From Boswellia sacra (Eukaryota; Streptophyta; Magnoliopsida; Sapindales; Burseraceae): a stretch of 64,000 nt of DNA. Positions 1-64,000 of this stretch are shown here, piece after piece. Both the position numbers and the translations under genes were made by a program. The stretch spans positions 29,193 to 93,192 of the forward strand of contig SNVD02014654.1 of the NCBI GenBank assembly GCA_013180625.2, read 5' to 3'. Below the pieces are notes generated by a model, which was given only the letters and a program-made list of their open reading frames with translations, was not told the DNA's origin and searched no databases. Position 1 is the first letter of the stretch. Every line of letters begins with the position of its first letter.

Positions 1-155
1 AATTGATCAGGTTTTATCTCTCTTTGCCATTTGTCTCATTTGCTTTGTTGTTTGTTTTTGACTTTCATTTGCTCTTATGTTTTTATTTCTTTTATGTGTC
101 TCTATTTTCTTTTCTTTTCTTTTATTTTCTTTTCTTTTGTTTAATTTGATTATTC

Positions 156-278
156 CGTGCTTCGAGTTCAGTTGTGCAACAGCTTGAGGAAACATTCAAA
201 CGGGAGTTGAAGCCATTGTCCGAAGGTTTGAAACGTGCATATCTGGGAGAAGAACAAACTCAATCGCATTATCAGTAA
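156..278 (+). pseudogene. Remnant of gypsy pol linker between protease and reverse transcriptase
   Basis: The frame at 156-275 reads through residues ELKPLSEGLKRAYLGE and stops at TAA 276-278. Athila/Tat-lineage polyproteins carry a closely similar Leu-Lys-Pro-Leu-Pro ... Tyr-Ala-Tyr-Leu-Gly-Glu motif just upstream of reverse transcriptase. The RT domain that should follow is missing and unrelated sequence begins, so this looks like an internal deletion or replacement point. The T-rich stretch at 1-155 shows no coding signal. Confidence 0.6.
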
Positions 279-301
279 TATCTCTCCTTTTTTCCTTTTC
301 A

Positions 302-931
302 ATGGATGCTGATATCTTTCTGTCAAACCTTCGTAAATATTTCCCTTCACTTCCTCAAAATGCTGTGTTTAAAATTTATAAAGTACGGATGACTAGACTT
401 TGGGAATTGATGCTCCTAAATGTGCCTGCTGATATCCGATGGCTTATCGAAGCCAAGGTGAGATTGTCCGGTGAGCCGGACATTAATCTCGCAAAATAAT
501 GCCTGGTCTAGGAAAGAGGTACTACGCCAAGAGGCGAAGAGCGAAAAGGTTACAAGTATATTATAAATGTGCTAGATGGAATTGTAACCAGACTTGTCGT
601 TCATTAGGTTTTGCGTCCAGGAATAGAGAAGATAAAACTTTCATTTATTAAGAATGGTTTGAGTAATGAGTCGCTGGATAATGTTTTGTTAACTCTCGAG
701 TCACATTCTTGTGGACTTGTTCAGCGTGAATTGCTTAATCTATGGACACAATTTCGTGATGACTTGCAGTGTTATAGTCTAGGGAATCTGACTAAAAACG
801 ACCCTGTTTGCCAGTTTATAAGAAAACTGGATGGGAAGCAAATCCCCGACTCATATAAGGCGTTTCAGCCGTTACTGGACGTAAAACCAGAGGAAGATGT
901 GAGCCACAATCACAACTACTTGTACATTTGA
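302..931 (+). CDS. Unrecognised two-exon coding-like region inside the retrotransposon
   Basis: Two open stretches in the same frame can be joined. The first starts at ATG 302 and reads to AAG at 457, followed by a good donor (GTGAGA at 458). The second starts after an acceptor (ATTAG ending at 607) and runs from 608 to 931. The 150-nt gap contains a stop and is flanked by GT/AG in phase 0. The product of about 160 aa is rich in Leu, Lys and charged residues (LRPGIEKIKLSF, LVQRELLNLWTQF). I recognise no family. It could be a captured host-gene fragment with its intron, or a lineage-specific extra ORF of the element. A third exon after a possible donor near 890 is not excluded. Confidence 0.35.
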
Positions 932-1084
932 ATGTGTTGTTGTTGTTGAATTTTATTTTTTTTTCTTGTTTCGTTTGATCTGATTATCAATGTTGTTTTT
1001 GTGTTGTTGTTGTTTGTTGATTTTGTTTGTTTTAATTTCAAGTTTCTTTTTGACAAACCATATGACTACCCTATGGCATAAGTA

Positions 1085-1345
1085 CACGTGGGAGACAAGT
1101 GTGGAGGTTTTGTCAACCTCCACCGAAAGTGTATCTCTATTTTTTATGCTTAATGTGGGAGACAAGTGTGGGGGTTTTGTCAACCCCCGCCGAAAGTGTA
1201 TCTCCATTTTCCATGCTTCACGTGGGAGACAAGTGTATAGGTTTTGTCAAACCTCGCCGAAAGAATATCTCATTTTTTTAAATCTTGGGGCGATAAATCT
1301 GCATCGAGCAACCCCCACCGAAAGTATGTCCCCATGTGTCAAAAT
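1085..1345 (+). repeat. Tandem 67-bp repeats, each containing a hairpin
   Basis: Three clear copies start with GTGGGAGACAAGTGT at 1088, 1155 and 1222, an exact 67-bp period; a fourth, degraded copy lies at about 1285-1345. Copy 1 holds a perfect 9-bp stem with a 5-nt loop: GTGGAGGTT (1101-1109), loop TTGTC, AACCTCCAC (1115-1123). Copy 2 keeps the stem with changed bases: GTGGGGGTT (1168-1176) against AACCCCCGC (1182-1190), so A-T became G-C and T-A became a T-G wobble. Copy 3 has a shorter stem (AGGTTT/AAACCT, 1239-1254). In all three copies GAGA upstream can pair with TCTC downstream, enclosing an internal loop with CCGAAAG. Function unknown. Confidence 0.85.
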
Positions 1346-1373
1346 TTGAGAGTGTTATGGGTGTATATATACA

Positions 1374-1381
1374 TTCTGCAT
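1374..1381 (+). promoter_or_regulatory. Possible TATA box of the LOG ORF
   Basis: TATATATA lies 88 bp upstream of the LOG start codon, between the hairpin repeats and the ORF. The distance suits a plant core promoter with a 50-60 nt leader, but the window is AT-rich and such strings arise by chance. Confidence 0.35.
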
Positions 1382-1468
1382 ATTTTCATATGTCATTCCA
1401 TAACCTGTCTTGCAATTGAAAAGCATAATATCTAACGTGTCTTACACAAGATTAGAGCACTTGTAGAA

Positions 1469-2119
1469 ATGGAGAAAACACCAATTCGGCGATTCCGCAA
1501 TATATGCGTATTTTGCGGATCGCAATTTGGTAAAGATGGAGAGTTTACCACAGCAGCTCTTGATCTTGGTAGGACATTAGCTGCGAGGGGTATTAATTTG
1601 ATTTATGGAGGGGGTAGTCTTGGGTTAATGGGGTGTGTGTCAACAGCTGCATCCCTAGGAGGGAGCAAAGTTCTCGGCATTATCCCTAAACCATTAGCTG
1701 TACGAGATATCGTAGGCAACACAATCGGGGAAGAGTTACAGGTCTCTAGTATGCATGAGCGTATTGCACATATGGTTGTTAAGTCCGATGCATTTATAGC
1801 TTTGCCGGGTGGTTATGGTACATTAGAGGAGATATTTCAAATCACCTATTGGGCACAGCTAAACATCCATCGGAAACCCATTGGTTTGTTAAATGTTAAT
1901 AATTTTTTTGATGGTTTGTTGTCCTTTCTTGATCAAGCTGTAGAAAAAAATTTCATCTCACCGTCAGCAAGGCAAATGCTGGTTACAGCTTCAACTGCAG
2001 GAGAGTTAATTGACAAACTACAAGAATTCGTCTATTCACCTGATCCAACAATGGCTCGGATAAATTGGTTTGGAGAAGGCAACAAAAGGCGTCAACTGGA
2101 TTTAACCCTCCATCTGTAA
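1469..2119 (+). CDS. Cytokinin riboside 5'-monophosphate phosphoribohydrolase (LOG-like), intronless
   Basis: LOG enzymes release active free-base cytokinins from their nucleotides by cleaving off ribose 5'-phosphate, in cytosol and nucleus. This 216-aa ORF has the full family length (usually 210-230 aa). Visible motifs: CVFCGS at 13-18, the nucleotide-binding glycine loop GGGSLGLMG at 47-55, MHERIAHM with Arg98, and the signature PGGYGTLEE at 113-121 with its catalytic Glu; no stop or frameshift. The C-terminus (KRRQLDLTLHL) looks like the complete tail of one LOG subgroup. ATG 1469 is the first in frame before the conserved core. Plant LOG genes normally have several introns; this one has none, pointing to an mRNA-derived copy. 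It lies inside an LTR retrotransposon, upstream of the polypurine tract, so it could move with the element. No poly(A) or target duplication marks a separate retrocopy. Whether it is expressed is unknown. Confidence 0.93.
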   Translation: MEKTPIRRFRNICVFCGSQFGKDGEFTTAALDLGRTLAARGINLIYGGGSLGLMGCVSTAASLGGSKVLGIIPKPLAVRDIVGNTIGEELQVSSMHERIAHMVVKSDAFIALPGGYGTLEEIFQITYWAQLNIHRKPIGLLNVNNFFDGLLSFLDQAVEKNFISPSARQMLVTASTAGELIDKLQEFVYSPDPTMARINWFGEGNKRRQLDLTLHL

Positions 2120-4070
2120 TCTCTATTTGCTGGTTTGCTTCGTTTTTGTTTGCTTTCTTTTTAGTGTGTTTATTTGAGATTTTTCATGTCGTTTCTTTTG
2201 AGCTTTTTCAGGTTATTTCTTTCGTCCCAGGTAATATTTTCTAATCTCGGTTTTTAGAGTGGTGGCTTAAAAAGTTCAAGTTCTCTTGAAACGCATTCTG
2301 GATCTCTTCAATCCATAATGGCTGAATAAGGAGGCTAACTTCTAAACTTTTTAGACCCATTCTAACTAACTTGTTTTTGTTTGCTGACTTGTTGAACTTT
2401 GTTATTTTATGAGTGAGTTTAGTTTTGCGTAATTTAGAGTTGTTATGTGTTTTTATCTTTATCAGTTTTGATTTAAAAAAAAAAACAATTGTGGAAAAAC
2501 CTGAGAATGGCAGAATATGGGGTTTCTTTAACCCTTGAAACGCATTCTCTCTAAATAAATCTGTAGTTTGTTTAGTTCATGTTATTTGAAGTGTCTTGTT
2601 TCTTGTTTTGTTCTTTCATAATAAAGGTATATAGGCTGGAAACCTTAAGTTTGCGGGCTACTGGTCCTAAGGATTGTTGAAATATACAATCTTGACTCAG
2701 GTATAACAACGCCACGTACCTCTTTTCTTGCATTTTGTGGGTCGATGATAAGATAATGATTGAATTAAGAATAACTCTTGGAAAATGATAAATGATGCAT
2801 GGATCTGTGTGCTTGAAATGTTTATTAGTTTTCGCTCTGCTTTTGCTTCCTTGCGCAACATTGAGCACTGAGCTATTATCACTGAGTTATTTGTTCACTT
2901 AGAAAAGTTTATGTAATTTAAATGTTTCTTCAGATTTCAATGAATTCTAGAACTTGTTTGATGGTCACTCGAGGCGAAATCCTAGAATGTGCAACATTGG
3001 GGAAATGATTTAGGCCATCTTTGGACCGTTTGAGCCTTAATAGCCAACCTTAACTGAAATTGATCCCTAGTTACCCCTTTGAGCCTTTGTAAGCCTTTTT
3101 CTTTGTCTCACTAAAATATTTCCTAACCTCAAATGAATTTATTCCAAATAGTTTATCCCTTACCTATGAGCATGTAGATCGTTCATAATTAAATTTTGAG
3201 CTATGTTCTGGTTTTGGGAAGTTAGAGGAGGTTGGGATGTGTCATGAGCAATACAAGTGAGTTCTATTGTGTTTTAAAAAAAAAAAAGAGAAAAACAAAA
3301 AAAAAAACCAATCTGTACTTATCGTCCACGTACTTACACATTGAGGACAATGTGTTGTTTAAGTGTGGGGGAGGGGAAGTGTAATAAAAAAAAAAAAGAG
3401 AACAAAAGAAAAAGAATAAGAGATCTATACCCTTAAGTGTTCTTTAAAAGAATGAAACAACAAAGTGTGGGGGTGTAGTTTTCTTTTGTTTTCTGCAAAA
3501 AAAAAAAAAAAGATTGAGTGTTCTAAATAAGTTTGGGGGAGTAACCTGGTGAATTGAAATGAAGTTGTGTTATAGGGTTGAGCTCTACATAGTCTTGAAT
3601 GATTTATGTGTTTGTGGGTGATTTGAGCCAAATTATTATCCTTTATCATACCTTCACCCAAGCCAAACGTTACAAGCTTAATAAAGTCCTACTTGATCCT
3701 TGGTGTTGTGCATGTCTACATTAGTGGAGAGTGACTTGAAAAGCAGGCCTATGGAGTTCATTTATACACACATCTTCAATATTAAATATGATTCATTTTT
3801 ATGCATAAACTCATCCGGGTTACAAGTGATTAGGTGAGAATGGCTCTACACACACACACTTGAGGAATTGAAGTGAAGCGAAACTAATCTTTGAGATAAA
3901 ATTCTTGATCAAGTGCATTATTTTGAAGTTTTCCTTGGGTTATAATTAAGTACAATCTTTGAGGCCTATTTGCAAGATGAAGCATTTGTGTGTTTTAATT
4001 TTTTTTGATTCTGTTTCGGTTTAGTTTTATTTCATATTGTCGTAGTTGCTCGAGGACTAGCAAAGTCTAA
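2120..4070 (+). other. Noncoding 3' internal region of the gypsy element
   Basis: No coding frame is convincing here. The stretch has poly-A runs (2474-2485, 3276-3307, 3386-3400, 3496-3511), phrases such as TTTGAGCCTT (near 3028 and 3077) and repeated G-rich tracts (AGTGTGGGGGAGGGG near 3361, AGTGTGGGGGTG near 3462, GTTTGGGGGAG near 3531). The phrase CATTGAGGACAATGTG followed by a GTGTGGGGG tract is typical of the region upstream of the 3' LTR in Athila/Tat elements. Confidence 0.7.
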
Positions 4071-4083
4071 GTGTGGGGGAATT
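4071..4083 (+). promoter_or_regulatory. Polypurine tract of the gypsy element
   Basis: GTGTGGGGGAATT directly abuts the TG start of the 3' LTR. This is where plus-strand DNA synthesis is primed in LTR elements. Confidence 0.8.
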
Positions 4084-5495
4084 TGATAGGTGTCTATTTA
4101 TATATCATTTTCATATCAATTCGTCCATGTTTCTTTGCTATATTCCTTGGTATTTTTATGTTTTTGTGTGGTTTTTGATGTTTGTAGGAGTTTTGGAGGA
4201 ACTTACACAAAATTGGAGTAAAACCCTTCATTTTCACCTCTGCTAGTCAACCAATTTCTTGGAGTTGATTGTATCGATATACAATTAACCGGATAACATG
4301 CTATATACCATTGAAAAGCTCTCGAAGTCTATTTTCTGGAGAAATTTACGGTTCACGAATTTATGTAGTGTACCGAAAGTTGTGATAAAAATGGTATGAG
4401 AAGTGTATATGTAATTCCATATATCACTGTAGCATGTATAATACGGGGCACTGTAGCAAGTTACTGTAGCAGAGTATTTAAACACATTTTAGGGTTTTAT
4501 TTTCAAAACTTGAAGAGGGGAGAACGTGGTAGAGGCTGCAGCTCTGGAATTCTTTCATCTCTTGGAGTTCTTGAAGGAGAAAGGAAGCTTGGAAAGAGGA
4601 AGAACTACAATCCAAAGAGAATTACATCAAATTTGCTAAGTTTTTCCCTTCCCTTTCATTTTCTGGAATGTCTCCATGTTGTATTGTATTTACCACGTTC
4701 TTAAACATGTGTAACTGAATCTGAATTGGTTGAGGGTGATTTCAAAGCCCCTGATATGGTTTTTGTAAGTTGATTGTGCAAGGAAGTTGTTATCCAATTC
4801 TCTAATTGAAGTTGCTTGTATTTTCCCATATCTAATGCTTATGATTGCTTGCTGATTGTATTTGAATGGCCAACTGAATATAATCTGGTTGTTGTCTATT
4901 GCTAGACTAGAAATCTTGATCCGTAATTGTCTTGAATTTCTAATCCTTAGTAGCAAAATTGTGATCAGATATTGCAATTGGAGAATACAACCTAAGTTAA
5001 ATAATCCGAGCTTGTGTGTTTATTGCTTAGATCAACCTATCTTTCTTATCGTAATGCATCCATTGAATTAAATTTAGAGAGCTTGTTCTAGGTTGTTTAA
5101 TGGATAGAGATTAAATAAAGAGCCTGTTTTATTTAACAACAAAGTAAGGAAAGATTGGGATAACAGAGCTTGTTGTTATCTATGGTTGATAATTTCAATG
5201 GTGTAATTGGATGACAATTCTACAATTAATTCGCAAATCCATATCTTGTGGTAGAGAAGGATCCCTTAACCAGGTTTCTCTCATTGATTTTTCAATCTGT
5301 TTTAATTTGCATTGTGTTATTCTTTACTTGCATTAATATTTCATCAAGTTAATCAATCAACAAAACCCCCCTCATTTAGTTTATTATTGCTTTCGAATAA
5401 CAAATTCAATTAGAATCAATCCTCGTGGGAACGATATCTTACTCATCACTTTATTACTTGTGCGACTAGTATACTTGCTAGTTTCGAACGCATCA
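4084..5495 (+). repeat. 3' LTR of the LOG-carrying gypsy element
   Basis: It starts TGATAGGTGTC and ends CGAACGCATCA (TG...CA), 1412 bp. It aligns over its whole length with the LTR at 61182-62589 and parts are almost identical (compare 5069-5255 with 62159-62344). A TATA-like TATTTAAA at 4475-4482 follows three copies of CTGTAGC within about 45 bp, the likely U3 promoter. The 5-bp target duplication cannot be tested because the 5' LTR is outside the window. Confidence 0.88.
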
Positions 5496-6222
5496 GAAAA
5501 CAAAAATAAATTAATACATTTAGATTAAATAAAAATTAAACAAAAATAAATTAATAAATTTATGGTTTCTCTACTCACCATAAATGAGATATGAGATAGG
5601 CATGATTAGTTATTACAATAAGAAGTTTTATTATTTAAATATATTTTTGAACCTTTAGTAATAAAAAGTTGTTTGGCTAAGTGGTTGAAAGTTTTTGTGA
5701 TAGCTTAGAATCTTGGGTTCAAGTCCCTTCATTGCATTTCTTTCAACTAATTTCCTCTTCTTGGATGGAATCTACAGTTAGGAGTATTTAGTTAAATGGA
5801 TGGAATTTGATGTTGTATTTAGTTAAAATAACTTATATTGGATGAAATTTGATGCTATTTAATGGAAAATCTAACTGAAGAGGTCTCTATGATGAATTTT
5901 AAAATGTCAAGGGTACCCGATGATGAAAAATGACAAACAGTGAATATCGACGAAATTAAACCAAAACATCGAGGGTCTATGTGATTAAATCCAATAAAAA
6001 ATAAAAAAATTCAAAGGCAATCAAAACCAGTCGACACACACCACTATCACCCACTCATGCCACACACTGCACCATCCCCAAAACAGCCCTCACAACACTC
6101 TCACACCACCACATCCATTTCAACTCTCTTAAAGAAAAACAAAAATCAATCAAATTAAAAAAAATAATAAAAAACATACAAACAAATCCAGAAAAAATTA
6201 GAAGCAAAGGCCATCTAGCAAA
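5496..6222. other. AT-rich spacer between gypsy LTR and hAT element
   Basis: No gene is visible. Simple AT-rich repeats at 5496-5570 (two copies of AAACAAAAATAAATTAATA) adjoin the LTR. The only structured piece is the tRNA-like box pair at 5671-5730. Confidence 0.6.
5671..5730 (+). repeat. tRNA-derived SINE head or tRNA pseudogene
   Basis: An A-box-like TGGCTAAGTGGT (5674-5685) and a B-box-like GGTTCAAGTCC (5716-5726) lie 30 nt apart, as in RNA polymerase III internal promoters. The sequence between cannot form a full cloverleaf and no CCA-compatible acceptor stem is seen, so a tRNA relic or SINE head is more likely than a working tRNA. Confidence 0.4.
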
Positions 6223-6440
6223 TAGGGATGTCAAAATTACCCGTGCGGGCCGGGTACCCGAATCCACGGCCCAGTATTGCCGGGGAGTCACCCGGATTTC
6301 CAGAGAAATAGGCCGAGGATGGGGAGAGGAATCCCGAGGAATGCCCGGGACCGGGAGGGGGTTGGGGACTAGTATTCCTGGCCCGAAATAAATATAAAAA
6401 TATTTTTTATTTAATTTATTTAATTTACGACAATATAAAA

Positions 6441-6555
6441 TCCGACACTCGACGGAATCTGACACTCGACATCATGAAATCTGACACCCGATATGAAATC
6501 CGACACTCGATAGCATAGAATCTTACACTCGACAATATAAAATCCGACACTCGAT
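6441..6555. repeat. Left subterminal repeats of the hAT element
   Basis: Six close copies of a TCCGACACTCGA-like motif spaced about 15-25 bp apart. hAT transposases bind short subterminal repeats of this kind; the same motif recurs at the other end of this element. Confidence 0.8.
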
Positions 6556-7328
6556 GAAAATTTTTCAGGATGTGTCTAAATTTCATTACAGGGCCCTAAT
6601 TCTGTCTATTTTTTCAATTTTCCTGCTTCACTCTCACTGCTTTCGTTCGCCTAACCTGGGTCTTTTCCTTCACTTCAGACTTCACAGGTTCCATGGTGAC
6701 ATAGCTGCCTGGGTCCTGACTTGCAAGTTGCACTGCCTCCCCGTACCTGCGCTACTCTCTTGATCTGCACTGCTTCTCCAGACCTGCCCTGTGACAGCTT
6801 CTCCAGACTTCACCTCCACGGTAAGAGCTTCGCCTGACCTGCACCCATGTTTTACGAACTCTACTCCGATCTATTCGTCTTCTTCCTTTTCTGTATCAAC
6901 TCATTGAGTCATTGTTCTTTGTTTGAATTTATTTGTCAATAAAAGCTATTAGGGTGCTGTTATGACTTCAGTTTTACCTCCAGTCAGTATTTCCCTTCCC
7001 TTGTGATACCTCCTTTTGGTCATAATCTAGAACTAGATTTTGAACACATGTCGATGCCGATGAGATTCACAAAACCAAGTTTATTTCTTAAGTACTGACT
7101 AATTTGTTTAACAGATTGGATGCTTTCCCCACTTTGTAATTGTATTTGTATGTGACTAATTTGATTTTGTATGTGACGAATTCACAAAACCAAATTTGTT
7201 TAACACATCAAAATGGAGATGAATGATGTCATGTCATGTCATCTCCCATCTATTCATGCTTTTGCAATTCCCTTTTTTAGTAGCATAAATGGGGTTATTT
7301 TTGTATTTTTGTAGGTTATATACAAATA

Positions 7329-9695
7329 ATGTCTACATCCAGTGGAAATGATCAACCTACTTATAATGATGATGTGCCAATGGAAGAAAATGAAATGGAG
7401 CAAGATATTGAGGACAACATGGTTGATGTTTTGGTTGAGGATGGATTTACAAGAAATTCACAAACAGGACGCGGGAAAATACGACCACCAGTTGGTCGTA
7501 GCACTCGTTGGCGTGGACCACGAGGTGGTGTCACAAAGAGAAAGGAGGATCGTCAACCAATGAAACGGTCTTGGGTCTGGGAACATTTTACAAAAGAAAT
7601 TATTGAGGGCAGACATAAAGCTATTTGTAACCATTACAAAGCTGCATTGGTTGGTCACCATACAGATGGAACCAAACACTTGGCAAGCCATTTAGGAAGT
7701 TGTAAGAGTCGAAAACAAGCAACAATTAAGAAACAATTCTTGAGTTTTCAAAAGAAGCAATATGGAAGTAATTCATCAAAAATGGTTTGTTGAGACATTT
7801 GATAAAGACGTTTGCGAGGAAAAGGTGGCCAAAATGATTGTAATGCATGAACTCCCTCTTTGTGTTATTGAGTATGAGGGTTTTAGGGAGTTAATGTATT
7901 ATGCTCAACCTTTGTTTGTTCCCATGAGTCGAAACACTTTAAGGAATGTGGTCTTTAAGATATATGATATTGAGAAGGAAAAGACCATGAAGATGATGGA
8001 TGCTTGTAAGAGTAGAATAGAAATAACAACTGATATGTGGACTGCAAGTAATAACAAAAAGGGATACATGTTGTGACAGCACATTTCATTGATGAGCATT
8101 GGAGATTACAAAGTCGTATCTTGAGGTAAATATATCATATATGAGACATGCTAATATCATACATTTAAAAGAAAAAGACTTAATTTCTTAATTACTAACT
8201 AGTGTTTGACCTTTACTATTGAATATGTTTTAGGTTCATATATGTTCCATCTCCACACACCGCTAAAGCACTTGCTGATGAGCTAGCTCCTTGTTTGATG
8301 GATTGAAATGTTGCTCGTAAGTTGTCATGTGTTACTCTTGACAATTGCTTTACTAATGATGCATTGATTCCTATACTGAAAGAAAAATTGGGTGTTCATA
8401 ACATGATTTTGAAAGGAAAATTATTTCATATGAGGTGCACATCACACATTTTGAATTTGATAGTAAGAGATGGGTTAGATGTGCTTGGAGATGGGATTGA
8501 TAAAATTAGAAATAGTGTCGCCTTTTGGTCTGCTACACCTAAAAGAATTGAGAGATTTGAGAGTGAAGCACGACAAATGAAAGTTTCTTGTACAAGAAAA
8601 TTGGCAGTAGATTGTTGCACTAGATAGAATTCAACTTATTTGATGTTGTCTACTAATTGGAATATAGAGATGTGTTTACTCGTTTGCATATGCGTGAAAA
8701 AAGTTACAGATCTTTACCTATGCATTCAGAGTGAGAGTTGGCAAGGTTGATGTGTGACCATTTAAAGTATTTCTATAAGGTGACCCCAGTGACCCCAGTG
8801 TTTTCAGATACAAGATATTCCACTTCCAACTTGTTTTTTGCTTTAATTTGTGACTTAAGATTGGCATTGACTAAATGGTGTGATTCTCCTCATTCTAAAA
8901 TAAAAGAGATGGCATCACAAATGATAGAAAATTTTGAAAAGTACTGGGAGGTCATTATGGTGTTTTGGCAGTGGCTGCGATCTTGGATCCAAGATATAAA
9001 ATGCAATTGATCACATTTTTCTTTCCAAAAATTTATGGAGACAATGCTTCAAAGTATGTTGGAGATGTCAAAGACATTGTTTATGACTTAGTAGAGGAGT
9101 ACAAACTTAAAGCTGCCACTGTAGGTATAGGTGAACAAGATAAGTCATTAGCAAGTGAGGTTCTTATGAGTGGTGGGTTGGAAGATATGACCTTTGAGTC
9201 CAACTTAGAGTATCAATCATACATTGGTTCAACTAGTAATACAGTTACTAAGTCTAAGTTAGATTTGTATTTGGAGGAACAATGTTTGAAGCACACTAGT
9301 GGCCATTTTGATATTTTGAGTTGGTGGAACACAAATGTAGGCAAATATCCTTTGTTGGCTGAAATTGCAAAAGATATTTTGCCTATTCCAATTTCTACTG
9401 TGGCTTCTAAGTCTGCATTTAGTACGAGTGGTAGACATTTAAGTCCCCATCATAGCAAACTACATTCAAAGACATTGGAAGCTTTGATGTGCACTCAGAA
9501 TTGGTTATGGGCTCAGTCACGTGGTATTATATTCTCTTCAATGTTCAATCTATATTTTATGATATATGGATATTTCTAATACCTTTTCTTTCCTTTTTTG
9601 TTTTCCTAGGAATGATTCCTGAGTATGAGTTGGTAACAGTAGAAGAAACAGTGTATGATGAGGATGAAGAGCCATTAGAACTATCGACATCGTAA
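7329..9695 (+). pseudogene. hAT transposase (BED zinc finger / RNase H-like / hATC dimerisation), broken
   Basis: Pieces in order: an acidic N-terminus with a basic RGKIRPP...RWRGPRGG patch (7329-7560); a BED-type finger (SWVWEHF ... HLASHLGSC) whose second cysteine is Tyr (CNHYK, near 7630); the RNase H-like core (ITTDMWTASNN near 8025, CVTLDNCFTNDA near 8328); and the C-terminal hAT dimerisation domain (FDILSWWNTNVGKYPLLAEIA near 9310). Likely introns are 8126-8233 and one ending near 9609. Breaks: frameshifts near 7770, 8070 and 8960, stops TGA near 8304 and TAG 8625-8627 where Trp is expected, and Lys for Glu in the usually conserved ASESAF motif. The family excises and reinserts DNA; this copy cannot. 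Confidence 0.9.
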
Positions 9696-9964
9696 GCTTG
9701 TTCTTGAGTTGATATGGTCGGGGTATAAATGTTGGATTGTACTTTTTGGATGTTTAGAGTTTAGACTATATTTGCCTTCGTTGAGTTGTGGTTTCTTTAT
9801 ATTTCAAACTTATGTTCGATGTAGTTTTTAGGGAATCTTAATTAGGGATTTGAGTTTCCGTCAGATTTGTGAACTTATTTTGTGTTTCTAGGGATAAATC
9901 TAATGTTATTATGTGATTTTTGTGGTTTGATGTGTATGAAAACTGTGAAAACCGACGGGTTTTA

Positions 9965-10440
9965 TTGCGGTAGATCCACTCGACACTCAACACTTACATG
10001 TCGAGTCGTGTCGGATTCACAACCGACACTCGAAATCAGTCTATTTTTGAAGACATCGAGTATCGGATGCATAACACTTACATGTCGAGTCATGTCAGAT
10101 TCACAACCGACACTCGATATCAGTATTTTTTAAGACATCGAGTGTCGAGTGTCAGATGTGTCAAATGCATCATCTGACACTCGACACTTACATGTCGAGT
10201 TGTGTCGGATTCACAACCGACACTCGATATCAGTCTATTTTTGAAGACATCGAGTGTCGGATGATGCATCTGACACTCGACACTTACATAACGAGTCGTA
10301 TCGGATTCATAATCGACACTCGATATCAGTATTTTCAAAGACATCGAGTGTCGGATGCATCGTCCGACACTCGACACTTATATATCGAGTCGTGTTGAGC
10401 TCTATCGAGCGCATCGAGTTTTGTCGAGCGTTTTGGCAGG
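9965..10440. repeat. Right subterminal repeat array of the hAT element
   Basis: About twenty copies of CGACACTCGA-like motifs in both orientations. Longer units of roughly 110-130 bp, each with ACATGTCGAGTCGTGTCGGATTC-like text shortened here to its core GTCGTGTCGGATTC, alternate with CATCGAGTGTCGG. Open frames of 80-90 codons on both strands across this array are by-products of the repeats. Confidence 0.8.
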
Positions 10441-10934
10441 TTTCTTGTTTTAGATTTTTTTTTTGCCTTTTTGCATCATATTTAACTATAACGGCCTTAT
10501 ATTTGCAGGTTGAAGCAAATGGCAAGTGAATTGTAGACAATAGAGGATGTCTAAATATTGACAGAGGTGGAGTTGTTAAGAGCTTGGAAATGCAGCATTT
10601 TTTGAATTGTAGACAATAGAGGATTGAAAAAAAAAATTACGTCCAGCTAGTCTACATGTGCAAGAATGTTCAGGGAGTACCACACCACCATGCTACATCT
10701 ACCGCTTCAGTAAAAGCTCACAAAAACAAATATAAGTACAATTTTTTTAAAATAAAAAATAGAATTAAAAAATCTGAGGATCATTCTGGGGAATTAATAT
10801 ACTCAAACCCGGAATGAAATTACCCGGTCCGGCCCCGGCCCTGGGAATCTCGGGGAATTTTTTGGGGCCAAGTAATTAAATGATATGCCGGGGCCAATCC
10901 CCAGCTCGGCCTCGGGATTTTGACATCTAGCAAA

Positions 10935-12000
10935 CCCAGTAAAAATTAGAAGCAACATCCACCCTGGGTAATCCTCATCCATCGCCCTCCAATTGCTCAT
11001 CCCCACCACAACTTACAAAACTCATAAGCAACATTCTCAACTCTTTCGAATAGTCAAAACCCATTGAAAAATAAAAATGAAAATAACATGTCCACATCAG
11101 TCTCATAGAACAAAAACTACATGTGCTAAAAATGACACATAAAACCCACAAACACACATGATAGCCAGACAAAATCTACACATAAGTTACTAAAACATTA
11201 CTTCAATACTCAAGATAAAACTTAAAAAAAGCAGAAAATCAACTAAAATTCCAAATTCCATATTTTTTTTCGTTTTCTTAATTTTCAAAACTGGTGCTAA
11301 ATCACATTCATATCAGCACAATTATCACAAATAATCAAAAAATAGTTTAAATTTTCCTTCTTTCACTCAACTTTCCCAGAAACCAAACAAAACTCATAAC
11401 CAAACTAAGAAAAACACACAAAACAACCGAAAAACCAGCCAAAAAAATTGTGTTAAATCACATTTGTATCAACACAAATAATCACAAAATAGTTTAAATT
11501 TTCCTTCTCTTGCCCAACTTTCCTAGAAACCAAACAAAACTTACAATCAAACTAAGAAAAATGCACAAAACAAAAAAAATAACTAGATAGCCAAGGCTAA
11601 GCCAAGTCAATACTGGTGGAGGCCACGGTAGCCGTTGCGATGGTTGTGGTGAAGGGTCCGAGTCTAGGTAGTGCCATCCCATTCGGATCCAAGTAGAATC
11701 CCTCGGCCCTGGATTTTTGGACACCATGTGATTTTTTTTTTTTTGGGGTTTTAGCCTTGAAACTATGATGAATGGTGGATTTGGTGGACGAAACTTAGGA
11801 CCATCTTTATCTTTGCTTTTGGGTAACTGAGGTGAAATTTGGGTTTGGAAGTGATTTATTTTAAGGGTTTTTGTTTTATTTATTTTGATGGGGATTTGTA
11901 TGATTTGGTTGTTGGCTATAGATGGAAGATGATTTGGATGAGATGGTTCTATGTGAAGAGGAGTTTATTGATGAAATTAGTTGCAAGAAGGAGATGGGAA
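10935..12000. other. Non-coding region right of the hAT element, with a 156-bp tandem duplication
   Basis: No gene is recognisable. Two copies of a 156-bp unit start at 11297 and 11453, sharing TTAAATTTTCCTTCT and CCAAACAAAACT. Just outside each hAT end the host DNA is also alike (AAAAATTAGAAGCAA at both 6193-6207 and about 10940-10954), so the transposon sits in locally duplicated DNA. Confidence 0.55.
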
Positions 12001-12334
12001 AATTTTCATCGAATGACCCGTTCCTCATCCAATAACTATAAATGACCCCTTTCTTAAATTTAATTATTTTTTACCCTTTTTATCAAGTGAAAATATAAAA
12101 TACCCTTAACAATTATAAAAATAACAAAAGTGGAAATCAAACCTAATTCACCTCTGTCTTCGCATCTCCTCACCTCTGTTGCTACTCACTTTGATCTAAA
12201 TAGAACTGAAATTGAGTTTTATCTATTTTTGTTCAAAACACAAACACCAAACTATGCAGAGACGTTTCAGATTGGGAGTGTTCAGATCCATGTCTCCATG
12301 GGTAGTAGAAACTGTGTGGTCACAGCTTCTCATC

Positions 12335-12743
12335 TCATCTCGTATAGATCATAGAGTGTTTCAAGTTTCCACTCTTCTTTCTCAACATTGACATAAAACT
12401 GTTTGATACCTCAAGGGTGAGTTCATCACGCTTAACCAAGATCCTCACAGGCTTGTTCATAAACTTCCTTGTAATTTCCAAAGCTTCAGGTGGCATTGTT
12501 GTAGAGAAAACCTCAACCTGAACTTTAGCTGGAAGGAGCTGGAAAATATCATAGATCTGCCAACCATAACACCAAAATTAGAAAGCAAAAATAATCAAAC
12601 TACAATGAGATTCTCAAGGTGAATAACCAACAAAAGGCTGCCAATCAAAATATATTATGCTAAACCTAGTCCTTGAAACCATGGGAAAGCATTTCATTAG
12701 CCTCATCCAGCACAAACATCGTAATGTAATCAGGACGAAGAGA
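12335..12743 (-). pseudogene. Fragment of eukaryotic initiation factor 4A (DEAD-box helicase)
   Basis: eIF4A unwinds mRNA 5' leaders during translation initiation. Two exons are visible on the minus strand. Exon A (12743-12666) encodes LRPDYITMFVLDEANEMLSHG, the DEAD box with the last Asp changed to Asn, and ends with TAG where the family has Gln. Exon B (12556-12335) encodes [18 protein letters not shown] and [20 protein letters not shown], with the SAT motif changed to STT, then one base is lost after ELTLE (frameshift) before [16 protein letters not shown]. The 109-nt intron between them has GT/AG borders, so the capture was from genomic DNA. Only about a third of the gene is present. Confidence 0.9.
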
Positions 12744-12794
12744 CTACCTACATAGCATGTTAAAACAATAGTGTGAATTTTGAATGTTGTTGAC

Positions 12795-15075
12795 AATTCC
12801 TGCACGAATGGGTCGTGCAAGTAGCACCACTAGGTTGTGTAAAAAATAGTGATATTTTTATGTTGTTCACAAACATTGCAAGACCTAATCGTGCAAAATT
12901 CCAGATTTCACTTTTTTGAATGACTTGGTTGTGAAAAAATCCCATAATTTATGCAAAATTTCACAATTCATTTTTTTAACACAAATGGGTCGTGAACTAA
13001 CACGACATAGTCATATAAAACAATAGTGAGCATTTTTATGGTGTTCTCAATTACTGGATGACTTGGCAGTGCAAAATTCCAGAACTCATTTCTTTGCATG
13101 ATGAAATTGCATTACATTACCATGCAGTTATCATGCAATCTCTTGGTAGTTATATGTATCTCAAGTGAGGGAATGTATTCACAAGCTGTGGCGTTTGATA
13201 TATTGGTCATACAACTTATTATGGTTGCATCAATCTTGGAGATTGTGTGAAGTCTTGTCGAGGCAAAATAACTTTAGATTGACAATTCTAGCCTAAGTTC
13301 TTGAATTGGTTTATAATTTTTGTTTGGTTGATGTAGTTATTGACCCTTGTGTGTAGCTTTATTAAATTGTCAATGTTCATTTTGGATGTCCTAAAGTGCA
13401 TATACATCAAACAAAGTATAGATGTCCCAAAATGGTATGAAGATTAATAGAATTCATGTGAAATATATTGCTATATGCAGATATGATAATCATCCTAGTC
13501 TGGCAGCTATTGAGTTGATGAATGCGCCTCTTGCGCCTAGCATGGATTTAGAAAGCCTTAAAAAGTTCTATAAAGCAAGCTATGAAGCTGTTAGGAAATA
13601 AACCTCAAGTACATATGTGATATTCTCGAATCAATTGGGAGGTGATCCGAAGAAGCTGCTTCAATTTGCAACGACCTTTAGCTATTGAGTTATAACCTCT
13701 TCTGGGAGGGTTTTAATAGTATGACTGTATAGTAAAACATTGATTTCATCTATAACAAACGAGCTTCTGATCTTAGTGCTTTGAGCATATCACATGGCCC
13801 TTTGCTTTTGTTGGTAAGTTAGTATTCCCTTTTGTATGCAAAAAATTACCGGTTAATGTTATGCTATTTGTCACAAATAAGCATCATTAATCAGGTCACG
13901 ATGTGATTCATATTGTAGGGGAATGGATTTGTGAATGGAAAGTGAAAAATGCAATAATACAAGATTACCAGAGATTTGCAAAGGTTGAACTTGATGCTTT
14001 TGGGCGTGCCACTTTTGGATGGCCATATTGGTCTTATAAGTGTGACTCTAATCATTAGAGTCTTAGGTGGATGATTGAGAATGATTAAATAGCTCTAGGG
14101 TCCTACTGCTATCACATTTAAGAGCTGGATATAGGAAAGGACAAGCATGTGCACCAATTTGAAAATGTCAAATTGTTAATTAGCAATGTATGCCTATTGA
14201 CTTTTAGATAAAGCTAATGATGCTCTCTTTGTCAGACAATCAACTCATAAGCAATGCTTAATTAAGTAAATGCAAGGACTTTCTTTATCGTTTGTTGAAA
14301 TTAAATCAGAAGAAAGTAACCTTTAGATTTATAAATTCCAAAATTCTTCAAGAATTTTCTATGCCCTTTAACTTATTCCTTCTGAAGGGCTCCATTTAAT
14401 TGTAAAAGACTCCAATTGTTTAATTTGGTTTATTTCTCCATGTATGTAGTTTATAGTTGAACATGAAATGGTTCCCCTTACTCTTATCTTTAATGCACTA
14501 GAGTATAGATCAGAGTGTTTTACAATCAAATCGAGTTTATAGTTGAACATGAATCGAGTATAGATCAGAAGATGAGTTTTTTGCATGAATGGGTCGTGCA
14601 CTAACATGACCTAGTCGTGCAAAAACATTAGCAAATTTTTATGTTATTCACAATTTTGCACGACCTGGTCGTGTATGTCGCACGACTTAGTCGTGCAAAA
14701 TTGCAGAAGTCATGTTTTTGCACGAACAGGTCGTGTACTAGCACGACCTAGTCACGCAAAACATTAGTGACAATTTTTTGTTGTTCACAATTTTGCACAA
14801 CTTAGTTATGCAAAATTCCAGAGGGCATTGCATGGGGTATTTCTGGCACGAATGGGTCGTGCAAAATTCCAAAGGGCATTTTTGGCACAAATGATTCGTG
14901 CAAAATTCCAGCAGGCATTTTTAGGCACGAATGGGTCGCGAATAACACGACGTAGTCATGCAAAATAATAGTGACAATTTTTTATGTTGTTCACAATTAC
15001 TACACGATGCACGACATAGGCATGCAAAATTCTAGATGTAATTTTTGTTCCAAATGGGTCGTGAACTAACACAAC
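12795..15075. repeat. Dispersed palindromic GCACGACC/GGTCGTGC repeats (two clusters)
   Basis: Clusters at 12795-13090 and 14580-15075 flank the GH5 fragment. The recurring unit is GCACGAATGGGTCGTGC or GCACGACCTGGTCGTG followed by AAAATTCCAGA and a spacer like ATTTTTATGTTGTTCACAA, spaced about 60-90 bp. The core is an inverted repeat (CACGACC against GGTCGTG). This looks like subterminal repeat structure of a DNA transposon; the family is not identified. Confidence 0.65.
13481..14090 (+). pseudogene. Fragment of a GH5 glucan 1,3-beta-glucosidase-like gene
   Basis: Glycoside hydrolase family 5 enzymes of this plant group hydrolyse glucans at the cell surface. Exon one (13481-13813) gives HPSLAAIELMNAPLAPSMDL, where the family's acid/base Glu in NEP is Ala here (NAP), then LKKFYKASYEAVRK followed by a stop, and SNQLGGDPKKLLQFA. 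After a GT/AG intron (13814-13918), exon two gives GEWICEWKVKN and RFAKVELDAFGRATFGWPYW, then SYKCDSNH and a stop. Several stops and the lost catalytic residue make it a pseudogene. The retained intron shows DNA-level capture. Only the C-terminal half is here. Confidence 0.85.
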
Positions 15076-17016
15076 ATAGTGAGCATTTTATGTTGTTTTC
15101 AACATGTCATCACATATGTCAAACATAGTTCTAATAAACATAAACAATTTTTAATAAGCAATACAATAGTCACAATTTTTATTTTTGATGCAAAGTCACA
15201 TTGTTGATGTTGTTGATTTTGAAAATCTCTTCAATCCCTTCTCTTCCTCTGTTAATTTTCTTGAGCAATACCACTTTCTCTACTTCCAAACATTAATTTA
15301 CAAGCAAACATACAAGAACAACATACACATTCTTTTTGCATGAAAAAGGGGGTTACAATCGTAACAGAAAGCAAGTCAAATTTCTCATCATTCAAAATAA
15401 AGTCAAAAGGTTGTCAAGTTATCAACGATCAAATTTTAGTAACAATAAGATTCATATTTCAACTGTGTTACATTTTCTTCAAAATGGGATTGGTTGAAAA
15501 CGAAAATTTGTCTTCATACATATCAATAAGTTGTACAAATATAGAAATAGGAAACGAATATGCTCTAACAGAAGCTAGAAAGACTTTGTTTGCAGCAAAA
15601 AACTTTTTGTTTTTCCACCAGTGCAAGATCCAATATATGTTCTGTCAATTTTCACATCTTAGCATTCTCTGGCTAAAACACGATTATCTAGGGAATAGGG
15701 TTGTAACATAACACGGATAACTTATGGTAATAGAAAAAAAAGGGAAGAAGAGAGATAGAATTGTTTAAGTATAAGAATGAAACAATTAAGTACCTACCAT
15801 TGCCATTACAAGCTTATATAGTTTTTCATCATATTGTTTATTTTTGATGTCTTAGAGCAATCTCGTAGTCTCATAGATTGGATCTGCCTATTTACATGCC
15901 TCATTCCTCACATTTGCTTTAGTAGTCTTCGCTGTTGCTTTCCCAGAATTAGCAACAATGAATGATATATATAGAGCTTATGCCATCCATTTCGTGGAAT
16001 CTAATTCATACAGAAAGAAAAAGATGTGTGTAGTTATTAAAAAAATTACAATAGCCAACCAGACACATAGGCAAAATACTATCAAAATATGTGTGAATAA
16101 AGGTGAAACAAAATCTACTTTTAAACAAATGTGAGAATTCTACTGTAATAATCAAAATTTGCACGTATGCAGGGAGAAATAAACACTAATTATAAAAAAT
16201 TATATAAAAGTAACATAATCAGGCAAAATTAAGCACCAAAAATGATAAAATAATGCAAAAACAAGTTGACCTACAATGTAGAATTTAAAATTCAGATGTT
16301 CTGAACTTATATCCTCATCTTACACCACCAAATATCTAGTTTCATGATTGCTCAAAAGATACATGCACCAGCACAAATCATATGGTAGAAGAACTTTTCC
16401 AAATTCAACTAAATTAGTCATACACAGTTTAACTTCACCATCTCTCCAACAACAAATGCAAGATCTAACCAATTTTCCTCCTCCATTTTCTCGGTAAACA
16501 AGCAGAGAGTAATGCAGGAAGAAATCAGTAGGATCACATACCTTGGCAAGACTTTGCAACAACACAAAAGCAAAAGAGAATTCAAAATGCCCAATTGAAA
16601 GCTCGTCGATCCAAATCCTGCACAGTAACGAAACACATTGAAATTCAACAATGTGAATTTATTGTTGAAGAGACTTACAATTGTAGGGCTATGTTTTCCA
16701 GGGAGTTGGACCAAAAGGGTGTGACATTTAAAAAAGTCAACTCTAAAAGAGATCATTTAAAAAAAATGTCTCGAGGAGATTAGAGAACAGTTAGAGGTGG
16801 GTAGAGAGAGAGGAGAGTTTTTTTAATAATATACGTAGGGTATTAATTAGATAAATATATATTAATTTAATTTATTTTAATTTTATAAAAATTATTTAGA
16901 TTACGATTTTATTAATTTATCCCTGAAGTCGGTAACAGAAGGCATGTAACGGTGGGTAATTTAAAAAAGGTAAGGTCATTTATGATGGTTAGCCAAACCT
17001 CAGGTTTTTAGCGAAA
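15076..17016. other. Right part of the composite region, no recognised gene
   Basis: Open stretches at 15340-15711 (plus) and 16418-16756 (minus) show no known motif. The DNA becomes very AT-rich after 16800. I see no captured gene that I can name. Confidence 0.5.
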
Positions 17017-18584
17017 TTTTTTATTTATTATTTTAATATAAATCATATTATTAATTAATTTTATATTATTAATTATTTTATAATATTTGAAAATAAAAAT
17101 TATTTTTAATTTTTTCTTAAACTAGAATTTATTTAAAATTAAAACACAAATACACATAGTAAAACATATTCTTTATCACTTATTCTTCTTGAAAAATGAA
17201 TAAATATATATTCCTCTTTTATCTTAAAACAAAAATTATAAAAACAAAAACACAAAATTCATAATCAAATGAATATATATTGTATGTTTTTGTTTCCAAA
17301 ATTTTCATTTTGATATGGGAATAAGAGGTATGCTTACACATTTTACGAGAAATAGATTGCGTAAAAATATGTTTAATTATGCGTATTTTATGTTTTTGTA
17401 TAAAAATAAATTATAATTTAAAAATTAAAAATTATTTTTTTATTTTAAAAAATTAAAATATAATATTTGATTAATAATATAATTTATATTAAAACAATAA
17501 AATAATTTTGAAATAAAAAATAAAAAAGATGAATTATATAAGTAGAGAGTATTTTGAAAATGAGAAGAGGTTGTTTTTTATTTTAGAGGATGATGCATGA
17601 GACGAATTGTATCTATACTCACCATTTTTTCAGATTCTCAATGAAAATGCAATCCAAATATGTTTTACACAATCTTTAATAAACTTTGAACCGAAACAAA
17701 AGTACCAAAAAAAAAGAAGTTTTTCCAGCAATAATAATTTATACGTTATCTGTAACGCAACGTTCCATAACTCGGTAAATAGAACCAAGCATAGATTACA
17801 ACTATATACATTTAAAATTAAGCTAAATTCATTAGTTGATTTCCTATACAGTTTTATAATATAATTTTATAGTTCATTTTTAAAGACATTTTCACTCGGG
17901 TGAAAACGAAATAAAGTTAATATAACAATAATATTTAAGATCTTAGTGTAATTATTAATTAAAATTAGAAATCGAAAATATGCATTTAAATCTACCATTA
18001 TCTAGGAAAAATATAAAAAAAGTAATATATGATATGGAAATTTCCTAACAATTGAAAACCACAAATATTTCCAGCTTTATAATTCAAATATGTAAATAAT
18101 TTAAAAGAATTCACTGAACTCTCCTTTACCAATGTAATTTTGTAAAAATCTAATTAAAAACTTATACATGTATTAAAACTTAATTAATGAGAAAAAGTGA
18201 TGAATTATATTCCCATGATTATATTGATTTCGATTTTGTGAAAAAAATTATTTATCTTAAATTTTGGAAACATTAATTATTGTTATAATTTTAGTACAAT
18301 AAAATAATAGTTAAGCTTTAGACATTGAAAAAAAAAATGTCAATATTATGATGTCTAAATTCATTAAAATCTGATCAATTCTCTTCTCAACGAATCATTC
18401 AAATTTGGTTTGTGTTTGTGTTTTTAATTCATTCCCCCTAATATATTTTAAGTTGAAATTTGGCGTCGACGTGACGTGGAGGTTTATATTGACGCCTTAA
18501 ACTCAATCAAAATATCTGCAATGGATTAGGTTCCCGCCGGCGGAGCAGAGCATCTGTAACTAATCGTATCTTATCTTCCTCTTC
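17017..18584. other. AT-rich intergenic region and upstream region of the pTAC5 gene
   Basis: Extremely AT-rich (17020-18420) with no convincing coding sequence. Base composition shifts at about 18460 (GGCGTCGACGTGACGTGG), where two ACGT-type cores lie 100-130 bp upstream of the start codon. Such cores bind bZIP factors in light- and stress-regulated plant promoters, but this is only a motif match. Confidence 0.5.
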
Positions 18585-21500
18585 ATGTCTTCTCTTCTTC
18601 CCCTCTCCCTCTTTCTGAATCCTCCTCTCCATTTCCACCTCCATCCTAAAGGGTACACTCCTCTTCCTCTTCTACTCTCACTCTCCGGAAGTAGAACTTC
18701 CACCTTCCCAATCCGTGCCACTGATAGTGATAGAGAAGAAATCCGATGGCTCCGCGAGGAGCAGCGCTGGCTCCGCGAAGAGCAGCGCTGGCTCCGCGAA
18801 GAGCAGCGCTGGATTAGCGAACGTGAGTCCCTGCTCCGCCGGATTGCCGATCTCAAACTTGAGATACAGGCCTTGCAGAATCGCAACAACTTTAGTGAAG
18901 GAGTTTCCGTGTCCGATACGATTGCTCATGCTGATTTGTTAAAGGTGATAAAATTGAAAAATTCTCTTCCTCTTCCTTGAAACGCGTGATCTGAGTTAAT
19001 GGGATGCATGCAGGTACCAAAGGAGAAGAGTTTGATTGCTGAGAGAGGAATAGTGGTGGAGGAGAAGGAACAGAAACAAGTGGAAAGCCAGGGAAAGAAG
19101 CGGAAAGCATTGAGGAAAGGCAGCCAAGGAGAGGCGGTTAAAGCGATGCAGGTTTTGTGTTTAATTTCTCGAAATGATTTTATGAATTAACTTTCTCGCT
19201 TCGGAGCTGTGCAAAAGTACCGAGTGTTAAGGGATGTTTTGAAAATAACCAAAATTACTTTCTCTTTTGGAGCCTACCATCCGTTAACCTATAACATCTT
19301 AACAAGTAACCTGTTACGGGTTAACTACAGAAACAAGCTAAGTTATACAGATTAATGTGTTCAACAAGTTAATCTCAAATGGGTTGATGGATAGGTGGAT
19401 TAAGTATTTTTTAATAAAGCTATTTTTGTCAACTACTAAACTTAATTATGCAATCAAATAAAATATTAATTTTGCTATTTTTCAAGATATCTCCTAAAAT
19501 TTCGTTATTCCTTCTTATTTTTTAATTAACTTCACTCTCACTTTGTCAATTCTCAAATATTAGTGACCTTATAATATAGTAGAAGGTTAATTGCTTGCAT
19601 AACCTAATTTGGAGACATAATTTGAAGTTTTGTCAAACTCCAATTTTTTGCTGCCTAGTCAACTTATGCGTCTATGGCTTAATGAGGTTTTAACCCGTCG
19701 GCCATGATCAGTTGATAAGAGTTGGCTCGTTGACCCTGACAAATCATCTTACACGGAACGATATTGTCCTTCAAGTTTTATTTGGCTAGAGAATTAAAGA
19801 AAACATTAAACCTGCTAAAAATAAAAACAACCCCTAATTTGATCCATCTCTTATAATTTTCTGAAATAAAAAACTGTTCTTCTGTGAGCAGAAGATAGAT
19901 CTTAAAATGTTGGTCATTGGCGAGCTGCCCTACAAGTTGAAATTGATGTTTAAATTTGAAGAAAGTTGAAATCATCAGAATACTTATAATCTAAATATCT
20001 GAATAGGGATGTGATTAGTATGCAGGAATTTCTTAAAAAGCTACTCAAATTGGGCGAAAAAGTTTGCTGATATGTCCATTTACTGGAAGTGAACATGAAC
20101 ACGGAAATGAACGAGTTTAATACCTGCTGATATCTATTTTTCAATTCCCAATTGGCGAGGGACTTCTAAGATCTCAAATATTTATATTATAGTCTACACA
20201 TTTTCGGTTGGACAATTTTATTTCTGGATTTTATTATTTTGGTTTTGACATTGAACCGAGAGCTTCTTTCCAGATTAAGAGAACTGTGGTCATTGAATAG
20301 TTCACTTTTAATCAGGATTTAATTATGATGTAATGCATCAAATATAAATCAATGCCAATTGTGATATCACTTAGGCTTTTAGCAGAGAAAAAGGAAAAGG
20401 TTAAAAAACAGGATTGTATGCTAAATAAACAGCTTTAGTTTGATTTGGTCAGACTGCTTTACATTTTAAACTGGAGAGCCAATTGTATGAGAGAATAGCA
20501 TTCTAGAAATTGTATTTAATTTCAGAGTCAAGGCTGAGACAATTATACAACATCTGTGATTATTAATAAAAACATTTTATTTGAAGTAATCTATGTCAAT
20601 ATCTCTTTATTACAACTTATTTTACAGGACATATTGCAACTTTAGTTTCATTTTGGATATCAAATTCCTTCCATTGATTTGAAAGCCCAGTAATTTTTTA
20701 TCCAAAAATCCTCTGAAGTTGAGCACAACTTTGCGTTGGTGTTAATGGTAATGTTTTTGACATACTGTGTAACAGTGTCTTCTGCGCCAACTGGACATAC
20801 AGCTGGCTTCATTTCCAATTTTATCACCTTTTTTTTTCCATTTTCTTCCTCATGTTTACCATTTTATTATTGTTGGGATATTGGTATCCAAATTGGACGT
20901 CTAATTGGTTTTTATTTGCTCCATAATCTGTGTGACTTACAGGAAGCATTGGAAAAGTTAGGATTTTACTCGGGTGAGGAGGACATGGAGTTTTCCAGCT
21001 TCTCAAGTGGAACTGAACGTGCTGTGAAGACGTGGCAAGTAAGTTGCAAATTTCATTGCATATTGTCTCACAAGTTGGATAAAACTTTGTCAAAATCACC
21101 AAATATAACACTCTTTCTTAATAGACTCACCAAATGTGTATAGGTTAATATATTGGTTATTTAGTCCATCATCTTGGTTGACAGGCTACAGTTGGTGCAT
21201 CTGAAGATGGAATAATGACTTCAGAACTCCTTGAAAGGTTATATATGGAGCATCACATTGAGGATGCTAGCGTTATCATTAATACAGATCACAAAGAAGC
21301 CACCAGGACTGCTCCACTTAAGGTTGGTGAAATTACGCAGCTTCCAACAATCCTAACTATTGTGCTTCTGGCATTTATTTTTGTTGTTTCTCTGATTATT
21401 TTGCTCGCTGGGTTGGTTAGTACACCTTTATTTTTGGATTCTAGGTTGAGTGCAGCTGTCCCCAAAAAGCAGCAGCTTCTATGTGTTCTGAAGTTGCGTT

Positions 21501-24500
21501 TGGCTATACAAACCTCCCAATCTGTTAGAGAATGTCCATTCTGGTCATGATTTTGACTTAGCTCATGCTTGTTTGTTCATTGTGCAAAATAGATATCATC
21601 CTAATAGAGTCGCTCTCATATTCATATATTCAGTCAAATTTTGAAACAGCTTATATCTTCTATGTAACTTTAAAGAAATCATGTTTCGTCCTGAGGATGA
21701 TGGTCCAACCCCAGAAGTTCTCTAGAGAATTTGGGTGATAAATGATGCAAACACCTAGACCAGATATAGCTTATGGTATTTCATAGGATGACCTACAATA
21801 CATGTTATGAGAGTGCTTTAATCAGAGAAGTATTCAGAAAAAATGTTATTATGTTTCTCAGTGATCCTAAGATTTGCTATTTTAATGGAGATGAAGCTTA
21901 TAACATCTCAATATGAGGGATAGGTGTTTAAATGTACTGAAACGCTGATCTTATTGAAGTTTGTATAGCTGATTTATCCTATGACTTGAAAACCTGTAGG
22001 TCAACAAAACAACTGCATGAAAATCTAGTTCCATATGTATGTGTGAAGCTGTTACAAAAGTTATCATAAGATAGGCATTGGACTTGAATTGAACTCCTAG
22101 CTTGAAAAGTGTAGTCTTGTTTTTTTTCAAGCATTTAGTATAGTAGCTATTTGTGGAAAAAAAATATATATTACTTCTCACTTAGAATAAAACGATACAG
22201 AGGAATAAATATACCAGAAAAATATATCAAACCCTACATATCAGGAATGAAATCAGGAACAAATTACATAAAATCAGGAATACCAAATCTGCCTAATAAA
22301 CAAAATCTGTACAGGAAGAAATTTCCTAAAACACTTATATTGCTTTCCAACACTCCCCCTCAAGCTGGTGAATAGATATCATCCATTCCCAGCTTGATTG
22401 TAATATCTTGAAATGTTGAACCTGTCAAACCTTTGGTTAGAATGTCTGCTAACTGTCCATGTGTTGAGACATATGGTATGCAAACCAACCCACTTTCAAG
22501 CTTTTTCTGAATGAAATGCCTATTCACTTCAACATGTTTAGTTCGATCATGATGAACCGGATTATGTGCAATATTAATGCCAAACTTATTGTCACAATAT
22601 AAGCGCATTGGTCCTTTCCATTTACCTTGAGGTCAGCCAAAATTATTTTAATCCACATTAACTGACAAATGCCTTGCTTCATGGCTCGGAATTCTGCTCC
22701 AGCGCTTGATTTTGCTACGACCGTTCGTTTCTTGCTTCTCCACGTCACCAAATGTCCTCAAATCAATGTACAATATCCTGAAGTTGATCTTCTATCAATT
22801 GTTGAACCTCCCCAATCTGCATCCATATAAGATTCATGACTTGCTCTTCATTCTTTTTGAACAAAATCCCTTTTTCCTGGATTGCTTTTGAGGTACCGTA
22901 AAACCCATATACTGCTTGAAGATGGCCTTCTTGTGGGCTATGCATAAACTGACTTATCACCCCAACAGACATATGTTATGTCTGGGTTTGTATGAGACAA
23001 ATAGATAAGCTTTCCAACCAATTTTTGGTTCCTTTCTTTGTTAAAAAGTCCATCATCTTCTTGTATTCCAATCTTATGATTCGGTTCAATGGTGTGCTGG
23101 CTGGTTTGCATCCTAACATCCTGGTTTCTTTGAGGAGATCTAATACATACTTCCATTGAGATAAGAAAATTCCTGCTGCTGATCAAGCCACTTCAATTCC
23201 TAAGAAAAATCTAAGTTTTCTGAGGTCTTTAATTTCAAACTCCTCAGCCAATCTTTTCTGAAGTAATTGTTTTCTATCGGATCATTACCGGTGATGATTA
23301 TATCATCCACATAGACAATTAAGGCAGTCACTCCCCCTGAAGTTGAATGTTTGATAAAGAGAGTGTGATCACCATGACTTTGCTTATATCTCATCTCTAG
23401 CATAACCCTTGAAAATCTTCCAAACCATGCCCTTGGAGATTTTTTTTAGCCCGTATAATGCCTTCTTTAACCTTCATACTTTATTTTCATCAAAATAATT
23501 TCCATATCCTGGTGGACTTCTCATGTATACTTCCTCCTCCAGATCACCATGTGGAAATGCATTTTTGACATCAAATTTCTACAAATACCAATCAAAGTTA
23601 GCTGCTAAAGACGAGAATGCGGATAGTGTTCGTTTTTGCAACTGGGGCAAATGTCTCTTGATAATCTATACCATAGGTTTGAGTGTACCCCTTGGCTACC
23701 AAGTTCCAACCTCATCTTCTATCTCTCCAACATCCCATCAGCCTTATACTTTATGGTGAACACCCATTTACCTACAGGTTTTCCCTTTTAATAGATCAAC
23801 AAGTTCCCTGGTTTGATTCTTTTTCAATGGTCTCATCTCCTCTCCATAGCATTTTTCCAATTCTTATCTCTTATGCCTCTAGTAAGGTTTGTGGAATAGG
23901 AATGCAATTGGCTTGAGTTAGGTAGATTTTGTGATCATGCGACGTAAAGTGTGAAATAGGTTGTTGGGTGCATGTCCTAGTGCCTTTCCTAATTCCTATT
24001 TGCAAATCTAAATCATAAATGAGTGGAGAAAGAGATGAAACTTTAGTTCCTGTTACTGGATCAGATTATTGAACTTGATTTATTAGAATAGACCCTTACT
24101 TCTCCTAGAGTAAACCTGCAGTGGTTGTGCAATAGTGGGTTCATCAATTTGGGGCAAAATAGGGGCTGAATGAACTGTTTCAGTGTCAGACATCTCAGAT
24201 TTGGATAGCTGAACAGGATTGCGTTCTTTAATCATAGGAGAATAGCTTTTTGTTCGTAAATCAAGAAAAATAGAATTAGCATTTTCCTCATCTTCCAGAG
24301 GTATTTTCTCCTCCTGAAGATGAGGATGGACAAAAAAAGATTCATTTTCAAACAAAAGTAACATCCATTGCAACAAAAAATCTTCGGGACAGTGGATGGT
24401 AACATATATAACCCTTTTTTGTGGTGGAATAACCAACAAAAACACATTTCAGGGCACGTGGATCAAGCTTCCCTCTATTCTGTGCATGGATATGAAGAAA

Positions 24501-27500
24501 GGCAACACAACCAAACACCGTAGGTGGTAAATTGCAAAACACATGATTTTCAAGATAAAATTCTGAAAACACAGTCAAAGGACTCTTAAACTCTAATGCC
24601 CATGTAGGAAGTCTATTTATTAAATAGGCTGCATTGAGAACAGCCTCCCCCCAATAGGATTTTGGTACCTTTTTTTTGAACAAGAGAGCTCAAGTAATTT
24701 CAAGGAGATGTCTGTTTTCTCTTTCGGCCACTCCATTTTGTTGTGGCGTATTAACACATGAATGGTGGATAATTCCTTTCTCTTTGGAGACAAGGTAATA
24801 GGGTTTGGTTAAAATAATCTTGAGCATTATGTGTTCGAATGCTTTTTATACAAACCCCAAATTGGTTCTTTACCATCCTATAAAAATTAGGAAAAACTGA
24901 ACTCACATCAGATTTATGTTTTAAAAGAAAGATCCATGTAGCCCTTGTACAATTATCAATAAATGACCCAAACTATTTTGCACTTGAAACATTAGGAAAT
25001 TTAGATGAACTCCAAATATCAGAATGTATTAATGAAAAAGGAGAAAGAGACCTTTTATTGCTTAAAGGAAATGACACATTATGATGTTTGGCAAATTCAC
25101 AAACATCACAACGAAAAATGCCTACATCAACATTTTTGAACAGGGAAGGGAACATGTTTTTCAAAAAAATTAAATTGTGGATGTCCAAGACGCAAATTTT
25201 GAAGCCAAATTTCATTTTTATTTAAATGAGGCCTTTTGGAAAGGTAAGTAATAGAGGGTTTATCGTTGTTGCAATTTTTTGTCTCTAGTAAATAAAGTCC
25301 ACTTTCCTTCTTAGCATGTCCAATTATCCTCTTGAGTTGGGTAAAAAATAGCTTTACAACTTATGTCTTCAATGATTTTTGGGATTAACAAAAGATTGAT
25401 AGTCAATTTTGGAATATGTAGCACATTTTTTAATATGAGAGAAGAAATAGAAACCGTTGCTTGACCAGCCACTGTGATTAGTTTCCTGTCAGCAATTTAA
25501 ATTTTTTGTTGCTAGGACAAGGGTTTTAGGGAGTGAATACCTGTAAGGAATATGTCATATGGTCTGTTGCACCTGAGCCTATGACCAAGTACCATTTTTT
25601 AGTGTTTCAGAGGCATTTAAAGCATAAGAAATAGAAAAAAAAATACCTGTTTGAGCTAAAGAACTTGATGTTGTCGGTTTTGCAATGGAATTAAGGAAAC
25701 TTCTCAACCTTTCTATTTCTTCTTGATTAAATCCTCCAGTTTCTGACCCACTGGAACCTGATTTTTCAGATGCTTGATCCTCAGAATTTGACATATAGGC
25801 TTGCCTTTTTGAATGATCAGTTTTGGCGACATTACCCTTACCTTTTCCTTGCCATTTTCCATAAAGTTTCCAACAGGTTTCCTTGGTGTTACTCCATCTC
25901 AATTGACAAGTTTTGAGACATCAATTCTTCCCATTCTCGACACTCTGGTCTTTCTCTGTTAGGATACATGATGGTTCCTTCACTGTTTTTGTTAGAAATC
26001 ATAGCTGACCCTTCAGGTACTGAAGAATCAGGCATAACATTTCTTCGATCTGCTTCTGCCCTAATTATTAAAACACCATTGAGAGAACGCAAGTTTTCTT
26101 TTCCAAGGACTTGGACTCGAACTTGGTCAAACCCCACATTGGGTCCTGCAAGAAGTTCAAAATATTCTCTCCTTTTCTACAAACTTCTTCAACATGGCAG
26201 CATCATCACTACACTTCATCTAAAAATTTTGTTAATAATCCAATTCCAGCCATAATCCTTTCACGGTGTTGAAGTATTCAATAACGGAGAGATTACTTGT
26301 TTGGTGGCTGAGATTTTTGTTTTAATCTCATAAATCAATGCAGCATCTTTAGCTTTTGAGTAGGTTAGGCAAACTGCCTCCTAAATCTCTTTTGCAGTTG
26401 AAAGAAACATTAACATATCACTGACTTCGGGCACCATGGAATTCCAAAGCCAAGACATAATCTTGAGTCTTCTTCTTCCCAGATTTGACACTTCGTATCC
26501 TCCAGATCCATCAGTAAACAGATGACTCAACTTTCCTTTTCCTTTTAGAAACCTTTTCGCGATCTGTGACCACCTTCGATAATACTTTCCATGAAAGCAA
26601 TATGACAGCTGAATATTTTGTAGTTCAGTTGTTGTTTGGGATGAAATTTTTTTTTTTTTCTGAAAGAGGAACAACACTTTTAGAGTTGATTTCAGATGTT
26701 TCAGACATATTGGAACAGGAAGGATGACCAGACAGTAAGAAGAAAGAACGGTGATAATAAAAAAAAAAAAGAAAAAAATTAAGCAGGACAGGCTCTAGGT
26801 GAGAATGAATCAAAATAATTTTTCCCAGGAAGCTTGATAAAATGTGTATTACTTCTCACTTGGGATAAAATGAGACGGGAATAAATGTACTAGAAAATAT
26901 ATCAATCCCCACAAAATCCCTACATATCAGGAATGAAATCAGGAACAAATTACATAAAACGAGGAATGACAAATCTGCCTTATAAACAAAATCTATACAA
27001 GAATAAATTTCCTAAAACGCTTATATTGCTTTTCAACACTATTCACATTGGGTGCAGAAGGTCATCTGGGAGTTCACATTTAAAGTTAACCATGTGCTTT
27101 GGAAAATGGGAAATCCAAAGCGTTCTTTTGGCTTTATTTTTTTAGAATTTGTTTTTATTACTTTTCTTGTGGATGTTAACTGGCTTGATTCAACTAATTA
27201 TTATCTCAGCTGTTATATAATCATTGGTAGTTTCCCTCTCTTAGTTGGCAGATTAACAAGCTGATGGTATACGTGCTGATGTTTTTGTATGTTATTTTTT
27301 CAGGAAGGTACAAATGGAGCTGTCGTTGCTTCTATGACTGAAATCTCAGAACTTCAGCAAAAAGTTGTGAGCGAGGAAGTTGTTACAGAAGTTGAGGTAT
27401 CTGAACAGAGGGTTTTCCTTCTTGGAGAGAATCGGTGGGAGGAACCTTCTAGACTTGCTAGCAGGGACAAACAAACTGTTGTAACCAAACCCAGGGACAC

Positions 27501-30500
27501 CATAACCAAATGCCTCAGTTGCCGTGGGGAGGGCCGCCTAATGTGTACAGGTACTTGTGTCATTACATGGTTTGAATTATCACTTTCAAGGAGATTAGTT
27601 TTTTCCCTTTCCTTTTTTCCTGATAAAAAGGGAACATTGATCGTCATCCTGGAAGAATTACATATATTGCCTCTAGTCAAAAGTAATTGCAGTTTGGCAG
27701 TTGAAGAGAACAGAATACGGAAACTCCACTTTTGTAGAAGGTTCCTGCTTCATACAGAAGTACCTTACTAAGGTTAAAGACTTATGTGAATCTTAGAACC
27801 AACACTAGTGTTAATATCACCTTTTTGAAGCAGTTTAGATATGACATTTAGGCTCTTAGCTAATATGTCGATACTCAAATTTTGTTAAGACTAAAGTGAT
27901 TGACGGCATGAACCCAGGAACATTAATGACTTTGAAGATCAAGGTCTGAACACTTTTAAGTGATTTTAAATATGAATTTGGATAGATATAATTGTATACA
28001 TGTTTTTGTTAGATAAAGCACAAAAATCTTATCTAAAAAAAGCAGATAACAGAAAGCATGCCAGAGGTCCACAGAAAAAAAAAAAAAAAAAGAAACAAAG
28101 TAACAAAAACCTATAAACACATGGGTGCCCAATTCCTTTGAATAAAGATGAAGAAAATTCCTTAAAATTGCATCGTAATTGAGGCACATAAAGAAGGAAG
28201 AGTGTGAACTTCACCCCAACATCTTCCAATCTTCCGCCATAGTATCCTTGTAAATTCTTTTATTTCTCTCCAACCATAAAACCCATAACACTGCTAGAAA
28301 ATATCTCCATGAGAAACGGCTCTCTCCTTCTCCAGACACTCAATAGTATTCAATGAACAAAGAAGCACAATTCTTTGCATAACTTAGCTAATATTAGCCT
28401 CTCCAAAAAAATTTATGCGATAATTTTGAAGCAGTACACAGTCTAGGAACAAATGGTCCACACTTTCAGATTCCTTTTTGCATAAACAATCCAGTTCAGA
28501 AAGAAAATCGTCCCGGACCATTTGGATTGGATAATGTTGAACATGCTAATTTTTCCTTAAGAAACCAACCAGGTGAAGAACTGAATCTTAGAAGGCACTT
28601 TAGCCTTCCAAATTAAAATCAGCTGGCAGAAAATCAATCCAAGAAGAGTTACCAATGCGCCAAGTGAAAAAAGAATTGCAAGAAAAGTTTCCTGATGGTT
28701 CAACCCTCCACACCCTAAAATATTCTCCTGAATTATCCAAGAAAACATTCTTAATAAAAGAAAGAAGAGAGGGTAACTCATTGACTTCTCTATCCTCCAC
28801 ATTTCTTATGAAATCAAAATTCCAACCTAGAGAATTGAAAGATAACACCTGCCTACTTTTTATCGACGCCTTCTGAGCTTTAGAAAAGTATCTAAGAAAT
28901 AATGAGAGAGTATATCCAACCATCAATCCTCCTAAAACTGAAATCTATTACATATATGAACAATGTTATTTAAGAGGCTAGAAAAAACAAAATAAATTTG
29001 AGAAATAGCCATCTAGGGGCTCCTTGAGAAATCCCTAGTAACAATGTGGGAATCCCACCCATTTTAATTTAACCTATGGCTATGTCTTATAACCTCATGC
29101 CAAAGAGAGCATCTCTCTATACGAAACCTCCATAACTATTTTCCCAACAAATCGCATTTTCCTTGATAAATTATCGATTTCTAACACCCTTTATCTCTAG
29201 GATGAGAAATTAAATTCTAATGAACAAAATGCATCCTCTTCTCTTCTTTCACCCCTTCTCATAAAAATTTTGTTATTAATTTGCCAGTTGTAGGTAGCAC
29301 TCTACCTCTAATCTTGAAGAAAGGTAAAAATAAATAAATAAATCAGGATATTGGACAAGAATGAAGAAATCAAAGAAATTCTCCCTCATTTTGACAAAAA
29401 AGTTCTTTCCAACCCTTGAAGATGCCTTTCAATTTTTGCAACCACTGGCTTCCAGAAACCTAGAAATTATAGATTATCACCTAAAGGTAAACCCAAATAC
29501 TTCACAGGTTTAGAATCCAAAGAACAATCAATCCTATCTGCCAGAGCTACAAGTCATTATCTTGATAATCAAACCTCACCAACACACTTCTGCTTGCAGT
29601 AACTTTAAGGTCAAGCACAAAACAACTTCACAGCAGAGAAAAGATTAATTAGATTATGTTCCTTACTAAAAGGAAAAAATAAAGTATCATCCCCAAATTG
29701 CAGATGAGACATATGAACAGGTTATCGCCCAACGTTCAACCTTTAAACAAACTTGCCTTAAAAGCCCTCTCCACTAATCTACTCAAACCATCAGATACCA
29801 AAGTAGATAAGAAAGGGGACAAAGGGCCCCCTGTCTCAAACCTCTTCCTCTGGAAGAGCTTTTTTTTTTTTTTTTTTTCCTTCTTCATCTTATAATGAAA
29901 AGAGAAAAATTAGTAGAAATCAAGCTATCCTTTATCCATGTGATTGTAAGCTTTCTCAAAAACAATTTTGAGAACCAAACCTTCCTTCTTTTTGCTTTAC
30001 ACTCTACCAAAGACAATATCAAGAATTTGTCCATTGTTGAGAAAAGCTGACTATCACTTAGAAATAATTTCCTCCATCACTTCCTTCAATCTTAGAGATG
30101 TAAGATCATAGCAATTACCTTCTGAAGACTGAGTCTTATTCCTTTGGTAAGTCAAGACTTATAAAAGTTGCATTATTACTTTTATTTATCACCCCATATT
30201 CATGAAACTCTTAGAGGATTTGAGGAGATCATCCCTCAGGAGATCCTAACAAGTCTTATAAAAGCCCAAAGAAAATCCATCTAGGCTAGAGATTTGTTGC
30301 TTCCACCCTCGAAAACTGTCTTTTTAATTTCCTCTATTTCAAAAGGTCTTTCGAGCCCCTCGTTTGCAAATAGGATTCAAATCCAAGCCTTGAAGTCTAG
30401 GCCTAGAATGACTCTCACCTCTATATAAATTTTGGAAGAACCAAACAATTTCCCTTTTAATTCTGTCTGGATCCTCCACAATCTTACCATCCCCCAACAC

Positions 30501-31240
30501 CAAGTCTATAAAACATTTTTGAGTTATTATTGCCTTTTCTAATTTCCTCTTTCAAGACAAGTTCCTAAAAATTTACGTTTGCACTCACCTCTCTCCAATG
30601 TCTCCACCTCAACCAAAGAGACGAGCCCTTCTTAATTATCCAAGTTTCTAATTCTTGATAACAACCTCTGTTTTTCCTCTAATGTCTTCACAAGAGATCT
30701 TACTCCAAACCTCCACACTGTTCCTAGTAAATTCAACCGACCCTTAAATTTATACCCTTCCCAACGTTGAGCCATATGCTTATACATAAAATGGGGGGCC
30801 ATATAGTGAAGGCAGGCCCCAACCAAGGTTTTCACAGATGAGAAATTGTCTAAAATTTTACTCAAGAAGCATCTGGAGTATAATGAAGGGGAACTGATCA
30901 GCCACTATTAGATACGTTTTTACCATCTGAAGTTATAATGCAATCAGCTGCTTTGTGTTAATCAACCGATTTGCCCACTTACGGCAATCTATCATGATTT
31001 TGAGTGCAGAGTGTAATGGAACAGGGGAGCCAAACGTTGAACCACAGGTAAAAGAAAGTATTCAAGTTTCTAACATACTCTACTTTTGTAATTACTATTA
31101 GTGGTATCAAACTTTTGCTCACATTGGCAAGATCTATCATGCAGTTTTTGGAATGGGTTGAAGAGGGAGCAAAATGTGCGTACTGTGAGGGCCTTGGATA
31201 TACAATTTGTGATCTATGTGAAGGAAAAACTGTGGTTTAG
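18585..31240 (+). CDS. PTAC5: Plastid transcriptionally active chromosome protein 5 (pTAC5), 7 exons
   Basis: pTAC5 is a plastid nucleoid protein of the transcriptionally active chromosome. Exons 18585-18944, 19014-19151, 20943-21038, 21185-21322, 27304-27550, 31010-31047 and 31145-31240 join with GT/AG introns into 1113 nt, 370 aa, close to the Arabidopsis protein. Residues 1-45 look like a transit peptide (Ser/Leu/Pro-rich, no acids). Residues about 50-80 form a coiled coil with four near-identical heptads ([14 protein letters not shown] twice, EEQRWIS). A peptidoglycan-binding-like domain spans about 150-225 ([20 protein letters not shown] ... [12 protein letters not shown]). The C-terminus has four CxxC pairs at 314/317, 325/328, 350/353 and 361/364 (CLSC, CTEC, CAYC, CDLC), a DnaJ-type zinc-binding domain. 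Introns 4 (6.0 kb) and 5 (3.5 kb) are enlarged by retroelements. The product name rests on this domain combination. Confidence 0.92.
22152..22352 (-). repeat. 3' LTR of the copia element
   Basis: It matches 26843-27038 in inverted reading with small indels, including a run of A residues (22156-22164) that interrupts the terminal TGTGTATTAC. It is preceded by CTATT. Confidence 0.85.
22360..26720 (-). pseudogene. Ty1/copia gag-pol polyprotein, broken
   Basis: On the minus strand the order gag, protease region, integrase, RT, RNase H is that of Ty1/copia. Visible pieces: gag ([20 protein letters not shown] near 26590, [14 protein letters not shown] near 26440); a zinc-knuckle remnant ([10 protein letters not shown] near 25880); pre-integrase and integrase ([10 protein letters not shown] near 25100, [11 protein letters not shown] near 25020); [20 protein letters not shown] (near 24640); RT with YVDD ([18 protein letters not shown] near 23300); RNase H ([12 protein letters not shown] near 22700, [12 protein letters not shown] near 22535). 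Stops and frameshifts occur throughout, so no functional product is made. Confidence 0.92.
26843..27038 (-). repeat. 5' LTR of the copia element
   Basis: It carries the same terminal sequences as the left LTR, is followed on the plus strand by the matching target repeat CTATT, and includes about 10 bp (near 26908-26917) missing from the other LTR. Confidence 0.85.
28110..30870 (-). mobile_element. Degenerate LINE (non-LTR retrotransposon) in pTAC5 intron 5
   Basis: On the minus strand, pieces follow plant L1-type LINE order: the connector before RT ([18 protein letters not shown] near 30750); an RT core remnant (MDFLWAFIR near 30270; [20 protein letters not shown] near 29830); and a reverse-transcriptase zinc-binding C-terminus ([17 protein letters not shown], 28560-28615). 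Stops and frameshifts are frequent. The endonuclease end is missing and I cannot fix the 3' end or a target duplication. It shares its C-terminal region with LINE tails at 36830-37740 and 40200-42240. Confidence 0.8.
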
Positions 31241-32724
31241 GTATGTGAATTTAGTGCATATTGTTGATATATATGTATCTTTACTGCATGTAATATCAAT
31301 TTTTAATAATAGATTTGTTATAGATACACAATTGTAAAGCTATTAATATCCAACTTTGTACTAAAGTTGATTCCCGTTTTGAGCAATGGCCTGGATATCA
31401 AAAAGGCCTTGGTACCGATTAGTTCAATAAACACCATTCTTATCGAGTAATCAGCTGTTAAGAGTTTTGATAAGCTTGTTAAAGAGGAAGAGGCTTCTGA
31501 ACCAATTGAAAGACTATTTTCAAAATTTGAAACAAATCAATTCAAAACCTACGAGTGATGATGGTAGAAGAGATATTTGATCGAACAGAAAATATCCCCT
31601 GCAATTTCTGTCAATGCACACTTGTTATACTGGGGTTTTGAACTACTGGCTCAAAATGGGATTCGAATTTGAATACCAATTATAAGAAATGCCTCGGCTA
31701 TTATCGACAAATAGAGTTGCATGTTTTGCTGTGCCAAAAAATTTACGTAGTTAGACTCTTTACATTTGAAGCTATGATCTGTTAAACAAATCCTCCATTT
31801 ACCAAGAATTCGAATTAATTAAGCTCGATTCATATAACCGAAGCCGCGAGCCATCCATTTTAAGAATTGTAAACTATTATCAACTTCTTGACCGCTTGAA
31901 TTACTCCCGCTTGGTTCTCGGAGATATTGTTTGAAACGGTAACTTCGAATTATCAAGGGAAGAAATGTTCCCTTTCATTTGTGATTTATTATCAACTACC
32001 AAATAAAACTCCACTTCTTCAAAATTCTATTTCTTCCCTTTCATTTGTGATTTAATATCAACTACCAAATAAAACCCCACTTCTTCAAAATTCGGATTAG
32101 AACTTAACAGCTTTACAAGCATCTAAATTGTCTAGTAATCTCGATTGATAACTTGATGGGTAAATAAATAAATTATTTAAAAGCTATTTTTTCAAAATGC
32201 TCCTTCAAGTTGACTATTTTAGAATTAGCCTACAAAGTTGTAGCTCTCAGTTCCTACAAGTACTAGGGTTCAATCAATCAAATTAATGCTCTCTTCCTTC
32301 CAGAAAAACTGACCAATATACATATCTATTGGTGGTTCTGCTAAAATTTACAATAAGAATGGATATTCTATTGACAACATTTTACCTAGATATTAGCATA
32401 AATTTATCTCAAATACTCACTCCGAATAAGATGTCAACTGATAATATCATATTATCACTCTTCACATCATGCAAGAGTTGGTATACCAATAAAAGAGTAT
32501 GATGGTTAAAGATGAATTACATCTTTTTCTTCGCCATCACAGCCAAAACTGGCGCAATATTTTTATGACAGGATGAAGTTTTTATGTAGACAAATCGTAT
32601 CAAACATTACCATTTCTGATGATCCAATCCACGTTTTTTGATAAAATCTGGAAATACCTGTGCAAGCAAATGTCGAAACTATAAATCTTGAACTCCCACC
32701 TCCCTTCTCACTTGTGTATGTATC
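31241..32724. other. Intergenic region between the convergent pTAC5 and GR genes
   Basis: It holds the 3' ends of both transcripts. A direct tandem repeat of 66 bp lies at 31970-32096 (two copies of CCCTTTCATTTGTGATTTA with CTACCAAATAAAA). No additional gene is seen. Confidence 0.7.
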
Positions 32725-50775
<18,051 letters not shown>

Positions 50776-50803
50776 TGCTATTGGTATTTATGTAACTAAT
50801 TCA

Positions 50804-51106
50804 ACTGAAACAATTAAAACCAAACATACATAAATAACTAATAAAATAAATACGAAAGCATCATTTCCTTTCAACTCGACAAATCAGTTTTAATGATATT
50901 AACAAAAATAACAAATCACATATTTCTTGTTCTTTTGCAACGCACGCCCTCAAGTAAAACAAAATTTTAACTAACGTGATCTTATTATAACATCCTCTTT
51001 CCTTTACAAGATCCGATATCAATTCAGGTCAGTTGGAGACAGTTTTCCGACGGATTTTCTGAGGAAATAAACGGAAAATAAAGAAGAGATCTCATGATAA
51101 CGTACC
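50804..51106 (-). other. Probable 5' UTR intron of the glutathione reductase gene
   Basis: Upstream of the start codon, a good acceptor (TTGTTTCAG, exon resuming at 50804) pairs with a good donor (CTAAG then GTACGT, exon ending at 51106), giving a 301-nt intron at 50805-51105. The short leader exon would begin between 51110 and 51230, where the sequence is rich in GAGAGAAAG on the minus strand. This is inferred from splice signals only. Confidence 0.55.
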
Positions 51107-51230
51107 TTAGATGAGAGAAGTAAGAAAGCGAAAGCGAGAACGAGAGAAAGGGCTTTCGGAGAAGAAGGGAGGAAATTAGAAGTTAAAAAGAAGGCCACGA
51201 AAGCAAGAGAGAATAATGGAGGGACGGTTA

Positions 51231-51699
51231 GCGATTAATTAATTAATTATTTATTAAAAAAAAGTTAAAACTGACGTCTCAATATTTTATGTCATTATTA
51301 ACTATAATACATCTCATATATATATATATATATAGATACATCTATTTTTTTAAGAAAAAATAAATATGTATCACATTAAAGAACTATATTATAAATAAAT
51401 AAATAAAAATTTTAGTCTGTGATAATAAGTTACATATTTATGTATTTTTATTTTATAAAATCATTCTAAATATTTTTTAATTTTTAGTTACTTTAATAAA
51501 AGTTGATTAAAGAATAAAATATTAAAGATATAAACTTGCTTAGTATGTAATTGGATTTTAAAAGAGAGAAGACAACTTCTTCAAAAAATAAAAATTTATT
51601 ACAATTTAACTATAAGCTTTAAAAAAATATAATTTTTTATAAGTTATCTTAATTTGATAACTTAGTTTTTATTATATCACAAAATAAAAAGAATTGATT
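51231..51699. other. AT-rich region upstream of the GR gene
   Basis: A (TA)n run lies at about 51318-51336. Otherwise AT-rich and without a gene. Confidence 0.6.
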
Positions 51700-53515
51700 G
51701 ATTTAACAAAATTATTGTATCATGTTACAGTTTTATGTTTTCTATTGTATTTTATTGTGATTTGTCACGAGTTTCATGTTTAATTTTACAAGTTAATAGT
51801 TAGGTTTTATAAGTTCATCTTTTCGTGTTACAAGTCCTCATATGATTGTAAATTGAAGATTTGATTTTACTAGTTTTAGGTATTATGTTACAACTTTTAT
51901 ATTTCTTGTTTGAATCTTCGTTAACCTTGTTACGAGTTTCATGTTTTATTTTACAAGTTAACGTAGGGCTTTACAAGTTCATCGCTCCTTGTTATAAGTC
52001 CATGTATGATTCCAAGTTGAAGATTTGATTTTACTAGTTTTAGGTGTCATGTTGCAACTTTTATGTTCATTGATACCAGCTTGGATAACCTTGTTGCGAC
52101 TTTCATGTATTATTTTACAAGTTAACTTTGGGTTTTACAAGTTCATCGTCTCATGTTACAAGTCCACGTATGATTGCAAGTTAAATGTTTGATTTTACTA
52201 GTTTTAGGTGTCACATTATAATTTTTATGTTTTTTGTTTCAATCTTGGTTAACTTTGTTGCGACTTTCATGTTCTATGTTACAAGTTAACGCTAGGTTTT
52301 ACAAGTTCATCATTCCGTATTACAAGTCCATGCATGATTTCAAGTTAAAGGTTTGATTTTACTAGTTTTAGTATCATATTGCAACTTTTATGCTCCTTGT
52401 TACAATCTTGGTTAACCTTGTTGCAAGTTTCATGTTTTATTTTATACGTTAACGTGAGGTTTTGCAAGTTTATCATTATATGTTACAAGTCCACATATGA
52501 TTGCAAGTTGAAGGTTTGGTTTTACTAGTTTTAGGTGTCATGTTGCACCTTTTATGTTCTTTGTTACAATCTTCGTTAACCTTGTCGCGAGTTTCATGTT
52601 GTCTTTTACAAGTTAATGTGAGACTTTGCAAGTTCATCATTCTATATTACAAGTCCACGTATGATTGCAAGTTAAAGGTTTGATTTTACTATATTTATGT
52701 GTCATGTCGCAAATTTTATGTTTCTTGTTGCAGACTTGGTTAACTTTGTTATGAGTTTCATGTTGTATTTTACAAGTTAACGTTAGGTTTTACAAATTTA
52801 TCATTCCGTATTACAAGACTACATAAGATTGCAAGTTGAAAGTTTGATTTTACTGGTTTTAAGTCTCATGTTGCACCTCTTTATGTTTATTTTTACCATT
52901 TTGGATAACCTTGTTGCAACTTTCATGTTTTATTTTAAAGTTAGCATTGGGTTTTACAAGTTTATCATTCTGTATTACAAGTCCACATATGATTGCGAGT
53001 TGAAGGTTTAATTTTTCTAGTTTTAGGTATTATGCTGTAACTTTGATGTTCCTTATTATATTCTTGATTAACCTTATTGTAAGTTTCATATTGTGTTTTA
53101 TATGTTAACATTAGGTTTTACAAGTTCATCATCTTGTGTTACAGGTCCACATATGATTACAAGTTAAAGTTCTGATTTTACTTTTAGATGTCATGTAGCA
53201 ACTAAGATTTTCTTAATTAAAACTTTGATGATCCTTGTTTCAAATTTTATATTCTATTTTACAAGTAAATGTTATTTTTTACAAGTTGATCGTTCCGTGT
53301 AACAAGTTTACATTTAGTTACATGTTTAGGGTTTTTAATTTGCTACTTTTTGGTGTTAGACTATGACTTCAATGTTGGTTGATACAACTTTGGTTAACTG
53401 TTTTGCAGATTTTATGTAATATTTTACAACTAAACTCTATGTCTAACAAGTTCATCATTTCTTATTATTGTCTTATTTGATTACAAGTTTAAAAATTTGA
53501 TTTTACTAGATTTAA
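51700..53515. repeat. Satellite array, about eleven 164-bp monomers
   Basis: The landmark TTGATTTTACTAGTTTTAGG recurs at 51861, 52025, 52189, 52352, 52516, 52680, 52844, 53008, 53172, about 53335 and 53497, a period of 163-164 bp with very few indels. Monomers diverge by roughly 10-20 percent by eye, most at the right edge. Each monomer contains shorter internal echoes of TTACAAGTT (for example TTTTACAAGTTAAC, TTTTACAAGTTCATC, TTACAAGTCCA, GCAAGTTGAAG), suggesting origin from a unit of 20-30 bp. Open frames at 52501-52683 and 52829-53011 are by-products. The array stops at a MITE. Confidence 0.93.
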
Positions 53516-54253
53516 GGTCATGTTTGGCACGCAACATTGTATAGTATTATTTTTAATAATTGAATTGTATTGTATTAATTAATGCTATGCATAATATAGT
53601 GGATGTTTGGTAAAACATTACACTGTACTATTTTTTATACTATACTATACTATATTTATGTTTGGAGTATTTTTAAATTGTATTATATTATCTTTCATTT
53701 CAAAAATTAACAACATATTAATAAACAAATTAAATATTATTTTTATACCAAATTAAATAAATTAAATACTAAATAAAATAATTATAACCTACAATTATAA
53801 AAATATATAATCTTCCTCATATTTAATTAAATTCATATTGTCCAAATTAATATAAAAAAATTATATTATAAAAATAGTTTTCTTGTGTCACAAAGTACAG
53901 TCTATAACCAAAAAAAAAGAAAAGACTTGTTCCATTTCTATTAAATTCATATTGTCCTAATTAGATCAAAATAAAAAATATAATTTTTTTAATTTTACAC
54001 AAAATTATTATTATATATAAGGGTTTTGTTGTATTTTAAAATTAAAGAGGAAATATATAATGATTTATTAATTTCGTGTAGTGCAGAGTAATGCGATGGT
54101 TTTTCTTTGCATTAGACAATGTAATACATGTTACATTAAATTATGCAGTATATTATTTAGTACAATGTAAAGTTTATTCCAAACATAAGTACTGTATAAA
54201 TTAATACAGTGCAAAGTTTTTATAAGGAACAATGTTGGCTGCCAAACATGCCA
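53516..54253. mobile_element. Tourist-like MITE at the edge of the satellite array
   Basis: Inverted ends are GGTCATGTTTGGCACGCAAC (left) and TGGCATGTTTGGCAGCCAAC (reverse complement of right). The 3-bp repeat TAA flanks it (53513-53515 and 54254-54256), as for PIF/Harbinger Tourist elements. The 738-bp AT-rich interior has no coding capacity. Confidence 0.75.
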
Positions 54254-54256
54254 TAA

Positions 54257-56814
54257 GTGTCCTCTATTTCGTTGATGAGAAATTACTACCACCATTTTAA
54301 ATTATTAAAAATATATTTTTTTCTCAAATTATTCTTGTAATGTGTATCAATTTCTAAGCTATAGGCTATTGGCTATTCGTGAAAGTTCAATTAATTGATG
54401 AAATTGTTTTCTCCTAATCTAGAATATAATTATACTTAATTAATACAAAATAATATTATATTCACTAAATAATTATTCAATTAAAAATTTCTAAAAAAAT
54501 AAAAATTTAAGAAAATAAATAAAATTTTATAAAATTTTATGAAAATAAATATTTATATTTTGTGTATTAATTAAGTATAATTTAAAAAAATTAACAACAA
54601 GGGTATTCATTTTTGTATTATTTTTCATTTTTATTTTTCTAGTGAAGGTATTTTAGACTTTTCACACTTTAAAGGCATAACAAGTCTATGCTTTTGGAGT
54701 CTTTTGTAAAACCTGACAGCAGCAGGAAAAAAAAACACTTATTTTCAAAGCAACAACAACACCAAACTAGCCCATAGTTTAATATTAAAATATTTATTAT
54801 CATAATTTACAACAAGTAAAATTTATTCTACATAAAGAATTTCAAAAATAAATTAATGTTGATTATAATAAATTACAATAAAATATTTACTATCCTAAAT
54901 TACAAACACATCCTTGAAAATTCAATGTTTATAATTTCCCATACGTCAATTTTATTATATAAAGACAATTCTAAAATTAGGAGAAAAAAAAATTAGTCAC
55001 TGCACTCCAAAGCCACTGTTATTGTTGATCATCTTGTAAAAATTCTCAAAACACCACATCATTAAATAAACCTATTCAATATGCAAAAAAAAAATTAACA
55101 AATATTAAAAAGGCTCAAACAAAAAAATAAAACTATTAGTAAAACATAGTACAACTCATAAAAATATTTGAAGGATTAATTTAAGAATAAAAATAGTTAA
55201 GGTGCAGAAAAGAATATTATGCTAGGGAAAGGAAATTTGAAGGAAGAGACGAGACAGTTGGAGAAGAAAATTTGAGAAAATAGTAGAGTGGAATAGATTT
55301 ATAATAAATATTTCTTATATAAGTTTTTACCATGAATTCTTCAAATTTGTTGTAAAAAATCATTTAAAAATTTAGAAATGCAAGAAAAATCCCACCCAAA
55401 ATTTTTATTTTCCTCCAATGAAATTTTCACTTTTTGCGACAAAAACGTTGTTCACGAAAATGTTTCAAATAAGTGAAAAATGTGAAAATCCCACTATGAA
55501 ATTCTAAAATTTTGCGAGGAAATATTTGTTTTTTCCGATGAAAATATCCACCCAAAAAATTTAAAATTTTGGGACAAATTTGTATCTTTGTAAATCCAAA
55601 CCGGACCCACCCCGACCAATTTAAGTTTATTAAAGCATTTAATCTAAAATAAAAAATATACATATACTTATAACCATTATTTAAAAATATAAAAAGTTAT
55701 AAATAATATACTTTATTCGAAAAAAATACATATATACTCCTACAAATTTTAAAAATAACAATAAAAATAATTTATACTTAACTTAAAATAAAATACATAT
55801 ACTTATGATTCATATCCTAAAGGGTTTAATAATCAAATCTAATTATTCAACAATAATTGAAACTCAAAACTCAGAAGAAATAAAATTAATTTATAATAGA
55901 TAAAAGAAGTCTATTACTCATAAAGTTTAAATAAGTTTGTATTTATATTAGCATTGTGTAAGCTAAATAGTGATTATACAAATAATATTATCATCTAAAA
56001 AAAAGACTATTAATTACCATTTGACTCTATAATTATACTAGGATATATTAATTATATCTTAGATTACATATTCTTTATACAATCTAAACTATTATCACTC
56101 ATAATAATTTTGATTGTCAATAGTATTATAGAAATTTATTGTGGTGTTTAAGATTATCATAATAGGGATATTAGAAATTTAGCCTTCATAAAAATAATTA
56201 GAAAAAACCTCAATTTATGTCTTTTTGATTACATCTATTAATAATGATCTTAAAAATGTATTATTACTTGTAAACTTGTTAATTGACAATTATTCAAATA
56301 ATTGATAATATAATTAAATAGTTTACAATAGCATGTTGATTTAATTTCAATTACATAACAATAATATGATTGACATATGTCAATTAGACATTACATACAT
56401 ATGACACATTAATAATTCGATTAATTGATTTAAATTACGATAATTCATATGTTTAAGATTTTAAGATTGTTGTTACCATTTTTTCGTTTACAATTTTATA
56501 ATATAATATATTAATTATATTATAGGTATTCATTTTGGAAACAGTCTTATTAATATTGTAATAATTTAATATTATTTAATCTAGATTAAAATAGTATTAT
56601 ACAAATTTATTTACTATATAATAGAAATATTTTATTTTGTCATTATAATAGGAATAAACTGAGTTAATATGCTAAAAAAAAACATAATTATTAATTAATG
56701 TGTGACTTTGTCAAAGTTTTTGTATTGTTTGTAAAACTACAAAGAATTCATATGTATGAGAAGTTTAAAGCAATCCCTAAATTTTAAAATTTTATAGAAG
56801 TGCCCCTATATTTT
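54257..56814. other. AT-rich intergenic DNA
   Basis: No gene or clear element. 55380-55580 carries repeats of AATTTTGCGA/ATGAAAAT type, with a minus-strand open frame at 55427-55663 that shows no family motif. Confidence 0.6.
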
Positions 56815-56946
56815 ACGGGGTGGGGTGGCAGGTCAGCAAAATTTTGCCCCAAACCCGCCCCTGACTAACTTTGGACATGTTTTGCCCCTTCCATTCCTAC
56901 AAGGCATCACAAGCCCCAGACTCAATGGGTCAAATTGTCATCCCTA
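56815..56946. mobile_element. Isolated hAT-like terminus
   Basis: A GC-rich block (ACGGGGTGGGGTGGCAGG, AAACCCGCCCCTGAC) ends in CAAATTGTCATCCCTA. Its reverse complement, TAGGGATGACAATTTG, is a common plant hAT inverted terminus and resembles the end at 6223. I did not find the matching other end. Confidence 0.5.
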
Positions 56947-57111
56947 AGCGCAATAGCAGCCACACATCCTTATAAAGAATCCACTTACAAAAATGACTCT
57001 AAATTGAATGAACTTGAAGCAAGAGTGAAGCACTAGCAAATCATCTTCCTCATTCTCATCCTCTTCAGCATCATCATCCAGATTCTCTCCATTGAACCCA
57101 ATATATATATA

Positions 57112-57922
57112 CAATGGCGGACCCAGGATTTTATCTTAGAGGGGGCACCTTTGTATTTTAAAATTAATATTTTTTCAAACCTCAATCGTACATAAGAATT
57201 TAAAAAAAAAAACATATAAATAGTATACATAATGAATCTTATATTTCTAAATTAAATAATCTTAATACAATAATCAAAGTATAAAATACTAATACTTAAT
57301 AATTTATTCTATAAATACATAACAATTATTGTTATTAACGAGTATGTATATTTAAAAAACATAGCAGAATTATCTAATTGTCATATATAAAAAATATTTT
57401 TATTTATATTCATAGATTAGCATTATAATCCAAATTTCGGCTTCTATGTTTGAAATCACAAGTAAACCTTCTCTACTTATTTCAAGATAACTTTCTATTG
57501 AATTGTTAACATTTTTTTTAGACATGATGATGTCAACTTAAAAATAATTTTTTCTTTTAAAATATGTCTCCATATTTTTTTTTACAAATTATTAATTTAC
57601 AATAACCATTACACTTTATCCAAAAAAGGCTATAAATGTATAAAAATAATAAGAAGACTCAAGCATAATTTTTTTTAAATATAAAATTTACTAATTTCAC
57701 GCTACTTGATACATACAAATTATAAAGAGAAAGACATTGTTCAAATATTATATATAATATGGCTATAAAAATATAAGTTTGATATGCTATTGATTTAAAA
57801 ATAAAACAGAGAAAGAGAGAAAGACAATAAAAAAATTAGTTTTAATTTTTTAAGAAATGTGTAACTGTAAATGATTAAAAGTAAGGGAGCGAAGGCCCCC
57901 CTTCCCTTAGTAGGTCCGCCAC
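57112..57922. mobile_element. Short non-autonomous hAT-like element
   Basis: Left end CAATGGCGGACCCAGGATTT and reverse-complemented right end AGTGGCGGACCTACTAAGGG are inverted. It belongs to the same broad type as 47231-47816. Both flanks are TA/TG-rich simple sequence, so the target duplication cannot be read. The interior is AT-rich without coding sequence. Confidence 0.6.
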
Positions 57923-58196
57923 TATGTGTGTGTATATATATAAAGCATAGAACAAGAGACTGAAGGCTACCGCAATAAGCATATTGTGTATAGAAGAGTT
58001 TGTATGAGGATCAGTTTTAAAAAATATCGACCAACATCGTAAAAAGTAATTACAGAAAGCCTAACATAATCAAAATCATCAAACAAATAATTAAACAACA
58101 AAAAAAAAAACAAAAAAAAACCAATTTTGACACAAACCCATCAGCCAAAACACATATTAAATAAAGCTTATCGGATTAAAAAGCAAAATCATTAAT

Positions 58197-58640
58197 TTAA
58201 AAGAAAAAGATAAAAATGAACCATCGTGTGAAGTTTACTAGCTGGTTTGGGAAGGAGAGACGATGATGGGTCATTGCTTGGTAGAGTTGGGAAAATTCAC
58301 TTCCATGCCCGAATCCTCCAGCTAAACAACCACCACCTCCACCTTCACCTCCTCTTGAACCATCACGAAGACCACTAACACCTCCTTTAATTGCCAAAAC
58401 CCAAACAATTTGAAAAGAAGATAAATAAAGAGAAAACGACAAATTTAATAAAATTGTTTGGTTGGTAAGAAAATTAGGGTTTTTTTTGATAGTTAAGGGT
58501 TGTAATAGGTTTTAGCTTTGGCTAGTGGTTTTCGATTTGGCTAATCGGCTTGGGTTTGATTATTAGCATTCATTGTAATTGATTATTGGTGGATCTGGTT
58601 TCTAAAGGTGGTGGACGAGGAGTTGAGGAGGAGGGAGGCG
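58197..58640 (-). other. Possible gene fragment, glycine-rich, unidentified
   Basis: On the minus strand 58442-58200 encodes a Gly-rich stretch (GSRGGEGGGGGCLAGGFGHG) with higher GC than its surroundings. Further along the minus strand, at about 57103-57040, lies an acidic stretch (NGENLDDDAEEDENEEDDLL), separated from it by the hAT-like element. These could be exons of one degenerate gene, but I recognise neither. Confidence 0.3.
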
Positions 58641-59159
58641 TGAACGGAAGACAGAAAGTTTGAGACATTTTTTTTTTCTCAAGTTCAATATTATTATAAA
58701 TAACAAAATCTGTGTATGTTAGATGTAATAATGAGTTGACGTGCTGACATTGGTAAAATTTGCATGTGAATTGCATGGTTTCGAAATCGTGTGCACTTAC
58801 TAATTTTCAAAAATTTATTTATATCTAGCAAATACATATATTATTAATTATAGAGATAATTTAGTTATTAACACTAATCGAAATATCTCAATAATGTACT
58901 CACACCTACTCAAACATTAAAAAAGAAAATCAAATATCTAAAGAAGTTATAAAAGAGTAGGTTACAAAGGACATTATACAATTCATTAACTAAATAGTGT
59001 CAATGATTATATTATTTACACATGGTATAAAATGAACTTATAACTTACAATACAATTCACTAAGAAGTTTTATTAGTTTTGTAGCATTATTCTATATAAT
59101 TATAAATTTCTTCTAGAACAAGTTTTATATAGAGTTAATTACACATGACGAGGAGAAAA

Positions 59160-59720
59160 ATCTAAATAAATGTAAGATAGTTATATAATTTACAAAACTT
59201 TGTGCATTGAATATTTCATTGTAGAAGGTCAACTTTTGCAATAGAAAATCTGTTGCAGAAGGTTAGGCAAAGTTCTAGATACAAAACCTTCCACGACAGA
59301 TTTTTTGTTGCAAAAGGTCTTATATCACGACAAAAAAATCATTGCAAATGTCGGACGAGTTTCCTGGTTGGATAATTGTACAAAAGCTTCAGCGATGAAT
59401 TTGTTGTCGCGATATAAGATCTTTTGAGATGAAAATTTGTTGTGGAAAGTTAGACAAATTTTAGGTACAGAATCTTCTGCGATTAATTTTTCGTCGCAAA
59501 AGGTCTTATCGCGATAAAATATTCATTGCAGAAGGTTGGACAAGGTTATTAGTATGACAATTTTGTAAAACCTTTCACAATGAAATGTTTGTCGTAAAAT
59601 GTCTTATATAGTGACAACATATTCATCTTAAAAGGTTGGATAGGTTACAATACTTTGTGCGATGAGTATTTCATCGTAAAAGGTCTTCTACTGCAGTGAA
59701 ATGTTCATCACAAAATGTTA
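59160..59720. repeat. Degenerate repeat with GCGAYGAA / AAAAGGTCTTAT motifs
   Basis: Units of about 50-60 bp alternate phrases such as TTCATTGTAGAAGGT, TTTGTTGCAAAAGGTCTTAT and ACCTTCCACGACAGA, with several copies partly inverted. This pattern is common in subterminal regions of plant DNA transposons (for example CACTA), but no ends were found. Confidence 0.5.
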
Positions 59721-59737
59721 GGTTAGAAAATTTCTCA

Positions 59738-59811
59738 CACGCATGCATACACGTACATGCACACGTGCGCACGTGCGCGCGCGCACACACACACACACAG
59801 ACACACACATG
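59738..59811. repeat. Alternating purine-pyrimidine tract (CA/CG)n
   Basis: About 70 bp of almost strictly alternating purine and pyrimidine: ACGCATGCATACACGTACATG, given here as its core CACGTACATGCACACGTGCG, then GCGCGCGCACACACACACAC and ACACACACATG. Such sequence is prone to Z-DNA. Confidence 0.9.
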
Positions 59812-61181
59812 TAGAAGAGAAGAAGAGAAATGTACATCAAAACTTACATGGGGATAACCATTATAAGAAATGGTAAAAGGAAAAGGAAGACTGGAAAAGG
59901 GAAATTCATATTTGCAAGACAATCCAAGATAAAGGAGCATACTGCTAAATTAGAAGAAGGTCAGCCTTCCCTCTCAAAGATAAAGTTAGCTCGTATATAA
60001 GCATTCTTGATTAAGGCCTCTACCATCGCCTCGCTTTCGTCTTTAACTGGCCTCCCAAGGGCTTCTAACTAATTACCACGATAGTGCAAATAGGGAAGTG
60101 GCACCAATAGAAAACATGTAAGTAGGGACTAAGGAATCACCTAGAGAAGGGTTTAGGCTTTTACTTTACAAGCCTCTGCCCCAAGACTTGTAAAGCCTTT
60201 TGAATGGGTAAGAAAGGGTAGATTCTGGATTCTGCATGCCCCAAGAGGACGTTGTCCACTCTCAAAAGATTCCTAAGATCTCTGAATACTTCTTGGAGAA
60301 AATAGTCACTTAATCACACAAAAATTAACTTGAAGAGGAAAGGTGTGCATATGTGCTATTTTTTGAAATCTCAAGGAGTGATTTTTTCTTGTAGGAGCGT
60401 CATTGGCTAGACATTTGAAAGAGTCGAGAGTTTTGCTCCAAGGCGCAAAGAAAATAGGAGTTGTAAGGCAACACCAATACTAAGAGAAGAAGGCATAGGG
60501 TTTCCTCCAAAAGAACTAACCACCAATTGACAAGTGTGTCTTGAGATAATGGCGATTTATAGTCCTGAACTTAGGAAAGATCCCTTGAACATGATCATAG
60601 TTGGCCTTCACAACATTTGGAGAGTTAGAAGCCAATAGAGGTAGATTGGAAGGAGGTATCCTATAAGAAAAAGGCACATAGAAATCCATCTACATTGTGG
60701 CCATTCTAGCCCCAATTTACACCCATACCCTACAAGGTAGAAGCTATGGTAGTCAAGGGGATCACTTTACATGAACTAAGAAGATTTAGGGTAAAATGGT
60801 AAACGCCCCTCCTGACCTCAAAGGATGACTAGACAAAACAGCGAGCAACATCGTTAGATTATCTGCCTATTTTTGAAATGTGTAGTTTCCCTACACATTG
60901 AGAGATCGGCTGATAAATACTCTTTTATTAATTGTATATTTATAGTTATTTTCATAAATTTATTATTGTTATTAAGTTATTTCATTAGTTGAAGTACAAT
61001 AATACCCTAATGGCATTTCTTGTCTCTAACGGCAATTTGATTTGTGGGTTCCATGTTACTATCTGAACAACAAACGTGGCAGGAAAGACCAAGTATTGGG
61101 GGTGTTTACGGAATTTCCCTCAATATTATTGTCAAATTTTCGGAGCTCCAATAACATTTAACCAAACTTGGAGAAGGAAAT
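59812..61181. other. Intergenic region before the second gypsy element
   Basis: 60000-60850 is less AT-rich and may be old transposon internal sequence (phrases such as CTTGTAAAGCCTTT and CCCCAAGAGGACGT), but no frame is open and I recognise no domain. The 5 bp just before the LTR are GAAAT (61177-61181). Confidence 0.5.
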
Positions 61182-62589
61182 TGATAGGTGTCTATTTATG
61201 TATTACTTTTATATCAATTCGTCCATGTTTCTTTGCTATATTCCGTGGTATTTTTATGTTTTTGTGTGTTTTGATGTTTGTAGGAGTTTTGGAGCAACTT
61301 GCACAAAAATGGAGTAAAACCCTTCATTTTCACCTCTGCTAGTCAGTGATCTTCTCGGATTTAATTGTATTGATATACAATGAACCCGACGACATATTAT
61401 ATACCGTTGGAAAGCTCTCGAAGTCTATTTTCTGGAGAAATTTACGGTTTATAAATCCATTCAGTGTACCAAAAGTTGTAATCAAAACAGTGTGAGATGT
61501 ATAGAAATATAATTCCACAAGCACTGTAGCATGTATAATACGGGGCACTGTAGCAATCACTGTAGCAGAGTATTTAAACACATTTTAGGGTTTTATTTTC
61601 ATAACTTGAAGAGGGGAGAACGTGGAGGAGGCTGCATCTTTGGATTTCTCTCATCTCTTGGAGTTCTTGAAGGAGATTGAAGGCTTGGAAAGAGGAAGAA
61701 CTACAAATCCTAAGAGATTTCATCAGATTTGCTAAGTTTATCATTCCCCTTTCATTTCTGGAATTGCTATGTATTGTATTGTATTTATGACATTCTTGAA
61801 CATGTGTAACTGAATCTGAATTGGTTGAGGGTGATTTCAAAGCCCTTGATATGGTTTTTATGAGTTGATTGTGCAAGAAATTGTTATCCAATTCTCTAAT
61901 TGAAGTTGCTTGTATTTTCCCATATCTAATGCTTATGATTGCTTGCTGATTGTATTTGGAATGGCCAACTGAATATAATCTGGTTGTTGTCTATTGCTAG
62001 AGTAGAAATCTTGATCCGTAATTGTCTTGAATTTCTAATCCTTAGTAGCAAAATTGTGATCAGAGATTGCAATTGGAGAATACAACCTAAGTTAAATAAT
62101 CCGAGCTTGTGTGTTTATTGCTTTGATCAACCTATCTTTCTTATCGTAATGCATCCATTGAATTAAATTTAGAGAGCTTGTTCTAGGTTGTTTAATGGAT
62201 AGAGATTAAATAAAGAGCCTGTTTTATTTAACAACAAAGTAAGGAAAGATTGGGATAACAGAGCTTGTTGTTATCTACGGTTGATAATTTCAATGGTGTA
62301 ATTGGATGACAATTCTACAATTAATTCGCAAATCCATATCTTGTGGTAGAGAAGATCCCTTAACCAGCTTTCTCCCATTGATTTTTCATTCAAATTTACT
62401 TTCTGTTTTGTTATTCTTTACTTGCATTCTTATTTCATTTAGTAAAGCATTCAACAAAAATCCCCCCCTGTTTAGTTTATTGTTGCTGGAAATAACAAAT
62501 TCAATTAGAATCAATCCTCGTGGGAACGATATCTTACTTATCACTTTATTACTGTGCGACTAGTATACTTGCTAGTTTCGAACGCATCA
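61182..62589 (+). repeat. 5' LTR of the second gypsy element
   Basis: TGATAGGTGTC ... CGAACGCATCA, 1408 bp. TATTTAAA at 61571-61578 follows three CTGTAGC copies, as in the other LTR. Confidence 0.9.
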
Positions 62590-62595
62590 AGTTTT

Positions 62596-62613
62596 TGGCG
62601 CCGTTGCCGGGGA
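62596..62613 (+). promoter_or_regulatory. Primer binding site, tRNA-Asp
   Basis: TGGCGCCGTTGCCGGGGA is complementary to the 3' end of plant tRNA-Asp including CCA. It lies 6 nt after the LTR. Athila/Tat elements commonly use this primer. Confidence 0.92.
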
Positions 62614-62703
62614 TTGATTTTCTAATCGATTTGTTATTTTTGTTTTCATTGTTGATTCATATTTTCTTTGTTTTTCTTTTCTGATTGTTTGTGTTTAGAC
62701 AAC

Positions 62704-63477
62704 ATGGCAGTAAACTTCTATCAATTCAGTAGCGGATTTGAGCCACAAGTGCCATGGAGAGTAAATGAGGTAAGCACTCCGAACATTGAACAACAACTTT
62801 CTGAGCTAACCTCTCTTGTGGAAAACATGGCTGTAGGAGATATGCAAAAATCTTATGAATGTGGGATATATTCTACGATGGAGCATCCAATCGACATGTA
62901 TCCAACTTTACAAGAAGAATATATGGAACAAGCCAATGCCATGGGTGGATTTCCAGGACAAACGAGGCAATGGTATGATCCTTTCTCTAGCACTTACAAT
63001 GCTGGATGGGAAGATCACCAATATAATTTGAGTTTACTAGAATCATCAAACCATCACTCCAATGTGATACCAAATCGGCCACAAGGTTTTAATCAACCTA
63101 GAATGTAGCAACCATTTCAAATGCAACCACCACCAATGCCATAACCAGCACCACAAACAGCTCCAGAAAACTCAGGTATGTCACTCCAGGATATTGTTAA
63201 TGCACTTGCCACTAACACAATGCAATTCTAGCAGGAAACTGGGGCAGATATCCAAAACCTGGCAAATCAAATGGGATAATTGGCCACTAGCATAAGCAAA
63301 TTCGAGGGCCAAGGCTCAGAAGAATTATCTTGTCAAACGATGATCAATCCAAGAGAGAATTCTTGTGCGATAACTTGGCAAAATGAAGAGCAATTAGATG
63401 TCCTGCCAAAGAAATCACAAACTGATGAAGGAGATGACACCACTTCCACCATGAACAAAACACTGACTTCTCAGTAA
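62704..63477 (+). pseudogene. Gypsy gag, C-terminal part, four premature stops
   Basis: One frame from ATG 62704 runs to 63477, interrupted by stops at 63106, 63142, 63229 and 63277. Each sits where Gln fits the family pattern: TAG before CAA, TAA in the MP-PAP run, TAG in MQF-QET, TAA in MG-LATSISK. The visible text (QWYDPFSSTYNAGWEDHQYN, MSLQDIVNALATNTMQF, NPRENSCAITW) is the C-terminal third of Athila/Tat gag. The main gag domain is missing between the start and this part, so an internal deletion must have occurred as well. Confidence 0.85.
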
Positions 63478-63714
63478 TCCTATAACTCCCATTCCTTCCT
63501 AATGTTTCTCCTCCACTTTTTCCTAGTAGATTTGCACAATCGAAGGAGAACACAAGAACCAGAATCCTGACTTCTCACCAAATCGAGGTAAATATACCAC
63601 TTCTGGATGCTATGACACGTACCTCGTTGTACAAAATTTCTCAGAGTTAAGTGCACTCAAAAAGAGAAAGTTGAAGGGATGAGAAGGTAAGTGTGGGCGA
63701 ATATGTTTCAGCTG

Positions 63715-64000
63715 TATTGCAAAGAAAAATTCCTCCGAAATGCAAAGATCCAGGTACGTTCACCATTCCATGCACTATTGTAATACCAAGTTTGAAAGAG
63801 CTATGTTAGATTTAGGAGCATCTATTAATGTCATGCCATATTCTATTTATGCTTCTTTAAATCTTGGACCTTTTGCGAAAAACTGGTATTACCATTCAGT
63901 TTGTTGATCATTTTAATGCATATCGCAAAAGAGTTGTGGAAGATGTGCTTGTGTAGGTGAATCAATTGGTTTTCCTAGCAGACTTCTATGTCCTTAAAAT
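63715..64000 (+). pseudogene. Gypsy aspartic protease region, broken
   Basis: KIPPKCKDPGTFTIPCTI (near 63730) is followed by a frameshift, then ERAMLDLGASINVMPYSIYA (near 63790-63850) with the Asp-Leu-Gly-Ala active-site motif. A further frameshift lies near 63870, and a TAG near 63956 sits where the family has Gln. The frame runs out of the window. Confidence 0.8.

What the first reader, a model, noticed from the sequence alone, without database searches (positions are those of the whole stretch)
1..5495. An intact LOG cytokinin-activating ORF carried inside an LTR retrotransposon
The sequence shows a complete 216-aa LOG ORF with all signature motifs, no introns and no breaks, lying between a gypsy pol remnant and the polypurine tract/3' LTR of the same element. 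Known: host LOG genes are intron-rich, and retrotransposons occasionally carry host-derived ORFs. Inference: a spliced LOG transcript was captured, so the element could spread a hormone-activating enzyme in many copies. The ORF is intact although pol is gone and related elements here are full of stops, which suggests recent capture or selection.
Basis: partly seen in the sequence, partly recalled or inferred. Interest (0 to 1): 0.87.

Follow-up and report, generated by a model that had tools for sequence, protein, structure and literature searches.

The report
Retrotransposon's own selected LOG-like enzyme
A plant retrotransposon carries, in at least 144 stop-free copies in this genome, a gene related to the plant's own hormone-activating LOG enzymes; the copies bear the marks of selection for the protein, but two residues of its predicted substrate pocket have changed, so it likely no longer does the plant's job and would instead serve the element.

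Summary
The ORF at 1469-2119 is real: an intronless 216-aa LOG homologue between integrase and the polypurine tract/3' LTR (4084-5495) of a Ty3/Gypsy element. This copy's RT, RNase H and integrase lie just left of the window, so pol is not gone; two other copies share one 2.64-kb pol deletion and keep LOG. The 150 scored matches in the genome are 95-100% identical; 144 have no stop. In 109 aligned copies, variants shared by 5 or more copies are 37 synonymous to 12 nonsynonymous, singletons 81 to 148; neutral simulations with the same ascertainment do not give this. So the ORF is selected in the transposing lineage. It is not recent: similar proteins of several plant orders form one clade (100/100) apart from host LOGs. 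The catalytic Arg and Glu are kept, but two pocket residues, Lys and Glu in 120 of 120 host-type LOGs, are Ile and Gln. I infer one old capture of a LOG7-like mRNA whose product later changed base specificity. LOG in Gypsy elements was already reported (Citrus, poplar). Enzyme activity, copy number and an ascertainment-free sample remain untested.

The parts
1..1468 (+). Spacer between integrase and LOG, with broken ORF pieces (about 303-494 and 611-931) of no known family
   Evidence: Matches the same stretch of L032 and L034 at 93-94%; no Pfam match for 611-928 nor for the longer L034 ORF that covers the 303 stretch; no codon-position pattern in 303-494
1088..1288 (+). Three tandem copies of a 67-base unit upstream of LOG
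   Evidence: family D9 (copies 2 and 3 are 88% and 75% like the first)
1469..2119 (+). Intact 216-aa LOG-family ORF, stop codon included
1751..1774 (+). Codons 95-102 (MHERIAHM): adenine/prenyl-side motif, catalytic Arg98 kept, pocket Lys replaced by Ile99
   Evidence: residue roles from PMC4979012 sections 6 and 7
1805..1852 (+). Codons 113-128 (PGGYGTLEEIFQITYW): nucleotide-binding motif kept with catalytic Glu121; pocket Glu replaced by Gln124; Trp128 kept
4069..4083 (+). Polypurine tract
   Evidence: read; same sequence before the 3' LTR of L035
4084..5495 (+). 3' LTR (TG...CA)
61182..62589 (+). 5' LTR of a second element of the family, cut by the contig end
   Evidence: 91.3% identical to the first LTR; read
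62596..62613 (+). Primer-binding-like site behind the second LTR
   Evidence: read; the tRNA it would pair with is recalled, not tested

Best explanation
The 216-codon ORF is an accessory gene of a multicopy Ty3/Gypsy (probably Athila-like) retrotransposon that bears the imprint of purifying selection, likely descends from one old capture of a spliced LOG7-like host mRNA, and is predicted to work as a nucleoside-5'-monophosphate phosphoribohydrolase whose base pocket has changed. Shown: its place between integrase and 3' LTR; near-identical copies across the genome; selection on variants shared by copies and near-neutral singletons; fold predicted with high confidence; catalytic pair kept; on the tree one loss of the pocket Glu, and one loss plus one regain of the pocket Lys, inside the clade. 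Inferred: it is translated from element RNA; it takes the base off a nucleotide other than the usual N6-prenyl-AMP, or with other preference, and so clears or converts nucleotides to the element's gain during replication; pol-deleted copies that keep it are moved by pol-bearing kin.
For: Same place in three elements read, one with a 5-base target duplication ATAGC on both sides. 150 of 150 scored places at 95-100% identity, 6 with a stop. 109 of 110 fetched copies aligned: variants in 5 or more copies 37 synonymous, 12 missense; in 2-4 copies 47 and 32; singletons 81, 143 and 5 nonsense; Fisher p 3.6e-7 and 2e-4. dN/dS 0.18 over 105 stop-free copies, 0.12 in 1409 pairs with dS above 0.1. Codon-position diversity 0.0143, 0.0102, 0.0488, the last like the flanks. 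Neutral simulations with the same picking give 2.2-3.1 nonsynonymous per synonymous at like divergence, against 0.32 seen. Host LOGs have introns. One clade, 100/100, on the LOG7-like side. Pocket Lys 12 of 120 and Glu 11 of 120 in window-like proteins, 120 of 120 each in host-type ones; catalytic Arg 112 and Glu 115 of 120. Loss counts with those columns masked. Model pLDDT 89.7, best match AtLOG3.
Against: Copies were picked by likeness to this protein; the sample picked by flank DNA could not be run. In the first 30 loci diversity rises with distance from LOG, as picking and recombination would give. Catalytic Arg is lost in 8 and Glu in 5 of 120 relatives, so some may be dead or not enzymes. 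K and E losses do not prove a new substrate; no activity or expression was measured. The window copy itself has a rare Tyr at 127 (2 of 109 copies; Ser in 107). That relatives in other species sit in elements was not seen here. No RT tree was made, so 'Athila-like' is by recall.
Confidence: 0.66

Rival explanations
1. The element carries a working cytokinin-activating LOG that raises active hormone in the host cell and so gains dividing cells or the germ line.
For: Fold, PGGYGTLEE, catalytic Arg and Glu, and Met95, His96, Trp128 of the pocket are kept. Early-branching relatives (Xanthoceras, Acer saccharum, P0036, P0037) keep Lys and Glu as well.
Against: Lys and Glu of the pocket are Ile and Gln here and in 108-109 of 109 copies. 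In C. glutamicum LOG, alanine changes of the AMP-binding residues, Lys100 among those listed, nearly abolish activity (PMC4979012 section 6).
Confidence: 0.2
2. The protein is no longer an enzyme but a nucleotide-binding or structural helper of the element.
For: Some relatives have lost catalytic Arg (8 of 120) or Glu (5 of 120).
Against: Both are kept in most relatives (112 and 115 of 120) and in 108 and 107 of 109 copies in this genome.
Confidence: 0.1
3. A passenger: recently captured and spread by chance, with no selection on the ORF.
For: Top copies are young-looking, and the copies were picked by LOG likeness; diversity rises away from LOG.
Against: Shared against singleton variants, simulations and codon-position pattern; deep clade across plant orders.
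Confidence: 0.03
4. An ordinary host LOG gene with an LTR element beside it.
For: None found.
Against: Same ORF in at least 150 places, before the same polypurine tract in three elements; host LOGs with introns exist apart from it.
Confidence: 0.01

Closest known systems
YgdH/LOG-domain Gypsy elements of Citrus sinensis, C. clementina and, unfiltered, Populus trichocarpa (PMC9289625, passages and section 12 read; it cites Steinbauerova et al. 2011, not held)
   Same: LOG-family domain inside Gypsy-type LTR elements of plants
   Different: That section gives the domain's occurrence only; selection, single origin, pocket change and a pol-deleted form are added here for this genome. Whether the Citrus proteins fall in this clade was not tested.
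Orchid Gypsy elements with an AlkB-type RNA demethylase ORF (PMC9289625, abstract and passages)
   Same: Host-derived enzyme kept as an extra ORF through element multiplication
   Different: Other enzyme, activity shown in vitro there; none measured here
[quoted passage not shown]
   Same: Place and sense orientation of the extra ORF
   Different: Those third ORFs are described as env-like or without similar genes outside elements; this one has a clear enzyme origin
Plant and bacterial type-I LOG enzymes (AtLOG3 2a33, AtLOG8 1ydh, C. glutamicum 5its/5zbl)
   Same: Fold, PGGxGTxxE motif, catalytic Arg and Glu
   Different: Two pocket residues replaced; intronless; carried by an element

Membership tests
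LOG family (PF03641, type-I LOG) | Sequence and fold of the family | tested here: met
   PF03641 E 1.2e-38; AtLOG3 first by sequence and by model
LOG family (PF03641, type-I LOG) | PGGxGTxxE motif with catalytic Arg and Glu | tested here: met
   Arg98 and Glu121 present; roles from PMC4979012
Cytokinin-activating plant LOG enzyme | Pocket residues Met, His, Lys, Glu, Trp as in AtLOG3 and OsLOG | tested here: not met
   Met95, His96, Trp128 kept; Lys is Ile99 and Glu is Gln124
Cytokinin-activating plant LOG enzyme | Releases cytokinin from its ribotide | not testable with these tools
   needs an enzyme assay
Ty3/Gypsy LTR retrotransposon | LTRs, primer site, gag, PR-RT-RH-INT in this order, polypurine tract | tested here: met
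   Domain order in L031; LTRs and primer site in L032 and L034; no single copy shows all parts: the pol-bearing copy's 5' end was not seen
Ty3/Gypsy LTR retrotransposon | 5-base target duplication | tested here: met
   ATAGC on both sides of the C2331 copy; not testable for the window copy
Athila lineage | RT falls in the Athila clade | not tested
   No RT tree made; likeness of LTR end, primer site and protease is recalled

The most novel reading that the evidence does not exclude
A retrotransposon lineage took a LOG7-like gene once, early in the history of the core eudicots, and rebuilt its base pocket into a new nucleotide hydrolase that serves the element: an enzyme class kept alive by transposons rather than by hosts, and retained even where an element has lost its polymerase.
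Probability: 0.4. Interest if true: 0.82.

Novelty: new variant of a known kind. Interest (0 to 1): 0.66.

Why it matters
It would be a plant case, testable at the bench, of a host metabolic enzyme that became a long-term part of a retrotransposon and changed specificity there. It also matters for annotation: three poplar proteins of this clade (P0044, P0056, P0118) are named 'probable cytokinin riboside 5'-monophosphate phosphoribohydrolase LOGL10' in source records, so element genes may be counted as hormone genes.

Tried and rejected
Host gene beside an LTR: rejected. LOG in the second element of the window: apart from the ORF itself the window holds no LOG match better than E 1.9; that element is cut by the contig end. 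Own promoter for LOG: the TATA-like stretch near 1364 shows no dip in diversity and the scan is for bacterial promoters, so no claim. Viral contigs: 4 loci with relatives of 34-43% identity, not followed. LTR divergence of the C271 copy (0.174) discarded: its 3' LTR is cut short and flank was included. Family search of 303-497 failed on stops. The flank-DNA sample and two copy counts did not complete. Papers: of the searches, the only paper I saw that names LOG or YgdH in Gypsy elements is PMC9289625; one search also listed a mungbean genome paper (PMC11670757) that I did not open, and of the 10 listed (27 found) and 3 I opened only PMC7264820 (passages).
Full report
What is there. The window begins inside a Ty3/Gypsy element on the + strand. 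At 1469-2119 lies a 216-aa ORF of the LOG family; at about 4069 a polypurine tract and at 4084-5495 an LTR that starts TG and ends CA. A second LTR of the family (61182-62589, 91.3% identical) opens another element on the same strand, with a primer-binding-like site and a broken gag start; the contig ends with the window. L031, the 10 kb left of the window, holds a weak protease match (E 0.0012, below the family cut-off), RT (RVT_1 1.2e-27), RNase H (1.1e-36) and integrase (rve 3.5e-17) in this order, in ORFs that end at 9346, with one more ORF to 9657. The copy's 5' end was not seen: left of L031:5261 the likeness to the family stops, and what lies there looks, by recall, like the end of a Copia LTR.

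Other copies. Two further elements were read in pieces (L032/L033 on C271 and L034/L035 on C2331). Both have a 5' LTR, a primer-binding-like site, gag and protease stretches, then the same breakpoint that removes L031 7216-9859 (2.64 kb, RT to integrase), then spacer, LOG, polypurine tract and 3' LTR. The C2331 copy has ATAGC on both flanks, a 5-base target duplication, and LTRs that differ by K2P 0.041. The C271 copy has a 3' LTR cut short. So part of the family is pol-deleted and presumably non-autonomous. With three elements read, the share of each form is unknown.

Number and state. The genome search scored 150 of 14777 first-look candidates; all 150 match at 95-100% identity, 149 over 216 residues and one over 215; 6 have a stop, 144 none. 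True copy number was not obtained.

Selection. I compared 110 of the 150 places (30, 80). One (L076, three bases longer) was dropped; 109 were aligned; 4 of them hold one stop. Variants seen once: 81 synonymous, 143 missense, 5 nonsense. In 2-4 copies: 47, 32, 0. In 5 or more: 37, 12, 0. A neutral ORF of this make-up would give about 2.3-3.1 missense per synonymous. Singletons against 5+: Fisher p 3.6e-7; against 2-4: p 2e-4; copies are related, so these are rough. Over 105 stop-free copies mean dS is 0.070 and dN 0.0128 (ratio 0.18; 0.12 for the 1409 pairs with dS above 0.1). Diversity by codon position is 0.0143, 0.0102, 0.0488, the last within the range of the 300 non-coding bases on each side (0.015-0.088 per 25 bases); in the first 30 loci a same-length frame downstream gives 0.032, 0.039, 0.044 and the frames at 303-494 and 611-928 give no such step either. 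Because copies were picked by protein likeness, I simulated neutral families with the same picking (9 settings, 6 runs each): in the three settings nearest the observed divergence the 5+ class has 2.2-3.1 nonsynonymous per synonymous; the lowest in any setting was 0.93 (29 variants, far lower divergence); observed 0.32. Against this: in the first 30 loci diversity grows with distance from LOG, as picking and recombination would give, and a sample picked by flank could not be run.

The protein. AlphaFold with 43 rows gives pLDDT 89.7; Foldseek ranks AtLOG3 first (E 2.0e-26, rmsd 0.6 over 178 columns). In C. glutamicum LOG, Arg99 and Glu122 are the proposed catalytic pair; Met96, Lys100 and Glu121 hold adenine; Met96, His97, Lys100, Glu125 and Trp129 are the inferred prenyl site; alanine changes of these AMP-binding and catalytic residues nearly abolish activity, Ser19 excepted (PMC4979012, sections 6 and 7). 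The window ORF keeps Met95, His96, Arg98, Glu120, Glu121 and Trp128, but has Ile99 for Lys100 and Gln124 for Glu125. Among the 120 best matches to a host LOG, Lys and Glu stand in 120 of 120 each; among the 120 best matches to the window ORF, Lys is kept in 12 and Glu in 11, catalytic Arg in 112 and catalytic Glu in 115. Both are top lists, not random samples. In this genome's 109 copies Gln124 stands in 109, Ile99 in 108 (Met in 1), Arg98 in 108, Glu121 in 107.

Origin. A motif pattern finds 15 host LOG places and 0 in the reversed control; their loci show exon breaks near LOG3 residues 32, 64, 75, 108, 132 and 179, some loci being partial or with altered motifs. The element ORF has none of these introns, so a spliced RNA was taken. 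Trees: 47 window-like rows and 37 host-type rows lie on two sides of a 100/100 branch (its bootstrap had not settled); with 17 LOG7-like proteins, 41 window-like rows again form one side with 100/100, and the branch attaches next to two LOG7-like monocot sequences with moderate support (88/83 and 84/84). The clade holds named proteins of Xanthoceras, Acer, Melia, Reevesia, Diplodiscus, Pterospermum, Populus, Rehmannia, Primulina and Paulownia (names), that is Sapindales, Malvales, Malpighiales and Lamiales (orders recalled). With the two columns masked, Glu changes once and Lys twice (one loss, and a regain in P0042) on the tree. Rows that keep both (Xanthoceras, Acer, P0036, P0037, P0038) lie outside the group that lost them. 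One old capture followed by loss of the two residues is the simplest history; spread between species is not excluded. That the other species' proteins are element-borne was not seen here; clusters with many members (such as 327 for Pterospermum) point that way.

Host. The nearest host LOG matches (95%: Dipteronia, Mangifera, Gossypium) suggest a rosid; not pinned further.

Known and new. A 2022 screen of 121 angiosperm genomes reports the YgdH/LOG domain in Gypsy consensus sequences of two Citrus species and, unfiltered, of poplar, and cites a 2011 report (PMC9289625 section 12). From memory, the 2011 abstract speaks of two Athila-like elements with LOGL4 similarity; that paper is not held. 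So LOG in a Gypsy element is known. In the searches I saw no report of selection on it, of one shared origin, of the pocket change or of a pol-deleted form that keeps it; most hits were seen as listings only.

Mechanism. Shown by sequence: an element-borne, selected LOG-family ORF with kept catalytic pair and changed pocket. Inferred: translation from element RNA, removal of the base from some nucleoside monophosphate, gain to the element. The gain could be nucleotide clean-up before reverse transcription, by likeness to dUTPases in other retroelements (recalled), or a hormone effect on the host cell if cytokinin ribotides are still used.

Noticed in passing
window 61182-64000: Second element of the same LTR family, same strand, 5' LTR with primer-binding-like site and a gag start with stops; cut by the contig end.
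   Followed up: partly
window 51711-53467: About ten tandem copies of a ~164-base unit, 60-84% alike, AT-rich satellite-like array (families D1 and D2).
   Followed up: no
window 7329-9579: ORFs that look, by recall, like pieces of a hAT transposase with a BED zinc finger.
   Followed up: no
window 9982-10393: Short repeats of about 90 bases with GACACTCGACAC motifs (families D5 and D11).
   Followed up: no
L118, L123, L126, L129: Four host LOG loci read GYVT or RYVT where other LOGs have GYGT in the nucleotide-binding motif; perhaps decaying duplicates.
   Followed up: no
P0044, P0056, P0118 (Populus): Named LOGL10 in source records but lack the pocket Lys and Glu and group with the element ORF; possible element genes named as hormone genes (P0044 and P0118 also in the trees).
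   Followed up: partly
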